Shown here piece by piece: positions 1 to 64,000 of a stretch of DNA of 64,000 nucleotides. Source of the stretch: Brachybacterium sp. EE-P12 (lineage in GTDB: Bacteria; Actinomycetota; Actinomycetes; Actinomycetales; Dermabacteraceae); NCBI RefSeq assembly GCF_003711805.1, contig NZ_QXCP01000004.1:496001-560000 (forward strand), read 5' to 3'. The notes below the pieces were generated by a model that saw nothing but the letters and a program-made list of their open reading frames with translations, made no database searches and was not told where the DNA came from. The position numbers and the translations under genes were made by a program. Numbering within the stretch: the stretch's first letter is position 1; each line of letters begins with the position of its first letter.

Positions 1-107
1 CCGGGCCGCGCGGGCGGGGCGGCGCCGAGATCCTCGGAGAGGAGCGCCAGGTGCTCGTCGGACGGGTCCGAGGGAGGGTCCTGGGGGCCGGGAGGTGCCG
101 CTGACAT
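1..107 (-). CDS. possible N-terminus of a gene cut by the window edge
   Basis: An open frame on the minus strand begins with ATG at 107 and runs without a stop to the first base of the window (about 35 codons). It is rich in Pro, Ala and Asp (starting MSAAPPGPQDPP), as in a disordered N-terminal region. It would be transcribed divergently from the gene at 168. No domain is visible and no clear ribosome binding site precedes the ATG, so this may be chance open frame in GC-rich DNA. Confidence 0.3.
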   Translation of the reverse strand, partial: MSAAPPGPQDPPSDPSDEHLALLSEDLGAAPPARP

Positions 108-155
108 GCGGCGATTCTCGCACGCACGGGTGAGGACCTTCCCAGACCGAGGATC

Positions 156-161
156 TAACAT
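156..161 (+). promoter_or_regulatory. -10 element of a probable leaderless promoter
   Basis: TAACAT ends 6 nt before the ATG at 168, so transcription is predicted to start at or next to the start codon. There is no Shine-Dalgarno sequence. A clear -35 hexamer is not visible. Confidence 0.5.
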
Positions 162-167
162 CGTGTC

Positions 168-503
168 ATGTCCTTCCTGATCTCGCTCTTCGTCGTCCTG
201 CACATGATCTGCTGGGCCGTGGCGCTCGGCACCTGGGTCGCCTCCGCCCGCACACGAGTCCCCAACAAGGGGATGGCTCACGCCACCGCCGGTGCGCTCG
301 TGTTCGGCATCGTCCTGGCCGCCCTGGTCTCGATCGGCGGCGACCCGAACCACATGAAGCTCGGCATCAAGCTGCTGATCTCGATCGTCGCCGTGGTCCT
401 CGCCTACGTCGCGAACAAGAAGCAGACCGAGACGCCGTCGGCCGTCTGGTTCGGCATCCCCGCCGCGATCCTCGTCAACATCGTCGTCGCGGTCTTCGTC
501 TGA
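168..503 (+). CDS. small hypothetical integral membrane protein
   Basis: A 111-residue protein with about four hydrophobic segments (near residues 3-25, 40-57, 63-80 and 90-110) joined by short polar loops containing Arg and Lys. It begins directly after a TAACAT -10 box, so the message is probably leaderless. It sits alone upstream of pcrA with a 100-bp gap. I do not recognise a characterised family. Length and topology resemble small actinobacterial membrane proteins of unknown function. The reading frame is well supported by codon usage and hydrophobicity; function is unknown. Confidence 0.75.
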   Translation: MSFLISLFVVLHMICWAVALGTWVASARTRVPNKGMAHATAGALVFGIVLAALVSIGGDPNHMKLGIKLLISIVAVVLAYVANKKQTETPSAVWFGIPAAILVNIVVAVFV

Positions 504-602
504 GCCCGGACCCGTCGGACCTCTCCTCCACGACGACCGCTCGCCCCCACGGGGCCCGGCAGCGCACGCGCTGTCGGGCCCCGCGCCTATCCTGGAGGCC
601 TC

Positions 603-3257
603 ATGAGCTCACTCTTCGACGACCTCTCGCTGCCCGACGCCTTCCGCCGCCTGGACGGGGTGCGGGTGCACCCTGCGACCTCGCCGCACGAGGAGCCGCC
701 GCGAGAGGAAGAACCTCCCGTCGACGAGGAGCCGCCCCACGAGGAGGAGCCTCCCTACGACGAGCTCCCGCCCGTCGACGACCGCCCGGTGCCCGTCCCG
801 TCCCGGCCCGGCCCGGCGCGCGCCGGAGGCCCCGGGCTCGACGAGCTCGTGGACGGACTGAACCCGGCCCAGCGCGAGGCCGTCGAGCACCGCGGCAGCC
901 CCCTGCTGATCGTGGCGGGCGCCGGCTCCGGGAAGACCCGCGTGCTCACCCGCCGCATCGCCCACCTGCTGCGCACCGGGGAGGCGATGCCCGGCGAGAT
1001 CCTCGCGATCACCTTCACGAACAAGGCCGCGGCCGAGATGCGCGAGCGCGTCGAGGAGCTCGTCGGCCCCGCCGCGCGCTCCATGTGGGTCTCCACCTTC
1101 CACAGCGCCTGCGTGCGGATCCTGCGCCGTGACGCCGCCGCGGCCGGTCTGAAGAGCTCCTTCACCATCTACGACAGCGCGGACTCGCTGCGGCTGATCA
1201 CCACGATCGCCAAGGACCTCCAGCTGGACACCAAGAAGCACGCCCCCCGCGCGCTCGCCTCGCGGATCTCCACGCTGAAGAACGACCTGACGGACCCGAT
1301 CGACTTCGCCGACCAGGCCGAGAGCGCGAAGAACCCCTTCGAGAAGACTCTCGCGAAGATCTACACGAACTACACCGAGCGCCTCCGGCAGGCCAATGCG
1401 GTGGACTTCGACGACCTCATCGGCCTCACCGTCGCCCTGCTGCGGGACAACCCCGCGATCCGCGAGGGCTACCGGCGCCGCTTCCGCCACCTGCTGGTGG
1501 ACGAGTACCAGGACACCAACATCGCCCAGTACCAGCTGGTGCGCGAGCTGGTGGGGGAGGACCCGCGCGCCGACCTCACGGTGGTGGGCGACTCGGACCA
1601 GTCGATCTACGCCTTCCGCGGCGCGACGATCCGCAACATCATCGAGTTCGAGCAGGACTTCCCCTCGGCCCGCACCATCGTGCTCGAGCAGAACTACCGC
1701 TCCACCCAGAACATCCTCACCGCCGCGAACGCCGTGATCGAGGAGAACCGGGGACGGCGCGAGAAGAACCTGTGGACCGATCAGGGCGAGGGCGAGCAGA
1801 TCACCCTCTACGTCGCCGACGACGAGCAGTCCGAGGCCCGCTACATCGGCCGCCAGATCGATGCGCTCGTGGACGACGGGCGCCGCGCCGGGGACATCGC
1901 GATCTTCTACCGCGCCAACGCCCAGTCCCGCGCGCTCGAGGACCAGCTGATCCGGGTGGGGCTGCCCTATCGCGTGGTGGGCGGCACCCGCTTCTACGAG
2001 CGGCGCGAGATCAAGGACGCGATCGCCTACCTGCAGGTGCTCGCCAACCCGGCCGACGAGATCAACCTGCGCCGCATCCTCAACGTGCCCAAGCGCGGTA
2101 TCGGCGACCGGGCAGAGGCAGCGATCGCGATGCTCGCCGAGCGCGAGCGGATCGGCTTCGGCGAGGCGCTGCGGCGCGCCGAAGAGGCGCCCGGCATCGC
2201 GACCCGTTCCCTGAACGCGGTGCGGACCTTCGTGGCGATGCTCGAGGATCTCCAGGAGATGGCGGAGCGCGGGGACGGCCCCGCCGAGCTGCTCGAGGCG
2301 ATCCTCACCCGCTCCGGCTACTACGCCGAGCTGCAGGGGAGCGACGATCCGCAGGACGAGTCCCGCCTGGAGAACCTCGCCGAGCTGATCAGCGTCGCCG
2401 CCGAGTTCGAGGCGCAGATGGAGGAGCTCGACGCGCTCGCGAGCGAGGCCGAGGACGAGGACGGCGCCGACGAGGGGAGCGCGGAGGGGGATCCCGCCCC
2501 CGCCGGCTCCGATATCGCCCCCGATGCGGCGCTGACCGCCCCGGACGATCCCGAGGCGGGCCTCGTGGACCGCTTCCTCGAGAAGGTCTCCCTCGTCGCC
2601 GACGCGGACCAGCTGCCCGGGGAGGAGGACCAGTTCGTCACCCTCATGACCCTGCACACCGCGAAGGGCCTCGAGTTCCCGGTCGTGTTCCTCACCGGGA
2701 TGGAGGACGGCACCTTCCCCCACAATCGCACCCTCTCGGACCCGGACGAGCTCGAGGAGGAGCGGCGCCTGGCCTACGTGGGCATCACCCGCGCCCGGGA
2801 GAGGCTCTACCTCACCCGCGCCCAGATGCGCTCGATGTGGGGGCAGTCCCAGTACATGCCTGCCAGCCGCTTCCTCGACGAGGTGCCCGAGGAGGTCCTG
2901 GACGTCGCCCGTGCCGGCTCCACCCTCGGCGGCTCCGGCTTCGGCGGCGGGTCCTTCGGCGGGGGAGGGTTCTCCGGCTCTCGCAGCTCGGGCCGGGGCC
3001 CGTCCTTCAGCGGGGGCATCGGCGGCGGCCGCTCCGACGTGAAGCGGCCGAGCTTCGGCTCCGGCCGCACCGCGACGCCCACGGCGAAGCTGCCTCAACT
3101 GGCCGTCGGCGACCGGGTCACCCACGACTCCTTCGGGATGGGCACCGTCGCCGAGGTCGCCGGACAGGGCGACAAGACCCAGGTCGAGGTGCAGTTCCGG
3201 GATCCGCACGGGCGCAAGCGCCTGTTGCTGCGCTACGCCCCGCTGACCAAGCTCTGA
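603..3257 (+). CDS. pcrA: ATP-dependent DNA helicase PcrA/UvrD (SF1A)
   Basis: An 884-residue 3'-5' DNA helicase of the PcrA/UvrD family, acting in repair and in removing proteins from DNA. Walker A (GAGSGKT) lies near residue 104, followed by the motif II region VDEYQDTN, QSIYAFRGA, the QNYRST box, the TLHTAKGLEF motif and VGITRARERL. The C-terminus ends in the Tudor-like RNA-polymerase-interaction fold typical of PcrA (VGDRVTHDSFGMGTV), after a Gly/Ser-rich linker at about 775-825. The first 75 residues are an unusual acidic, proline-rich leader with repeated EEPP units. TATCCT ends 9 nt before the ATG. A VOC gene converges on its 3' end. Confidence 0.95.
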   Translation: MSSLFDDLSLPDAFRRLDGVRVHPATSPHEEPPREEEPPVDEEPPHEEEPPYDELPPVDDRPVPVPSRPGPARAGGPGLDELVDGLNPAQREAVEHRGSPLLIVAGAGSGKTRVLTRRIAHLLRTGEAMPGEILAITFTNKAAAEMRERVEELVGPAARSMWVSTFHSACVRILRRDAAAAGLKSSFTIYDSADSLRLITTIAKDLQLDTKKHAPRALASRISTLKNDLTDPIDFADQAESAKNPFEKTLAKIYTNYTERLRQANAVDFDDLIGLTVALLRDNPAIREGYRRRFRHLLVDEYQDTNIAQYQLVRELVGEDPRADLTVVGDSDQSIYAFRGATIRNIIEFEQDFPSARTIVLEQNYRSTQNILTAANAVIEENRGRREKNLWTDQGEGEQITLYVADDEQSEARYIGRQIDALVDDGRRAGDIAIFYRANAQSRALEDQLIRVGLPYRVVGGTRFYERREIKDAIAYLQVLANPADEINLRRILNVPKRGIGDRAEAAIAMLAERERIGFGEALRRAEEAPGIATRSLNAVRTFVAMLEDLQEMAERGDGPAELLEAILTRSGYYAELQGSDDPQDESRLENLAELISVAAEFEAQMEELDALASEAEDEDGADEGSAEGDPAPAGSDIAPDAALTAPDDPEAGLVDRFLEKVSLVADADQLPGEEDQFVTLMTLHTAKGLEFPVVFLTGMEDGTFPHNRTLSDPDELEEERRLAYVGITRARERLYLTRAQMRSMWGQSQYMPASRFLDEVPEEVLDVARAGSTLGGSGFGGGSFGGGGFSGSRSSGRGPSFSGGIGGGRSDVKRPSFGSGRTATPTAKLPQLAVGDRVTHDSFGMGTVAEVAGQGDKTQVEVQFRDPHGRKRLLLRYAPLTKL

Positions 3258-3266
3258 GCATCGTTC

Positions 3267-3290
3267 GCCGCAGCCGCAGCCGCAGCCGCA
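3267..3290. repeat. GCCGCA hexamer, four tandem copies
   Basis: Four perfect GCCGCA units lie head to tail, just after the pcrA stop codon, in the convergent gap between pcrA and the VOC gene. They are non-coding. They may be a simple slippage product; no function is evident. Confidence 0.8.
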
Positions 3291-3341
3291 GCCAACGGTC
3301 TGCGGCCGGGCCGTGCGGCGCGGCCACGACACGGGACGAGG

Positions 3342-3758
3342 TCAGGTGACCGCCACCAGCTCGACCTCGATCCCGTGCGGGTCCTCGCCGTACCAGGCGT
3401 TGTGCTCCGGCCCGCCGGCGTGCGGATAGCGCTCGGCGAACAGCTCCCGCCACCCGTTCGAGGGCGCATCCCGGCGGATCCGCTCGAGCAGCTCTCGGTC
3501 CCGCACCCGCAGGGCGAGGTGGTTCATGCCCGGTGCGCGACGCTCGGACCGCTCGCCGCGCACGTCGGCCGACTGCTCGAGGACGATGTAGGAGCCGTCC
3601 GCGTGGCGCCAGATCCGGCCGAGCTCCCAGCCCTCGACGCGCTCGGCCCGCCAGCCCAGGGTCGTCAGCAGCCAGTGCCAGGCGGGTTCGGCGGCGGCGA
3701 GGTCCGCCGTCCACAGCTCGAGGTGGTGCAGGCCGGAGGTGGGCGCGGGGGTGCTCAT
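3342..3758 (-). CDS. VOC (glyoxalase/bleomycin-resistance) family protein
   Basis: A 138-residue single-unit vicinal-oxygen-chelate protein. It opens with the typical LHHLELWTADL strand, has a central MNHLALRVRD repeat strand and ends with DPHGIEVELV, the usual metal-ligand Glu region of the fold. Members bind a divalent metal and include glyoxalases, dioxygenases and antibiotic-binding proteins; the substrate here cannot be told. Its ATG overlaps the TGA of the upstream copper fusion protein by 4 bp (ATGA, 3755-3758), so the two are probably translationally coupled. The longer frame upstream of 3758 is only a shadow of that gene. Confidence 0.85.
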   Translation of the reverse strand: MSTPAPTSGLHHLELWTADLAAAEPAWHWLLTTLGWRAERVEGWELGRIWRHADGSYIVLEQSADVRGERSERRAPGMNHLALRVRDRELLERIRRDAPSNGWRELFAERYPHAGGPEHNAWYGEDPHGIEVELVAVT

Positions 3759-6670
3759 GCGGTGACTGTAATCAGGGCGCGGGCTCCTCGCTCCATCTCC
3801 ACGAAGGAGTGGTTCACCGCCGTGTAGGTTCCGGGCTCCTCGAACACGAGCTCGACGAACCCGCCCTGGGCGGCGGCGAGGTCGAGGGCCTGGGCTCCGC
3901 CGCCGGTCTCGTTCTCCGGGCGCAGCAGGTACTCGCCCTCCTTGAACACGGTGTCGAACACGCCGCCGACGACGTGGAAGGAGATCCCGCGGGACGGCCC
4001 CGCGGCCAGCACCCACAGCCGCACCCGCTCGCCCACCCGTGCCTCGAGCGGCGCGGCCACGTACTGGGTCGCGTGCCCGTTGAAGACGGTGAAGTCCGGG
4101 CACTCGGCCGCGATCTTCGCCGTGCTGACCGGGAGGGCGCCCTCGTGCATGGCGTCCTCGGCGCCGGGCGCGCCCTCGGGGACGAGATAGTGATCGGACT
4201 GGACCAGCACGTACTCGCGATCGGCCGGGGCCAGATCCGCAGGCGGCACCACCAGCGCCCCGATCATCCCCGCCGCCAGATGGACCGTCATGGGCATGGT
4301 CGAGCAGTGGTAGAGCCAGATCCCGGCATGCTCCGTGGTGATCGCGTACTCGAGGGACTCCCCGGGCGGGATCGTGCGCATCACCTCGTCCGGGGAGACG
4401 CGGCCGGCGTGCAGGTCCAGGGAGTGGCCCATCGACCCGTTGTTGACCAGGTCGACGGTGAGCCGGGCCCCGAGCTCGGAGCGAATCACGGGGCCTACCA
4501 CGGTCCCGTCGTAGGTCATCGCGTCCATCGTGACGCCGGGGGCGATCTCGGCGGGCAGGTCGAGCGCCTCGAGCCTCAGGCGCTGGTCGGTGCCCGCCGG
4601 GTCGGGCAGTCGGGCGTCGCGCACCTCGTATCCCGCGCCGGGGTCCGCCATGAGGTCCGCGTCGACGCGGGCGAGCTCGTCGGTCCCGCCCGAGGCGGAT
4701 CCCGCTCCCTCCGCGGCGCCGTCGGCCTCCCCGTCCGCGCCGGTGGCGCGGACCCGCAGGGTCATGCCCATCGCGCGGTGGCCGACGATCGAGCACCAGC
4801 CCTCGACGTCATGGGTGATGACGCCGCCGTCGAGGGTCGCCGACGCGCCGGGCTGCAGCCGCCCCGAGGACTCGCCGGTGGCGAGGACGAGGTCGTGCAC
4901 GTCGTGCTCGTCGTCATTGCTCAGCTCGATGACCAGGGTGTTCCCGGCCGGGACCTCGAGCACGTCCGGGGTGAAGCGCATCTCCGCCATGCTCACCGCG
5001 ACCGTGGTCGTCTCCCCGGTGGGGGTGATGCCGCCCGAGCCGCCGCTGCCGTCCTCTGCGGGGACGGAGCCGCGGAAGCGGTCCAGCGACGTGCCGGCCG
5101 CGGTGGTCGCGAGCACCGCGCCGACGCCGAGGAGCACGCCGGTCAGCGAGCGTCGGTCCAGACTGCGCTCCTGCGCGGCGGCGCGGGCGCGGAGCCGGGC
5201 GGGGGAGGAGTCCGCGCGGGACGTCGGCCCCGACGGGGCGGCGCCGTCCCCGGTCGCAGGCCGGGACGGGGGCACGGTCGGAGTGGGCAGCGCCTCCCCG
5301 CGCAGGCGGATGCTGACCCGCACCGCCAGCACCAGCAGCACCACGAAGCTCACCAGCACCGCGAAGGCGAGCAGGGAGACGAGCACCCTGGTCATCGAGC
5401 CGAAGTCCGCCGCGTCGGCGGTGCCGAGCGTGAGCGCGGAGAACAGCGCCGCGGCGCCCGAGCCTCCCGCCTCGCCGAGCACGAACAGGGCGACGGCGAG
5501 GTTGTAGGCGACCACCCGCACCACGGCCCCGCGGCTCATCATCTCCAGCGCCGCCTTCGTCGAGCGGGGCCCGCCCCGCAGCGTCACCGGCAGCAGATGG
5601 CTCATCGCCCCGAACAGCACCTGCAGCATGAACCCGGCGACGAACGGGACCGTGAGCCGCTGCGCATCGGCGGCGACCAGGGAGCTGCTCAGCTGCGCAT
5701 CCGCGGACCCCCACCACAGGACCGCCAGCGCGCCGACGGTCAGCGCGCACCAGATCACGCCCGCCCCGATCGAGAGCACCGGGAAGAGGGACAGCGGCAC
5801 CGTCCGCTCCTGTCGCGCCGCGCGCACGGCCAGCCGCACCAGCGTCGCTCCCACCCAGGCGAGACAGCCCAGGTAGATCACGACGAACACGGCGCCGAGC
5901 AGCGCGGAGCCGACGAGCGCGCCCGCCGTCGCGCCGAGCACGGCCAGGAACATTCCCTGCAGACCCTGGGCGGCGCGCCGGGCGGCATCGAGCTCGATCC
6001 GCGTGCGCAGAACCGTCGGCCAGAGCGTCAGCAGCGTCCCCGTGACCGTCAGACCCACGAAGCCGAGCACGTTCAGGATCTGATGGGCAAGCAGCAGCCG
6101 GCCCTGCCAGGGCTCGCCGGGGCTGAACGCCATCACCGCGCCGAGCGTCGCACCGACGGGGAGCAGGCAGGAGGCCGCGATGTACGCCTTCACGGTGAAC
6201 TCGAAGCGCGGGGCGAGAGCCGCCTTCACCTGCGCGCCGAGCGCCGCCGCGTACCAGACCAGCGCCGCCGAGACCATGAGCGCCCCGACCACCACCAGCC
6301 ACGGCCAGGAGGGCAGGATCCCCGCGATCGTCACCACGATCCCGGAGGTCAGGAGGTAGATCCGTGCCAGCTGCCGTCGTCGCGACTGCTCACCCAGGCG
6401 GGTCTTCAGCAGCGCCTCAGTGAAGTGCTGACCCCACACCATGATCGAGGTCGTGATCAGCCCGAGCGTCACCATGTGCACCAGCAGCCAGCGCGACTGC
6501 GGCAGCCACCGATGCACGAGCACCGTGACGATCAGCGCCACCATCCACATCAGCACGGGCCGCGAGGCCCGCCGATGCCATGCGCCGCGGTCCAGCGCGG
6601 GCGAGGTCCCGGCCGCGGGCCGGGACGGGGGAGAGGACAGCGACGGCATGACCACCTCGGGACGGTGCAC
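3755..6670 (-). CDS. membrane-anchored multicopper protein: polytopic domain + cupredoxin + CuNIR-like domain
   Basis: 971 residues in three modules. Residues about 38-455 form roughly a dozen membrane helices with conserved His (H65, H82, H196, H358) reminiscent of NnrS or heme-copper-oxidase-like membrane proteins. A further helix at about 508-527 leads to a blue-copper domain (about 557-643) with probable ligands H592, C626, H631 and M636. Residues about 690-971 match copper nitrite reductase (NirK/AniA): type 1 ligands H749, C789, H797, M802; type 2 ligands H754, H788, H954; catalytic D752 and H899. All expected residues are present, so reduction of nitrite to NO outside the membrane is the likely reaction, though a laccase-like activity is possible. 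Alternative start at Met8 (6649). Confidence 0.85.
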   Translation of the reverse strand: MHRPEVVMPSLSSPPSRPAAGTSPALDRGAWHRRASRPVLMWMVALIVTVLVHRWLPQSRWLLVHMVTLGLITTSIMVWGQHFTEALLKTRLGEQSRRRQLARIYLLTSGIVVTIAGILPSWPWLVVVGALMVSAALVWYAAALGAQVKAALAPRFEFTVKAYIAASCLLPVGATLGAVMAFSPGEPWQGRLLLAHQILNVLGFVGLTVTGTLLTLWPTVLRTRIELDAARRAAQGLQGMFLAVLGATAGALVGSALLGAVFVVIYLGCLAWVGATLVRLAVRAARQERTVPLSLFPVLSIGAGVIWCALTVGALAVLWWGSADAQLSSSLVAADAQRLTVPFVAGFMLQVLFGAMSHLLPVTLRGGPRSTKAALEMMSRGAVVRVVAYNLAVALFVLGEAGGSGAAALFSALTLGTADAADFGSMTRVLVSLLAFAVLVSFVVLLVLAVRVSIRLRGEALPTPTVPPSRPATGDGAAPSGPTSRADSSPARLRARAAAQERSLDRRSLTGVLLGVGAVLATTAAGTSLDRFRGSVPAEDGSGGSGGITPTGETTTVAVSMAEMRFTPDVLEVPAGNTLVIELSNDDEHDVHDLVLATGESSGRLQPGASATLDGGVITHDVEGWCSIVGHRAMGMTLRVRATGADGEADGAAEGAGSASGGTDELARVDADLMADPGAGYEVRDARLPDPAGTDQRLRLEALDLPAEIAPGVTMDAMTYDGTVVGPVIRSELGARLTVDLVNNGSMGHSLDLHAGRVSPDEVMRTIPPGESLEYAITTEHAGIWLYHCSTMPMTVHLAAGMIGALVVPPADLAPADREYVLVQSDHYLVPEGAPGAEDAMHEGALPVSTAKIAAECPDFTVFNGHATQYVAAPLEARVGERVRLWVLAAGPSRGISFHVVGGVFDTVFKEGEYLLRPENETGGGAQALDLAAAQGGFVELVFEEPGTYTAVNHSFVEMERGARALITVTA

Positions 6671-6718
6671 CGGCCGGGGCGGCGGGCGACCGGTCGGGAA
6701 GCGGGCAGGGACGCTCCC

Positions 6719-6724
6719 AGACTA
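6719..6724 (-). promoter_or_regulatory. -10 element upstream of the copper fusion gene
   Basis: On the minus strand TAGTCT lies about 48 bp upstream of the ATG at 6670 and about 70 bp before Met8. It is a good TANNNT match in a gap otherwise free of signals. No -35 is obvious. Confidence 0.4.
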
Positions 6725-6762
6725 GGCCGGACCTTCAGAGGGGGTCGTGGCCTACGTCCCGG

Positions 6763-7377
6763 TCAGAGGTCGCGGGGGTCCTCGGCCTCGTCCGACGCGG
6801 CACGGCTGCGCCTCCACTGCCCGTACAGGCCGGTCCCGAAGCTGAGCGCCACGATCAGCCCCACGGCGATCAGCACCGTCGTGAAGGGGATGGGGATCCC
6901 GGCCGCGGCGAGCACGCCCCAGAGCACCAGCAGCGAGAGTCCGATCAGCAGCGCGTCCCGCAGGGCGCGCAGCACGCGGGGGACGATGTTCGCCCGCTCC
7001 GCACGCCGGCTCGCGACGGCGTAGTACGCGGCGGCGTCGCGCCGGAGCTGCTCGCCGCTGGGCCGCGCCCGGGGCGCAGGGCGGGGCTCCTCGTCCCGGC
7101 GGTCCTCACGACGGTCGTCGTCTCGCGGCTCGCGCTCGCGACGGGGCTCCCGGCGGTCGTCGTCCCGGCTCGCGGTCTCCCGATCACTCGTCGACTCGCG
7201 CTGCTGGTCGCGCGGCTCCCGCTCGTCCTCGCGCCAGCCCTCGTCGACGGCCCGGCCGGCGGCGCGGACGTAGTCCCCGGCGCGGTCGGTGGCGCGGCGG
7301 GCGGCGTCCCGGGCGCCGGGAGCCTGCCTGCGCGCGGTGTTCCGCGCGGCCTTCGCGTAGGTCCTCCAGTCGGCCAT
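6763..7377 (-). CDS. hypothetical membrane protein with long charged N-terminal region
   Basis: A 204-residue protein. Residues 1-55 are basic and Ala-rich; about 60-125 are almost only Arg, Asp and Glu, with repeated RDDDRRE-type units. The C-terminal third has two hydrophobic helices (about 143-162 and 166-187), followed by a short polar tail. An AGGAG ribosome binding site precedes the ATG. It lies 14 bp downstream of another small membrane protein that also ends in an Arg/Asp-rich tail, so the two are probably co-transcribed. The family is not recognised. The charged segment should be disordered and cytoplasmic. Confidence 0.75.
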
Positions 7378-7391
7378 GGGCTCTCCTCGCC

Positions 7392-7697
7392 TCAGCGGGC
7401 CCCGTCGCGGCGGTCCCGCGAGCGTCGGTCCTCGTCGTACCGGTCGTCCTCCCGGAAGCGGATGTCCCCGCCGCCGCGCGTCTGCCGTCGGGGTCGCGGG
7501 CTGCGAGCCCGGCGCTCGTAGTAGTACGACAGGCCCACGTTCAGCGCGAGGGTGATGCCCACAGACAGCACGAACCCGCCGAGGGTCGAGCGCATCCCGA
7601 GCAGGCGCAGCACGATGAACAGCACGCCGATCGCGACGATGCTGAAGCCCAGGTGATCACGCACCCGCTGGACGAGACTCCGGGAGGGACGGCTCAT
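7392..7697 (-). CDS. small membrane protein with charged C-terminal tail
   Basis: 101 residues: a short basic N-terminus, two hydrophobic helices (about 16-35 and 40-58), then a polar tail rich in Arg and Asp (for example [13 protein letters not shown]). I chose the ATG at 7697 because it immediately precedes the conserved-looking [15 protein letters not shown] segment. First gene of a two-gene unit with the 204-residue protein downstream, and divergent from sucC. Resembles small actinobacterial DUF4229-like proteins in size and topology, but I cannot assign it firmly. Confidence 0.7.
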
Positions 7698-7873
7698 CCC
7701 GCCATCGTAGACGCGCGCCCTGGGCGCGAGCCGGGCGCGTCGACCGCGTCCGCCGAGCGGGCCGAGCACGTCCGCCGTCCCCGGGGGACACCCGGTGGCG
7801 TCGTCGCCGGTGAGAGTCCCGCCACACTCCGCTCCGGCCCGGGGCCCCGGACCGCTCGAGGCGGCGGACGCGT

Positions 7874-7879
7874 TACCCT
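7874..7879 (+). promoter_or_regulatory. probable -10 element of sucCD
   Basis: TACCCT (within GTTACCCTGG) lies about 77 bp upstream of the sucC GTG, leaving an untranslated leader that ends in a GAGGAAA ribosome binding site. Confidence 0.4.
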
Positions 7880-7955
7880 GGCGATGTTCCCAGGGGTGGC
7901 ATCGAGGCCAGTGCGGCCAGCCGCCCACTGCCGACATCGAGAGGAAAAGCACCCC

Positions 7956-9125
7956 GTGGACCTGTATGAGTACCAGGCCCGCGATCTCTTCGAGAAGCAC
8001 GGCGTGCCCGTGCTCGGAGGAGTCGTCGCGGAGGATCCGGCAGCCGCCAAGGCCGGCGCCGAGCAGCTCGGCACCCCGGTCGTCGTCGTCAAGGCCCAGG
8101 TGAAGACCGGTGGCCGCGGCAAGGCCGGCGGCGTGAAGATCGCCAAGTCCCCCGAGGAGGCGGAGCAGAAGGCCTCCGAGATCCTCGGCATGGACATCAA
8201 GGGCCACACCGTGCACCGCGTCATGGTCGCAGCCGGAGCGGACATCGCCGAGGAGTACTACTTCTCGCTGCTGCTGGACCGCGCGAACCGCAACTACCTC
8301 GCCATGTGCTCGGTCGAGGGCGGCATGGAGATCGAGCAGCTCGCCGTCGAGCGGCCCGAGGCCCTCGCCCGCGTGGCCGTGGACCCGAACGTCGGCATCG
8401 ACGAGGCGACGGCCAAGGAGATCGTCGCGGCGGCGAGGTTCGACGACGAGACCGGCGCGAAGGTCGTCCCCGTGCTGCAGAAGCTCTGGGACGTCTACCG
8501 CGAGGAGGACGCGACCCTCGTCGAGGTCAACCCGCTGGTCAAGACCGGCGCCGGCGAGATCGTCGCCCTGGACGGGAAGATCACCCTCGACGACAACGCG
8601 CAGTTCCGCCAGGAGGGTCACGCCGGGCTCGTCGACGTCACCTCCGAGGACCCGCTGGAGACCAAGGCGAAGGCTCTGGACCTCAACTACGTCAAGCTCG
8701 ACGGCGAGGTCGGCATCATCGGCAACGGCGCGGGCCTGGTCATGTCCACCCTCGACGTGGTCGCCTACGCCGGCGAGGAGCACGGCGTCAAGCCCGCGAA
8801 CTTCCTGGACATCGGCGGCGGCGCGAGCGCCGAGGTGATGGCCAACGGCCTCGACGTGATCCTCGGCGACGAGCAGGTCTCGGCCGTGTTCGTCAACGTC
8901 TTCGGCGGCATCACCGCGTGCGATCAGGTCGCGGGCGGCATCGTCGGCGCCCTGAAGAAGCTCGGGGACGCGGCCACCAAGCCGCTCGTCGTGCGCCTCG
9001 ACGGCAACAACGTCGAGGAGGGTCGGAAGATCCTCGCCGACTTCGCCCATCCCCTCGTCACCCAGGCCGACACCATGGACGGCGGCGCCGCGAAGGTCGC
9101 CGAGCTCGCCGCCGCAGGAAAGTGA
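7956..9125 (+). CDS. sucC: succinyl-CoA synthetase (ADP-forming) beta subunit
   Basis: 389 residues, the usual length. With SucD it interconverts succinyl-CoA and succinate with nucleotide phosphorylation in the TCA cycle. The N-terminal ATP-grasp fold starts [19 protein letters not shown]; the C-terminal ligase domain shows [15 protein letters not shown] and the [13 protein letters not shown] loop. The GTG at 7956 is chosen because a GAGGAAA ribosome binding site sits at the right distance and the family always begins at this residue; a longer upstream frame is spurious. Followed 12 bp later by sucD. Confidence 0.97.
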
Positions 9126-9137
9126 GCAGCACCCGAC

Positions 9138-10028
9138 ATGTCTATCTTCCTTGATGAGAACAGCAAGGTCATCGTCCAGGGCATGACGGGCTCGGAGGGC
9201 ATGAAGCACTCCCAGCGCATGCTCGACTCGGGCACGAACATCGTCGGCGGCGTGAACCCGCGCAAGGCCGGGCAGTCCGTCGCCTTCGAGGGCGGCACCG
9301 AGGTGCCCGTCTTCGGCACGGTCGCCGAGGCCATGGAGGCCACCGGCGCGAACGTCTCGGTGGTCTTCGTGCCGCCGAAGTTCGCCAAGTCCGCCGCGCT
9401 CGAAGCCATCGATGCGGCGATCGAGCTCCTGGTGATCATCACCGAGGGCATCCCGGTCAAGGACACCGCCGAGTTCTTCAACTACTCCCAGGTCAAGGGC
9501 ACCACCCGCATCATCGGCCCGAACTGCCCGGGCCTGATCAGCCCCGGCAGGTCCAATGCGGGCATCACCCCCTCGAACATCACCGGTGCAGGCAAGCTGG
9601 GCCTGGTCTCCAAGTCCGGCACCCTGACCTACCAGATGATGTACGAGCTGTCCGACATCGGCTTCACCACCGCCATCGGCATCGGCGGCGACCCCGTCAT
9701 CGGCACCACGCACATCGATGCGCTCAAGGCCTTCGAGGCCGATCCCGAGACCGCCGGGATCGTGATGATCGGCGAGATCGGCGGCGACGCCGAGGAGCGC
9801 GCGGCCGAGTACATCAAGGCCAACGTCACCAAGCCCGTGGTCGGCTACGTCGCGGGCTTCACCGCCCCCGAGGGCAAGACCATGGGCCACGCCGGCGCGA
9901 TCGTCTCCGGCTCCGCCGGCACCGCGCAGGCGAAGAAGGAGGCCCTCGAGGCCGCCGGCGTCAAGGTGGGCAAGACCCCCACCGAGACCGCCGATCTCAT
10001 GCGCGAGATCATCAAGGGCCTCTCCTGA
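9138..10028 (+). CDS. sucD: succinyl-CoA synthetase alpha subunit
   Basis: 296 residues, full length. The Rossmann CoA-binding domain starts at residue 1 ([18 protein letters not shown]) and the conserved IIGPNCPG loop is present. The phosphorylated histidine is in the GHAGAI motif near residue 250. It forms the heterodimer with SucC, whose gene ends 12 bp upstream. A 16-bp perfect hairpin directly after the stop is the likely operon terminator. Confidence 0.97.
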
Positions 10029-10056
10029 GCGACCCGACCCCGCCGGCCCGCCGGTG

Positions 10057-10093
10057 AGCGCGCCCCGGACCCCGTGAGGGTCCGGGGCGCGCT
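10057..10093 (+). terminator. Rho-independent-type hairpin after sucD
   Basis: Perfect 16-bp stem (10057-10072 with 10078-10093) and a 5-nt loop, starting 28 bp after the sucD stop. No U-tract, as is common in high-GC actinobacteria. Confidence 0.75.
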
Positions 10094-10223
10094 GTGTCGG
10101 AGGCCGGCCGACGTGGCCGAGCTCGCAGCGCCCGCCGGTCGTCGTCGGCGGAGCCGACGGGCCACGTGGATCTCCTCCGAGCGAGGGAGGCGCGGCGGCC
10201 GGCATCACCGACAGGATGGCGAC

Positions 10224-11120
10224 ATGCCTGCTGACCTGCGTCCCCGCGCCGGCGCCGACGCGCGCACCGCTGCCTCGGGCCGTCCGCTCGTCCTCGTGCT
10301 CCTGGCCGCGGTGTTCGTCCTCGCGATCGGGGTGACGATCCTGCGCAGCCCCGAGGGCGTGGTCGTCTCCTCCGACCCCGGCTACGCTCCGCGCCCGGTG
10401 CCCCTGCAGCTGGTGCCGGCGCTCGCGGCGGCGCTGCTGACCGTGCTCCTGCCCCGGGGCGAGGGCGGTGCAGGAGCCGCTGTGCGACGCCCGCGCTCCG
10501 CCCGCGTCGAGACCGGCCTGCTGCTCGCTCTCGTGCTCGCCTTCCCGCTGCTGGCCCCGCTGCTGCCGCTGCCCGAGGACTACGTGCTGCTCAAGGCCGC
10601 GCTGTTCCTGGTCGTCGCGCCGCTGGTGCTGTGGCTCTCCGCCCGCCGTGCGGGACCGTCGATCGACGTGGACCGTCCCGCGACGAGGACATGGCCGGTG
10701 CTGCTCCCGCCGCTCGTGCTCGCGGGGCTCGCGACCGTCGGCCCCTTCTCCGCCGGGAGTCCCTCGGCCTGGCCGCCCCCGGCGGTGCTGCTGGTCGCCG
10801 CCGTCGCCACCGCGATCACCGCGGGGCTGGGGGAGGAGCTGATGTATCGCCGCTTCCTGCAGACCCGTCTGGAGGCGCTGCTCGGCCCGTGGGCGGGGCT
10901 GCTGCTGGCCTCGCTGCTGTTCGGTCTGATGCACGCGACCGGCCGCGGCGAGGGAGCGCTGTGGGCGAGCGCCGCGCAGGCGGTGGCGATGCAGGGCACG
11001 ACCGGGATCGCCCTGGGGATGATGTGGCGGCGCTGGCGGCGGCTGTGGGCGTGCGTCCTCGGTCACGTGCTTCTCAACGGGCTCGTCGTGCTGCTGCACC
11101 TCCTCGGCGTGATCGGCTGA
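10224..11120 (+). CDS. CPBP-family intramembrane metalloprotease
   Basis: 298 residues with about eight membrane helices. The C-terminal half carries the CPBP (Abi/CAAX protease) motifs: EELMYRRF (EExxxR, near residue 205) and FGLMHA, where the two Glu and the His would form the metal site. Family members are glutamic-type intramembrane proteases, or in some cases bacteriocin-immunity proteins. I chose the ATG at 10224, 6 nt after a CAGGAT hexamer, because the 50 upstream in-frame codons are Arg-rich and lie partly over the sucD terminator. Function in this organism is unknown. Confidence 0.88.
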   Translation: MPADLRPRAGADARTAASGRPLVLVLLAAVFVLAIGVTILRSPEGVVVSSDPGYAPRPVPLQLVPALAAALLTVLLPRGEGGAGAAVRRPRSARVETGLLLALVLAFPLLAPLLPLPEDYVLLKAALFLVVAPLVLWLSARRAGPSIDVDRPATRTWPVLLPPLVLAGLATVGPFSAGSPSAWPPPAVLLVAAVATAITAGLGEELMYRRFLQTRLEALLGPWAGLLLASLLFGLMHATGRGEGALWASAAQAVAMQGTTGIALGMMWRRWRRLWACVLGHVLLNGLVVLLHLLGVIG

Positions 11121-11260
11121 CGAGTCCCTGTTCCAGTCCGCGCCCGTGCCGGCACGCGCCGAGCCCGGAACGTCCATCAGCCCGCCGCGAAAGCCGAGCG
11201 GACGGCGCCCGCGCCGGATAAGCTGGCCATCGGCAGCCGCGCACCCACCGAGGAGGACCT

Positions 11261-11980
11261 GTGTCCGGAGATCTCATCGACACCACCGAGATGTACTTGA
11301 AGACGGTGTTCGAGCTCCACGAGGCAGGGATCGCGCCGATGCGGGCCCGGATCGCGGAGCGGCTCGGGCACTCCGGCCCCACCGTGTCCCAGACCGTCGC
11401 CCGGATGGAGCGCGACGGCCTGCTGCACCTCGACGACCAGCGCCGCATCCGCCTGACCCCGCAGGGCGCCGAGGTCGCGACCGACGTGATGCGCAAGCAC
11501 CGCCTCGCCGAGCGCCATCTCCTGGACGTGATCGGGCTGGACTACGCCCACGTCCACGAGGAGGCGTGCCGCTGGGAGCACGTGATGAGCCTCGAGGTCG
11601 AGAAGCGGCTCGCCCGCCAGATCGCCCCGCCCTACGTCGACCCCTACGGCAACCCGATCCCCGGCCTGGCGGCCCTCGGGATCGAGGAGACCGACGCCAC
11701 CGGCGAGGGTAAAGAGGACGCCACGACGGTCCGCGAGCTGCGTGCTGCGATCTCCGACGGGCAGACGCTCCGCTTCCGTCTCGAGCGCATCGGGGAGCGG
11801 CTGCAGAGCGACGTCGAGCTCCTCGGAGAACTCGCAGGTCACGGGATTCTTCCCGGTGCGGAGCTGCAGGTCGAGCGCGTGGGCGACAGCCTCGTCGTGC
11901 GGGGCCCCGACGGGGGCGAGGCGGCCGTGGGCGAGCTCGACGCCGACCAGCTCCACGTGACCCCGCTGACTGCCGGGTAA
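11261..11980 (+). CDS. DtxR/IdeR-family metal-dependent transcriptional regulator
   Basis: 239 residues in the three-domain layout of DtxR/IdeR: winged HTH (about 5-65, with GHSGPTVSQTVARMERDGL as recognition unit), dimerisation and metal domain (about 65-145), and C-terminal SH3-like domain (about 165-238). Metal ligands can be matched: Met11, the H/E pair in KHRLAERHLL, and the ACRWEHVM cluster, where Cys, Glu and His form the primary site. This suggests Fe(II)-dependent repression of iron-uptake genes; a Mn(II)-responsive MntR role is less likely given the SH3 domain. GTG start with an AGGAGG site 5 nt upstream. TAAGCT about 40 bp upstream may be the -10. Confidence 0.9.
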   Translation: MSGDLIDTTEMYLKTVFELHEAGIAPMRARIAERLGHSGPTVSQTVARMERDGLLHLDDQRRIRLTPQGAEVATDVMRKHRLAERHLLDVIGLDYAHVHEEACRWEHVMSLEVEKRLARQIAPPYVDPYGNPIPGLAALGIEETDATGEGKEDATTVRELRAAISDGQTLRFRLERIGERLQSDVELLGELAGHGILPGAELQVERVGDSLVVRGPDGGEAAVGELDADQLHVTPLTAG

Positions 11981-11987
11981 AGCCTGC

Positions 11988-11998
11988 GTCAAACCCTC
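11988..11998 (+). promoter_or_regulatory. element shared upstream of NlpC/P60 genes (copy 1)
   Basis: GTCAAACCCTC, followed by AGAAG and, 21 bp later, CGAAG. It resembles the GCAAAA(A)CCTC plus paired CAAG element found upstream of the two other secreted NlpC/P60 genes at 19547 and 57311. This copy is the least conserved. A CCTAGTCT -10-like sequence follows about 55 bp later. Confidence 0.35.
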
Positions 11999-12056
11999 CC
12001 CCAGAAGCTTCCAGTCACCCTGACGAAGTGATGCGGGACCCCTAGTCTCGAGGGCG

Positions 12057-12081
12057 TGTCGCGGCGCCGAGGTCCGCGACA
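12057..12081 (+). other. hairpin in the 5' leader of the NlpC/P60 gene
   Basis: TGTCGCGG (12057-12064) pairs perfectly with CCGCGACA (12074-12081) around a 9-nt loop, about 90 nt upstream of the GTG. It lies just after a CTAGTCT -10-like sequence, so it would be near the 5' end of the transcript. The leader lacks the conserved blocks of the c-di-AMP (ydaO) riboswitch that often precedes such genes. Confidence 0.4.
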
Positions 12082-12170
12082 TCCCTTCCGGAAGCCCCAC
12101 CGCGCACCGGAGAACAGGGTGCGAGTCGTGACCACGCGCGGGGGCAGAGCCCGGGGCTGGGAGCAACTTC

Positions 12171-13124
12171 GTGTCGAACACCGTGCACCACACCCACCGC
12201 CGCGCCATGCGCACCGTCACCCCCGTCTCCCGCGCCGGACGCGTCGGAGCAGGTGCGGCGATGGCCGCGGCGATGCTGTTCGGTGGCGCCGCCGCCGCGA
12301 CCGCCGAGCCGCAGGCCGAGGCCCCCCAGGCCGACGCCGCCGCCCCCGCCGTGATCCCTGCCGTCGCCGCTCCCGCCGTCGGGATCCCGGCCGCGAACGC
12401 CGGCGACGACGAGGATGCGCCGGAGCCCGCCCTGGCCCCCGCCCCCGAGAGCACCATCAGCGTCCGGTCGGCCGCGCAGATCCAGGCCGCCGAGCGCGAG
12501 GCCGCCGAGCGTGAGGCCGCCGAGCAGGCCGAGCGGGAGCGCGCCGCCGAGGAGCAGGCCGAGCAGGAGCGTGCCGCCGCGGAGCAGGATGCGCAGCAGC
12601 AGGAAGACTCGAGCGAGCAGACCGAGCAGACCGAGTCCCGCCAGGACGACTCCTCCGAGACCTCCTCCCGCTCGGGCGAGCGCAGTCAGCGCGAGGACGA
12701 CTCCGAGGATCAGCAGGACTCCGGCTCCTCCGAGAGCAGCTCGTCCGAGAAGAAGGAGGAGACGTCCTCCCCGGCACCCTCCGCCGGCAAGGGCAGCTCC
12801 ATCCTCGCCACCGCCCGTTCCGGCATCGGCACTCCCTACGTCTTCGGCGGCACCTCCACCTCCGGCTGGGACTGCTCCGGCTTCGTGCAGTGGGTCTACG
12901 CCCAGCACGGCATCAACCTGCCCCGCGGCGCCGCCGAGCAGGCCGCCGCCGGCACCGTCATCCCGCGCTCCGAGGCGCAGCCCGGCGACCTCGTCTACAA
13001 GCCCGGCCACATCGGCATCTACGCCGGCGGCAACAAGTTCGTGGACGCCGGCAACAGCCGCGTGGACACCTCCGAGCGCAACATCTACTCCGGCAGCTGG
13101 ACCTTCATCCGCATCGGCGGCTGA
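12171..13124 (+). CDS. secreted NlpC/P60 peptidoglycan hydrolase with Glu/Ala/Gln-rich stalk
   Basis: 317 residues. A basic N-terminus and a hydrophobic segment (about 20-43) ending TATAEPQA act as a signal peptide. Residues about 95-190 are an extended or coiled region made of EREAAEQAE-like repeats and then Ser/Glu/Asp. The C-terminal NlpC/P60 domain (about 205-317) has the catalytic Cys in WDCSGFVQW and the His in PGHIGIYAGG. It should cleave D-Glu/meso-DAP or related peptide bonds in peptidoglycan. GTG start preceded by GGGAGC. It has no PG_binding_1 repeat, unlike the other two NlpC proteins here. A hairpin terminator follows. Confidence 0.9.
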   Translation: MSNTVHHTHRRAMRTVTPVSRAGRVGAGAAMAAAMLFGGAAAATAEPQAEAPQADAAAPAVIPAVAAPAVGIPAANAGDDEDAPEPALAPAPESTISVRSAAQIQAAEREAAEREAAEQAERERAAEEQAEQERAAAEQDAQQQEDSSEQTEQTESRQDDSSETSSRSGERSQREDDSEDQQDSGSSESSSSEKKEETSSPAPSAGKGSSILATARSGIGTPYVFGGTSTSGWDCSGFVQWVYAQHGINLPRGAAEQAAAGTVIPRSEAQPGDLVYKPGHIGIYAGGNKFVDAGNSRVDTSERNIYSGSWTFIRIGG

Positions 13125-13139
13125 GCTCCCTCGGCCTCG

Positions 13140-13176
13140 ACGGCCCCGCATCGCCCTCCCGGCGGTGCGGGGCCGT
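13140..13176 (+). terminator. hairpin terminator after NlpC/P60 gene
   Basis: 11-bp perfect stem (13140-13150 with 13166-13176) with a small inner GCC/GGC stem, 15 bp after the stop codon. Confidence 0.7.
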
Positions 13177-13230
13177 TCACGTAGGGGACGGGGTGGGGGA
13201 GGACACGCCGACGGGTGCAGCGCGCGACGG

Positions 13231-13236
13231 TACCGT
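13231..13236 (+). promoter_or_regulatory. -10 element of a probable leaderless promoter
   Basis: TACCGT ends 6 nt before the GTG at 13243 and no Shine-Dalgarno sequence is present. Confidence 0.45.
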
Positions 13237-13242
13237 GGGCGG

Positions 13243-14070
13243 GTGTCCTCCCTCCGTGATCTGCTCTCCGTCCTGCTGCTGACCGCGGCGACGCTGCTGG
13301 GCGCCCTCTGGCTGCCGAGCGCGTGGATCGCGCAGAACGTCGTGGACCAGGACGGCTTCCTCGCCATCACCCAGCCGCTCGCGCACGACGCCGCCTTCCA
13401 GCGCACCCTCACCGACAGCGCCGTGGACGAGGCGCTGGACCATGAGCTCGTCCCAGGCTTCGTCGCGGACCGCGCCGCGCCGATGCTCCAGGAGCAGGCG
13501 CCGCGCGTCACCGGCACCGCGGCCTACACCGAGGTGTGGGACGCGGCGATGGTCGAGCTGCACGGGGCGCTGTTCACCCCTGGCGTCTCACCGCTGGACG
13601 TGGACCTGCTGCCGCTGATCGACTCGCTGCTGACCGGGGCGGAGGACACGCTCCCGCTCATCGACGACCTGCCCCGCCCGGGCGATGCGACCGTGACCCT
13701 GGCGTCCGTCCCGGACGTGCCGCTGCTGACGCACGCGACGGTGCTGGACCCGTGGGCGCACCGGGCCGGACCGATCGCCCTCGGCCTCGCGGGGCTCGCG
13801 GTCCTGATCGCCGCGCATCGCCGGCTCATGCTGACCCTCGCCGGTCTCGGCGCGCTGGTCGCCGGCGGTGCGACCTGGCTGCTGGCCACCCGGATCGGCG
13901 ACGTCGTCCCCGATGCGGTCGACCAGGCGAGGTTCCTCGGCCCGATCGTGCAGGCCTTCGAGCAGCGCTTCGCCGCCGAGGTGATGCCGCAGGGCGTGGT
14001 GCTGCTCGGGGCCGGGGCGCTCGTCGCCGCGGCCGGTCTGGTGCTGATCGGACTGCGTCGACACAGCTGA
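13243..14070 (+). CDS. hypothetical membrane protein with extracytoplasmic domain
   Basis: 275 residues. One N-terminal helix (about 6-27), an extracytoplasmic region of about 145 residues rich in Asp and Leu, then three hydrophobic helices (about 172-190, 194-215, 245-268) and a short basic tail. The layout (anchor, outer domain, helices) resembles a family of uncharacterised actinobacterial membrane proteins; I cannot name a function. The GTG at 13243 fits a leaderless promoter. It converges with the HAD phosphatase gene, with 11 bp between stops. Confidence 0.75.
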   Translation: MSSLRDLLSVLLLTAATLLGALWLPSAWIAQNVVDQDGFLAITQPLAHDAAFQRTLTDSAVDEALDHELVPGFVADRAAPMLQEQAPRVTGTAAYTEVWDAAMVELHGALFTPGVSPLDVDLLPLIDSLLTGAEDTLPLIDDLPRPGDATVTLASVPDVPLLTHATVLDPWAHRAGPIALGLAGLAVLIAAHRRLMLTLAGLGALVAGGATWLLATRIGDVVPDAVDQARFLGPIVQAFEQRFAAEVMPQGVVLLGAGALVAAAGLVLIGLRRHS

Positions 14071-14081
14071 CCTGCTCCCGG

Positions 14082-14924
14082 TCAGAGCATCCCGAGCCGC
14101 TCGAAGGCGGTGACCACCCCGTGCCCCGCAGGGCCGGGGACGACCTCGTCGGCGGCTGCGAGCACCTCGTCACGGGATCCGAGGATCGCGACGGCGGTCC
14201 CGGCCGCGCGCAGCATCCCCAGATCGTTCGGGCCGTCGCCGATCGCGACCGTGTCATGGATCCCGAGGCCGAGCCGCTCGGCGACCAGTCGCAGCCCGTC
14301 GGCCTTGTCCACCTCGGCGAGATGCAGCTCGCCGGAGCCGCGGCCGTCCTCCGAGATCGAGTTCGGCAGCGCGCCGACCGCCTCGCCGATCTCCGCGGCG
14401 ATCCGCTCGATGCCCACCGGCGCGCTCCACACGGCGATCTTCGCGAAGGACACCTCGGTGAGCTGCTCGGTCACCTCGATCGCGGAGAGGATGTCCGCGA
14501 AACCCCGTCCCCGCTCCCCGTCCCGCGGCGCCCTGATCTCGGCGCGGCGCTCCTCGAGCCGCTCGGCGGAGCGCGGGGAGCACCACAGCGCCTCGTGCGC
14601 CTCCAGCGCGTAGTGCGCGCCGTGGGACTCGAGCGCCTCGACGGTGCGTCGTGCGAGCGCGGCGGGGAAGCGCACGTCCCGCAGCTGCTCCTGGCCCAGG
14701 CGGATGTGCGCGCCGGCGGAGGTGACCATCCCGTCGAAGAGCTCGGCGACGTCGGCGGCGACGATCGAGGCGGGGCGGCCGGTGCTCAGCAGCACCGCAT
14801 GCCCGGCCTCACGGGCGCGGAGCACGGCCTCGGTGTGCGCCCGGGGGATCACCCCGTTCTGGGCGAGGGTCCCGTCGAAGTCGAGGAAGGCGGCACGGCG
14901 GCGGAAGGGGACGGATGCGGACAC
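14082..14924 (-). CDS. HAD-superfamily hydrolase, Cof/SPP-like
   Basis: 280 residues. Motif I is FLDFDGTLAQNG (nucleophile Asp near 15), motif II LLSTGRPAS, and motif IV GDGPNDLGML near the C-terminus, with a type-IIB cap between. Such enzymes dephosphorylate sugar phosphates, nucleotides or pyridoxal phosphate; the substrate cannot be predicted. The GTG start has AGGAG 5 nt upstream. It lies downstream of the RlmA-like gene on the same strand and may be co-transcribed (31-bp gap). Confidence 0.88.
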   Translation of the reverse strand: MSASVPFRRRAAFLDFDGTLAQNGVIPRAHTEAVLRAREAGHAVLLSTGRPASIVAADVAELFDGMVTSAGAHIRLGQEQLRDVRFPAALARRTVEALESHGAHYALEAHEALWCSPRSAERLEERRAEIRAPRDGERGRGFADILSAIEVTEQLTEVSFAKIAVWSAPVGIERIAAEIGEAVGALPNSISEDGRGSGELHLAEVDKADGLRLVAERLGLGIHDTVAIGDGPNDLGMLRAAGTAVAILGSRDEVLAAADEVVPGPAGHGVVTAFERLGML

Positions 14925-14955
14925 GACGCTCCTGGGACGGCTGGACGGGACTGCC

Positions 14956-15837
14956 TCAGCCTAGGCGAGGACGGTGGGCGCTCAGCCGCACGGCGAGGGT
15001 GACCTCGAGCGTCTCCCCGCCGTCCGGCACGGCTGCGGTCGCGGCGGGGTCGACGTGGCGGGCGCTCGGCGTCATCGCGACGAGGTCCCGGGCCGCCTGC
15101 CCGGTCAGCGCCAGCGGGATCCGCAGCTCCTCGCGCTCCACCTCCTGCAGATGCGGGTCGAGCGCTCGCTGCAGGCGCTCCTCCTTGCGCGGATCGACGT
15201 CGACCATCCCCGGCACCAGCGCCCTCAGCTCGGCGAGATGGTCCTCGGCGGGACGGGCCACGAGCAGCGCGCCGTCCGGGCGCAGGACCCGTGCGAACTC
15301 GGCCGCGTTGCGGGGTGCGAACACGTCCAGCAGCAGGTCGACGGAGCCGTCCGCGAGCGGGAAGGGCGCGAAGACGTCGCCGAGCACCGCGGCGGCCCGG
15401 TCGTGGGCGCGTGCCGCGAAGCGCAGCGACCGGGCGGAGGAGTCCACCCCGAGGCCGCGGGCGGCGGGGAATCGGTCCAGCAGCGTCGCGAGGTAGCGGC
15501 CCGGTCCGCAGCCCATGTCGAGGATCGACGGGATCCTCCCCGCGCCGGCCTCGAGCGAGGGCACGCTCCGGGCGGCGAGGTCCGCGAGGGCGGTGCGCAG
15601 CGGATCGTAGGCGCCGGTGTCCAGGAACCGCTGACGGGCGCGCGCCATCTCGTCGTCGTCGCCGCTGATCGCCCCGCCGCCGCCCAGCAGGGAGACGTAT
15701 CCGGCGCGGGCCAGGTCGAAGCTGTGCCGCTCGGCGCAGCGCAGGGAGCCCTCGTGCTCGGCGAGCGGGGCCGCGCACTGCGGACAGCGCAGCGCGTCGA
15801 GCCAGGCGAGCAGGGGAGCGGGGACGGGGCGGGGCAT
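14956..15837 (-). CDS. RlmA-like 23S rRNA (guanine-N1)-methyltransferase
   Basis: 293 residues. The N-terminal zinc site typical of RlmA (RrmA/TlrB) is visible as C18, C21, C34 and H38, followed by the conserved FDLARAGYVSLL segment. The SAM-binding motif I is LDMGCGPGRYLATLL. Family members methylate G745 or G748 in helix 35 of 23S rRNA, near the macrolide tunnel; in Streptomyces the TlrB homologue gives tylosin resistance. Whether this copy acts at 745 or 748 cannot be told. The ATG lies 7 nt after a TACCCT -10 box (leaderless). Confidence 0.88.
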   Translation of the reverse strand: MPRPVPAPLLAWLDALRCPQCAAPLAEHEGSLRCAERHSFDLARAGYVSLLGGGGAISGDDDEMARARQRFLDTGAYDPLRTALADLAARSVPSLEAGAGRIPSILDMGCGPGRYLATLLDRFPAARGLGVDSSARSLRFAARAHDRAAAVLGDVFAPFPLADGSVDLLLDVFAPRNAAEFARVLRPDGALLVARPAEDHLAELRALVPGMVDVDPRKEERLQRALDPHLQEVEREELRIPLALTGQAARDLVAMTPSARHVDPAATAAVPDGGETLEVTLAVRLSAHRPRLG

Positions 15838-15844
15838 GTCCGTC

Positions 15845-15850
15845 AGGGTA
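15845..15850 (-). promoter_or_regulatory. -10 element of a probable leaderless promoter (rlmA-like gene)
   Basis: On the minus strand TACCCT ends 7 nt before the ATG at 15837. No Shine-Dalgarno sequence is seen. Confidence 0.45.
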
Positions 15851-15864
15851 CGTCCCGGCTCGGC

Positions 15865-18252
<2,388 letters not shown>

Positions 18253-18313
18253 CGGGTCTCCTCGGAGCGGGCGGGTGGCGTGCCGGGGGCAATCCTCCCA
18301 CTTCGGGTGAGCG

Positions 18314-18353
18314 GAGAGGCCCGCACCCCGCAAGCGCGGGGAACGGGCCTCTC
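18314..18353 (-). terminator. hairpin terminator after second NlpC/P60 gene
   Basis: A 10-bp outer stem (18314-18323 with 18344-18353) encloses an inner 6-bp CCCCGC/GCGGGG stem. It lies 70 bp beyond the stop of the NlpC gene at 18423 and upstream of the UvrA-like gene. Confidence 0.65.
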
Positions 18354-18422
18354 GGAACGTGCGGCTCGGCGCGGGGCAGGCTGCTCCGAGGGGAGCAGGC
18401 TTCTCGGCGCGGAGCGGCCGGC

Positions 18423-19298
18423 TCAGCGGTAGGTGACGAAGCCGGTCGGGCTGCCCCAGATGGGACGCTCGACGACCTGCTGCTTGGAGCCGGAGGCATC
18501 GATGATCTGGCCGTCGCCGACGTAGATCGCGACGTGGCCGGGGTAGACCACGAGGTCGCCGGGCTGCGCCTCGGACTGCGAGATGCTGCGGCCCTGGGCC
18601 GCGATCTGGCCGCTGGTGCGCGGAACGTCGATGCCCGCGGCCTGGTAGGCGAAGTTCACCAGGCCCGAGCAGTCCATGCCGCTGAGCGAGGAGCCGCCCC
18701 AGGAGTACGGAGTGCCCTTCGCGGAACGGGCCGCGTCGACGATCGCGCTGCCCGAGCTGGAGGTCGCCGAGACCGGGACGGAGGCGCCGCCGGCGGGGAC
18801 CGAGGAGGCGCTGCGGCCCTCGTCGGAGGAGTCGGAGCCGGTCACGGCGGTGCCGTCCGCGAGGGCGGCGTGGGTGTCGGCGCCGACCACGCCGTCCACG
18901 GCGATGCCGGCGGAGGCCTGGAGGTCCTCGACCGCGCCCTGGGTCATGGAGCCGAAGAAGCCGGTGACGGGCAGGTCGGCGCCGCGCTCGTTGAGCGCGG
19001 ACTGGAGCTGCTCGACGGAGGCGCCGCTGTCGCCGCGACGCAGGGTGTCGCCGGATGAGGCGTCGGCCGGGCCCTGGTCGGCCGGGGCCTGAGCGGTCTG
19101 CTCGGCCGGGGCGGAGCTCGAGGAGGAGCCCTCGAGCAGTGCGGTGTCGTCGGCCTGCGCCGCACCGCCGGTGAAGGCGGTGCCGAGCAGCACCGAGCCG
19201 AGAACGGCGGCGCCGCCCGCGCCGGCTGCGGCGCGACGAGCGGAGACGAAGGGAGTGCGGGCGCGGCCGAGCGCGCGGTGCGAGTTGTGACGTGCCAT
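18423..19298 (-). CDS. secreted peptidoglycan-binding NlpC/P60 hydrolase
   Basis: 291 residues. Signal sequence to about residue 50 (hydrophobic AAVLGSVLLGTAFTGG, cleavage near AQA), a linker, a PG_binding_1 domain (about 83-145: LRRGDSGASVEQLQSAL...VDGVVGADTHAAL), a Ser-rich linker and a C-terminal NlpC/P60 domain (about 180-291) with catalytic Cys in MDCSGLVNFAY and His in YPGHVAIYVGDG. Predicted cell-wall peptide cleavage during growth or division. Its N-terminus (MARHNSHRALGRA) and C-terminus are close to those of the protein at 56333, so they are paralogues. I chose the ATG at 19298 with AAGGAA upstream. Confidence 0.92.
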   Translation of the reverse strand: MARHNSHRALGRARTPFVSARRAAAGAGGAAVLGSVLLGTAFTGGAAQADDTALLEGSSSSSAPAEQTAQAPADQGPADASSGDTLRRGDSGASVEQLQSALNERGADLPVTGFFGSMTQGAVEDLQASAGIAVDGVVGADTHAALADGTAVTGSDSSDEGRSASSVPAGGASVPVSATSSSGSAIVDAARSAKGTPYSWGGSSLSGMDCSGLVNFAYQAAGIDVPRTSGQIAAQGRSISQSEAQPGDLVVYPGHVAIYVGDGQIIDASGSKQQVVERPIWGSPTGFVTYR

Positions 19299-19517
19299 GG
19301 GTGCTGTGTGTTCCTTACGGCCTCGGGTGGAGACGGGAGTGCTGCGGGTCCGTGCGTCCCTCGGTGACCGACTCTCTCGAGGAGGTGATCGTGCCCGGCC
19401 CCCATGGAGGGGAGACCGGTCCGGCGCCGCGCGGCCGCACCGCGGAGCGGGTGCCGGGCCGAGGGGCTGGGGACGTGGCATCCACGCTAGGAGCCGCCCC
19501 CGGGGCGTGACGACAGG

Positions 19518-19556
19518 CTTGAGCAGGCCGACGACGGTTCTTGAACGAGGTTTTGC
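19518..19556 (-). promoter_or_regulatory. element shared upstream of NlpC/P60 genes (copy 2): GCAAAACCTC plus paired CAAG boxes
   Basis: On the minus strand GCAAAACCTC (19547-19556) is followed by TCAAG and, exactly 22 bp later, a second TCAAG (CAAG at 19540-19543 and 19518-19521). The same order and the same 22-bp spacing occur upstream of the paralogous gene near 57300. In both cases a -10-like sequence follows about 68 bp from the start of the element. Two direct half-sites two helical turns apart suit a response regulator such as MtrA, which controls NlpC-type hydrolases in relatives; the identity of the protein is inference. Confidence 0.5.
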
Positions 19557-19669
19557 CCGGCGCGTGACAGTCGGGGGCGACTTGACGCGCCATGGAGGAT
19601 CTGCGCCACATCGCGACGTCGGGGATGACCGGGGCGTCACACGGCCGGTTCGGCGACCCCGCCGCGGAC

Positions 19670-19675
19670 TAGCCT
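19670..19675 (+). promoter_or_regulatory. -10 element of a probable leaderless promoter (mycothione reductase)
   Basis: TAGCCT ends 6 nt before the GTG at 19682. Confidence 0.5.
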
Positions 19676-19681
19676 GGGGCG

Positions 19682-21109
19682 GTGACTGAGACGACCCACT
19701 ACGACATCGCCCTCATCGGCTCCGGCTCGGCGAACTCCTTCCCCGGGCCCGAGTTCGCCGACCGCTCGATCGTGCAGATCGACCGCGGCGTCGGCCCCGA
19801 CCGCGTGTTCGGCGGGACCTGCCTGAACCTCGGCTGCATCCCCACGAAGATGTTCGTGCACACCGCGGACCTCGCCGCCACCCCGGCCGACGCCGCCCGC
19901 TTCGGCCTGGCCGAGGAGCTGCAGCACGTGGACTGGCCCGCGATCCGCGACCGCATCTTCGGCCGCATCGACCCGATCACCGCCGGGGGCGAGGCCTATC
20001 GGCGCGAGCACGAGGACAACGTCAACCTCACCCTGCTGCGCGGCACCGCCCGCTTCGTGGGGGAGAAGGAGCTGCTCGTGGAGGAGGTCGACGGCACCGC
20101 GCGGCGCCTCAGCGCGGACACGATCGTGCTCGGCGCGGGCTCACGCCCCGTCCTGCCCCCGATCGACGGGCTCGAGGACGTCGACCCGCACACCTCGGAC
20201 ACGATCATGCGCGTCGAGGCCCTGCCGACCTCCCTGGCGATCCTCGGCTCCGGCGTGGTCGCCGTGGAGATGGCGCACGTGTTCGCCGCCCTCGGCGTGG
20301 AGGTCATGCTGATCGCCCGCTCGCAGCGGGTGCTGCGCGCCGCCGACGAGGACGTCTCGGCCCGCCTCACCGAGCTCCTCGGGCAGCGGATCCACCTGGT
20401 CACCGGTTTCGACACGACCTCCGTGCACCGCACCGCCGACGGGGTCGAGCTGCGCGGCACGCGCGAGGGCCGGGAGGAGACGGTGCGGGCCGAGGAGCTG
20501 CTGGTCGCCGTCGGCCGCCGCCCGAACTCCGATCTGCTGGACGTGTCCGCGGCCGGCATCGACACCGCTCCCGACGGGCGCGTCGAGGTGGACCCGTATC
20601 AGCGCGTCCTCGCCGGCGGCGCGGTGCGCGAGGGGGTGTGGGCGTTCGGGGACCTCTCCAGCGCTCACCAGCTCAAGCACGTCGCGAATCATGAGCAGCG
20701 GATCGTGCGGCACAACGTGCTCCATCCCGAGCAGCTGCGGCGCTCGGACACGATGCCGATCCCGAGCGGCGTGTTCACCCATCCGCACATCGCCTGGGTG
20801 GGGATGGACGAGCGGACGGCCCGCGAGAGCGGGCGCGAGGTGCGCGTCGCGGTGCAGGAGTACGGCTCGGTCGCCTACGGCTGGGCGCTCGAGGACACCA
20901 CCGGCTTCGCGAAGATCATCGTCGACGCGGGGACCACGGAGATCCTCGGTGCGCATCTCATCGGCCCCGAGGCGACGACCCTGATCCAGCAGCTGATCCA
21001 GGCGATGAGCACCGGACAGACCGCCCGCGACATCGCCGCGACCCAGTACTGGATCCACCCGGCGATGCCGGAACTCGTCGAGAACGCTCTGCTGCAGCTC
21101 GTGGACTGA
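19682..21109 (+). CDS. mtr: mycothione reductase
   Basis: 475 residues, flavoprotein disulfide reductase family. The redox Cys pair is C47/C52 in GGTCLNLGCIPTKMF; the FAD-binding loop is GSGSANS, typical of mycothione reductase rather than GxGxxG of lipoamide dehydrogenases. The NAD(P)H fold is near ILGSGVVAVEMAHVF and the C-terminal active-site His is in HPAMPELVENAL. It reduces mycothione to mycothiol with NADPH, keeping the actinobacterial thiol buffer reduced. Single gene, GTG start, leaderless promoter. Converges with the LCP gene downstream. Confidence 0.93.
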   Translation: MTETTHYDIALIGSGSANSFPGPEFADRSIVQIDRGVGPDRVFGGTCLNLGCIPTKMFVHTADLAATPADAARFGLAEELQHVDWPAIRDRIFGRIDPITAGGEAYRREHEDNVNLTLLRGTARFVGEKELLVEEVDGTARRLSADTIVLGAGSRPVLPPIDGLEDVDPHTSDTIMRVEALPTSLAILGSGVVAVEMAHVFAALGVEVMLIARSQRVLRAADEDVSARLTELLGQRIHLVTGFDTTSVHRTADGVELRGTREGREETVRAEELLVAVGRRPNSDLLDVSAAGIDTAPDGRVEVDPYQRVLAGGAVREGVWAFGDLSSAHQLKHVANHEQRIVRHNVLHPEQLRRSDTMPIPSGVFTHPHIAWVGMDERTARESGREVRVAVQEYGSVAYGWALEDTTGFAKIIVDAGTTEILGAHLIGPEATTLIQQLIQAMSTGQTARDIAATQYWIHPAMPELVENALLQLVD

Positions 21110-21137
21110 GCCGCGGGAGCACGGATGCGGGGACGGC

Positions 21138-23561
21138 TCACTGCTCCGCGCCGGGCAGGCAGGACTTCAGCGGATCCTGCTCGATCTCCGGGGCGTCGGA
21201 GGGGGTCTCCTCCTCGGTGCCCGTGCCGTCCGAGGTCTCCTCCTCCGTGGTGGCCTCCTCCTCCGTGGTGGTCTCCTCCTCGGAGGCGGTGTCCTCCTCC
21301 GGCGGGGCCCCGGTCTCGGCGGGCTCCGTGGAGCCCGGCTCGGTCTCGCCCTGCACCGACTCCGGCGGATCCTGCTTCATGGAGTCCTCGATCGAGGCGT
21401 CCACCCACTCCTCGAGGTAGTCCCAGTCCGGGTTCCCGGAGAAGGTGACGTCCTGCGTGATCGGGTAGGAGGTGAAGCCGCCCTCCTTGATCCGCAGCGC
21501 GAGCTCCACGAAGGCGTCCACGTCGCGGACCGGGATGTCGGTCTCGATGTTCTCCTCGGTCGCGGTCACCAGGCGCGGGATCGACAGGGCGAGGGTGGTG
21601 GGATCGGCCTCCTCGCTGACCGCGCGCACGATGCGCTGCTGGCGGCACATGCGGTTGAAGTCGTCGGAGCCCTCGCGGGAGCGGGCGTACCACAGGGCGT
21701 GGAAGCCGTCGAGCTTCTGCTCGCCGGGCTCGATGTAGCCCTCGACCTCGCTCGCCCCGCCGCCGATCGGGATGCGTCGCTCGACGACGAGGTCCACCCC
21801 GCCGAGAGCGTTGACGAGGTCCTCGAAGCCCTGCAGGTTCACCATCGCGTAGTAGTCGGTGGAGATCCCGAGGGTCTCCTCGACGGCCCAGCGGGTCGCG
21901 GTCAGACCGGGCTCGGGATCGCCGGGGAAGAGGTCGGGATGCTCCTCGGCCCAGGCCCAGACCGCGTTGATGAGGTTCTCGTTCCTGCCGTAGTAGTCGA
22001 AGCCGTCGGGGAACTCCTCGGCGGCGACCGTCCCCTCGGGGAACTCGACGTTCTCGAGATTGCGCGGGATCGAGAAGAGGGCGGTCTGCCCGGTCTTCGT
22101 GTCGATCGAGGCGACCATGATGGTGTCGGGGCGGGTGCCGGTGCGGTCGGCGCCCGCGTCCTGGCCCAGCAGCATGATGTTCAGCCGCGGGGTGTCCGCC
22201 CACGGATCGGAGCCCTCTGCGAGCTTGCCGCTCTCGCCGCCGAAGACGGAGGTCGAGCCGAAGAGCCCCTGCAGCGCCCACAGCGACTGCACGCCGCGAC
22301 CGAAGGGGACCGCGACCGCGATCACCATCACGGCGGCCAGGGCCAGGGCGAGATAGCGCTTGGCGCCCTCGAGACGATGCTTCGTGGACTGGGCGAGGTT
22401 CGCCAGCACGATCTGGAGGCACCACACGAGGCCCACGACCACCGCCACGGCGAGCGCGCCGATCAGCACCCCTCGATGCGTGCCGAGCGTGGCCGCGAGC
22501 CGCAGCGGGTCGCTGATGACCAGCACCGCGACGACCGACGCGATCGCGAGGACCAGCAGGGCGATCATCACCACGCCGATCCGGCGCAGCCCCGTGGTCA
22601 CGAGGCCCGAGCCGGGGATCGCCGAGGTCAGCACTGTCCAGCCGGCGACCTTCGCGAGGGAGCCGCCGTCCGATGGGGCCTCACCGTGGTCGGGGCCGTC
22701 GGGGTCGTCGGGGTCGTCGGGGCCGTCGTGCCGGCCAGAGCCGGAGCGCCCGCCCGCTCCGCCGCCGCCCGAGTCCGAGGCCGCCGCCGCGCCGGCTCCG
22801 GCCGCAGCTGCGCCCGCACCGGCCGCAGCTGCGCCGGCGGCGCGGGACCTCCGACGGGCGGGCACGACCCGCGGCGCGGTCGAGGCGGCGGGCGAGTCCT
22901 GCGGCTCCTCTGCTCGGTGGGGTGTCGCGGGGGACGGCTCGTCGCCGGGGGAGAGGGGAGCGGCCTCGCCGCTGCTCCGGGAGGCGGACCAGGCGTCGGG
23001 CTCGGAGGCGTCGGCCGCGGCCGCGCTGCTCCCACCGGCGGCGCTGCTCGCGCTGGAGGGGGCGCGCGCAGGAGAGACGCTGCTCGCGCTGGAAGGGGTG
23101 CTCGCGGCGCGGCGTCCGCGCGGGACCGTGCCCGGCTCCTCCGGGCTCGAGGCGAGCGCCGGGGAGTCCTCGATCTGGTCCAGGGGGAAGGCCGCACGTC
23201 GGCCGCGAGGGCGACGCGGCGCGGGGCGTCCGGGGGCCTGTTCGGGGGAGGACGTCGCCTCGCGCGCAGATCCTGTCCCACGTGCGGGCCCTGCCTCCTG
23301 GGCGGGCTCCGCCTCGCGGGCGGGGAATGTGCCCGGGCTCGTCGAGGCCCCGGCGGCGGAGGGCGCCGACGGCGCCGAGGGAGGCGCCGCAGGGGTGCCG
23401 ATCCAGGTGCGCTTGGGGTTCGGGCCGCCGAAGGCCGCGTCACGGTTCCTGCGCGCCTGCTCCGGGGGGAGCGGGGTGGATTCCGTGCGTCGGACCGGTT
23501 GCTGCCTGTGCCGTCCGGACCGACGGCGACTGCGGCGGGAGGCCGAGGAGGGGTCCGTCAT
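21138..23561 (-). CDS. large LytR-CpsA-Psr (LCP) protein with long disordered N-terminus
   Basis: 807 residues. About the first 320 are low-complexity (Ser/Ala/Pro/Arg, then an AAAAGAGAAAAGAGAAAA tract and Gly/Asp runs) and probably cytoplasmic. Three or four hydrophobic helices follow (about 330-460), then an extracytoplasmic LCP domain (about 490-710) with the typical NIMLLGQDAG, RPDTIMVASID, SIPRNL and HALWYARSREG motifs and catalytic Arg residues. The tail (about 740-800) is nearly all Glu/Thr/Ser/Pro. LCP enzymes transfer polyprenyl-linked glycopolymers (teichoic acid, arabinogalactan or similar) to peptidoglycan. The ATG lies 7 nt after TAGGAT. The membrane part and length are atypical for LCP proteins (usually one helix, 300-500 residues). 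Confidence 0.88.
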   Translation of the reverse strand: MTDPSSASRRSRRRSGRHRQQPVRRTESTPLPPEQARRNRDAAFGGPNPKRTWIGTPAAPPSAPSAPSAAGASTSPGTFPAREAEPAQEAGPARGTGSAREATSSPEQAPGRPAPRRPRGRRAAFPLDQIEDSPALASSPEEPGTVPRGRRAASTPSSASSVSPARAPSSASSAAGGSSAAAADASEPDAWSASRSSGEAAPLSPGDEPSPATPHRAEEPQDSPAASTAPRVVPARRRSRAAGAAAAGAGAAAAGAGAAAASDSGGGGAGGRSGSGRHDGPDDPDDPDGPDHGEAPSDGGSLAKVAGWTVLTSAIPGSGLVTTGLRRIGVVMIALLVLAIASVVAVLVISDPLRLAATLGTHRGVLIGALAVAVVVGLVWCLQIVLANLAQSTKHRLEGAKRYLALALAAVMVIAVAVPFGRGVQSLWALQGLFGSTSVFGGESGKLAEGSDPWADTPRLNIMLLGQDAGADRTGTRPDTIMVASIDTKTGQTALFSIPRNLENVEFPEGTVAAEEFPDGFDYYGRNENLINAVWAWAEEHPDLFPGDPEPGLTATRWAVEETLGISTDYYAMVNLQGFEDLVNALGGVDLVVERRIPIGGGASEVEGYIEPGEQKLDGFHALWYARSREGSDDFNRMCRQQRIVRAVSEEADPTTLALSIPRLVTATEENIETDIPVRDVDAFVELALRIKEGGFTSYPITQDVTFSGNPDWDYLEEWVDASIEDSMKQDPPESVQGETEPGSTEPAETGAPPEEDTASEEETTTEEEATTEEETSDGTGTEEETPSDAPEIEQDPLKSCLPGAEQ

Positions 23562-23568
23562 GCGCTAC

Positions 23569-23574
23569 ATCCTA
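23569..23574 (-). promoter_or_regulatory. -10 element of a probable leaderless promoter (LCP gene)
   Basis: On the minus strand TAGGAT ends 7 nt before the ATG at 23561. Confidence 0.5.
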
Positions 23575-23611
23575 GGGACCTGCCCGGACCGGGAAGTGCA
23601 GGAGCCTGTGA

Positions 23612-25117
<1,506 letters not shown>

Positions 25118-25140
25118 ACCGAGGCACCGCGATCGGCCGG

Positions 25141-25146
25141 TAGGCT
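25141..25146 (+). promoter_or_regulatory. -10 element of a probable leaderless promoter (galE)
   Basis: TAGGCT ends 7 nt before the ATG at 25154; no Shine-Dalgarno sequence. Confidence 0.5.
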
Positions 25147-25153
25147 TCCGCCC

Positions 25154-26152
25154 ATGACGACTCTCGTGATCGGTGGTGCCGGATACATCGGGTCGCACGT
25201 GGTGCGACTCCTGCTGGAGCAGGGGCAGGAGGTGGCCGTCGTCGACGACCTCTCCACGGGCCTGCGCCGACGCGTGGAGGGGGCCGAGCTGATCGAGCTC
25301 GACGTCACGCTGCCGGATGCACGCGAGAAGCTCGCCTTCCACCTGCGCGCCTCCGGCGCGGACTCCGTCATCCACTTCGCCGCCCACAAGCAGGTCGGGG
25401 AGTCCGTCGAGAACCCCGAGATGTACTGGCACGACAACATCGCGGGTCTCGCCAACGTGCTCGCGGCCTGCGCGAGCGCCGGGGTGCGCGACGTGGTCTT
25501 CTCCTCCTCCGCCGCGGTCTACGGCGTACCGGACGTCGACCTCGTCACCGAGGACCTCGCCCCGCAGCCCATCAACCCCTACGGCGCGACCAAGTACGTG
25601 GGGGAGTGGATGCTCGCCGACGCCGAGCGCGCCCACGGCATGCGCACCGTGGCTCTGCGCTACTTCAACGTCGCCGGCGCCGGCTGGCCCGAGCTCGCCG
25701 ACACGGCCGTGATGAACCTCGTCCCGATCGTGCTGGACCGCCTCGAGCAGGGCAAGGCCCCGGTCGTCTTCGGCGACGACTACGACACGCCCGACGGCAC
25801 CTGCATCCGCGACTACGTGCACGTCCTCGACCTCGCCCACGCCCACATCGCGGCGCTGGACTACCTGCGCGGCGAGGAGCGCCCCCACCGCACCTTCAAC
25901 GTCGGCACCGGCGAGGGCTCGAGCGTGCTCGAGGTGATCGAGGCGATCGCCCGCGCGAAGGGCATCGAGATCACCCCCGAGATGGGGGAGCGCCGCGCCG
26001 GCGACCCCGCCCGGCTGATCTGCTCCGCCGACCGCATCGCCCAGACCCTCGGCTGGAAGTCCGAGCACGGCCTGGACGACATCGTCCGCTCCGCGGTCGA
26101 GGCGCGCTCCGCCGCGCTCGCGCCCGACGTCGAGGCCTACCCCGAGGCCTGA
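25154..26152 (+). CDS. galE: UDP-glucose 4-epimerase
   Basis: 332 residues of the extended SDR family. The NAD site is GGAGYIGSH at the N-terminus; the Ser of SSSAAVYG and the YGATK motif (YxxxK) form the catalytic set. DGTCIRDYVHVLDLA and RAGDPARL are family signatures. It interconverts UDP-glucose and UDP-galactose for the Leloir pathway and cell-wall glycans. Transcribed from its own promoter. It converges with ilvA, with a 206-bp gap that holds no gene but two copies of GCGCCCGGGCC. Confidence 0.95.
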   Translation: MTTLVIGGAGYIGSHVVRLLLEQGQEVAVVDDLSTGLRRRVEGAELIELDVTLPDAREKLAFHLRASGADSVIHFAAHKQVGESVENPEMYWHDNIAGLANVLAACASAGVRDVVFSSSAAVYGVPDVDLVTEDLAPQPINPYGATKYVGEWMLADAERAHGMRTVALRYFNVAGAGWPELADTAVMNLVPIVLDRLEQGKAPVVFGDDYDTPDGTCIRDYVHVLDLAHAHIAALDYLRGEERPHRTFNVGTGEGSSVLEVIEAIARAKGIEITPEMGERRAGDPARLICSADRIAQTLGWKSEHGLDDIVRSAVEARSAALAPDVEAYPEA

Positions 26153-26358
26153 CGGCGACCTGCCCGCGCGCCCGGGCCACGGGGCGGCGATGCCCGCCCG
26201 CGCCCGGGCCGACAGCAGGTGCATCCAGTGGCGTCAGGCGCGCAGCGAGGCCCGCATGCGGGGTCGGCTGCGCGCAGCGCGCCACCGCATCACCGCGGCT
26301 CGGTCGGACAGGGCCCGATGCTCAGGGCCGGAGGCCGATGCCGGGCCGTCCCGGCGCC

Positions 26359-27669
26359 TCAGGTGAGATAGCGGTAGATCGGGTCCTGCGGGTCGACCCG
26401 TTCGATCTCCATGTTCGAGGCCGCCATCCGCGCCATGAGCGGCTCGAGGTCGTCGCGATGCCCGATCTCGAGGCCCACCAGCGCGGGGCCCTCCTCGCGG
26501 TTGTTGCGCTTGATGTAGTCGAACAGGACGATGTCGTCGTTCGGCCCCAGCACCCGGTCCAGGAAGCGACGCAGCGCACCGGGCTCCTGCGGGAAGGTCA
26601 CCAGGAAGTAGTGCTTGAGCCCCTCGTGGACGAGCGAGCGCTCGACCACCTCGGTGTAGCGGGAGACGTCGTTGTTGCCGCCGGAGACGACCACCACCAC
26701 GTCCCCGGAGTCCTCGGCATCGCCGGCCAGGCCCTCGACCACTCCGGTCGCGACGGCCGTCGCGGCCAGCGCCCCGGCCGGCTCGGCGATGATCCCCTCG
26801 ACCTGGTACAGCTCGAGCATCTGGGTGCACACCGCGCCCTCGTCGACCGCGACCAGCTCGGGACCGATCGCCTGCACCATCCGCAGCGGGCCGGTCCCGA
26901 CCCTCCGCACCGCCGCGCCGTCCACGAAACGGTCCATCTCGTGGAGCGCGACGGGCCTGCCGGCCCGCACCGCGGCGGCCATCGAGACCGCCCCCGCGGG
27001 CTCCACGCCGACGATCCGCGCGGAGGGGCAGCGCTCGCGCAGCCAGGCACCGCAGCCGCCGAGCAGTCCGCCGCCGCCGACGGGCAGCACCATCGTGCCC
27101 AGCTCGCGACCCTGCTCCTCGCGCAGCTGCTCCGCGGCCTCGAGGGCGACCGTGCCCTGAACGGCCATGATCAGAGGATGGTCGAAGGGCGGGACCTGCA
27201 CGGCGCCGGTGCGGTCGGCGTCGTCCGCCGCCGCCTCCGCGGCGTCGTCGAAGGTGTCGCCGATGAGCACGAGCTCGACGAGGTCTCCTCCGATCGCCGT
27301 GATCCGCTCCCGCTTCTGCCGCGGCGTGGTGCCGGGCACGTAGATCCGGCCGGTCACGCCCAGGGTGCGGCAGGCCCGCGCCACGCCCTGGGCATGGTTG
27401 CCCGCGCTGGCCGCGACCACGCCGGCCTCGCGCTGGACGGCGTCGAGGGAGTCCAGGAACAGGTGGGCGCCGCGCAGCTTGTAGGAGCGCACCGGCTGGA
27501 GGTCCTCGCGCTTGAGCCAGACCGGCACCCCGGCCAGGGCGCTCAGCCGCTCGCTGCGCTCGAGCGGGGTGCGTCGGACTGCGCTGCCGAGCCGGGCCGC
27601 GGCCTGTTCGACCTCCGGAGCGCGGACCGGGAGGGCGGACTCCTCGGTCCAGGTGGTCTGGGTGCTCAT
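26359..27669 (-). CDS. ilvA: threonine dehydratase (L-threonine ammonia-lyase), biosynthetic
   Basis: 436 residues, the same length as the Corynebacterium IlvA. PLP-dependent fold type II: the Schiff-base Lys is K64 in SYKLRGA, and the phosphate loop is VGGGGLLGG. The C-terminal 85 residues form a single ACT-like regulatory domain (YFLVTFPQEPGALRRFL), consistent with feedback inhibition by isoleucine. It makes 2-oxobutanoate from threonine, the first step to isoleucine. Start ATG 27669 with GAGGAG upstream. A PTS IIB gene lies 38 bp upstream on the same strand. Confidence 0.95.
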   Translation of the reverse strand: MSTQTTWTEESALPVRAPEVEQAAARLGSAVRRTPLERSERLSALAGVPVWLKREDLQPVRSYKLRGAHLFLDSLDAVQREAGVVAASAGNHAQGVARACRTLGVTGRIYVPGTTPRQKRERITAIGGDLVELVLIGDTFDDAAEAAADDADRTGAVQVPPFDHPLIMAVQGTVALEAAEQLREEQGRELGTMVLPVGGGGLLGGCGAWLRERCPSARIVGVEPAGAVSMAAAVRAGRPVALHEMDRFVDGAAVRRVGTGPLRMVQAIGPELVAVDEGAVCTQMLELYQVEGIIAEPAGALAATAVATGVVEGLAGDAEDSGDVVVVVSGGNNDVSRYTEVVERSLVHEGLKHYFLVTFPQEPGALRRFLDRVLGPNDDIVLFDYIKRNNREEGPALVGLEIGHRDDLEPLMARMAASNMEIERVDPQDPIYRYLT

Positions 27670-27707
27670 TCGTGCTCCTCGATGGGGTTCGTGCCGCGCG
27701 AGCGCGC

Positions 27708-28007
27708 TCACCGACCGCCCTCGGGGTCGATGCGCTCCAGTTCGCGGTCGATGTCGTCGTAGGTGACCTGGGGGCTCGTCCCCAGCAGCAGCGGCATCCC
27801 GGAGATCCGCGGGATCCCCAGGGCGTCGGGCAGATCCACGGTGGTCACCACGAGGTCGGCGTGGAAGTCGGAGGAGAGCAGGTCCATGACCGTCGCCTGG
27901 ACGACGGTGACCCGTCGGCCGCGGGAGGCGATGTGTTCGCGCACCTGCTCCGCGATGAGCGCGGAGGTCGCGATCCCGGCTCCGCACACGATGGCGATGG
28001 TGAGCAT
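27708..28007 (-). CDS. orphan PTS sugar transporter subunit IIB
   Basis: 99 residues, a complete small EIIB of the galactitol/lactose-type fold. The phosphorylated Cys is C8 in the loop IVCGAGIATSAL, directly after the first strand; a second Rossmann-like strand VTVVQATVMDLL follows. EIIB passes phosphate from EIIA to the sugar, but no EIIA, EIIC, HPr or sugar gene is near: the next gene on the strand is ilvA. It could serve a transporter encoded elsewhere or act as a phospho-regulator. The carD gene lies 263 bp upstream. Confidence 0.82.
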   Translation of the reverse strand: MLTIAIVCGAGIATSALIAEQVREHIASRGRRVTVVQATVMDLLSSDFHADLVVTTVDLPDALGIPRISGMPLLLGTSPQVTYDDIDRELERIDPEGGR

Positions 28008-28270
28008 TCGGACTCCTGGGACGGGAAGGGGAGGGAGGGCGCGCCCACGGCGACGGCGCAGTGCGCGCGCCGGGACGTCGACCCGTCGATTCTGTCACGT
28101 CGAGCCCGGTCGGGGCGCACCCGAGGTCCCGTGGGCCGCCCTCGGCGGCGAGATCGGGGGAGGTCGGCGTCCACGATGCCGGCGTGACCGGTGCTCCGCT
28201 GCGGCCGAGCGCGCCGCGACCGCCGGAGCGGGCGGGCCCGCGGCGCGGTGCGGTCGTCGCACCGGGTCTC

Positions 28271-28753
28271 TCAGGAGGCGAGGACCTCGTCGAGGATGGT
28301 CTCGGCCTCGGCCTCGTCGGTCTTCTCCGCGAGCGCGAGCTCGGAGACGAGGATCTGCCGCGCCTTGGCGAGCATCCGCTTCTCCCCGGCCGAGAGGCCG
28401 CGGTCCTGGTCGCGGCGCCACAGGTCGCGCACGACCTCGGCGACCTTCTTGACGTTACCCGAGGCGAGCTTCTCCACGTTGGCCTTGTAGCGGCGGGACC
28501 AGTTCGTCGGCTCCTCCGTGTACGGCTGGCGGAGCACCTCGAAGACCTCGTCCAGGCCCTCCTTGTCCACGACGTCGCGGACGCCGACGAGGTCGACGTT
28601 GTCGGCGGGGACCTCGATCGTGAGATCGCCCTGGGCGACCTTGAGCTTGAGGTAGGTGCGGTCCTCGCCCTTGATGGTGCGGGTCTTGACCTCCTCGATG
28701 AGTGCGGCACCGTGGTGCGGGTAGACGACGGTCTCGCCGACAGCGAAGTTCAT
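28271..28753 (-). CDS. carD: CarD-family RNA polymerase-binding regulator
   Basis: 160 residues matching actinobacterial CarD throughout. The N-terminal Tudor-like RNA-polymerase interaction domain ([19 protein letters not shown], about 1-60) binds the beta subunit; the C-terminal helical DNA-binding domain holds the conserved Trp in [14 protein letters not shown], which stabilises the open promoter complex, including at rRNA promoters. In mycobacteria CarD is essential. Expressed from TAGGAT about 25 bp upstream of the ATG. A second, divergent paralogue lies at 42822-43361. Confidence 0.95.
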
Positions 28754-29110
28754 GTGGTGGTCCCCTTTCCGGCGCTCATCCTACCACCCGGCGTGTGCGG
28801 TGAAATGCCCTCCGACCAGCGTCGACCGTCGTCCGGGCCGGGGCTGCGGCGATCGCGGCCCCGCGGCGGACGCCCTGGCCGGACCCGCTTTTCGGGGCGC
28901 CGGGAGCGACGATCCCGGGCGGTCGCCGTGCCCGATGCGGACTGCCGCGGCGCGGCGGGACGGACCGGTCCGGCCCGCCCCGGAGCCGGCCGTTCCTGCG
29001 ATGCGCTCCGCACCGGGGCGGAGTCCGCCACGAGCCCGGGGGTGGGGTACCCTGTGAGCGCTGTCCCCAGAACGTCCCCGCCGCCCTGCGGCATCGAACA
29101 GGAGCCCTCC
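28754..29110. other. divergent intergenic region, carD and lipoprotein gene
   Basis: 357 bp without a convincing gene on either strand. The left end holds the carD promoter (28778-28783). TACCCT at 29048-29053, about 58 bp before the lipoprotein GTG, is a possible -10. The middle is plain GC-rich sequence in which I see nothing. Confidence 0.5.
28778..28783 (-). promoter_or_regulatory. -10 element of carD
   Basis: TAGGAT on the minus strand, about 24 bp before the carD ATG; AAAGGGGA between them can serve as the ribosome binding site. Confidence 0.5.
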
Positions 29111-29614
29111 GTGCGCCGTCCCCGCCGTCTCGCACTCTCCGCCGCCGCCCTGGGCCTCGCCCTCGCGGCGTCCGGCTGCACCTTCATGAGCCCGGTGCAG
29201 ACCCATGACTTCTACCAGGCGGGCGACGGGACGAACGCGAACCTCGAGGTGGACGGGCAGTTCCACACCGGCGTGCGCAACGCGGTGCTCGTGCTCGACG
29301 AGGACGGGGGCGGCGCCCCCGTGTTCTCGGCGACCGTCGTGAACTACTCCGGCGAGCCGGCCACCGTGGATCTCCAGGCCGAGTCCCAGGGCTCCGCGCT
29401 CTTCTCGACCAGCGTCACGGTCCCTGCCCAGGGCACCGTCGAGCTCGGCCAGGAGGAGGGCCAGCAGCTCGTCGACGTCGGCGCGCTCGATGTGCAGCCC
29501 GGCACGATCCTCGACCTCACGGTCACCTCCGGGGACCAGTCCACGACGATCTCGCTGCCCACCCTCGAAACCTCCCTCAGCCACTACGGGCAGGACGAGC
29601 CCGCGGCGGGCTGA
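29111..29614 (+). CDS. secreted lipoprotein of unknown function
   Basis: 167 residues. Signal peptide with basic MRRPRR start and lipobox LAASGC, so Cys23-24 should be lipidated and the protein anchored outside the membrane. The mature part (about 140 residues) is a beta-rich domain with NAVLVLDEDGG, FSATVVNYSGEPATVDL and VPAQGTVELG, like DUF4352/immunoglobulin-like lipoproteins of actinobacteria. I cannot assign a ligand. GTG start just after GGAGCCCTCC. The long perfect hairpin at 29659 ends the gene. Confidence 0.85.
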   Translation: MRRPRRLALSAAALGLALAASGCTFMSPVQTHDFYQAGDGTNANLEVDGQFHTGVRNAVLVLDEDGGGAPVFSATVVNYSGEPATVDLQAESQGSALFSTSVTVPAQGTVELGQEEGQQLVDVGALDVQPGTILDLTVTSGDQSTTISLPTLETSLSHYGQDEPAAG

Positions 29615-29658
29615 CCCCGCCCGCGCGGCAGCCGACCGGAACCCGCCGCCCCCCGCTC

Positions 29659-29705
29659 ACCACGACGAGCGCCCCGCAGCCAGGCTGCGGGGCGCTCGTC
29701 GTGGT
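29659..29705. terminator. bidirectional terminator, 23-bp perfect stem
   Basis: 29659-29681 is perfectly complementary to 29683-29705, leaving one unpaired base (in practice a 3-5 nt loop). It separates the convergent lipoprotein and regX3 genes. There is no U-tract on either side. Confidence 0.8.
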
Positions 29706-29725
29706 TGGGGGCTGCCGGGCCGGGC

Positions 29726-30415
29726 TCAGCTGCCGGACTCGAACTTGTACCCCAGGCCACGCACGGTCACCAGGTGCACGGGATTGCGCGGGTCGTCCTC
29801 GATCTTCGCGCGCAGGCGCTTGACGTGGACGTCGAGGGTCTTCGTGTCGCCGACGTAGTTCGCGCCCCACACCCGGTCGATGAGCTGGCCGCGGGTGAGC
29901 ACCCGGTCGACGTTGCGCAGCAGCATCTCCAGCAGCTCGAACTCCTTCAGCGGCAGCGCGACCTCCTCGCCGTGCACCCGCACCACGTGGCGCTCGACGT
30001 CCATCATGATGCCGCCGGCGGTCAGGGTCGTGTCCTCCTCCGCGTCGCCGGTGTCCTGGCCGCGGCGGAGCACGGCCTTGATCCGCGCGAGCAGCTCTCG
30101 CGAGGAGTAGGGCTTGGTGACGTAGTCGTCCGCGCCGAGCTCGAGCCCGAGCACCTTGTCGAACTCGTCGTCCTTGGCGGTGAGCATGATGACCGGGACC
30201 GAGGAGGTGCGGCGGATCTCCCGGCACACCTCGGTGCCGCTCATCCCCGGGAGCATGAGGTCCAGCAGCACCAGGTCCGCGCCGTGGGCGGAGAAGATGC
30301 GCAGGCCGTCGGTGCCGTTGTCCGCGACCGCGACCTCGTATCCCTCCTTCCGCAGCGAGTAGGACAGAGGGTCCGAGAACGACTCCTCGTCCTCCACGAT
30401 CAGGATGCGTGTCAT
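29726..30415 (-). CDS. regX3: response regulator RegX3 (phosphate regulon)
   Basis: 229 residues, OmpR/PhoB type. The receiver domain (1-115) has the DEE acidic pair, phospho-acceptor Asp in VLLDLMLPG and Lys in VTKPYSSRE; the winged-helix domain (about 130-226) ends DPRNPVHLVTVRGLGYKF. Together with SenX3, whose gene ends 1 bp upstream, it controls the phosphate-starvation regulon. PHO-box-like repeats lie upstream of senX3, so the operon is probably autoregulated. Confidence 0.95.
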   Translation of the reverse strand: MTRILIVEDEESFSDPLSYSLRKEGYEVAVADNGTDGLRIFSAHGADLVLLDLMLPGMSGTEVCREIRRTSSVPVIMLTAKDDEFDKVLGLELGADDYVTKPYSSRELLARIKAVLRRGQDTGDAEEDTTLTAGGIMMDVERHVVRVHGEEVALPLKEFELLEMLLRNVDRVLTRGQLIDRVWGANYVGDTKTLDVHVKRLRAKIEDDPRNPVHLVTVRGLGYKFESGS

Positions 30416-30416
30416 C

Positions 30417-31658
30417 TCAACTTCCCTTTCCTGAGGGTCGGTCGGAGGGCGCGGACGCCCCGTGGGGGTTCGCGGAGACCTCGAGCGTGCGCGAGCCGAC
30501 GGTGATCGTCTCGGTGCGCCCCATCTCCGGAAGGCGCAGCGTGAAGGTCGAGCCCTGCCCCGGCATCGACCAGGCGGTCACCTCGCCGCCGTGGTCCGTC
30601 GCGATGTGCTTGACGATCGCGAGGCCCAGGCCGGAGCCGCCGGTGGCGCGCGAGCGGGCGCGGTCCACGCGGAAGAACCGCTCGAAGACCCGCTCCAGCT
30701 GGTCCTTCGCGATGCCGATGCCCTGATCCTTCACGGAGATCTCGACCATCCCGTCCTCATGGCGCACCGCGATGCCGACCCGCGTGCGCGCCTCCGAGTA
30801 GGCGATCGCGTTCGAGACCAGGTTGGACAGGGCAGTGATCAGCATCGCGGAGGAGCCGTAGACACGCAGCCCGCTGCTCCCGCCGACGCTCACCTCGATC
30901 TTCGAGCCGAGGGCGAAGTTGCGGTTCAGCGCCACGGCCTCCTCGACCACCTCGTCGACCTCGACCGGCTCGGCATCGGTGAGGGCGGAGCCGCCCTGGA
31001 CGCGCGAGAGCTCGATGATCTCCTGCACCAGATGGGAGAGGCGCCGGGTCTCCGTCTGCATCCGCTCGGCGAAGCGGCGCACCGCATCGGGGTCCTCGGC
31101 CGCGTCCTCCATGGTCTCGGCCAGCAGGGTGATCGCGCCGACGGGGGTCTTCAGCTCATGGGACACGTTGGCGACGAAGTCACGCCTGGTCTCCTCGACC
31201 CGGACCGCGCGGGTGAGGTCGTCGGCCATCAGCAGCGCGCCGTGCTCGCCGAGCGCGCCGATGCGCACGTCGATCACCGCGTCGGTGTCCTCCTGCGCGG
31301 AGCGGCGCAGGGTCAGGCGCTCGTCGCGGAATCCGCCGTTGCGGCCGACGTCGGAGGCGAGCTCCATCAGCTGCGCGTTCGCCAGACGCGGGTAGTCGCC
31401 CTCCGCGGCGCGGACGATCCCGTAGGAGTAGGCCAGGGGTGAGGCGCGCAGCACGTCGCCTGCGGCGTCCAGCACCACATAGGCGGAGGAGAGGATCGCC
31501 AGCACCTCGGCGGCGGCCTCGGGCACCACCTCGTCGCGCACCGCGGGTGCCACGGCGCGGCGGCTCTCGGACCGGCGCAGCGCCGAGGTCGCGACGATGC
31601 CGATCACGAGGCCGATCGCCGCGGCGAGCAGGAGGAGGACGGACTGGGGCACGCGCAC
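30417..31658 (-). CDS. senX3: sensor histidine kinase SenX3
   Basis: 413 residues. A single evident N-terminal helix (about 5-26), a PAS-like domain (about 50-170), then HisKA with the phospho-acceptor His in FVANVSHELKTPVGAI and HATPase_c with SNLVSNAI, VKDQGIGI and ATGGSGLGLAI. Length and arrangement match SenX3 of mycobacteria. There is almost no extracytoplasmic loop, consistent with sensing through the Pst/PhoU system rather than an external ligand. Divergent from phoU. Start ATG or GTG near 31658. Confidence 0.93.
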   Translation of the reverse strand: MRVPQSVLLLLAAAIGLVIGIVATSALRRSESRRAVAPAVRDEVVPEAAAEVLAILSSAYVVLDAAGDVLRASPLAYSYGIVRAAEGDYPRLANAQLMELASDVGRNGGFRDERLTLRRSAQEDTDAVIDVRIGALGEHGALLMADDLTRAVRVEETRRDFVANVSHELKTPVGAITLLAETMEDAAEDPDAVRRFAERMQTETRRLSHLVQEIIELSRVQGGSALTDAEPVEVDEVVEEAVALNRNFALGSKIEVSVGGSSGLRVYGSSAMLITALSNLVSNAIAYSEARTRVGIAVRHEDGMVEISVKDQGIGIAKDQLERVFERFFRVDRARSRATGGSGLGLAIVKHIATDHGGEVTAWSMPGQGSTFTLRLPEMGRTETITVGSRTLEVSANPHGASAPSDRPSGKGS

Positions 31659-31723
31659 AGCCTAGGCCCCCGCGCGGCCCCGACCCCTCATCATGTCGCC
31701 CGACGGGACGGGAGCGGGCAGGA

Positions 31724-31783
31724 GTTCACGCAGGCTACGCTTCGAGTTCACCGGAGCACGGGTCGAGTTCACCCGGAGTTGCG
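31724..31783. promoter_or_regulatory. PHO-box-like GTTCAC direct repeats between senX3 and phoU
   Basis: GTTCAC occurs at 31724-31729, 31746-31751 and 31767-31772, and a degenerate GTTGCG at 31778-31783. The spacings are 22, 21 and 11 bp, all about multiples of the 11-bp repeat of actinobacterial PhoP/RegX3-type binding sites. The array lies in the 166-bp gap between the divergent senX3 and phoU starts, so it probably binds RegX3~P and controls both directions. Confidence 0.6.
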
Positions 31784-31824
31784 AGGATCGGGGCGACGTC
31801 CCCATCAGACAGAGGAGCACACCC

Positions 31825-32505
31825 ATGCGCGAGGCGTACCAGAGCGATCTGCGGCACATCGTCGACGACCTGCTGGACATGGCGGATCTGGTGAGCACGG
31901 CCCTCGCCGATGCGACCGCGGCCCTGCTCGAGGGCGATCTGGCGCTGGCCGAGCGGGTCATCACCGCGGACCCGCACATCGACGACCGCCACCTCGAGCT
32001 CGACGCGAAGGCGGTCGAGCTCCTGGCCCGACAGTCGCCCGTCGCGACCGATCTGCGGCTCCTGGTCGCCTCGCTGCGCATGAGCTCCTCGCTCGAGCGC
32101 ATGGGCGACCTCGCCGCGCACATCGCGCTCATCGCCCGCCGCACCCATCCGCAGCCCGCGGTGCCCCAGCAGTTCCGCGAGCAGATCGCGCGGATGTCGC
32201 AGGTGGGGCTCGAGGCGCTGAAGGGCGCCTCCGAGGTGATCGCGCACCGCGACCTCGCCCTGGCCGCCCAGGTCGAGAAGGAGGACGACGAGCTGGATCA
32301 GCTCATGCTCGAGATCTCCCGCCGGATCTCGAGCGCCGAGGAGTGCACGTTCACCGCGGAGCAGGTCATCGACATGACGCTGCTGATCCGCTTCTACGAG
32401 CGGATCGGCGACCACGCCGTCTCCCTCGTGCGCCGCGTGGGCTTCCTGGTCACCGGCGATGCGATGGACACGCTCTCCGAAGGCGTGGACGTCCAGGAGT
32501 TCTGA
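31825..32505 (+). CDS. phoU: phosphate transport system regulator PhoU
   Basis: 226 residues, two PhoU three-helix repeats (about 8-105 and 115-215) with the metal-binding-type motifs DATAALLEGD...DPHIDDRHLELD and SSLERMGDLAAHI / YERIGDHAVSLVR. PhoU links the Pst transporter to SenX3 and keeps the kinase silent when phosphate is plentiful. Divergent from senX3-regX3, the usual actinobacterial position. ATG with AGAGGAG upstream. Confidence 0.95.
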   Translation: MREAYQSDLRHIVDDLLDMADLVSTALADATAALLEGDLALAERVITADPHIDDRHLELDAKAVELLARQSPVATDLRLLVASLRMSSSLERMGDLAAHIALIARRTHPQPAVPQQFREQIARMSQVGLEALKGASEVIAHRDLALAAQVEKEDDELDQLMLEISRRISSAEECTFTAEQVIDMTLLIRFYERIGDHAVSLVRRVGFLVTGDAMDTLSEGVDVQEF

Positions 32506-32507
32506 CG

Positions 32508-32533
32508 GGGCGCCCGGCTCAGACCGGGCGCCC
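32508..32533. terminator. bidirectional hairpin between phoU and the DUF4235 gene
   Basis: 10-bp perfect stem (32508-32517 with 32524-32533) and a 6-nt loop in the 32-bp gap between convergent stops. Confidence 0.7.
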
Positions 32534-32537
32534 GGCC

Positions 32538-32903
32538 TCAGCCGCGGTTCGGGCGGGGGCGGCGCGTCGTCAGACGCTCCGCACCCGCCTTCGCGCCGCG
32601 CTTGGCGGCCATGCGCAGGCCCTGCAGGACCACGCCGGAGATCGTCGCCCACAGCATCAGCTTCCACACGGGCTGATCGTCCTCGGGGTCCCGGATCGCC
32701 TGGATCTCGGCCTTGGACGCGCCGTCCTTCTTCAGCTGCTTGCGGCGGGCGGCGACGTCCTTCTGCGCGGCCTTCTGCGCCTTGGTGGTCGGCGCGTCCT
32801 CGCCGAACACGGCGCCCCAGCCGGCCTCGGCGGCCTTCGTGCCGAGGGACGCGGCGAGTACCCCTGCCACAGGGACGGCGATGCTCACGAGCGGATTGGC
32901 CAC
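32538..32903 (-). CDS. DUF4235 family membrane protein
   Basis: 121 residues. N-terminal hydrophobic segment (about 7-25), a Lys/Ala-rich polar region (about 40-65), then a second helix (about 80-98, VWKLMLWATISGVVLQGLRM) and a basic tail ending RRPRPNRG. This layout matches DUF4235, a small actinobacterial membrane family of unknown role. It is the last gene of the leftward series trmB-LCP-DUF4235. Confidence 0.8.
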   Translation of the reverse strand: MANPLVSIAVPVAGVLAASLGTKAAEAGWGAVFGEDAPTTKAQKAAQKDVAARRKQLKKDGASKAEIQAIRDPEDDQPVWKLMLWATISGVVLQGLRMAAKRGAKAGAERLTTRRPRPNRG

Positions 32904-32945
32904 GGGTACCTCCAGGCGTCGGCGACGGTCTCTCGGACGGGGCGC

Positions 32946-33989
32946 TCAGTAGGCCCCGGCGTACTGAGCGTAATAGCTTCCCATGTCGTCCGTGCGCAGT
33001 GCCTCGCGCAGGACGTCCATCGCCTCCTCGTCCGTGGCGACCACGCTCGCACCGCCGCTGGTGGTGGTCGGGCCGCCGTGGGGGACCGAGAGGAAGTGGA
33101 GGTCGTCGCCCCGGACCGAGCGCAGCGAGAGCCCCAGCTTCGACATCTGCCCGGCGGTGAGGTCCTCGTCGGTGGTCAGGAACGGGGAGACGGACTCGAT
33201 CGTGTCGGCGAGCCTGCGCGGGTCCGTGAGGGTGTCGGCGCTGATGAGCTTGTCCGCGATGCCCGCGAGCACCGCCTGCTGGTTGCGGTTGCGCTGGAAG
33301 TCGCCGTCGGCGAACTGCTTGCGCTGACGCACGAAGACCAGCGCCTCCTGGCCGTCCATCGACTGGGTGCCGGCGGTGAACTGCATCCCGTCGGCCTCGA
33401 AGTCCATCGGGACCTGCACGTCGATCCCGCCCAGCGTGTCGACGAGGCCCTCGATCCCCTCGAAGTCGATCAGGGCCACGTGGTCGATCGGCACGCCGGT
33501 GTAGTCCTCGACCGTCGCCACGGCCAGGGACGGGCCGCCGAAGGCGAGCGCCGCGTTGATGCGGTCCTTGCCGTGGCCGGGGATGTCGATGTAGAGATCG
33601 CGCGGGAAGGAGGTGACGTACACGCTCTCGTGGTCCTCGGGGATGTGCACGAGCATCATCACGTCCGAGCGCTGCCCGGTGACGCCCTCGGCGACGGCGT
33701 CCTCCTCGGAGCGCTTGTCGGAGCCGAGCAGGAGGATGTTCTCCCCGGTGCCGTCCTCGGGCCGCTCGCCGTCCGAGGCGCTCCGCGTGATCTGCACGAC
33801 CGTGCGCTTCTCGTAGGAGCTGCGCAGCCCCTGGAGATAGCTGCCGACCACGATGCCGACACCGATCACGAGCACGGCCACGAGCCCGAGCGCGATGAGG
33901 GCGACGCGGCGTCCGCGCCGACGGCCCGGCTCCTCGGAGGCGTCGTCCTCCCAGTCGGCGGGCAGATCGACGTCGTCATTGCGGGTCAT
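32946..33989 (-). CDS. LytR-CpsA-Psr (LCP) family cell-wall glycopolymer transferase
   Basis: 347 residues of standard LCP architecture: an acidic cytoplasmic start, one helix (about 28-52), then the extracytoplasmic LCP domain with NILLLGSDKRS, RSDVMMLVHIP, YVTSFPRDLYIDIPGHG, GGPSLAVATVEDYTGV, and the VFVRQRKQFADGDFQRNRNQQ segment carrying the catalytic Arg residues. Expected to attach anionic glycopolymers to peptidoglycan. GAGGGGA ribosome binding site. It is much more conventional than the LCP protein at 21138. Confidence 0.92.
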   Translation of the reverse strand: MTRNDDVDLPADWEDDASEEPGRRRGRRVALIALGLVAVLVIGVGIVVGSYLQGLRSSYEKRTVVQITRSASDGERPEDGTGENILLLGSDKRSEEDAVAEGVTGQRSDVMMLVHIPEDHESVYVTSFPRDLYIDIPGHGKDRINAALAFGGPSLAVATVEDYTGVPIDHVALIDFEGIEGLVDTLGGIDVQVPMDFEADGMQFTAGTQSMDGQEALVFVRQRKQFADGDFQRNRNQQAVLAGIADKLISADTLTDPRRLADTIESVSPFLTTDEDLTAGQMSKLGLSLRSVRGDDLHFLSVPHGGPTTTSGGASVVATDEEAMDVLREALRTDDMGSYYAQYAGAY

Positions 33990-34023
33990 GGGCGGTTCCC
34001 CTCGTCCGGTGCCGCCGGAGCGG

Positions 34024-34842
34024 TCACAGCCTGCGGTAGGCGAGATCCCATATTAGGCGCCCGGCCTGCGTTCCCTTGCTCTCGAAGCTGGTCTTCACAC
34101 GACCTTCGAACCGTGGTGCCCAGCCGGTGCGCGGCATCCCCTCCGGCACGGTGTCCGAGCTGACGCCCGTGGGGCGCGGACCGTCGGGATGGACGAGCTC
34201 GAGCTCCTCGCGCGCATCGAGCTCGCGGCGCATGTGATGGGCGTACTGCGCCCAGTCGGTGGCCAGGCGGAAGTGCCCGCCGGGGGCGAGCAACGGCAGC
34301 ACCGCGTCCAGGAAGGGCGGGTTGATCAGACGCCGCTTGTGGTGGCGGGCCTTCGGCCAGGGATCGGCGAAGTACACCCACAGCTCGGAGATCGAGGCCG
34401 GCGGCAGCATCGACGGCAGCGCGCGCTGGGCGTCCAGCGGCAGCAGGCGGAGGTTGCGGGGGCGATCGGCCTTCTCGACCCGGCTGAGGGTCTGGGCGAG
34501 GCCGGGCAGGTACACCTCGACGCCCAGATGGTCGCGCTCAGGGTGGGCGCTCGCGGCGGCGACGATGTTCTCGCCCAGCCCGCTGCCCACCTCGACCACG
34601 AGCTCGGCGCGACGGCCGAACACCTCCTCGAGGTCCAGCCTCGCCCCGTCGGCGGGCAGGGTGTCGCGCTCGCCGCGCGGCGGGTCCAGCACGTACTCGT
34701 CGGACAGCCGGTCCCAGGCCTCGCGCCGCGAGGCGGTCAGGCGCTCTCCGCGACGCACGAAGGAGACGACGTCACGACGGGTCGTGCCGGGCGCCCGGCG
34801 CTCGGGATGCAGCGGCGGGGGAGTGGTGGCAGGAGGGGTCAT
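34024..34842 (-). CDS. trmB: tRNA (guanine-N7-)-methyltransferase
   Basis: 272 residues. SAM motif I VEVGSGLGENIVAAA, followed by LGVEVYLPGLAQTL and the family signature FADPWPKARHHKRRL. It makes m7G46 in the variable loop of tRNAs. An N-terminal extension of about 45 residues precedes the core. The gene starts 6 bp after the stop of the Rieske lipoprotein gene, suggesting co-transcription. Confidence 0.93.
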   Translation of the reverse strand: MTPPATTPPPLHPERRAPGTTRRDVVSFVRRGERLTASRREAWDRLSDEYVLDPPRGERDTLPADGARLDLEEVFGRRAELVVEVGSGLGENIVAAASAHPERDHLGVEVYLPGLAQTLSRVEKADRPRNLRLLPLDAQRALPSMLPPASISELWVYFADPWPKARHHKRRLINPPFLDAVLPLLAPGGHFRLATDWAQYAHHMRRELDAREELELVHPDGPRPTGVSSDTVPEGMPRTGWAPRFEGRVKTSFESKGTQAGRLIWDLAYRRL

Positions 34843-34848
34843 CGACGC

Positions 34849-35274
34849 TCAGGAGACGCGACGGATCTCGTCGTCCTCGACGACGATCTCGACACCGGGC
34901 AGCTGGCGGGTCGCCGGGCCGACGAGCACCTCGCCGGTCGCGGCGTCGAAGCGCGAGCCGTGGCAGGGGCAGTCGAGCTCCTCCTCGTCCTGCCGCAGGG
35001 CGCAGCCGTTGTGGGTGCAGTAGCCGGAGTACGCCGTGAGGTCGTCGCCCGTGCCGCGCACCAGCAGCACGAAGGGCTGCTGGCCGCCGAAGTTCACGAG
35101 CGTCGAGGCGTTCTCGGGCACCTCGGACAGGGGGATCGCCCCGTCGTCAGCGCGCAGCGGCTCGGCGGTGCCGAATCCCTGGTCCTCCGGGGCGCAGGCC
35201 GCGAGGCCGCCGAGTCCGGCCGCGGTGGCGGGCAGCAGGAGGGCGTGGCGGCGTGAGAGGCAGGGACGTTCCAT
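34849..35274 (-). CDS. Rieske [2Fe-2S] TAT lipoprotein
   Basis: 141 residues. The twin-arginine signal (SRRHALLLPATAAGLGG) ends in a lipobox LAAC, so the protein is probably exported folded and lipid-anchored. The Rieske cluster ligands are in YCTHNGC (Cys, His) and CPCHGSRFD (Cys, His), about 18 residues apart; a second Cys in each box could form the usual disulfide. Such small proteins accept or donate electrons to partner oxidoreductases, none of which is adjacent. I chose the ATG at 35274, 6 nt after a TATCCT -10 box. Confidence 0.9.
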   Translation of the reverse strand: MERPCLSRRHALLLPATAAGLGGLAACAPEDQGFGTAEPLRADDGAIPLSEVPENASTLVNFGGQQPFVLLVRGTGDDLTAYSGYCTHNGCALRQDEEELDCPCHGSRFDAATGEVLVGPATRQLPGVEIVVEDDEIRRVS

Positions 35275-35280
35275 GACGTC

Positions 35281-35286
35281 AGGATA
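35281..35286 (-). promoter_or_regulatory. -10 element of a probable leaderless promoter (Rieske gene)
   Basis: On the minus strand TATCCT ends 6 nt before the ATG at 35274; this fixes the start against a much longer open frame. Confidence 0.5.
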
Positions 35287-35393
35287 GTCAGCGGCGATGG
35301 GGGACAGGGCGCGAGGACGGGCCGGTGTGACCGCTTCGACCGCCGCGCCCGCGACGGGCGGGGACGAGTGCCGCCCGGCGGGGCCGGGGAGGA

Positions 35394-35960
35394 TCAGACC
35401 TCGGCGGCCTCCGTCTCCGTGGGATCCCAGGTGAGGATGCCGCCCGCGCGCCAGCCGCGGTCGCGCACCGCGTCCAGCGCCTCCCGCCTCCGGGCCGGGG
35501 TGAGCCGGTCCAGGTACAGCACGCCCTCGAGATGATCGACCTCGTGCTGGAGCGCGCGGGCGAGCACGCCTCCCTCGTCCTCGACCACGACCTCCGCGCC
35601 GTCGAGATCGGTGCCCGTCACCCGCGCCCCGCGATGCCGTGCGGTGGGGAAGCCCTCGCCGGGCACCGAGAGGCAGCCCTCGAGCGTCTCCTCGTCCAGC
35701 GCGATCCCGCCGAAGCGCTCGAGCACCGGGTTGAGCACCACGCCCCGGCGCAGCGTGCCGCCCGCATCGGGGCAGGAGTACACGAACAGCCGCCAGCGCG
35801 AGCCGACCTGCGGGGCCGCCAGCCCGGCCCCGTTCGCGGCGTCGTTGGTCTCGAACATGTCGGCGACCAGGGTGCGCAGCTCGTCGGTGACCTCGCGGAC
35901 GCGGCGGGTGCGCTGGGACAGGGCGCGGTGCCCGGCGATGGTGATCGGACGGACGGTCAT
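35394..35960 (-). CDS. def: peptide deformylase
   Basis: 188 residues with all three PDF motifs: GAGLAAPQVG (motif 1), EGCLSVPGE (motif 2, metal Cys) and QHEVDHLEG (motif 3, HExxH with two metal His and the catalytic Glu). It removes the formyl group from nascent proteins. Its ATG overlaps the TGA of the upstream yihY frame (ATGA at 35957-35960), so translation should be coupled to that gene. Frameshifting there might therefore affect def expression. Confidence 0.95.
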   Translation of the reverse strand: MTVRPITIAGHRALSQRTRRVREVTDELRTLVADMFETNDAANGAGLAAPQVGSRWRLFVYSCPDAGGTLRRGVVLNPVLERFGGIALDEETLEGCLSVPGEGFPTARHRGARVTGTDLDGAEVVVEDEGGVLARALQHEVDHLEGVLYLDRLTPARRREALDAVRDRGWRAGGILTWDPTETEAAEV

Positions 35961-37167
35961 GCGGAGGATCCTCCTCGGCTCGGCGGGTCTTCGGTGTGCT
36001 CCTGGGCGGGGATCTCCTGCGCCGGGAGCTCCTGCGCAGCGGCCTCCTCATCGGGAGGGCCGCTGGTCACGCGATGGCGGCGGGGCGGGTTCACCGCCAG
36101 GGGGTTCGCGGCCTCCACGATCCAGGGGCCGCGCTCCCGGCGCAGCGGCCGCCCGGTGCGGTTCGCCTCGGCCACTGCACGGCCGAGCTCCTCGGCCTCG
36201 TCCGCGTCGCGGGCCAGGAAGTCCAGCGTGTGGGTCGCGTGCGGGGCCAGGGCGATCACGTGCCAGGCCTCGAGCCCGCTCGCGATCTGCCGGGCGCGCA
36301 GGAACTCGGCATCCAGCGCGGCCCCCGTGATCACCACGATGTTCGCGATCCACATCAGCAGCAGGATCGCGATCAGGCCGTTCAGGGCGGTGAGGATCTC
36401 GGCGAAGCGGGTCGCGTAGACCAGCAGCTGCCCGGCGAACAGCGGGTGGCGAACAGGGTCAGCACGCTCAGCGTCGAGCCGAGGGTCATCAGCCGGTACC
36501 TCGGCAGGCGCACGTTGGGGAAGGAGTAGTAGGCCAGCGACACCCCGATGATCAGGATGACCAGCAGGATCGGCCACTTCACGACGTTCCAGGCGTGGAA
36601 GGCGATGATCGGGATCCCGATGAACTCGCCGATGCGCTGGCTCGCCTCGCCGCCCATGATGATCATGCCGATGGCCAGCAGCGCCACCGCGACGATCAGC
36701 ACGGTCTCGCCGAACACGATCGTGCGGAACCACAGGAAGGGCCTGCCCTCCCGGGTGTCGTAGACGCGGTGCAGGGCGCGGTGGAAGGCGGCGACGCCGT
36801 TGGAGGCGGAGATCAGCGAGCCGAGCGTGCCCAGCAGCAGCCCCGGCAGCCCGCCGCCGGTCGAGGAGACCGCCTGGATCGCCCCGAGATAGGGGCGCGG
36901 ATCCAGTGTCGGGAAGATCTCGGTGATCAGTCCCGAGAGGGCCGACAGCGTCTCCGCCTCGATCCCGATCAGCGACATCGTCGAGACCACGGCCACGGCG
37001 CCCGGGAACAGCGACAGCAGCAGGTAGAAGGTCATCGTCCCGGCCACGTCCCACACCTGGATGTCCAGCAGCCGCATCCGCACCCGGTTCAGGACGTGCA
37101 GCACGCTCAGCCGGGGGCGAGCGAGCTCGACCTGCGGACTGGGCCTGCGCGGGCGGGAGGTGGACAC
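35957..37167 (-). pseudogene. YihY/BrkB-family membrane protein with a frameshift
   Basis: The first part (37167 to about 36450; MSTSRPRR..., then membrane helices and LSLFPGAVAVVSTMS, GTLGSLISASNGVAAF) continues as the same family only after a one-base shift near 36440-36452: frame 1 reads LFATRCSPG and stops at 36382, while the next frame resumes with LFAGQLLVYATRF, GLIAILLLMWIANIVVITGAALDAEF and a polar C-terminus. The span of 1211 nt is one base short of 404 codons. The restored protein would have about six helices, as in YihY. The 3' frame overlaps def by 4 bp, which argues that it is the original frame. Either a recent mutation or a sequencing error in a GC-rich run. Confidence 0.82.
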
Positions 37168-37300
37168 CGTGGGGCTGCTCCGGGGTTCGGGTCCCTGACC
37201 AGGGGGCGGGACGGGCGGCGGCCAGGACGGGGCGGGGCCGGACGGGCGCTGTGGAGCCTAGTCCACCGCCGGGCCCGGTCCCGCCGCGGCACCGTGCGGG

Positions 37301-39847
37301 TCAGCCCGCGTCGATGATGTCGTCGGGATCGGTGGCGACCGGGAACTCCCACGGGTCCTCGGGATCGCCCGGCACGAAGGAGGTCATGATCGAGCCGTCC
37401 GCGCGGACATCGCCCAGGCCGACGGGCCTGGACAGCACCGCATCGTCCAGCAGCGGGCCCTGGTCCTCGAGCGCGACGCGGACGCCCTCGGCGCTGACTC
37501 GCACCGTCCGGCCCCGCACCGAGACCTCGAGCTCCTCGCCGGTCTCGAGCGTGAAGGAGACCTCCTCCCGCACCAGGCGCACCCGGATCCGGGAGCCCCG
37601 GACGGTCAGCGGGAAGGACAGCTCGGGCCAGCCCGCCGGCAGGCGCGGGTCGAAGGAGATCCGCCCCTCCTCGTGGCGCATCCCGCCGAAGCCGTGCACG
37701 AGCGCGTTCCACACCCCGCCCGCGGAGGCGATGTGCACCCCGTCGGCCGTGTTCCCGTGGAGGTTCCCGAGGTCCACGTAGAGGCCGGCTCGGAAGTAGT
37801 CCAGCGCCGCCTTCTGGTGGCCGACCTCGGCGGCCATGATCGACTGCACCACCGCGGAGAGGGAGGAGTCGCCGGTGGTGATCGGGTCGTAGTACTCGAA
37901 GTCGGCGCGCTTCTCCTCGGCCGTGAACTCGGAGCCGCGCAGGAACTGCGCGAGCACCACGTCGGCCTGCTTGAGGACCTGGAAGCGGTAGATGACCAGC
38001 GGATGGAAGTTCAGCAGGAGGGGGAATGCCTCCGGCGGCGTGTTGGCCACGTCCCAGATCTCCCGCTCCAGGAAGCGGTCCTCCTGGAGGTGGATGCCGA
38101 GGGACTCGTCCTTGGCCACGAACATGCCGTCCGCGCAGGCCTCCCACTGGTCGAGCTCCATCTCGTCGAGCTCGAGCTCGACGCGCAGGGAGTCGTAGGC
38201 GGCCTGGTCCGCCGCGCGCAGCTCCCGCACCGCCCGCGCCGCGCGGCGCAGGTTGTAGCGGGCCATGACGTTGGTGAACAGGTTGTTGTTCACCACGGTG
38301 GTGTACTCGTCGGGACCGGTGACCCCGTTGATGTGGAAACTGGCCACGCCCGTGGCGGTCACCCGCCAGAACCCGAGATCGGCCCACATCCGGGCCGTCT
38401 CGACGAGCACGTGCACCCCGTCGCGGTGCTGGAAGTCGAGATCGCCGGTGACGTCGACGTACTGGCTGAAGGCGTAGGCGACGTCCGCGTCGATGTGGTA
38501 CTGCGCCGTGCCGGCGGCGTAGTACGCCGAGGCCTCGTCGCCGTTGATCGTGCGCCACGGGAACAGCGCCCCGCGCTGGTTCAGCTCCCGCGCCCGCTCG
38601 CGCGCCTTGGGCAGCATCGCGGTGCGGAAGCGCAGCGCGTTGCGCGCCCAGCGCGGCTGGGTGAAGGTCAGGAAGGGGACGATGTAGATCTCGCTGTCCC
38701 AGAAGTAGTGCCCCTCGTAGCCCGAGCCGGTCACGCCCTTGGCGGGGATGCCCCACTGGTCGGAGCGGGCGGTCGCCTGGGCGAGCTGGAAGAGGCACCA
38801 GCGGGTGGCCTGCTGCGCGGCGGGCTGGCCCGGCAGCTGGACGTCCGAGCTCTCCCAGAAGTCCGCGAGGTACTCGCGCTGCGCGGCCAGGTGCGCCTCG
38901 AAGCCGTCGGCCCGCACCCGGTCCAGGGTGCGGCGGCAGCGGTCGAACAGCTCGCGGTGGGGCACCGAGCGGGAGGAGTGGTAGGCCACGGCCTTGCGCA
39001 CCGTGAGCACCGCGCCCTCCTCGAGATGGGCGCGGGTGACCTGGCGGCCGTGATCGGCCGAGGTGTCGATGAGCAGCTCGGTCTCGGCGTCGGACTCGAC
39101 CTCGTGGTCCGCGCCGACGGCGAGGGTCATCCTCGAGTGCGCCACCCGGTAGCCCAGCAGCATGCGGCGCTCGCTGTGCCAGTCCTGCATCGGCTCGAGC
39201 ACCCGGTGGGTGAAGGCGGTGGTCTGGCGCGGATCGCTCTTGTCGGTGACGGGTCCGCCGTCGACGCCCTTGCCGAAGTCGTCGCGGTAGTCCTCGCGGT
39301 TCACGATCTGGGAGGAGATCGCGAGCGGGGCGGAGCCCTCGAGCATCTCGACCCGCATCGACATCAGCGCCAGGTGCCGCTGGGAGAAGGAGATCATGCG
39401 GGCGGTGGAGACCTTCACGCGCTTCCCGGCGGGGGTGCGCCAGATCAGCTCGCGCCGCAGCACGCCCTCGCGGAAGTCGATCCAGCGCTCGTACTCCTCG
39501 AGGTCCGCGATCGACAGCAGCAGCGGCTCGTCGTCGATGTACAGCTTCATCGCCGAGGAGTCCGGCACCGAGATCATGGTCTGCCCGGTGCGGGCGAAGC
39601 CGAAGGCGGACTCGGCGTGGTTGATCTCCCAGGTCTCGTGGAAGCCGTTGAGGAAGGTGCCGTGGCTGTGCGCGTCCCGCCCCTCCTCGGGCGTGCCGCG
39701 CATGCCGAGATAGCCGTTGGCGACGGCGAACAGCGTCTCCAGGTGGCCGAGGTCGCCGCCCGGACGGGACTCGACCAGGCGCCACTCGTCCACCGGCAGC
39801 CGCGTGCGGTCCACCGGGTCCTCGGGCAGCGAGCGCAGACGCGTCAT
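37301..39847 (-). CDS. glycoside hydrolase family 65 phosphorylase (maltose/trehalose/kojibiose-type)
   Basis: 848 residues. N-terminal super-sandwich domain (about 10-270), (alpha/alpha)6 barrel, and C-terminal beta domain. The barrel shows GHYFWDSEIYIVPF and the catalytic Glu in HINGVTGPDEYTTV; phosphate-binding residues lie near AAEVGHQKAAL. GH65 phosphorylases split alpha-linked disaccharides with phosphate to give beta-glucose 1-phosphate. Its ATG overlaps the stop of the beta-phosphoglucomutase-like gene by 4 bp (39844-39847), so the pair would feed glucose 6-phosphate to glycolysis. The exact disaccharide cannot be read from sequence. Confidence 0.92.
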   Translation of the reverse strand: MTRLRSLPEDPVDRTRLPVDEWRLVESRPGGDLGHLETLFAVANGYLGMRGTPEEGRDAHSHGTFLNGFHETWEINHAESAFGFARTGQTMISVPDSSAMKLYIDDEPLLLSIADLEEYERWIDFREGVLRRELIWRTPAGKRVKVSTARMISFSQRHLALMSMRVEMLEGSAPLAISSQIVNREDYRDDFGKGVDGGPVTDKSDPRQTTAFTHRVLEPMQDWHSERRMLLGYRVAHSRMTLAVGADHEVESDAETELLIDTSADHGRQVTRAHLEEGAVLTVRKAVAYHSSRSVPHRELFDRCRRTLDRVRADGFEAHLAAQREYLADFWESSDVQLPGQPAAQQATRWCLFQLAQATARSDQWGIPAKGVTGSGYEGHYFWDSEIYIVPFLTFTQPRWARNALRFRTAMLPKARERARELNQRGALFPWRTINGDEASAYYAAGTAQYHIDADVAYAFSQYVDVTGDLDFQHRDGVHVLVETARMWADLGFWRVTATGVASFHINGVTGPDEYTTVVNNNLFTNVMARYNLRRAARAVRELRAADQAAYDSLRVELELDEMELDQWEACADGMFVAKDESLGIHLQEDRFLEREIWDVANTPPEAFPLLLNFHPLVIYRFQVLKQADVVLAQFLRGSEFTAEEKRADFEYYDPITTGDSSLSAVVQSIMAAEVGHQKAALDYFRAGLYVDLGNLHGNTADGVHIASAGGVWNALVHGFGGMRHEEGRISFDPRLPAGWPELSFPLTVRGSRIRVRLVREEVSFTLETGEELEVSVRGRTVRVSAEGVRVALEDQGPLLDDAVLSRPVGLGDVRADGSIMTSFVPGDPEDPWEFPVATDPDDIIDAG

Positions 39848-40581
39848 GCCAGCTCCTCCAGATCGGCGACGACGAGGCTCGCGCCCGCGGCGGCGAGCTC
39901 CTCGCGCCCCGCCCCCCGGTCCACGCCGACCACGGCGCCGAAACCACCGGCCGCACCGGCCGCGACGCCCGAGACCGCGTCCTCGTAGACCGCCGCGTCG
40001 GCCGGCTCGACGCCCAGCAGGGCGGCGGCGCGCAGGAAGGTGTCCGGGGCGGGTTTGCCCGGCAGGTGCTCGGCGGCGGCGACGTTCCCGTCCACGACGT
40101 GCTCGAAGCGCTCGCGCAGCCCGGCCGCGCGCAGCACCTCCTCGGCGTTGCGGGAGGAGGAGACGATCGCCAGGCGAGCCCGCGCGCCGAGGGAGTCCAG
40201 ATAGGCGACGGTCCCCGGATAGGCGCTCACGCCGTCGCGCCGCAGCAGCTCGAGCACCAGGTCGTTCTTGCGGTTCCCGAGGCCGCGGACCGTCTCCGCG
40301 CCGGCGGGCTGGTCGGCGGGATCGACGTCCTCGCCCTCGGGCACCTCGAGGCCCCGGGAGGCCAGGACGGCACGGACACCGTCGTAGCGGGGACGGCCGT
40401 CGACGTGCTCGAAGTAGTCCGCCTCGGTGTACGGCGCCGCGACGCCGCGGGAGGTGAGGAACTCCTCGAACATCGTCGCCCAGGCGCGCATGTGCACCTC
40501 GGCGGTCGGCGTCACCACCCCGTCGAGATCGAAGAGATGGGCCGTGAGATCTGCTGGTGAGAGGGTTCGCGCTGAAGTCAC
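39844..40581 (-). CDS. HAD hydrolase, beta-phosphoglucomutase-like
   Basis: 245 residues. Motif I FDLDGVVTPTAEVH (nucleophile DxD, with the second Asp typical of mutases), cap domain (about 30-115), motif III region, and motif IV DAVSGVAAGAAGGF. With the GH65 gene downstream it very probably converts beta-glucose 1-phosphate to glucose 6-phosphate. TAGCAT (40589-40594, minus strand) overlaps an in-frame ATG at 40590 and ends 7 nt before a GTG at 40581; I therefore prefer the GTG start of a leaderless message, giving MTSARTLSPADLT. Confidence 0.88.
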   Translation of the reverse strand: MTSARTLSPADLTAHLFDLDGVVTPTAEVHMRAWATMFEEFLTSRGVAAPYTEADYFEHVDGRPRYDGVRAVLASRGLEVPEGEDVDPADQPAGAETVRGLGNRKNDLVLELLRRDGVSAYPGTVAYLDSLGARARLAIVSSSRNAEEVLRAAGLRERFEHVVDGNVAAAEHLPGKPAPDTFLRAAALLGVEPADAAVYEDAVSGVAAGAAGGFGAVVGVDRGAGREELAAAGASLVVADLEELA

Positions 40582-40588
40582 GACGGCC

Positions 40589-40594
40589 ATGCTA
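40589..40594 (-). promoter_or_regulatory. -10 element that decides the start of the HAD-GH65 operon
   Basis: TAGCAT on the minus strand; it includes the first two bases of the alternative ATG at 40590, which would then be at or upstream of the transcription start. Confidence 0.4.
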
Positions 40595-40682
40595 CGGGCC
40601 GCCGCCGTGGGCTACGCTGCAATCGTCCGCGCCCGCGCGTGCGCGCCGGTGCGGAGCGGCTCGAGACCCTCCCGAGGAGAAG

Positions 40683-41342
40683 ATGACTGGCACCGAGTCG
40701 CTGCCCGCCCTGGAGGCGGTGCGGCGTGAGCTCGAGATCGACGAGCAGGCCCGCGGCGGCACCCCGCAGGTGCGGGCGGTGCTCACCCTGACCACCAACC
40801 TCGATCTCGCCCCGGCCCGGCTGTGGCCGCTGCTGACCCGGACCGAGGAGCTCGCCGGATGGTTCGGCGCGGTCGAGGGGGAGCTCGCCGAGGGCGGGCG
40901 CTTCACCGCCCCGGACGGGGTGAGCGGGACGGTGCTGGAGGCGGAGGAGCCCCATCGGCTCTCCCTCGTGTGGGAGCAGGGCGGTGGGGAGGACCTGCTG
41001 CTGATCCGACTGGACCCGGAGGACGACGGCACGACGCTGCTGACGCTGCGGCACACGGCGCTGGTGCCGCGCGAGCGCTTCGACCGGGGCGGCCCGGGCG
41101 ATGTCGCGCTCGCCTGGGAGCTGGCCCTGCTCGCGCTGGCCGCGCGCACCGGCGGCTGGCGCTCGGGATGCCAGATCCAGGCACCCGTGCCCGGACCCGC
41201 CTGGCGACGGAGCGAGGAGGGGAGACGCTACCTCCGGGCCTGGTCGGTGCGCTGGGCGGCCGCGGCCGTCGCCGCCGGGATGGACGAGGGCGCTGCCCGG
41301 CGCGCCGAGGCGGAGTCCCTGCGGACCCAGCTGGAGACCTGA
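40683..41342 (+). CDS. SRPBCC / AHSA1-like domain protein
   Basis: 219 residues. After an N-terminal 35-residue charged region, the SRPBCC (START-like) fold begins at LTLTTNLDLAPARLWPLLT, with TRTEELAGWFGAVEGEL, GRFTAPDGVSGTVLEAEEP and TTLLTLRHTALVP, typical of AHSA1-type proteins that bind hydrophobic ligands in a deep cavity. No ligand can be named. The ATG at 40683 has GAGGAGA at the right distance; a longer upstream frame is not needed. Confidence 0.85.
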   Translation: MTGTESLPALEAVRRELEIDEQARGGTPQVRAVLTLTTNLDLAPARLWPLLTRTEELAGWFGAVEGELAEGGRFTAPDGVSGTVLEAEEPHRLSLVWEQGGGEDLLLIRLDPEDDGTTLLTLRHTALVPRERFDRGGPGDVALAWELALLALAARTGGWRSGCQIQAPVPGPAWRRSEEGRRYLRAWSVRWAAAAVAAGMDEGAARRAEAESLRTQLET

Positions 41343-41454
41343 GCCCGACGGATGCCGGGCCGCAGGTCGGCTCTGCGGGAGCCCGAGCGGACGGGCCCGT
41401 CCCGACCCCCGGAACTCTTTGCCCCGGCTCACGACCCGGTGCCACACTCGAGCG

Positions 41455-42768
41455 GTGACCTCTCGCGCGCCCGGCCCCACCTCCCGGGACGGACGCTCAC
41501 CCGCAGCGGTGCTGCGGGGCCTGGTCCCCTCGGTCTACGCCCCGAGCCTGCTGGAGTTCGTGGGCCTCGCCGCGCTGATGCCGGTGATCCCGCTGCTGGC
41601 CCGCGACCTCGGGTTCAGCGTCCCGCAGGCCGCGGCGCTGTCGACCATCTTCGGGATCACCTCCTTCCTCGGGCCGATCCCGGCCGGGCGGCTGATCTCC
41701 CGCATCGGCGCCCGCGCGGCGCTGGTGAGCACGGGCTGCCTGCTGGTGGCCTCGAACCTCCTCGCCTTCGTGCTCATCGCCCCGGCGCTCGGCGGGGACG
41801 GAGACCTCCTCCACCGCATCGCGCTCGTGGTGCTGCTGCTGGTGATGGCCTCGAGCACGCAGGTGTGGCAGCTGGGCCGGCAGTCCTATCTCGGCACCGC
41901 CCTGCCCGCGGCGATGCGGGCGCGGGGGATGACGCTCTTCGGCGGCGTGATCCGGGTGGGCGAGGTGATCGGCCCGCTCATGGGGGCGCTCGTGATGGCG
42001 GCCGGCTCGATGGCCGGGGTGTTCGTGCTGTTCGCGCTCACCGCCGCGGCGGGCACGGTGATGGTCGCGGTGTTCCTGCCGCCGGGGGAGTCGCGGCCCG
42101 AGCGGACGGTGCGCCGACGGGACCGGGCCCCGGCCAGCCGGGCGCGGGTGCGGCTGGACCGCGCGGTGCTGCGTCGGATGGTCGCCGTCGGACTCGGGAT
42201 CGCCCCGGTGATGATGGCGCGGGTGAACCGCCCCGTGATCGTGCCGCTGCTGGGGGATGCGCTGGGACTGGACCCGGTGTGGATCTCCGTGGTCTTCGGG
42301 GTCTCGGCGGCGCTCGAGATCCTGCTGGTGCTCCCCGCCGGGACGCTGATGGACCGGTACGGCCGCGCCGCGGTGGCCGTCCCCTGCGCGCTGGTGATGG
42401 GGGCGGGCTTCCTGCTGCTGTCCGTGCTCGGCACGGTCCTGGACGGGCGGGGCAGCGCCGCGGCGATCCTCGCGCTGCTGCTGCCGAGCCTGCTGATCGG
42501 CATCGGCAACGGGCTCGGTTCGGGGATCGTGATGACCCTCGGGATCGACGTCTCCCCGGTGCACGGGCGCACCCGCTACCTGGCCTGGTGGAACACGATG
42601 CTCGGTGCGGGACGGCTCGCCGCCCCGCTCGTCGTCACCGCGATCACGCTCGTCGCCCCGGTGGCGGTCGCCGGCGCGGCCACCGGCGCCCTCTGCGTCG
42701 TGGGCGGGACGTGGCTCGCACGCACGCTGCCCCGCGTCACACCGTCCGGAGGGACCCGGAGGCGCTGA
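41455..42768 (+). CDS. major facilitator superfamily transporter
   Basis: 437 residues with about 12 membrane helices. The loop between helices 2 and 3 has the MFS A-motif variant GRLISRIGAR, repeated in the second half as GTLMDRYGRA. A basic loop (about 205-230, RRRDRAPASRARVR) divides the two six-helix bundles. DHA1-like drug or metabolite efflux is likely but unproven. GTG start 6 nt after a CACACT hexamer. Converges with the second CarD-like gene; a GC hairpin lies between. Confidence 0.88.
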   Translation: MTSRAPGPTSRDGRSPAAVLRGLVPSVYAPSLLEFVGLAALMPVIPLLARDLGFSVPQAAALSTIFGITSFLGPIPAGRLISRIGARAALVSTGCLLVASNLLAFVLIAPALGGDGDLLHRIALVVLLLVMASSTQVWQLGRQSYLGTALPAAMRARGMTLFGGVIRVGEVIGPLMGALVMAAGSMAGVFVLFALTAAAGTVMVAVFLPPGESRPERTVRRRDRAPASRARVRLDRAVLRRMVAVGLGIAPVMMARVNRPVIVPLLGDALGLDPVWISVVFGVSAALEILLVLPAGTLMDRYGRAAVAVPCALVMGAGFLLLSVLGTVLDGRGSAAAILALLLPSLLIGIGNGLGSGIVMTLGIDVSPVHGRTRYLAWWNTMLGAGRLAAPLVVTAITLVAPVAVAGAATGALCVVGGTWLARTLPRVTPSGGTRRR

Positions 42769-42788
42769 CACGGGGCGACGTGGGAGGG

Positions 42789-42813
42789 GCGGCGCCGCAC
42801 GGCGGGGCGCCGC
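42789..42813. terminator. hairpin between MFS and second CarD-like gene
   Basis: 8-bp stem (42789-42796 with 42806-42813) with a 9-nt loop between convergent genes. Confidence 0.45.
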
Positions 42814-42821
42814 GGGATGGA

Positions 42822-43361
42822 TCAGGCGGCGGCGTCGACCAGGGCGCCCTCGGCGGTGGTCTGCAGCAGTGCCGCGGCCTCCTCCCGGTCGACGGCGCGG
42901 GCGATCGCGATCTCCGAGGCCAGCGGGTCGATGGCCTGCTTGAGCAGGTTCCGCTCGGCGAGGGAGGACGGGGTGCCGCCCGAGTCGCGCATGATCGCGC
43001 GGATGACCTCGATGCGGTCGGTGAGACGACCGGTCTGGAGCTGCATCTGCAGCGACTTGATGCGGTGGGCCCAGGACGCCTTCTTCTCGGGCGCGGTGAT
43101 GGGCTCGGCGAGCTGGGCGATCAGCTCGTCGATCTCCTTCGTGCCGAGCACGGGGCGCAGACCGACGACGTCCTTGCCGTCCGCCGGGACGGAGATCCGC
43201 ATCTCGTCGCCGATGACCTCCAGGTCCACGTACTCGCGCTCCTCACCCCGGACCGTGCGGGTCAGGGTCGACACGATGCGCACCGGCCCGTGGACGGGAT
43301 GGGTGAGCACCTTGCCGATCTTCGTGGCGGTGGAGTCGCTGGACGCAGTGGCAACGGACAA
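42822..43361 (-). CDS. second CarD/CdnL-like RNA polymerase-interacting protein
   Basis: 179 residues. An N-terminal Tudor-like domain (about 10-75: GKVLTHPVHGPVRIVSTLTR, YVDLEVIGDEMRISVPA) and a helical C-terminal domain (about 85-170) with the conserved Trp in KKASWAHRIKSLQMQL. The order and lengths match CarD but the sequence is far from the canonical copy at 28271. The start is TTG at 43361: a perfect GAGGAGG sits 6 nt upstream, and the domain begins right after it. Extending the frame upstream would run through unrelated Arg/Pro sequence. Role unknown; it may compete with CarD or act at a promoter subset. Confidence 0.85.
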   Translation of the reverse strand: MSVATASSDSTATKIGKVLTHPVHGPVRIVSTLTRTVRGEEREYVDLEVIGDEMRISVPADGKDVVGLRPVLGTKEIDELIAQLAEPITAPEKKASWAHRIKSLQMQLQTGRLTDRIEVIRAIMRDSGGTPSSLAERNLLKQAIDPLASEIAIARAVDREEAAALLQTTAEGALVDAAA

Positions 43362-43367
43362 GGGATT

Positions 43368-43374
43368 CCTCCTC
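43368..43374 (-). promoter_or_regulatory. strong Shine-Dalgarno that fixes a TTG start
   Basis: GAGGAGG on the minus strand, 6 nt before the TTG at 43361. It is the strongest ribosome binding site in the window and compensates for the rare start codon. Confidence 0.7.
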
Positions 43375-43656
43375 GATGGACCTGTGCGCCGGCGGTACCG
43401 CGGCCCTGGTGGGGTCGAGGCGGCCGCCCGCCGCCTCGACGTGACCCGTGCAGGGCCGGTGCGTGAGGGGGACGGGAGCGGCTCGAGCCCCGCTCGACCT
43501 GCAGGGACAGGGTGGCGGGGCCTACGACAGCGCCTGTCCATGATCTCACGGATCTGACAAGTTATCCAGGCCCTGACGTTTCCGAGTGGATCACATCGGA
43601 CAGGTCGCGACGATCGTCGGGGGCAGGGCGCGGCGCGATGGGATGGAATGGGGGGC

Positions 43657-44334
43657 ATGCCCTCCGCGTGCTCGCCGACCTCCCCGCCGCAGCGCACGCC
43701 GGAGGTCGTCGTCTTCGACCGGGTCGGGGTGCTGCGGGAGGGGAGCGTGCTGCTGCTCGAGGCGAGCGGCGTCGTGGGCGCGGGGCAGACGCTCGCCGTC
43801 ACCGGCCCCAACGGCAGCGGCAAGACGACGCTGCTGCGCGTGCTCGCCGGCCTCCTCCCGCCGACGGCGGGCCGGGTGCGCATCGCGGGTCGCCGTCCCG
43901 ACGATCGCGACCCCGCCTTCCGGGCGGCCCTCGCCGCCCTGATCGGCCCGGCGCAGACCGCTCGTGACCTCACCGTGCTGGAGCACCTCCAGTTCGTGGG
44001 GGCGACCTGGGGCAGCGGGGCCCGCGCCGCTCGCGAGCAGGGTCGCGCCCTCCTCGAGGAGCTGCGCATCCTCCCTCTCGCGGGCCGCTTCCCCCACGAG
44101 CTCTCCAGCGGCCAGACCCAGCTGGTCTCCCTCGCCCTCACGCTCTCCCGGCCCAGCGCCGTGCTGCTCCTGGACGAGCCCGAGCAGCGGCTGGACCCCG
44201 ACCGGCTCGCACTCGTGATCGAGGCGCTGCGGGCCCGGGCCCGTGCGGGGACCGCGCTCGTGCTGGCCAGCCACAGCCCGCTCCTCGTGGAGGAGCTCGC
44301 CGATCAGCGGCTCGAGCTCGAGGAGCCGTGGTGA
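43657..44334 (+). CDS. ABC transporter ATP-binding protein
   Basis: 225 residues. Walker A GPNGSGKTT, Q-loop region LIGPAQTARDLTVLEHL, signature SSGQTQ (in place of LSGGQ), Walker B AVLLLDEPEQRLD and H-switch ASHS. It pairs with the membrane protein that follows, overlapping it by 4 bp (GTGA). An export system of ABC-2-like type is likely. I chose the ATG at 43657; an in-frame ATG at 43648 is possible. TGGAAT at 43644-43649 may be part of the promoter. Confidence 0.85.
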   Translation: MPSACSPTSPPQRTPEVVVFDRVGVLREGSVLLLEASGVVGAGQTLAVTGPNGSGKTTLLRVLAGLLPPTAGRVRIAGRRPDDRDPAFRAALAALIGPAQTARDLTVLEHLQFVGATWGSGARAAREQGRALLEELRILPLAGRFPHELSSGQTQLVSLALTLSRPSAVLLLDEPEQRLDPDRLALVIEALRARARAGTALVLASHSPLLVEELADQRLELEEPW

Positions 44335-45884
44335 ACGCCTCCCTCGCGCCCGTCCGCGAGGTGTGGGCCCAGCGGGCCCGCGCCCGCTCCCGCACGGACC
44401 TCCTCTACCTCCTCTACCTCGCGGGGCTGACAGCCGTCGTGCTCGGCCTGCCGGCCCTGATCTGGGCGGGCCGGCTGCTGGCCCGCCCCGACGTGCTGGC
44501 CCTGCTGGGGCGGGAGGAGGCCGTGCCGGCGGTCGTGGCGCTCGCCCTCGCCGTCGCCGCGACCCTCGTCGGCCTCGGCGGGGTGCGGGGGCCCGCCCTG
44601 CTCCCGCCGTTCTTCACCGCGACCCTGGCCTCGGGCCCCCTGCCCCGGGGCGTCGTGCTGCGGCGCCCCTTCGCGCGCGCCCTGCTGCTGCCGCTCAGCG
44701 CGGCCGTGCTGCCGTCCGCGCTCGTGGCCGCGACGCTGCTCGCGGCCGGGAAGGCGGGGCCCGACTCGGCGACGTCGCTGGTCCTCGCCGGGATCGGCCT
44801 CGGGCTGCTGTGGGGCGGCGCCTGGTGCGCCGGGCAGCTGCTGCGCCGGACGGGCCGGCGCCTCGCCGTCCTGCTGCTCGGCCTCGCGGCGGCGTGCACG
44901 GCCCTGACGGCGCTGCTCGCCGGGGGAGAGCCGCGCGAACCGAGCGGCAGGGTGGCGGCCGGACCCGCGGAGGGCGTCGTCGGCGGGCTCTCGGCGGTGC
45001 CGGGAGGGGCCTGGGCGGCGGGCCTCGTCGTGTCGGGGGCGGTCGTCGTCGTGCTGTGCACGACCCTGCTGGGACGGCTGAGGGGCACGGAGCTCGCCGC
45101 GCAGGCCGCCCGCTGGGAGGCCGCGACCACGGCCGCGTCGACGACGGACCTCGCCGGGGCGGCCGGTGCCTTCCGCGCCGTGCCCACGGCCGCGCGAGGC
45201 CTGGCGGCGATCGGCCCCGGCCCGCTGGTGCTGCTGTACGCGCGACGGGACGCCGTCGCCTGGCTGCGCACCCCGGACCGCTGCGCGGGTGGAGCCCTCG
45301 GCGCGCTCCTCGGCGCCGCAGCGCTGGGCGGTGCCGTGCTGCTGCAGGGTCCGGCCGCCTGGGCGCTGCTGGTCCTGGGTGCGCTCCTGCTGCGGGCCGG
45401 TGCGGGCGCCTTCGTCGACGGGATCCGCCACGGCGTGCACACCCTCGGTGCTCCGCCGCTGCTGGGTCAGCGCGCCGCGACGCAGCTGCTCCTGCACGCC
45501 GTCGCGCCGCTGCTGCTCCTGGCGGTCCTCGGTGCGCTGGGCGGTTTCGCGGCCGTCCTCGTCGGCGGGGGCGGCGCCGGGGCGGACCCGGTGCTGCTGC
45601 CCGTCGCGACCGCCGCCGTGGTCCTCGCCGCACGGGTCTGGGAGGCGGCCAAGGGCACGATGCCGCTGTCGCTGGCCACCCCGATCCCGACCCCGCAGGG
45701 GGACCTGTCGGTGCTGGTCATGCTCGCCTGGCAGGCCGACTCCGTGATCGCACCGCTGCTGGGGGCGGCCCTGCTGCTGCTCGTGCTGCCGCTCGGCCCC
45801 GCGGCACTGCTGGGCGCCGCGGCCGCGACGGTCGCCGTGCTCGTGCTGCTGACCCGCGGACGCCTGCAGGACCTGCAGGCCTGA
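44331..45884 (+). CDS. polytopic membrane partner of the ABC ATPase
   Basis: 517 residues, very hydrophobic (Ala/Leu/Gly/Val), with about 12 membrane helices and basic loops. No known substrate-binding motif is visible; I recognise it only as the probable permease of the preceding ATPase because of the GTGA overlap and the like-sized actinobacterial pairs (DUF6297-like). The start is GTG at 44331, the second of two consecutive GTG codons, because it gives the usual overlap. A shortened methyltransferase gene follows after 16 bp. Confidence 0.8.
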   Translation: MNASLAPVREVWAQRARARSRTDLLYLLYLAGLTAVVLGLPALIWAGRLLARPDVLALLGREEAVPAVVALALAVAATLVGLGGVRGPALLPPFFTATLASGPLPRGVVLRRPFARALLLPLSAAVLPSALVAATLLAAGKAGPDSATSLVLAGIGLGLLWGGAWCAGQLLRRTGRRLAVLLLGLAAACTALTALLAGGEPREPSGRVAAGPAEGVVGGLSAVPGGAWAAGLVVSGAVVVVLCTTLLGRLRGTELAAQAARWEAATTAASTTDLAGAAGAFRAVPTAARGLAAIGPGPLVLLYARRDAVAWLRTPDRCAGGALGALLGAAALGGAVLLQGPAAWALLVLGALLLRAGAGAFVDGIRHGVHTLGAPPLLGQRAATQLLLHAVAPLLLLAVLGALGGFAAVLVGGGGAGADPVLLPVATAAVVLAARVWEAAKGTMPLSLATPIPTPQGDLSVLVMLAWQADSVIAPLLGAALLLLVLPLGPAALLGAAAATVAVLVLLTRGRLQDLQA

Positions 45885-45900
45885 GCGGAGGAGACCCGTG

Positions 45901-46389
45901 ATGGACATCCGCACCACGTCGAACCCCGTCATCCGCTGGGCGGGCCGACGCCTGCACGCGCTGAACGCCCGCCACCCCTGGGACCACAACGCGCACTTCC
46001 ACCGCTGGATCCTGCGCTCGCTGCCGGCGGGGAGATCGCGCATGCTCGACGTCGGCTGCGGGCGCGGCGACCTCGTGCGCGCCCTCGCAGCGACCGGCGC
46101 GCGGGTGGACGGCATCGACCCGGACCCGGGCATCGCGCTCGCCGCCGCCGAGCGGTGCCGGGACCTCGCCGGCGTCACGATCCGGCGCCGCGGCCTCGCC
46201 GAGCATCCGCGGCCCGTCCGAGACCCGGTCCCGGGGCCGACGATCCCGGTGCGGGACCCGGCATGGTCCGTCGGCGAGCTGCGCGAGAGGGCCCGCGAGG
46301 TGCTGCCCGGTGCGGTGCTGCACCGCCGCGAGGGCTTCCGCGCCACGCTGCGCTGGCAGAAGCCCGACCGGGAGGGGAAGACCGGCTGA
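45901..46389 (+). CDS. shortened class I SAM-dependent methyltransferase
   Basis: 162 residues. The N-terminal half is a normal methyltransferase start: HPWDHNAHFHRWILRSLP and motif I MLDVGCGRGDLVRAL, motif II GIDPDPGIALAAAERC. The C-terminus (PVRDPAWSVGELRERAREVLPGA...) matches the end of the same family. In relatives of about 220-250 residues these parts are separated by about 70 residues holding motif III and the post-III strands; here they are joined after HPRPVRDP. The frame is intact, so this is an in-frame internal deletion. It may be inactive. Likely co-transcribed with the ABC pair (GGAGGAG upstream of the ATG). Confidence 0.75.
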   Translation: MDIRTTSNPVIRWAGRRLHALNARHPWDHNAHFHRWILRSLPAGRSRMLDVGCGRGDLVRALAATGARVDGIDPDPGIALAAAERCRDLAGVTIRRRGLAEHPRPVRDPVPGPTIPVRDPAWSVGELRERAREVLPGAVLHRREGFRATLRWQKPDREGKTG

Positions 46390-46427
46390 GGGCCGCCCGT
46401 CCGGGAGCCGATCTCCCGGGCGAGGGC

Positions 46428-47636
46428 TCAGGCGCGGTGCGCCGCGATGACCTCCCCGAGCCGGGCCACGGCGTCCTCGATCACGGCGGGGGAGTGGGTG
46501 ACGAAGCTCAGCCGCATCGTGGAGCGGTCCGCATGGTCGGCGAAGAACGACCAGCCGGGCAGATAGGCGACCCCGGCCTCGACCGCCGCGGCGAGCATCT
46601 CCTGCGCGTCGTAGCCCTCGCCGAGCGCCGCCCACAGGAACATCCCGCCCTCGGGACGGGTCACGTGCGCGCCCGCCGGCAGCACGGGCGCGATCGCGGC
46701 GGACATCGCGTCCCGCCGCTCGCGGTAGACGGCGCTGACCCTCGCGACGTGCGCGTCGAGATCCACGGTCTCCAGGTAGCGGGCCACCATCAGCTGGTCC
46801 ACCACGGAGGACTGCATCGAGATCGCGGCCTTCGCCACCGCCAGTGTGTCCAGCACCGGGCCCTCCGCGCGCATCCAGCCGATCCGCACCCCCGGGCTCA
46901 TCAGCTTGCTCATCGAGTTCAGCAGGATGGTCCGCTCGCCCATGCCGGGCAGGGCGGCGATCGGCGCCCAGGTGTGCCCGGTGAAGCTCAGCGCCCCGTA
47001 GGGGTCGTCCTCGACCAGCGGCACATCGGTGCGCGCGAGCACCTCGGCCACCGCCTGCCGACGCTCGACGGGCATGGTCCGCCCCGTCGGGTTCTGGAAG
47101 GTGGGGATCAGGTACACCATCCGCGGATGGTGGGTGCGGATCGCCTCCTCGAGCGCCTCCGGGATCACCCCGTCGTCGTCGGTGTCCACGCCGATCATCC
47201 GGGCGCCGTGCACGGAGAAGGCCTGCACGGCGGCGAGATAGGTGGGGGACTCCACGAGCACCACGTCGCCCGGCTCCAGCAGCGCCTGCGCGAGGACGAA
47301 CAGACCCTCCTGCGAGCCGGAGGTGACCCGGATCTGGGAGGCGTCGGTGGGCAGGTCGCGGGAGACGCGCCGTGCCGCCTGCTCGCGCAGCTCGAGCTCC
47401 CCCTCGCTGACCCCGTACTGCAGGGCGCGGTGGCCCTGGTGGGCGAGCACCCAGTCGTAGCAGGCGGTGACGTCCTCGAGCGCGAACAGCTCCGGGTCCG
47501 GGATGCCGCCGGCGAAGGAGACCACGTCCTCGCGGGCGGCGAGGGCGAAGATGTCCTTGAGCGGGGAGGACTCCATGCCGGCGTAGCGCGCGGCGACGGG
47601 GAAGCGGAACGGTGCGGCGGACGGGGGCGTGGTCAT
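46428..47636 (-). CDS. PLP-dependent class I/II aminotransferase (2-aminoadipate/MocR-like)
   Basis: 402 residues, fold type I. The PLP Lys is in NSMSKLMSPGVRIGWM; PTFQNPTGRTM and EDDPYGALSF are conserved active-site segments, and IRVTSGSQEGLFVLA starts the cofactor-phosphate region. It belongs to the branch of 2-aminoadipate/aromatic aminotransferases related to the enzymatic domain of MocR regulators but without the GntR domain. The amino donor and keto acid cannot be told. Divergent from the PrmC-like/AraC fusion gene. Confidence 0.9.
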   Translation of the reverse strand: MTTPPSAAPFRFPVAARYAGMESSPLKDIFALAAREDVVSFAGGIPDPELFALEDVTACYDWVLAHQGHRALQYGVSEGELELREQAARRVSRDLPTDASQIRVTSGSQEGLFVLAQALLEPGDVVLVESPTYLAAVQAFSVHGARMIGVDTDDDGVIPEALEEAIRTHHPRMVYLIPTFQNPTGRTMPVERRQAVAEVLARTDVPLVEDDPYGALSFTGHTWAPIAALPGMGERTILLNSMSKLMSPGVRIGWMRAEGPVLDTLAVAKAAISMQSSVVDQLMVARYLETVDLDAHVARVSAVYRERRDAMSAAIAPVLPAGAHVTRPEGGMFLWAALGEGYDAQEMLAAAVEAGVAYLPGWSFFADHADRSTMRLSFVTHSPAVIEDAVARLGEVIAAHRA

Positions 47637-47785
47637 CGCCCCATCGTGTCACGCAGGTGGGGCGAGGTCCGGCAGCGGCGCCGTGACATCCGCCCGCCCC
47701 GACCAGGTGCCTCGGCATGCTGCGTTCCGGCATCGCAGCCCCGCGCGGGCTGGCATCCCGTGCCGGTGGCAGGGACACTGGCGGG

Positions 47786-48997
47786 ATGATCGGCACCGGC
47801 GACGACGCGACGACGGCGCGGCTGCGCGCCGCGGGCTGCGTCTTCGCCGAGGAGGAGGCCGAGCTCCTGCGCGGCGCCGCCCGGGATGCCGCCGAGCTCG
47901 AGGCGATGACCCGTCGGCGCGAGGCGGGGGAGTTCCTCGAGCATGTCGTGGGGAGAGTCGAAGTGATGGGGGAGCGCCTGGCCGTCGGGCCCGGGGTGTT
48001 CGTGCCCCGTCGGCGCACCGAGCTGCTGATCGGCGAGGCGGTGCGCGCCGCCGCTGCCCGCCGCGCACCGCGCGTGCTCGAGATGTGCGCCGGCGCCGCA
48101 CCCGTCGCCGCGCTCGTCGCACGGCGGGTGCCGGGCGCGCTCGTCCACGCGGCCGACGGCGACGCCGCCGCGCTCGCCGTCGCCCGTCGGAACCTTCCCC
48201 CGCGGGCTCGACTCCATCACGGCGACGGCTGGGCCGCTCTGCCCCAGGGAGAGCGCTTCGACGTGATCGCCGCGGTGCCGCCCTACGTGCCGCACGAGCG
48301 GCTCGCGCTGATGCCCCGCGAGGCCCGCGAGCACGAGCCGCGGGCCGCGCTGCTGGGCGGGGAGGACGGGTTGGACCATGTGCGTGCGCTGATCGCCGGC
48401 GCCGCCGACCATCTCGCCCCGGGCGGGGTGCTGCTGCTCGAGATGCACCGCGAGCAGTGCCGCGCCGCGCGGGAAGCCGCGCATGCCACCGGCCGGCTCG
48501 GCCCGGTGGACCAGGTGCTCGGCGAGGACGGCAGCACGGTCGTGCTGCGGGTGCACGCCGGTCCCCTCGCCCCCGCCGGGGCCCCCGCCGATCTCGTGCT
48601 CCTGCGCAGGGTGCGGGATCGCATGGACCGGGAGCACGACCGTCCGCTCGATGTCGAGGCCCTGGCCGCAGGGGTGCATCTCTCGGCCGGGCACCTCAGC
48701 CGCCGCTTCCGGGAGGAGTTCGGGGAGTCGCCCTACTCCTATCTCATGACCCGTCGGATCGAGCGGGCCATGGCCCTGCTGCGCAGCACCGACCGCAGCG
48801 TCACCGACATCTGCATGGACGTCGGCTTCACCTCGCCGGGCACGTTCAGCACTCGCTTCAAGGAGCTCGTGGGCGTGCCGCCGAGCGCCTATCGCCGCCA
48901 TGGCGCCGAGGTGCTCGACGGGATGCCTCCCTGCATCGCCCGCAGGATCACCAGACCGATCAGGAATCGAGAAGCGCCCGGCGCCGCCACCTCGTAG
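47786..48997 (+). CDS. fusion of PrmC/HemK-like methyltransferase domain and AraC-type HTH domain
   Basis: 403 residues. Residues about 1-255 match putative protein-(glutamine-N5) methyltransferases: VGPGVFVPRRRTELLI, motif I VLEMCAGAAPVAALV, HAADGDAAALAVARRNL and the region AAVPPYVPHERL. The catalytic N of the NPPY-type motif is replaced (VPPY). After a short Ala/Pro linker, residues about 270-403 form an AraC-type DNA-binding domain (two HTH units, LSAGHLSRRFREEFGES and VTDICMDVGFTSPGTFS). No stop lies between the parts. The AraC part is usually a separate gene beside a VOC gene, as here. I chose the ATG at 47786 after a GACACT hexamer (6 nt). Confidence 0.82.
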   Translation: MIGTGDDATTARLRAAGCVFAEEEAELLRGAARDAAELEAMTRRREAGEFLEHVVGRVEVMGERLAVGPGVFVPRRRTELLIGEAVRAAAARRAPRVLEMCAGAAPVAALVARRVPGALVHAADGDAAALAVARRNLPPRARLHHGDGWAALPQGERFDVIAAVPPYVPHERLALMPREAREHEPRAALLGGEDGLDHVRALIAGAADHLAPGGVLLLEMHREQCRAAREAAHATGRLGPVDQVLGEDGSTVVLRVHAGPLAPAGAPADLVLLRRVRDRMDREHDRPLDVEALAAGVHLSAGHLSRRFREEFGESPYSYLMTRRIERAMALLRSTDRSVTDICMDVGFTSPGTFSTRFKELVGVPPSAYRRHGAEVLDGMPPCIARRITRPIRNREAPGAATS

Positions 48998-49000
48998 CGT
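48995..49000 (+). promoter_or_regulatory. -10 element inside the stop codon of the upstream gene
   Basis: TAGCGT begins with the TAG stop of the fusion gene and ends 7 nt before the ATG of the VOC gene at 49008. The VOC gene thus has its own leaderless promoter. Confidence 0.5.
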
Positions 49001-49007
49001 TCCTCCC

Positions 49008-49439
49008 ATGACCACCACGCCGCGCCACGCGCTCACCATCCACTCCAGCTTCCTGCCCCATACCGACCCCGAGGCCTCCCTCGCGTTCTACCGCGACGTG
49101 CTCGGCTTCGAGGTGCGTCTCGACGTCGGCGGCGGCCCGATGCGCTGGATCACCGTGGGTCCGGTCGGACAGCCCGACACCGCCTTCGTGCTCCATCCCC
49201 TCCTGGAGGGGAACGGCATCACCGCCGAGGAGCACGCCGCGCTGCGCTCGGTGATCGCCAAGGGCGCCTACTTCGGCGCGAACCTCGCCGCGGCCGACCT
49301 CGACGCGACCTTCGCGGCGCTCGCGGCCGCAGGCGCCGAGATCGTCCAGGAGCCCGTCGACCAGGACTACGGGATCCGCGACTGCGCCGTGCGCGACCCC
49401 GCCGGGAACCTCATCCGCATCCAGCAGGCCGCCGCCTGA
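49008..49439 (+). CDS. VOC (glyoxalase-like) family protein
   Basis: 143 residues, one VOC unit pair: SSFLPHTDPEASLAFYRDVLGFEVRLDV, MRWITVGPVGQPDTAFVL and the C-terminal DPAGNLIRIQQ with a metal-ligand Glu position replaced by Arg-Ile context typical of this subgroup. It is the usual neighbour of the AraC-type regulator found as the C-terminal half of the preceding gene. Function unknown; often grouped with drug- or ligand-binding VOC proteins. Confidence 0.87.
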   Translation: MTTTPRHALTIHSSFLPHTDPEASLAFYRDVLGFEVRLDVGGGPMRWITVGPVGQPDTAFVLHPLLEGNGITAEEHAALRSVIAKGAYFGANLAAADLDATFAALAAAGAEIVQEPVDQDYGIRDCAVRDPAGNLIRIQQAAA

Positions 49440-49469
49440 ACGACTCGAGACCGACCCCGGGAGGAACTC

Positions 49470-49925
49470 ATGACCCGAGCGACCGATGACACCGCCGGCA
49501 CCTTCAGCGCCGCCGAGAAGGAGGCGATGCGCGCCCGTGCCGAGGAGATCCGCGCCGAGAAGGCCCAGGGCCGCGGCGCGAAGAAGCGCGAGAGCGACCG
49601 CGCGAAGCTCGAGAAGCTGATCGACGGCCTGCCCGAGGGCGATCGACGCGACGCGCAGCGCGTCCACGAGATCGTCTCCCTCGTCGCGCCGCAGCTGGAT
49701 CCCCGCACCTGGTACGGGATGCCCGCCTGGGCGCTCGACGGCGAGGTGGTCTGCTTCTTCACGCCCGCCTCGAAGTTCGACGAGCGCTACAGCAGCTTCG
49801 GCTTCAACGCCCCCGCCCGCCTCGACGAGGGGAGCATGTGGGCGACGTCCTTCGCGGTCACCGAGGTGGACGACGCCGCGGCCGAGAGGATCGCCGCGCT
49901 CGTGGCGCGCGCCCTCGGCTCCTGA
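49470..49925 (+). CDS. DUF1801/YdhG-like protein
   Basis: 151 residues. A charged helical N-terminus (about 10-50, rich in Glu, Lys, Ala) precedes a DUF1801-type domain with WYGMPAWALDGEVVCFF, PASKFDERYSSFGF and LDEGSMWATSFAV. Related domains occur in the iron-chaperone-like YdhG/frataxin-mimic group. The AraC-VOC-DUF1801 gene order is a common actinobacterial group of unknown purpose. Ribosome binding site GGGAGGA. A bidirectional terminator follows. Confidence 0.82.
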   Translation: MTRATDDTAGTFSAAEKEAMRARAEEIRAEKAQGRGAKKRESDRAKLEKLIDGLPEGDRRDAQRVHEIVSLVAPQLDPRTWYGMPAWALDGEVVCFFTPASKFDERYSSFGFNAPARLDEGSMWATSFAVTEVDDAAAERIAALVARALGS

Positions 49926-49980
49926 CCGACGACGGCCGCGCGCGGGATCCGGGACCATGCAGGTCCCGGAACCCGGCAAG

Positions 49981-50016
49981 GCCGGGACGGAGGCGTCTCC
50001 GCCTCCGTCCCGGCCC
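49981..50016. terminator. bidirectional terminator, 16-bp perfect stem
   Basis: 49981-49996 pairs perfectly with 50001-50016 around a TCTC loop, between the convergent DUF1801 and ABC permease genes. Confidence 0.8.
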
Positions 50017-50028
50017 GGCGATGCGGCC

Positions 50029-50826
50029 TCACTCCCAGCGGAACAGCGCCCCTGCCACGACGGTCCCGACCACCACGGCGCCGGCGAGCGCGACCAGCGC
50101 CTGACCGGGCAGGGGCTGACCCGCCCACGCCGCACCGAGCGCATCCACCCCCGCGCCGAAGGGGAGCAGCGCGCCGATCTCGGCGAGCGGCCCCGGCAGC
50201 GAGTCTCGCCCGCCGAACATGCCGCCCAGCGCCCCGAGACCCAGGAAGCCGAGCAGCCCGATCGCGACCCCCGCGCTCGGCGAGGGCGCGACGGCGGCGA
50301 CGATCATCCCCGTGGCGTACATCGCCGCGGCGATGAGGACCAGAGCCCCCAGCGCCGACCACAGGTGCAGCGGCGGATTCGCGCCGAAGGCGAGGGCCGC
50401 CACGACGGCGGCCGCGAGGATGCCGAGCGCCGCCTGCACCGCCGAGACGAGCGCCTGGGCGAGCAGCACCAGCACGGGGGAGGCCGGGGTCACCGCGAGG
50501 CGGCGGAGGATCCCGGCCTTGCGGTAGTAGGCCAGGAAGCTCGGCATGTTCAGCACGCCCACGAAGGCGAGCACCATCACCAGCACCAGCGGGAGCACGT
50601 ACAGGTCCAGGACCGTGCGGCCCGCGACGACCTCCTGCCGGCTCGCCCCCGAGGCGCTCGTGAGAAGTATCAGCAGCGGGAGCGCGAAGGGGGTGAGCAG
50701 TCCCGCGATGTCGCGGGCGATCATCTTCCCCTCGGCGCGCGCCAGCATCATCAGCGCACGCGCTCCGGGCCGTCGGGGCCGTCCGGTGGGTGCGGTGAGG
50801 GCGGAAGCGTCCTGGGCGGCGGTCAT
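50029..50826 (-). CDS. ABC-2 type transporter permease
   Basis: 265 residues with six membrane helices: after a 40-residue cytoplasmic start come PFALPLLILLTSASGA, the LYVLPLVLVMVLAFVGVL and AALGILAAAVVAALA helices, and a typical ABC-2 conserved region YRKAGILRRLAVTPASP between helices 2 and 3. It forms an exporter with the ATPase whose stop overlaps its ATG (50823-50826). The substrate is unknown; such systems next to DesK/NarL-type regulators often export antibiotics or lipids. Confidence 0.9.
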   Translation of the reverse strand: MTAAQDASALTAPTGRPRRPGARALMMLARAEGKMIARDIAGLLTPFALPLLILLTSASGASRQEVVAGRTVLDLYVLPLVLVMVLAFVGVLNMPSFLAYYRKAGILRRLAVTPASPVLVLLAQALVSAVQAALGILAAAVVAALAFGANPPLHLWSALGALVLIAAAMYATGMIVAAVAPSPSAGVAIGLLGFLGLGALGGMFGGRDSLPGPLAEIGALLPFGAGVDALGAAWAGQPLPGQALVALAGAVVVGTVVAGALFRWE

Positions 50827-51578
50827 CGGGGAGTCTCCTGTTCTCGGGGCGAGTCGCCGGTCAGGGCGACGAAGGCGTCCTCGAGGGTCGCGGCGCCCGC
50901 GGCGGCGGCGACCTCGGCGGGGGTGCCGGAGGCGAGGACGCGTCCGGCTCCGAGCAGGACGATCCGGTCGCACAGGCGCTCCACCTCGTCCATCGCATGG
51001 CTGACCAGGAGGATGGTCACGCCCTCGGCGCGCAGCGTGTCGAGGGTGCGCCACATGCGCCGCCGCGCCGCCGGGTCGAGACCCGTGGTGAGCTCATCGA
51101 GGATCAGCACGCGGGGTCGGCCGATCATCGCCAGTGCCACCGAGACCCGCTGCTGCTGCCCGCCGGAGAGATGCTCGAAGCGGATCCTCTCCTGCGCGCG
51201 CAGCTCCAGGAGCTCCAGCAGCTCCCCGCGGGGACGCGGAGCGGGGTAGAAGCTGCCGTACAGATCCATGAGCTCGCCGACGGTGAGTGCGCCGTGGAGC
51301 TGGCTCTCCTGGAGCTGGACGCCGAGCACCTGTCGCAGGGCGGCACGGTCCCGCACCGGGTCCAGACCGAGCACCGAGATCCGTCCGGCATCCGCACGGC
51401 GCAGGCCGGCCACGAGCTCGACCGTGGTGGTCTTGCCCGCACCGTTGGCGCCGAGGATGCCGACGGTCTCACCCCGGCGGACCTCCAGATCGAATCCGTC
51501 CACGGCGGGTCGTCCGCGATAGCTCTTGCGCAGCCCGGCGATCCGCACGGCCGGGCACTGCCTGCTGTCCCTGGTCAT
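50823..51578 (-). CDS. ABC transporter ATP-binding protein (multidrug DrrA/CcmA-type)
   Basis: 251 residues. Walker A GANGAGKTT, Q-loop LGVQLQESQL, signature LSGGQQQRVSVALA, Walker B VLILDELTTGLDP (note DEL rather than DEP) and H-loop LVSHAMDE. First gene of the exporter pair. It starts with ATG 6 nt after a TAGCGT -10 element and is divergent from the histidine kinase gene, whose product may control it. Confidence 0.92.
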   Translation of the reverse strand: MTRDSRQCPAVRIAGLRKSYRGRPAVDGFDLEVRRGETVGILGANGAGKTTTVELVAGLRRADAGRISVLGLDPVRDRAALRQVLGVQLQESQLHGALTVGELMDLYGSFYPAPRPRGELLELLELRAQERIRFEHLSGGQQQRVSVALAMIGRPRVLILDELTTGLDPAARRRMWRTLDTLRAEGVTILLVSHAMDEVERLCDRIVLLGAGRVLASGTPAEVAAAAGAATLEDAFVALTGDSPREQETPR

Positions 51579-51584
51579 GCCTCG

Positions 51585-51590
51585 ACGCTA
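51585..51590 (-). promoter_or_regulatory. -10 element of a probable leaderless promoter (ABC ATPase)
   Basis: On the minus strand TAGCGT ends 6 nt before the ATG at 51578. Confidence 0.45.
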
Positions 51591-51685
51591 CGGAGCGGCG
51601 CCCGCGGTGCGCCGGTGCCGGCGGTCACCGGCTCGGGGGCGCCGGACCATGACCATCGGCACGGGCGGGGCCGGACCCGCCGCCC

Positions 51686-51691
51686 TACGCT
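51686..51691 (+). promoter_or_regulatory. -10 element of a probable leaderless promoter (histidine kinase)
   Basis: TACGCT ends 6 nt before the ATG at 51698. Together with 51585-51590 it forms a compact divergent promoter region of about 120 bp, where the response regulator may bind. Confidence 0.45.
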
Positions 51692-51697
51692 GGGGTC

Positions 51698-52801
51698 ATG
51701 CCTTGGTTGAGGACGGAGGGCTGGGCCGGGGCGGTGATGCTGGCGGTCGCCGTCGGCGTCTCCCTGCCCGCGCTGCTGGGCGTGATCGAGTCCGCGCTGC
51801 CGCGCCCGGTGTGGCTGCTGCTGCTCGTGGCGTACCTGCTGGGTTTCGGCGCCATGGGCGTGGTCGGGCGGCCATGGTGGGAGCGGGCCTCGATCATGGT
51901 CGCGGTGCTGTGCTCCTGGGCGCTGATCCTCTCGACGGCCGGCGGCGGCCTGATCCAGGTGCTCGTCGTGCTCACCGCCGCCGCGAGCGTGTACGTCGTG
52001 CGACCGGCATGGACGTCCCTGATCATCCTGGCGAACACCGGCGTGGTCCTGGCGTCGGTCCAGATCGCCGGAGCGGGCCTGGTCGAGTCGCTGCTCCTCT
52101 CGCTGTTCTACCTGCTGATCCAGGTCGCGAGCGCCTTCAGCACGGCGACCCTGCTGCGCGAGGTCCGGATGCGCAGGGAGCTCGCCCGCGCCCATGTCGA
52201 GCTGCGGGCGGCGGGCGTCCTCCTGGAGGAGTCGGCGCGGACCGCGGAGCGGCTGCGGATCTCGCGCGAGCTGCACGATCTCATCGGGCACCAGCTCACC
52301 GTCCTCGCCCTCAGCCTCGAGGCCGCCCGGCACCTCGAGGGCGAGCAGTCCCGTCGCCAGGTCGAGCGCGCCGACCAGGTGGCCCGTGAGCTGCTGGGCG
52401 ACGTGCGCGCGACGGTGGGGGAGATGCGGGCACGGCCGATGGATCTCGGTGCCGCGCTGCGCGGCATGGTCGAGGGCATCCCCGGCCTCGACGTCGAGAT
52501 CGAGGTCGACGACGAGCTGCGCCTGGCCGAGACCGAGCAGATCGCCCTGATCAGGCTCGCCCAGGAGACGGTGACCAACACGATCCGCCATTCCGAGGCG
52601 ACCCGGCTGCGGATCGACGTGACCGTGCAGGAGGGCGGCGGCGTCGTGCTGCTCGCCCGTGACGACGGCGTCGGCGCCGGCGAGCTCGCGCTCGGGAACG
52701 GGCTGCGGGGGCTGACGGAGAGGTTCGAGCAGCTCGGCGGGGAGATCACCATCGACCCCGGACCCGGCTTCCCGGTGCGTGGACGCCTGGTGGGCTCATG
52801 A
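51698..52801 (+). CDS. sensor histidine kinase (NarL/DesK-type, HisKA_3)
   Basis: 367 residues. About five membrane helices in the first 150 residues without a large outer domain, then HisKA_3 with the phospho-acceptor His in SRELHDLIGHQLTVLAL, and HATPase_c with the N-box QETVTNTIRHSEA and G-boxes DDGVGAGEL and GNGLRGLTERFEQLGG. Intramembrane sensing, as in DesK or LiaS, is likely. Its TGA overlaps the ATG of the response regulator. Divergent from the ABC exporter it may regulate. Confidence 0.92.
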   Translation: MPWLRTEGWAGAVMLAVAVGVSLPALLGVIESALPRPVWLLLLVAYLLGFGAMGVVGRPWWERASIMVAVLCSWALILSTAGGGLIQVLVVLTAAASVYVVRPAWTSLIILANTGVVLASVQIAGAGLVESLLLSLFYLLIQVASAFSTATLLREVRMRRELARAHVELRAAGVLLEESARTAERLRISRELHDLIGHQLTVLALSLEAARHLEGEQSRRQVERADQVARELLGDVRATVGEMRARPMDLGAALRGMVEGIPGLDVEIEVDDELRLAETEQIALIRLAQETVTNTIRHSEATRLRIDVTVQEGGGVVLLARDDGVGAGELALGNGLRGLTERFEQLGGEITIDPGPGFPVRGRLVGS

Positions 52802-53442
52802 CGCGGGTGATCGTCGTGGACGACCAGGCTCTCGTGCGCGAGGGGATCCGCACCCTGCTCGAGGTCGCCGGGATCGACGTGGTCGCCGAGGCGGAGGACG
52901 GCGCGCAGGCGCTCGCCGCGATCGAGGAGCACGCACCCGAGGTCGTGCTCATGGACCTGCGCATGCCGCGCCACGACGGGATCTGGGCGCTCGAGCGGCT
53001 GCGCGAGCAGCGCAGCGACGTGCCGGTGCTGGTGCTGACCACCTTCGACGACGATCAGCTGGTGCTGCGCGCGCTCAGGGCGGGGGCGCGCGGCTATCTG
53101 CTCAAGGACGTCACCATCGCCCGGCTCGCCCATGCGGTCGAGGTGCTGGCCGGGGGCGGCACGCTCATGTCCCCCTCGATCACAGACTCCCTGCTGCGCG
53201 CGCTGCGAGAGGGCGCGACGGAGCGGGAGGCCCACGAGGTGCCGCTGCAGGCGCTCACCGCTCGCGAGACCGAGGTGCTGCGACTCGTGGCGGAGGGATG
53301 CAGCAACCGGGAGATCGCCGAGGTGCTGCACCTCGCCGAGGGCACCGTGAAGAACCACCTCTCGGCGATCCTGACCAAGACCGGCTCTCGCGACCGCACC
53401 AGCGCGGTGCTCCGTGCGCTGCGCGAGGGCCTTCTGGGGTGA
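52798..53442 (+). CDS. LuxR/NarL-family response regulator
   Basis: 214 residues. Receiver domain (1-120) with the acidic pair VVDDQ, phospho-acceptor Asp in VVLMDLRMPRHDG and Lys in LLKDV; C-terminal LuxR HTH (about 150-212) with LTARETEVLRLVAEGCSNREIA and LHLAEGTVKNHLSAIL. Partner of the upstream kinase (ATGA overlap at 52798-52801). A hairpin terminator follows 20 bp after the stop. Confidence 0.94.
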   Translation: MTRVIVVDDQALVREGIRTLLEVAGIDVVAEAEDGAQALAAIEEHAPEVVLMDLRMPRHDGIWALERLREQRSDVPVLVLTTFDDDQLVLRALRAGARGYLLKDVTIARLAHAVEVLAGGGTLMSPSITDSLLRALREGATEREAHEVPLQALTARETEVLRLVAEGCSNREIAEVLHLAEGTVKNHLSAILTKTGSRDRTSAVLRALREGLLG

Positions 53443-53461
53443 GGTGCAGCTCTGGACGAGA

Positions 53462-53502
53462 ACAGGCCGCATCCCGCCCTGACCAGGGGAGATGCGGCCT
53501 GT
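53462..53502. terminator. bidirectional hairpin between response regulator and tRNA-Gly
   Basis: 12-bp perfect stem (53462-53473 with 53491-53502) with a further CCCT/AGGG inner pairing. Confidence 0.75.
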
Positions 53503-53506
53503 CCGC

Positions 53507-53580
53507 TGGAGCGGGCGACGGGAATCGAACCCGCGTAATCAGTTTGGAAGACTGAGGCTCTACCATTGAGCTACGCCCGC
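53507..53580 (-). tRNA. tRNA-Gly (anticodon TCC)
   Basis: On the minus strand a complete cloverleaf: acceptor stem GCGGGCG/CGCCCGC, D arm AGCTCAATGGTAGAGC, anticodon loop CTTCCAA with TCC at the centre, and T arm GGGTTCGATTCCC. The discriminator base is T and CCA is encoded (53507-53509). It reads GGA and GGG codons. Confidence 0.95.
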
Positions 53581-53695
53581 GTGCCGCTCCATTGAACCAG
53601 ATCAGCGCCGTTCGAGCACATCCGGCGTGGGCCGGGCGACATGCATCTGCTCACAGCCTCGCGGGCGCTCTCCGCCGACGCGCGGGCGGACCGGG

Positions 53696-53701
53696 TAATA
53701 T
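53696..53701 (+). promoter_or_regulatory. -10 element of the tRNA-Pro gene
   Basis: TAATAT, the best -10 match in the window, 16 bp upstream of the mature tRNA 5' end. No -35 consensus is evident. Confidence 0.55.
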
Positions 53702-53717
53702 CCCCTGGGTTGCCCTC

Positions 53718-53791
53718 CGGGGTGTAGCTCAGCTTGGTAGAGCACCCGCTTTGGGAGCGGGACGTCGCAGGTTCAAATCCTGTCACCCCGA
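53718..53791 (+). tRNA. tRNA-Pro (anticodon TGG)
   Basis: Complete cloverleaf: acceptor CGGGGTG/CACCCCG, D arm AGCTCAGCTTGGTAGAGC, anticodon stem CCCGC/GCGGG around TTTGGGA with anticodon TGG, T arm CAGGTTCAAATCCTG, discriminator A. CCA is not encoded. It lies 85 bp upstream of the trigger factor gene. Confidence 0.96.
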
Positions 53792-53876
53792 CTCCGCCAC
53801 CGGGTCGCCTCCGCGCGAGCTCCGGGGCACCGCCAGAATCGTCCATCCGATGTCCATCCACAGGGAGACCTGACCA

Positions 53877-55463
53877 GTGAAGACCGAGTCCGAGAAGCTC
53901 AGCCCCACCAGGGTGAAGCTCACCGTCGAGGTGCCCTTCGACGAGCTCAAGCCCGCCGTCGAAGCAGCCACCAAGAAGATCGCCGACTCCGTGCAGATCC
54001 CCGGCTTCCGCAAGGGCAAGGTCCCCTCCAAGCTCGTCGAGCAGCGCTTCGGCCGTCCCGCCATCATGCAGGAGGCCGTCAACGACTCCCTGCCCGACTT
54101 CTACCAGCAGGCCGCGGCCGAGGCGGAGCTCAAGCCCGTCGGCCGCCCCGAGGTCGAGGTCACCGAGATCCCGGGCCTGGACGGCGCCGAGGACGGCGAG
54201 CTGCGTTTCACCGTCGAGCAGGACGTCCGCCCCGAGATCGCGCTGCCGGACTTCGCCTCCTACGAGGTCGAGATCGAGGAGCCCGCGGTCGACGAGGACG
54301 CCGTCGAGGTGCGCCTGACCGAGCTGCGCGAGCGCTTCGGCACCCTCGTGGGCGTCGACCGCCCTGCCGAGGACGGCGACTTCGTCTCCCTCGACATGGT
54401 CGCCACCATCGACGACGAGGAGATCGAGTCCGTCGAGGGCGTCTCCTACCGCATCGGCGAGGGCAACATGCTCGACGGCCTCGACGAGGCGCTGATCGGC
54501 CTGTCCGCCGAGGAGACCACCACCTTCGTCTCGAAGCTCGCCGGCGGCGATCGTGCCGGCGAGGAGGCCCAGGTCAAGGTCACCGCGCAGTCCGTCAAGG
54601 TGCGCGAGCTGCCCGAGGCCGACGACGAGTTCGCCGAGATGGCCTCCGAGTTCGACACCATCGACGAGCTCAAGGAGGACCTCAAGGCGCAGGCCGCGAA
54701 GGACGCCGAGGGCAACCGCGTGGCCCTGGCCCGCAACGCCCTGCTCGAGAAGCTCCTCGAGGAGCTCGAGATCCCCGTGCCCGAGCAGCTGGTCGAGGAC
54801 GAGATCCTCTCCCACCTCGAGAACGAGGGCAAGGAGGCCGGCGACCCGCACGGCGAGGAGATCCGCGAGGACACCGAGAAGGCCGTCCGCGCTCAGTTCC
54901 TGCTCGACGAGATCAACGGCTCCCGACAGGTCGACGTCGACCAGAACGACCTGATGAGCTACATGGCGCAGCTCTCGGCGCAGTACGGCATCGAGCAGAA
55001 CCAGCTGCTGCAGATGCTCGCGCAGTCCGGCCAGCTCGAGCAGATCTTCGCCGAGGTCCAGCGCTCCAAGGCGCTCGACGTGGTCCTCGCCGACGTGACC
55101 GTCAAGAACGAGTCCGGCGACGTGCTCGACCTGGGGCTGAAGGCCCAGGACGAGGGCGAGGAGGCGGCCGACGACGCGGAGGAGAAGACCGAGGAGAAGG
55201 CCGAGGAGAAGGCCCCCGCGAAGAAGGCCCCCGCGAAGAAGGCTCCGGCCAAGAAGGCCGCCGCCGAGAAGCCGGCCGCGAAGAAGGCCGAGGCCTCCGA
55301 GGGCGAGACCGCCGAGGACGCGGAGGTCGAGAAGCCCGCCGCGAAGAAGGCGCCCGCGAAGAAGACCCCGGCGAAGAAGGCCCCGGCCAAGAAGACCGCC
55401 GCCAAGAAGGACTCGGCCGCCGAGTCCGAGGACGCGAAGGACGCGGCCGACAAGGCCGAGTGA
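53877..55463 (+). CDS. tig: trigger factor chaperone with long KKAPA-type C-terminal tail
   Basis: 528 residues. N-terminal ribosome-binding domain with the GFRKGKVP signature (about residues 43-50), FKBP-type peptidyl-prolyl isomerase domain (about 150-240), and C-terminal helical arms to about 425. The last about 100 residues are an added tail: acidic first (EGEEAADDAEEKTEEK), then repeats of APAKK/TPAKK/AAKK, then acidic again. Trigger factor normally ends at 430-470 residues; the tail resembles histone H1-like or HupB tails. GTG start with AGGGAGA upstream. It ends in a strong terminator, so clpP is not in its operon. Confidence 0.95.
   Translation: MKTESEKLSPTRVKLTVEVPFDELKPAVEAATKKIADSVQIPGFRKGKVPSKLVEQRFGRPAIMQEAVNDSLPDFYQQAAAEAELKPVGRPEVEVTEIPGLDGAEDGELRFTVEQDVRPEIALPDFASYEVEIEEPAVDEDAVEVRLTELRERFGTLVGVDRPAEDGDFVSLDMVATIDDEEIESVEGVSYRIGEGNMLDGLDEALIGLSAEETTTFVSKLAGGDRAGEEAQVKVTAQSVKVRELPEADDEFAEMASEFDTIDELKEDLKAQAAKDAEGNRVALARNALLEKLLEELEIPVPEQLVEDEILSHLENEGKEAGDPHGEEIREDTEKAVRAQFLLDEINGSRQVDVDQNDLMSYMAQLSAQYGIEQNQLLQMLAQSGQLEQIFAEVQRSKALDVVLADVTVKNESGDVLDLGLKAQDEGEEAADDAEEKTEEKAEEKAPAKKAPAKKAPAKKAAAEKPAAKKAEASEGETAEDAEVEKPAAKKAPAKKTPAKKAPAKKTAAKKDSAAESEDAKDAADKAE
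55216..55410 (+). repeat. imperfect 15-bp coding repeats in tig (xPAKK units)
   Basis: Tandem units of GCCCCCGCGAAGAAG and variants encode APAKK, TPAKK and AAEKP-type pentapeptides in two blocks (about 55216-55290 and 55333-55410) split by an acidic stretch. Such repeats can change copy number between strains. Confidence 0.75.
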
Positions 55464-55536
55464 CGCACCGCCCCTGACCGGGCATCGCCCGGACAGCGCA
55501 CCGCTCCGACCGGACGGTGTCCTGATCGGGTCGCAG

Positions 55537-55572
55537 CGACGGGCCGCCACCCCCTGGGGTGGCGGCCCGTCG
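55537..55572 (+). terminator. terminator after tig, 17-bp perfect stem
   Basis: 55537-55553 pairs perfectly with 55556-55572 around a 2-nt gap (real loop larger), 73 bp after the tig stop. Confidence 0.8.
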
Positions 55573-55635
55573 TCGTCGATGGAAGACTCCCCGTCCCGGC
55601 GAGCGCCGGGACCCTCCGACGCCCGGGAGCCCCCC

Positions 55636-56262
55636 ATGACACCTCGCCCCTCCGGCCGACACGACGATCCCGATGATCCCGCGAGTACCCCGCCCGGCAG
55701 GGTCACCTGGGGGTTCACCGCCTCGCTCGACGGCTTCATCACGGGTCCCGAGCACGACATGTCCTGGCTCGAGGCCTGCCCGCCGATGGGCGAGGAGGTC
55801 GTCGCTCGGCTCGCCGCCCCCGTCGGCGTGATCATCTCCGGCCGGCGCGGCTACGACGCCGCGATCGCCCGAGCGGCCGAGCGCGGCGAGCTCACCTCCG
55901 AGGCGTACGGCGGTGCATGGGGCGGGGTCGAGATCGTGCTGACCCATCGGCCGGAGGAGCTCGACGACGATCCCTCGGTGATCGCTCTGGACGTCGACGT
56001 GGCCGAGGCGATCCGCCGCGCCCGCGAGCTCGCGGCGGGGAGGGACGTGCAGATCATCAGCGCCGGCATCGCGCGCCAGGCCCTCGAGCTCGACCTCGTC
56101 GACGAGCTGCAGATCTTCTCCGCGCCGGTCATGCTCGGCGACGGGACACGCGCCTTCTCGGTCCCGGGCGGACGACGGATCGACTGGGAGCTGGTGGGGC
56201 CGATCCCTGGGGCGGAGGCCGGGTTCGGCCGCGTCTACCGCCCGCGCCGAGCCGCGGGCTGA
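55636..56262 (+). CDS. dihydrofolate reductase-like / RibD C-terminal domain protein
   Basis: 208 residues. After a 22-residue polar leader the RibD_C/DHFR fold begins with VTWGFTASLDGFITGP, continues with GVIISGRRGYD and ends with VDELQIFSAPVMLGDGTRAF, the pattern of the YyaP/YwjB-like reductases. NADPH-dependent reduction of an unknown substrate is likely; it is not a true DHFR or riboflavin enzyme. ATG at 55636; the frame is open further upstream but that part overlaps the tig terminator. Confidence 0.88.
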   Translation: MTPRPSGRHDDPDDPASTPPGRVTWGFTASLDGFITGPEHDMSWLEACPPMGEEVVARLAAPVGVIISGRRGYDAAIARAAERGELTSEAYGGAWGGVEIVLTHRPEELDDDPSVIALDVDVAEAIRRARELAAGRDVQIISAGIARQALELDLVDELQIFSAPVMLGDGTRAFSVPGGRRIDWELVGPIPGAEAGFGRVYRPRRAAG

Positions 56263-56279
56263 GGGCGCGGGGAGCAGGA

Positions 56280-56312
56280 ACGGCCCGGCCCCCGCGAGGG
56301 GAGCCGGGCCGT
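56280..56312. terminator. bidirectional hairpin between RibD-like gene and third NlpC/P60 gene
   Basis: 10-bp stem (56280-56289 with 56303-56312) continued by CCCC/GGGG inside. Confidence 0.75.
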
Positions 56313-56332
56313 GGGCCGGGGTGCCGGGAGGC

Positions 56333-57160
56333 TCAGCGGTAGGTGACGAAGCCGATCGGGTTGCCCCAGATGGAGCGTTCGACGACGCGCTGCTTCGAGC
56401 CGGAGGCGTCGATGATCTGGCCGTTGCCGGCGTAGATCGCGACGTGGCCGGACCAGGCGACGATGTCGCCGGGCTGGGCCTGCGACTGGGAGATCCAGCG
56501 GCCGCCGTTGGCGATCTGGCCGGAGGTGCGCGGCAGGGAGATGCCCGCCGCCTTGTAGGCGTAGTTCACGAGGCCCGAGCAGTCCATGCCGCTGAGCGAG
56601 GAGCCGCCCCAGGAGTAGGGGGTGCCGACGGCCGAGCGGGCCGCGTTGACGATGGCGCTGCTCGAGGAGCTCGAGGAGCCGGAGGAGGCCGAGGGCGCGG
56701 AGGCGCCGCCGGTGGAGACGCCGCCGTTGAGGGCGCCGCGGGTCTTGGGGCCGACGACACCGTCGACCTGCAGGCCCTTCGAGGACTGGTAGTCCTTGAC
56801 GGCCGCGTGGGTGCGCTTGCCGAACACGCCGTCGACGGCGAGGTTCGCGCCGTGGGAGTTCAGCGCGGTCTGCAGCTCCTTGACGGAGCTGCCGCGGGAG
56901 CCCCAGCGGAGCTTCTGGGTGGTGTTCAGGGCGGCGGAGGGGGCGACCGTCGGCGCGGTGGCCGGGGCGGACGCGGACGGCGCGGCGGCCGGGGCGCTCG
57001 GGGCGGCAGGGGCCGCCTGCGCCGAGGAGCCGACGAAGGCCGAGCCGAGGACGACGGTGCCGAGGACGGCGGCGCCGCCGAGACCGCGAGCGGCGACCGT
57101 GGCCTGCTGCGTCGGGAGCTGGGCGCGGCCGGGGAGGCGGTGGGAGTTGTGCTGAGCCAT
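56333..57160 (-). CDS. secreted peptidoglycan-binding NlpC/P60 hydrolase (paralogue of 18423)
   Basis: 275 residues. Signal region (about 1-48) ending SAQA, Ala/Pro/Ser linker, PG_binding_1 domain (about 80-140: LRWGSRGSSVKELQTAL...VDGVVGPKTRGAL), Ser-rich linker, and NlpC/P60 domain (about 165-275) with Cys in MDCSGLVNYAY and His in SGHVAIYAGNG. The last 30 residues are nearly the same as in the protein at 18423 (ASGSKQ.VVER.IWG.P.GFVTYR). Its product probably shares the substrate but not the timing. AAGGAA ribosome binding site; upstream element shared with its paralogue. Confidence 0.93.
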   Translation of the reverse strand: MAQHNSHRLPGRAQLPTQQATVAARGLGGAAVLGTVVLGSAFVGSSAQAAPAAPSAPAAAPSASAPATAPTVAPSAALNTTQKLRWGSRGSSVKELQTALNSHGANLAVDGVFGKRTHAAVKDYQSSKGLQVDGVVGPKTRGALNGGVSTGGASAPSASSGSSSSSSSAIVNAARSAVGTPYSWGGSSLSGMDCSGLVNYAYKAAGISLPRTSGQIANGGRWISQSQAQPGDIVAWSGHVAIYAGNGQIIDASGSKQRVVERSIWGNPIGFVTYR

Positions 57161-57282
57161 GAGAGCGGTGCGTTCCTTCCGGTCCCGACCACTGTCGGGG
57201 GATGTCCTGCGGGATGTCGTGACCTCTGGGGGTCGGGGCGATGACCTCACAGTACGAGCGGCGCAGGCCGCCTCAGAAGGCG

Positions 57283-57321
57283 CTTGGCAGACCCGGAGAG
57301 CGCTCTTGGGGAGGTTTTTGC
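57283..57321 (-). promoter_or_regulatory. element shared upstream of NlpC/P60 genes (copy 3): GCAAAAACCTC plus paired CAAG boxes
   Basis: On the minus strand GCAAAAACCTC (57311-57321) is followed by CCAAG (CAAG at 57305-57308) and, exactly 22 bp later, CCAAG (CAAG at 57283-57286). The match to the element at 19518-19556 covers the A-rich box, both CAAG boxes and the distance to the -10, while the sequence between them differs, which speaks for selection on the boxes. Confidence 0.5.
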
Positions 57322-57486
57322 ACAGTCGCAGGAAGTCGTGACCGAGTCTCGCCCCGGCTTGACGATCCCCGGACGGGTCCGCCACATCCTGGGCGGCGGC
57401 GTGCGGTCGGGCGGCGAGCGGCCGGGGCCCCACGGTCCCTCGAACGCCCAGGCCTCGACAGCCCCTTCGTCGGCCTCGGCCCAGTG

Positions 57487-57497
57487 CGCCTGCGGCG
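57487..57497 (+). promoter_or_regulatory. ClgR-like operator upstream of clpP1
   Basis: CGCCTGCGGCG followed by AAC fits the published ClgR pattern (CGC, five bases, GCG, then WWS) except for the central A. It lies about 32 bp before the -10 element (TAGAGT, 57529-57534), a good place for an activator. ClgR activates clpP1P2 in Streptomyces, Corynebacterium and Mycobacterium; no clgR gene is in this window. Confidence 0.4.
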
Positions 57498-57528
57498 AAC
57501 AGGGTCCGTGCCCGTCCCGCCCAGCGCC

Positions 57529-57534
57529 TAGAGT
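57529..57534 (+). promoter_or_regulatory. -10 element of clpP1
   Basis: TAGAGT, about 36 bp before the GTG of clpP1; TAGGAGCC just before the start is the ribosome binding site. Confidence 0.45.
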
Positions 57535-57570
57535 CGACCCATCGACGATTCCCGCGATCTAGGAGCCACC

Positions 57571-58212
57571 GTGACCTCTAAGACCCCGCAGAGCAACCAG
57601 CCCTCCGCGCCCCGTGCCGCGGCGGGCGACTCCCTGATGGGCCTCGACGACAACGTCTACCAGCGCCTTCTGCGCGAGCGCATCGTGTGGCTCGGCTCGG
57701 AGGTCCGCGACGACAACGCCAACGCGATCTGCGCGAAGATCCTGCTGCTGGCGGCCGAGGACCCCGACAAGGACATCTACCTGTACATCAACAGCCCCGG
57801 CGGCTCGATCACCGCGGGCATGGCCATCTACGACACGATGCAGTTCGTGAGGCCCGACGTCGTCACCGTCGGCATGGGCATGGCGGCGTCGATGGGGCAG
57901 TTCCTGCTCTCGTCGGGGACCAAGGGCAAGCGCTACGCGACCCCCCACACCCGAGTGCTGATGCACCAGCCGCTGGGCGGCCTCGGCGGCACCGCCACCG
58001 ACATCCGCATCCAGGCCGACCTCATCCTGTCCATGAAGCAGCAGCTCGCCGAGCTGATCGCGGAGCAGACGGGCAAGAGCGTCGAGCAGATCCACGCCGA
58101 CTCCGACCGCGACCACTGGTTCACGGCGACCGAGGCGCTCGAGTACGGCTTCATCGACAAGATCGTCACCGGCTCCGGTGACGTCACGGGCGGCGGCGGC
58201 ACCGACGACTGA
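57571..58212 (+). CDS. clpP1: ATP-dependent Clp protease proteolytic subunit 1
   Basis: 213 residues. Catalytic Ser in [11 protein letters not shown], His in MHQPLGG, Asp in the following helix region (IQADLILSM). [20 protein letters not shown] is the oxyanion-side strand. In actinobacteria ClpP1 and ClpP2 form a mixed two-ring protease fed by ClpX or ClpC1. First gene of clpP1-clpP2; 45 bp separate the two. GTG start. Confidence 0.96.
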
Positions 58213-58257
58213 CCGCCCCTCCCACGCCTACAGACACCCACGCGACCAGGAGACCCC

Positions 58258-58962
58258 GTGACCTTCGATCCCCGCACCATCGGCGCGCTGCCCACCGCCC
58301 AGGCCGGCGGCCGCCCCGCCCCCATGGCCCCGATGCCCACCTCGCGCTACGTGCTGCCCCAGTACGAGGAGCGCACCGCCTACGGCTTCAAGCGCCAGGA
58401 CCCCTACACCAAGCTCTTCGAGGACCGCATCATCTTCCTCGGCGTGCAGGTGGACGACGCCTCGGCCGATGACGTCATGGCGCAGCTGCTCGTGCTCGAG
58501 TCCCAGGACCCCGACCGCGACATCACGCTGTACATCAACAGCCCCGGGGGCTCCTTCACGGCGCTGACCGCGATCTACGACACGATGCAGTACATCAAGC
58601 CCGAGATCACCACCGTGTGCCTCGGCCAGGCGGCCTCCGCCGCCGCCGTGCTGCTCGCCGCCGGCAGCCCCGGCAAGCGCCTCGCGCTCCCGAACGCCCG
58701 GATCCTCATCCACCAGCCCGCGATGGGTGGCGAGGGCGGTGGCGGCCAGGCCTCCGACCTCGAGATCCAGGCGAACGAGATCATGCGCATGCGCGAGTGG
58801 CTCGAGGAGACCCTCGCCCACCATTCGGGCCGCACCAAGGAGCAGATCAGCAGCGACATCGAGCGCGACAAGATCCTCACCGCGCAGGCGGCCCTCGACT
58901 ACGGCCTGGTCGACCAGGTGCTCGCCTCCCGCAAGGAGGTGCGTCCGGCCATCGGGCGCTGA
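58258..58962 (+). CDS. clpP2: ATP-dependent Clp protease proteolytic subunit 2
   Basis: 234 residues. Catalytic Ser in [12 protein letters not shown], His in IHQPAMGG, and the [20 protein letters not shown] strand. The 35-residue N-terminal extension with [15 protein letters not shown] is the usual propeptide or loop region of ClpP2, which docks the unfoldase. GTG start with AGGAGA upstream. A 21-bp hairpin follows, separating it from clpX. Confidence 0.96.
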
Positions 58963-58998
58963 GGCGAGGACGGTCCGGTCCGGGGCCCGTCCGGCCAG

Positions 58999-59044
58999 CA
59001 CGCCGCAGGGCGGCACGGATTCCTCCGTGCCGCCCTGCGGCGTG
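58999..59044. terminator. terminator between clpP2 and clpX, 21-bp perfect stem
   Basis: 58999-59019 pairs perfectly with 59024-59044 around TTCC. It implies that clpX is mainly transcribed from its own promoter; TAGGCT at about 59112-59117 is a candidate -10. Confidence 0.8.
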
Positions 59045-59150
59045 TCCGGCTCCCGACGGCCACGGCGTTCCGCCCTCAGCGAGCCTGCGCGGCGCCCCGG
59101 GAGGCTCCGGGTAGGCTGGTCGGGTCCGAGCGCCGAGGAGGAGGACAGCT

Positions 59151-60491
59151 GTGGCACGTACGAGCGAGACCGGTGACGTCTTCAAGTGCTCCTTCTGCGG
59201 CAAGTCGCAGAAGCAGGTCGAGCGCCTGATCTCCGGGCCCGGGGTGTACATCTGCGAGGAGTGCATCGAGCTGTGCAACGAGATCATCGCCGAGGAGATC
59301 CAGGCCGCGCAGCCCGCCGCCGAGGAGCAGGCCCCGCTGCCCGCGCCGCGGGAGATCTTCGACTTCCTCGAGGAGTACGTGGTGGGACAGGAGCCCGCCA
59401 AGCGCTCTCTCGCCGTCGCCGTCTACAACCACTACAAGCGCGTGCGCGCCCAGGACTCCGAGCAGGCCGGCCCGTCCGCGAAGAGCGCCGCCGAGGCCCT
59501 CGCCGAGGAGGCCGGCACCGACCACGAGGACATCGAGGTCGCGAAGTCCAACGTGATGCTCGTCGGCCCCACCGGCTGCGGCAAGACCTATCTCGCCCAG
59601 ACCCTCGCGAAGATGCTCGACGTCCCCTTCGCGATGGCGGACGCGACCGCGCTGACCGAGGCCGGGTACGTCGGCGAGGACGTCGAGAACATCCTGCTGA
59701 AGCTGCTGCAGGCTGCGGACTACGACGTGAAGAAGGCCGAGCGCGGCATCATCTACATCGACGAGGTGGACAAGATCGGCCGCAAGGCCGAGAACCCCTC
59801 GATCACCCGTGACGTCTCCGGGGAGGGCGTGCAGCAGGCGCTGCTGAAGATCCTCGAGGGCACCGTCGCGGCGGTGCCGCCCCAGGGCGGGCGCAAGCAC
59901 CCCCATCAGGAGTTCATCCAGATCGACACGACGAACGTGCTGTTCATCGTGGCGGGCGCCTTCGCCGGGATCGAGGACATCATCAGCTCCCGGATCGGCA
60001 AGCGCGGCATCGGCTTCGGCTCCGAGCTGCACTCGCCGCTCGAGCAGGAGGCCCTCTACTCCAAGCTGCTGCCGGAGGACCTGTTGAAGTTCGGGCTGAT
60101 CCCCGAGTTCATCGGCCGCCTGCCGGTCATCACCAGCGTGTCCAACCTCGACCGCGACGCGCTGATCACGATCCTCACCGAGCCGCGCAACGCGCTCGTG
60201 AAGCAGTTCCGCAAGATGTTCGCCCTGGATGGTGTCGAGCTCGACTTCGAGCGCAGCGCCCTCGAGGCCATCGCCGACAAGGCCGTGGAGCGCGAGACCG
60301 GCGCGCGCGGCCTGCGCGCGATCCTCGAGGAGGCGCTCCAGCCGGTGATGTTCGAGGTGCCCTCCCGCGACGACGTGGTCAAGGTCGTCATCACCGAGGG
60401 CGTCGTCACCGAGGGGCGGGCCCCGCTCATGCTCACCGGCAAGGACGCGGACCGCGCCGAGGCCGACGACCGCCAGGAGCGCACTGCATGA
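59151..60491 (+). CDS. clpX: ATP-dependent Clp protease ATP-binding subunit ClpX
   Basis: 446 residues. N-terminal zinc-binding domain with four Cys (CSFCGKSQ ... CEECIELC), AAA+ module with Walker [10 protein letters not shown], pore loop GYVGED, Walker [11 protein letters not shown], and sensor 2 TGARGLRAI. The ClpP-docking IGF-type loop is present as RGIGFGSE. It unfolds tagged proteins and feeds ClpP1P2. GTG start with GAGGAGGA upstream. The chorismate mutase gene overlaps its 3' end by 4 bp. Confidence 0.97.
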
Positions 60492-60832
60492 GCACCCCCT
60501 CTCCCGCGGGCGGGACCCGCGAGGCGGAGGTCGAGCGCGCCCGGCAGCTCCTCGGCGAGGAGCGGCGCAGCATCGACAACATCGACGCCGCGCTCGTGCA
60601 CCTGCTCGCCGAACGGTTCTCCCACACCCAGCGGGTCGGGGTGCTGAAGGCCGAGCACGGCCTGCCCCCGGCGGACCCGTCCCGCGAGCAGCAGCAGATC
60701 GATCGCCTGCGCACCCTCGCCGACGAGGCCGGTCTGGACCCCACCTTCGCCGAGGCGTTCATGCGCTTCATCGTCACCGAGGTGATCCGCCACCACGAGC
60801 GGATCCGCGAGGAGGGTCAGGCCGGCGCCTGA
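60488..60832 (+). CDS. chorismate mutase (AroQ type)
   Basis: 114 residues, all-helical AroQ fold. The helix 1 pattern [21 protein letters not shown], followed by [19 protein letters not shown], has the active-site Arg and Lys, and [20 protein letters not shown] is the last helix. It converts chorismate to prephenate for Phe and Tyr. The ATG overlaps the clpX stop (ATGA), an arrangement seen in other actinobacteria, so it is probably co-expressed with clpX. Confidence 0.9.
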
Positions 60833-60894
60833 GCGGCCCCGGCCCCCGCCTCGCCGTACCTGCAGGACTCGTCTCCGGCGGGTCCCTGCGCTGG

Positions 60895-60900
60895 TAGCAT
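60895..60900 (+). promoter_or_regulatory. -10 element of a probable leaderless promoter (formate dehydrogenase)
   Basis: TAGCAT ends 7 nt before the ATG at 60908. Confidence 0.5.
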
Positions 60901-60907
60901 CGCTGCC

Positions 60908-63900
60908 ATGGCTCGAAAGACGTTCCTCGACTGGCCGGTGCTCCGGCAGCTTCGCGGAGCGGATCCGACCGGACGCGGCACCGCCGTCACGTCCGCGCGG
61001 ACCCGCAGCACCGCCCCGCGCACCGCCCAGGCCGACGGCGTCACCGAGAGCATCTGCCCCTACTGCGCGGTCGGCTGCAGCCAGCGGATCTTCCACCAGG
61101 ACGGCCGCGTCATCCAGATCGAGGGCAACCCGAGCTCCCCGGTCTCCCGCGGCCGCCTGTGCCCCAAGGGCGCCGCGAGCGAGCAGCTCGCGAACTCCTA
61201 CCTGCGCCAGACGAAGGTCCGCTACCGCCGCCCGTACGGGACCGAGTGGGAGGACCTCGACCTCGAGGTCGCGATGGACATGATCGCGGACCGCTTCATC
61301 CAGGCGCGCCGCGACCACTGGGAGGACGAGGACGAGCACGGCCATCCCCTCCGACGCACGATGGGCATCGCCAGCCTCGGCGGCGCGACCATCGACAACG
61401 AGGAGAACTATCTGATCAAGAAGTTCTTCACGGCGGCGGGCGCCATCCAGATGGAGAACCAGGCCCGCATATGACACTCCGCCACGGTTCCCAGTCTGGG
61501 AGCCTCGTTCGGTCGTGGCGGTGCCACGAACACGGTGCAGGACTTCGCCAACGCTGACCTCATCGTCATCGAGGGCTCGAACATGGCCGAGGCCCACCCG
61601 GTCGCGTTCCAGTGGGTGATCGAGGCGCGCAAGCGAGGCGCCCGGGTCATCCACGTCGACCCGCGCTTCACCCGCACCTCGGCCAACGCGGATCGGCACA
61701 TCCCGATCCGCACCGGCACCGACATCGTGCTGCTCGGCGGGGTGATCCGGCACGTGCTCGAGAACGAGCTGTACTTCAAGGAGTACGTGCAGGCGTACAC
61801 GAACGCCTCCACGCTCATCTCCGAGGAGTACGGGGACCCCGAGGACCTCGACGGACTGTTCTCCGGCTACGACCCGGAGACCGGCACCTACGACGACTCC
61901 ACCTGGGCGTACGCGGGCGACCCGGAGCAGATCGCGCGCGGCCTGCCTGAGCGGGACGAGACGCTGCAGCACCCCCGCACCGTCTTCCAGATCCTCAGGC
62001 GCCACTACGCGCGCTACACGCCGCAGATGGTGCAGGACACCTGCGGCATCTCCCCGGAGGACTTCGAGTACCTCGCCACCTCGATCGCGGAGAACTCCGG
62101 GCGCGAGAGGACCACGATGTTCGCCTACGCGCTGGGCTGGACCCAGCACCAGGGCGGGGCGCAGATGATCCGCACCTCCGGCATCCTGCAGCTGCTCATG
62201 GGCAACGTGGGCCGGCCCGGCGGCGGCATCATGGCGCTGCGCGGCCACGCCACGATCCAGGGCTCCACCGACATCCCCACCCTGTACCACATCCTCCCCG
62301 GCTACCTGCCCATGCCGAAGGCCGGCCAGGACGACTTCGCCGAGTACACCCGCGGGATCGGCAAGAAGGAGCAGAAGGGCTTCTGGGCGAACGCGGACGT
62401 CTACGCCATCAACCTGCTGAAGGCCTGGTGGGGCGAGCATGCGAGCGCCGAGAACGACTGGGGGTTCCACAACCTCCCCCGGCTCACCGGCGCGCACGGC
62501 ACCTACCAGACCCTCATGCGGATGCTCGAGGGCGACGTCGACGGGTACTTCCTGTTCGGCCAGAACCCTGCGGTCGGCTCCGCGAACGGGCGCATGCAGC
62601 GCCTGGGGCTGTCGAACCTGAAGTGGATGGTGGTGCGCGACTTCTACATGATCGAGTCCGCGACCTTCTGGAAGGACGGCCCGGAGGTCGAGTCCGGCGA
62701 GCTCTCCCCGGAGCAGATCGGCACCGAGATGTTCTTCCTGCCCGCCGCCAACCACACCGAGAAGGCGGGGTCGTTCACCCAGACCCAGCGCATGGTGCAG
62801 TGGCGGGACAAGGCCGTGGAGCCCCCGGGCGATGCGCGGAGCGACCTCGAGTTCATGTACGACCTCGGGCGGCGCGTGCTCGCGAAGCTCGCGGACTCCA
62901 CCGATCCGCGTGACCGGCCGCTCCTGGACCTCACCTGGGACTATCCCGTCGACGAGCACGGTGACCCCGACGCCGAGGCGGTCCTCGCCGAGATCAACGG
63001 CCGGCACATCGCCGGGGAGAAGGCCGGGCAGCCGTTGGCCTCCTTCGGCGAGATGAAGGACGACGGCACGACGATCGGCGGCTGCTGGATCTACTCCGGC
63101 GTCTACGCCGACGGCGTCAACCGCGCCCGGAAGCGCACCCCCGGCCAGGAGCAGGACGAGACCGCCGCCGACTGGGGCTGGGCCTGGCCCGCGAACCGTC
63201 GGATCCTCTACAACCGCGCCTCCGCCGACCCCGAGGGCCGGCCCTGGAGCGAGCGGAAGAAGTGGGTGTGGTGGGACGAGGAGTCCGGGACCTGGACCGG
63301 CAAGGACGTGCCGGACTTCCCGGCGACGAAGCGGCCCGACGATCCGGGCGACCCGAGCAAGGGCGGCGCCGCCGCCCTCGCCGGCACGGATGCATTCATC
63401 ATGCAGGCCGACGGGCGCGGCTGGCTCTTCGCCCCCACCGGGATGGTCGACGGGCCGATGCCGACGCACTACGAGTCGCCCGAATCCAACATCCGCAACC
63501 CTCTGTACGCGCAGCAGTCCAATCCCACCCGCGTCACCTTCCGGGACGAGGACAACCTCAGCTCACCGGGCGCGATGGGGGCCGGCGGCGAGGTGTACCC
63601 CTACGTGTTCACCACGTACCGGATCACCGAGCACCACACCGCCGGCGGCATGAGCCGCTTCCTGCCCTATCTCTCCGAGCTCCAGCCGGAGATGTACTGC
63701 GAGGTCTCCCCGGAGCTCGCCGAGGAGATCGGGCTGGAGCCCTACGGCTGGGCGACGATCATCTCCGCGCGCAATGCGATCGAAGCCAAGGTGCTGGTCA
63801 CCGAGCGCATGACACCGCTGCGCGTGGGGGAGCGGACCGTCCACCAGATCGGGCTGCCCTTCCACTGGGGGCGCGGCAGCGAAGCGGTCGTCCAGGGCGA

Positions 63901-64000
63901 CGGCGCGAACGACCTGATCGGCATGAACCTCGACGCCAACACCCAGATCCAGAACAGCAAGAACAACTCGTGCACGATCATCCCGGGCCGCCGCCCCCGA
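60908..64000 (+). CDS. formate dehydrogenase alpha subunit, selenocysteine-containing (3' end beyond window)
   Basis: Over 1031 codons, still open at the window end. A [4Fe-4S] ferredoxin-like site (C50, C53, C57, C85 in ICPYCAVGC and RGRLCPKG) is followed by the molybdopterin domains. Codon 189 is TGA (61472-61474) in the context ENQARI-TGA-HSATV, exactly where FDH enzymes have Sec, and His190 follows as required for catalysis. The frame then continues as normal FDH (FGRGGATNTVQDFANADLIVIEGSNMAEAHPV, GNVGRPGGGI). A SECIS hairpin starts 7 nt after the TGA. There is no twin-arginine signal at the N-terminus (MARKTFLDW), so it is probably cytoplasmic-facing. It oxidises formate to CO2; beta and gamma subunits should lie downstream. 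Reading it as a 188-residue protein or a pseudogene would be wrong. Confidence 0.92.
61472..61474 (+). other. recoded TGA (selenocysteine codon)
   Basis: In-frame TGA at codon 189 of the formate dehydrogenase gene, aligned with the Sec of FdnG and FdhF. Confidence 0.88.
61481..61519 (+). promoter_or_regulatory. bacterial SECIS element
   Basis: Lower stem GCCACG (61481-61486) with CGTGGC (61514-61519); upper hairpin 61486-61504 pairs GG-TTCCCA with TGGGAGCC around a GTC loop. The loop begins 19 nt after the TGA, within the range for SelB binding, and the T-rich bulge position plus the GTCT loop resemble the E. coli fdhF SECIS (GGTCT). Two alternatives for pairing of base 61486 exist. Confidence 0.75.

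Follow-up and report, generated by a model that had tools for sequence, protein, structure and literature searches.

The locus described here raises the question of whether an in-frame TGA ends a short protein or encodes selenocysteine (Sec) within a long one. In the window, i.e., the whole 64,000-nucleotide stretch of Brachybacterium sp. EE-P12 DNA that was analyzed, an open reading frame on the forward strand begins at position 60908 and ends at 61474 with a TGA (61472-61474). When this TGA is taken as a residue, the frame continues to the window end (60908-64000) with no other stop, as an earlier note on this DNA had claimed. A genome stretch reaching past the window (L009, whose position 1 is window position 60000 and whose first 4001 bases match the window exactly) places the end of this gene, an fdhA/fdnG-like gene referred to below as fdhA, at L009:4203-4205, equivalent to window positions 64202-64204 and 204 nt past the window; its product comprises 1098 amino acids, with the predicted Sec at position 189 in the context ENQARI-U-HSATVPSLGASFGRGG. 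The terminal stop is itself a TGA, which overlaps the start of the next gene. Inspection of relatives (L022-L083) revealed that the true fdhA end is TGA in nearly all of them too, so that one gene would use the same codon for Sec and as a stop.

The fdhA product scored 1800.6 bits against NCBIfam NF041513 (formate_DH_Act; cut-off, 1400), far above the curated threshold and with no difference from that family seen, and 933 bits against TIGR01553 (formate dehydrogenase-N alpha; cut-off, 814), the latter match forming a single stretch at residues 20-1018. Pfam families PF04879, PF00384, and PF01568, all above their gathering scores, correspond to Fe4S4, molybdopterin, and dinucleotide-binding domains, and the molybdopterin oxidoreductase and Fe4S4 domains of an FdhA/FdnG selenoprotein alpha subunit are thus present. 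The best solved structures were 1h0h and 1kqf, both formate dehydrogenases; 1kqf is a nitrate-inducible formate dehydrogenase major subunit. By BLASTP, the product is 38% identical to E. coli FdnG over its full length, with the TGA falling on the FdnG Sec codon (residue 196); it likewise coincides with the Sec codon of E. coli fdhF, so the alignment proposed in the earlier note bears out its reading. As in both E. coli genes, the UGA at this metal-binding position is followed by His.

We then considered how the codon is kept among relatives. TGA was present in all 61 loci read, which amount to 38 distinct sequences around the TGA, with some species under two handles and the window's own gene included as L073; a sense codon was found in none, even though the motif searched for also admitted Cys. 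Among named relatives, the nearest belong to Brachybacterium (at most 92% identity), and the codons 3' of the TGA are 70-92% identical in most of the genus. More distant TGA-bearing loci were found in Marihabitans, Sphaerobacter, Ktedonobacteria, Rokubacteria, and a Burkholderiales MAG, with Chloroflexi among the groups represented. The description of this TGA as lying at an invariant Sec position therefore holds both for the alignment with FdnG and for every locus read.

Immediately 3' of the TGA, single-sequence folding of positions 61475-61525 gave a stable structure (z = -2.75, with 1 of 200 shuffles as stable) containing a stem with a GUC loop. Comparison of 29 distinct sequences of 51 nt, with columns numbered from the U of UGA, supported a stem of eight pairs formed by columns 15-22 and 26-33 (61486-61493 with 61497-61504), which constitutes an apical bSECIS hairpin, GGTTCCCA-GTC-TGGGAGCC, at 61486-61504 on the forward strand. 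These columns are paired in 97% of cells, versus 58-67% when the partner is slid by one column. Compensatory change is evident at column pair 18:30, where both members are third codon positions (U-A in 18 sequences, C-G in 8, and G-C, A-U, and U-G in 1 each). G23 and U17 are invariant, and U24 is found in 27 of the 29 sequences; the conserved loop G and U are thus accompanied by supported pairing. The earlier note had correctly placed a GTC loop 20 nt past the TGA, but had the hairpin beginning at 7 nt; since the evolutionarily supported stem is 61486-61493/61497-61504, it begins 12 nt after the TGA. An optional lower helix on the same strand (61479-61485 with 61515-61521) is paired in 80% of cells and is not kept in all relatives, an A-U pair being lost in 19 of the 29 sequences. 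Among Rfam models, SECIS_3 had its best match in 9 kb at this position (32.5 bits; E = 0.0003), a weak match below the gathering score of 63, which is a curation threshold rather than a mechanistic requirement. The spacing from UGA equals that of the E. coli fdhF and fdnG SECIS elements, and the loop letters are similar (AGTCT/GGTCT; TGACACGGACCAACGGTAGCAAGTCTTGCTCC in E. coli fdnG versus TGACACTCCGCCACGGTTCCCAGTCTGGGAGCC in Brachybacterium fdhA). When the whole genome was searched with a covariance model built on the family hairpin, fdhA alone scored well (78.6 bits); the next match reached 24.7 bits (E = 0.17), hence no second selenoprotein was found with this model, which detects hairpins of the fdhA kind only.

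The selA, selB, selC, and selD genes that the earlier note had suggested looking for are all present within 7 kb 3' of fdhA, where they follow two genes for putative partner subunits. A lack of selB or tRNA-Sec, which that note had named as refuting its reading, is thereby excluded. Directly 3' of fdhA is a 4Fe-4S subunit gene (L009:4202-5203), and next a gene for an NrfD-type membrane protein (L009, about 5203-6318). Third downstream is selD (L009:6328-7347, minus strand), followed by selC, a tRNA-Sec gene with anticodon TCA (UCA) at L009:7445-7539 (80.3 bits; gathering score, 47), selA (L009:7590-8930), and selB (L009:8930-10726), whose product carries the SelB winged-helix domain PF09107. 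The FdhD gene is located elsewhere in the genome. Across the host's family, formate dehydrogenase and selA both exceeded their cut-offs in the identical 42 of 47 genomes, and the remaining 5 (G007, G042, G044, G045, and G046) had neither above cut-off. A tRNA-Sec gene was found in 40 of the family's genomes, and the formate dehydrogenase-bearing exceptions, G026 and G032, are incomplete assemblies (88% and 84%, respectively). Sec use, which the earlier note had called sporadic in actinobacteria, is therefore the rule in this family. In two genomes of the same genus, matches were split: selA contains a TGA at G027:C1:1102408-1103663, and both fdhA and selA matches are divided between frames at G003:C1:2854725-2862723. 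Sequencing errors may account for these splits, or the trait may be decaying.

Other readings of the TGA can be weighed against this evidence. If the TGA were a recent nonsense mutation in a pseudogene, the downstream frame should be decaying; the stop codon in frame is the sole point in favor of this reading, whereas TGA stands at that codon in every relative read, across genera and phyla, and beyond it the frame meets no stop before the window ends and its codons are conserved. We rejected this explanation on the strength of that conservation and regard it as exceedingly improbable. Two separate proteins, i.e., an N-terminal Fe4S4 fragment of 188 residues plus a long product initiated internally at 61535, are indeed what mechanical ORF calls yield. 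However, the FdnG alignment is unbroken across the join, the TIGR01553 match is one stretch, and the residues from the TGA to 61535 are conserved, and with this conservation the likelihood of a split gene is close to nil.

It is also very unlikely that readthrough of the UGA inserts an ordinary amino acid, or that a sequencing error masks a Cys codon (TGC or TGT). Cys does take the place of Sec in some formate dehydrogenases (PMC1794560), but TGA in 61 loci, a covarying hairpin positioned as in E. coli fdhF and fdnG, and a full adjoining sel set that co-occurs with the gene all argue against such a reading, and the conservation of the codon led us to reject it. With no sequence evidence found against the selenoprotein reading, we are nearly certain, as far as sequence comparison can tell, that the gene encodes the catalytic subunit of an FdnG-type molybdopterin (or tungstopterin) formate dehydrogenase made as a selenoprotein.

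From these features, we infer that Sec is inserted at UGA 189 in the cell. SelD would produce selenophosphate and SelA would convert seryl-tRNA-Sec to selenocysteyl-tRNA-Sec, both genes adjoining fdhA; SelB with Sec-tRNA-Sec (UCA) would bind the hairpin just past UGA 189 and insert Sec, which is the expected metal ligand. Because the 4Fe-4S and NrfD-type subunit genes are next to fdhA, electrons from formate would most likely pass through these subunits to the quinone pool. The actinobacterial N-termini (MARKTFLDWPVLRQLRG...) contain no SRRxFLK-type twin-arginine signal, which Rokubacteria relatives do have; L027, L054, and L076 match a loose RR pattern as MARRTFL start variants, with no hydrophobic stretch in 20 residues. 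Since this signal is missing, the active site likely faces the cytoplasm. The Brachybacterium locus thus differs from E. coli FdnG in lacking a twin-arginine signal peptide and in having an NrfD-like membrane partner, a leaderless start, and adjoining sel genes.

A comparable fdnG-fdxH-selABD-selC region was described in 2010 for Corynebacterium aurimucosum, with a Sec formate dehydrogenase containing an internal UGA (PMC2830990). The two loci share the clustering of this enzyme with selABD and selC; the genus is different, and the likeness is drawn from the published description of the cluster. Among bacterial selenoproteins, formate dehydrogenase is the most widespread, reported in 822 organisms (PMC5029168), and earlier papers have remarked on fdhA lying close to sel genes (PMC5029168, PMC1794560). 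A literature search for Brachybacterium with selenocysteine or formate dehydrogenase returned nothing relevant. Given the published C. aurimucosum cluster and a dedicated NCBI family model, the arrangement is an ordinary one already described in bacteria; the recoded stop was correctly read from the raw sequence and adds little to biology. In practical terms, fdhA is split in two at 61474 by mechanical gene calling, and only in this sense is the gene hidden, as the earlier note had put it, for in curated annotation NF041513 covers the enzyme.

The claim that fdhA has its own leaderless promoter was also supported. A -10 element, TAGCAT, lies at 60895-60900 on the forward strand and ends 7 nt before the ATG, and the mRNA would begin at or beside this ATG. 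TANNNT ending 6-7 nt before the start codon was present in 35 of 35 distinct upstream regions from actinobacterial relatives, compared to 1.7% in shuffles, which ignore relatedness, the upstream regions being otherwise diverged; a Shine-Dalgarno-like motif was missing in 34 of the 35. Some species have an extra ATG nine bases upstream, and as this ATG falls within the -10 element, translation in those species more likely starts at the downstream ATG. That a leaderless mRNA for the one selenoprotein found in the family, with a promoter kept at a fixed distance from the start despite differing upstream sequence, points to a connection of leaderless initiation with the expression of Sec genes is a doubtful proposition, and would be a small regulatory point. 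Farther upstream, between clpX and fdhA, a small ORF at 60488-60832 was identified by eye as chorismate-mutase-like, and similar sequence is found upstream of fdhA in many, not all, relatives.
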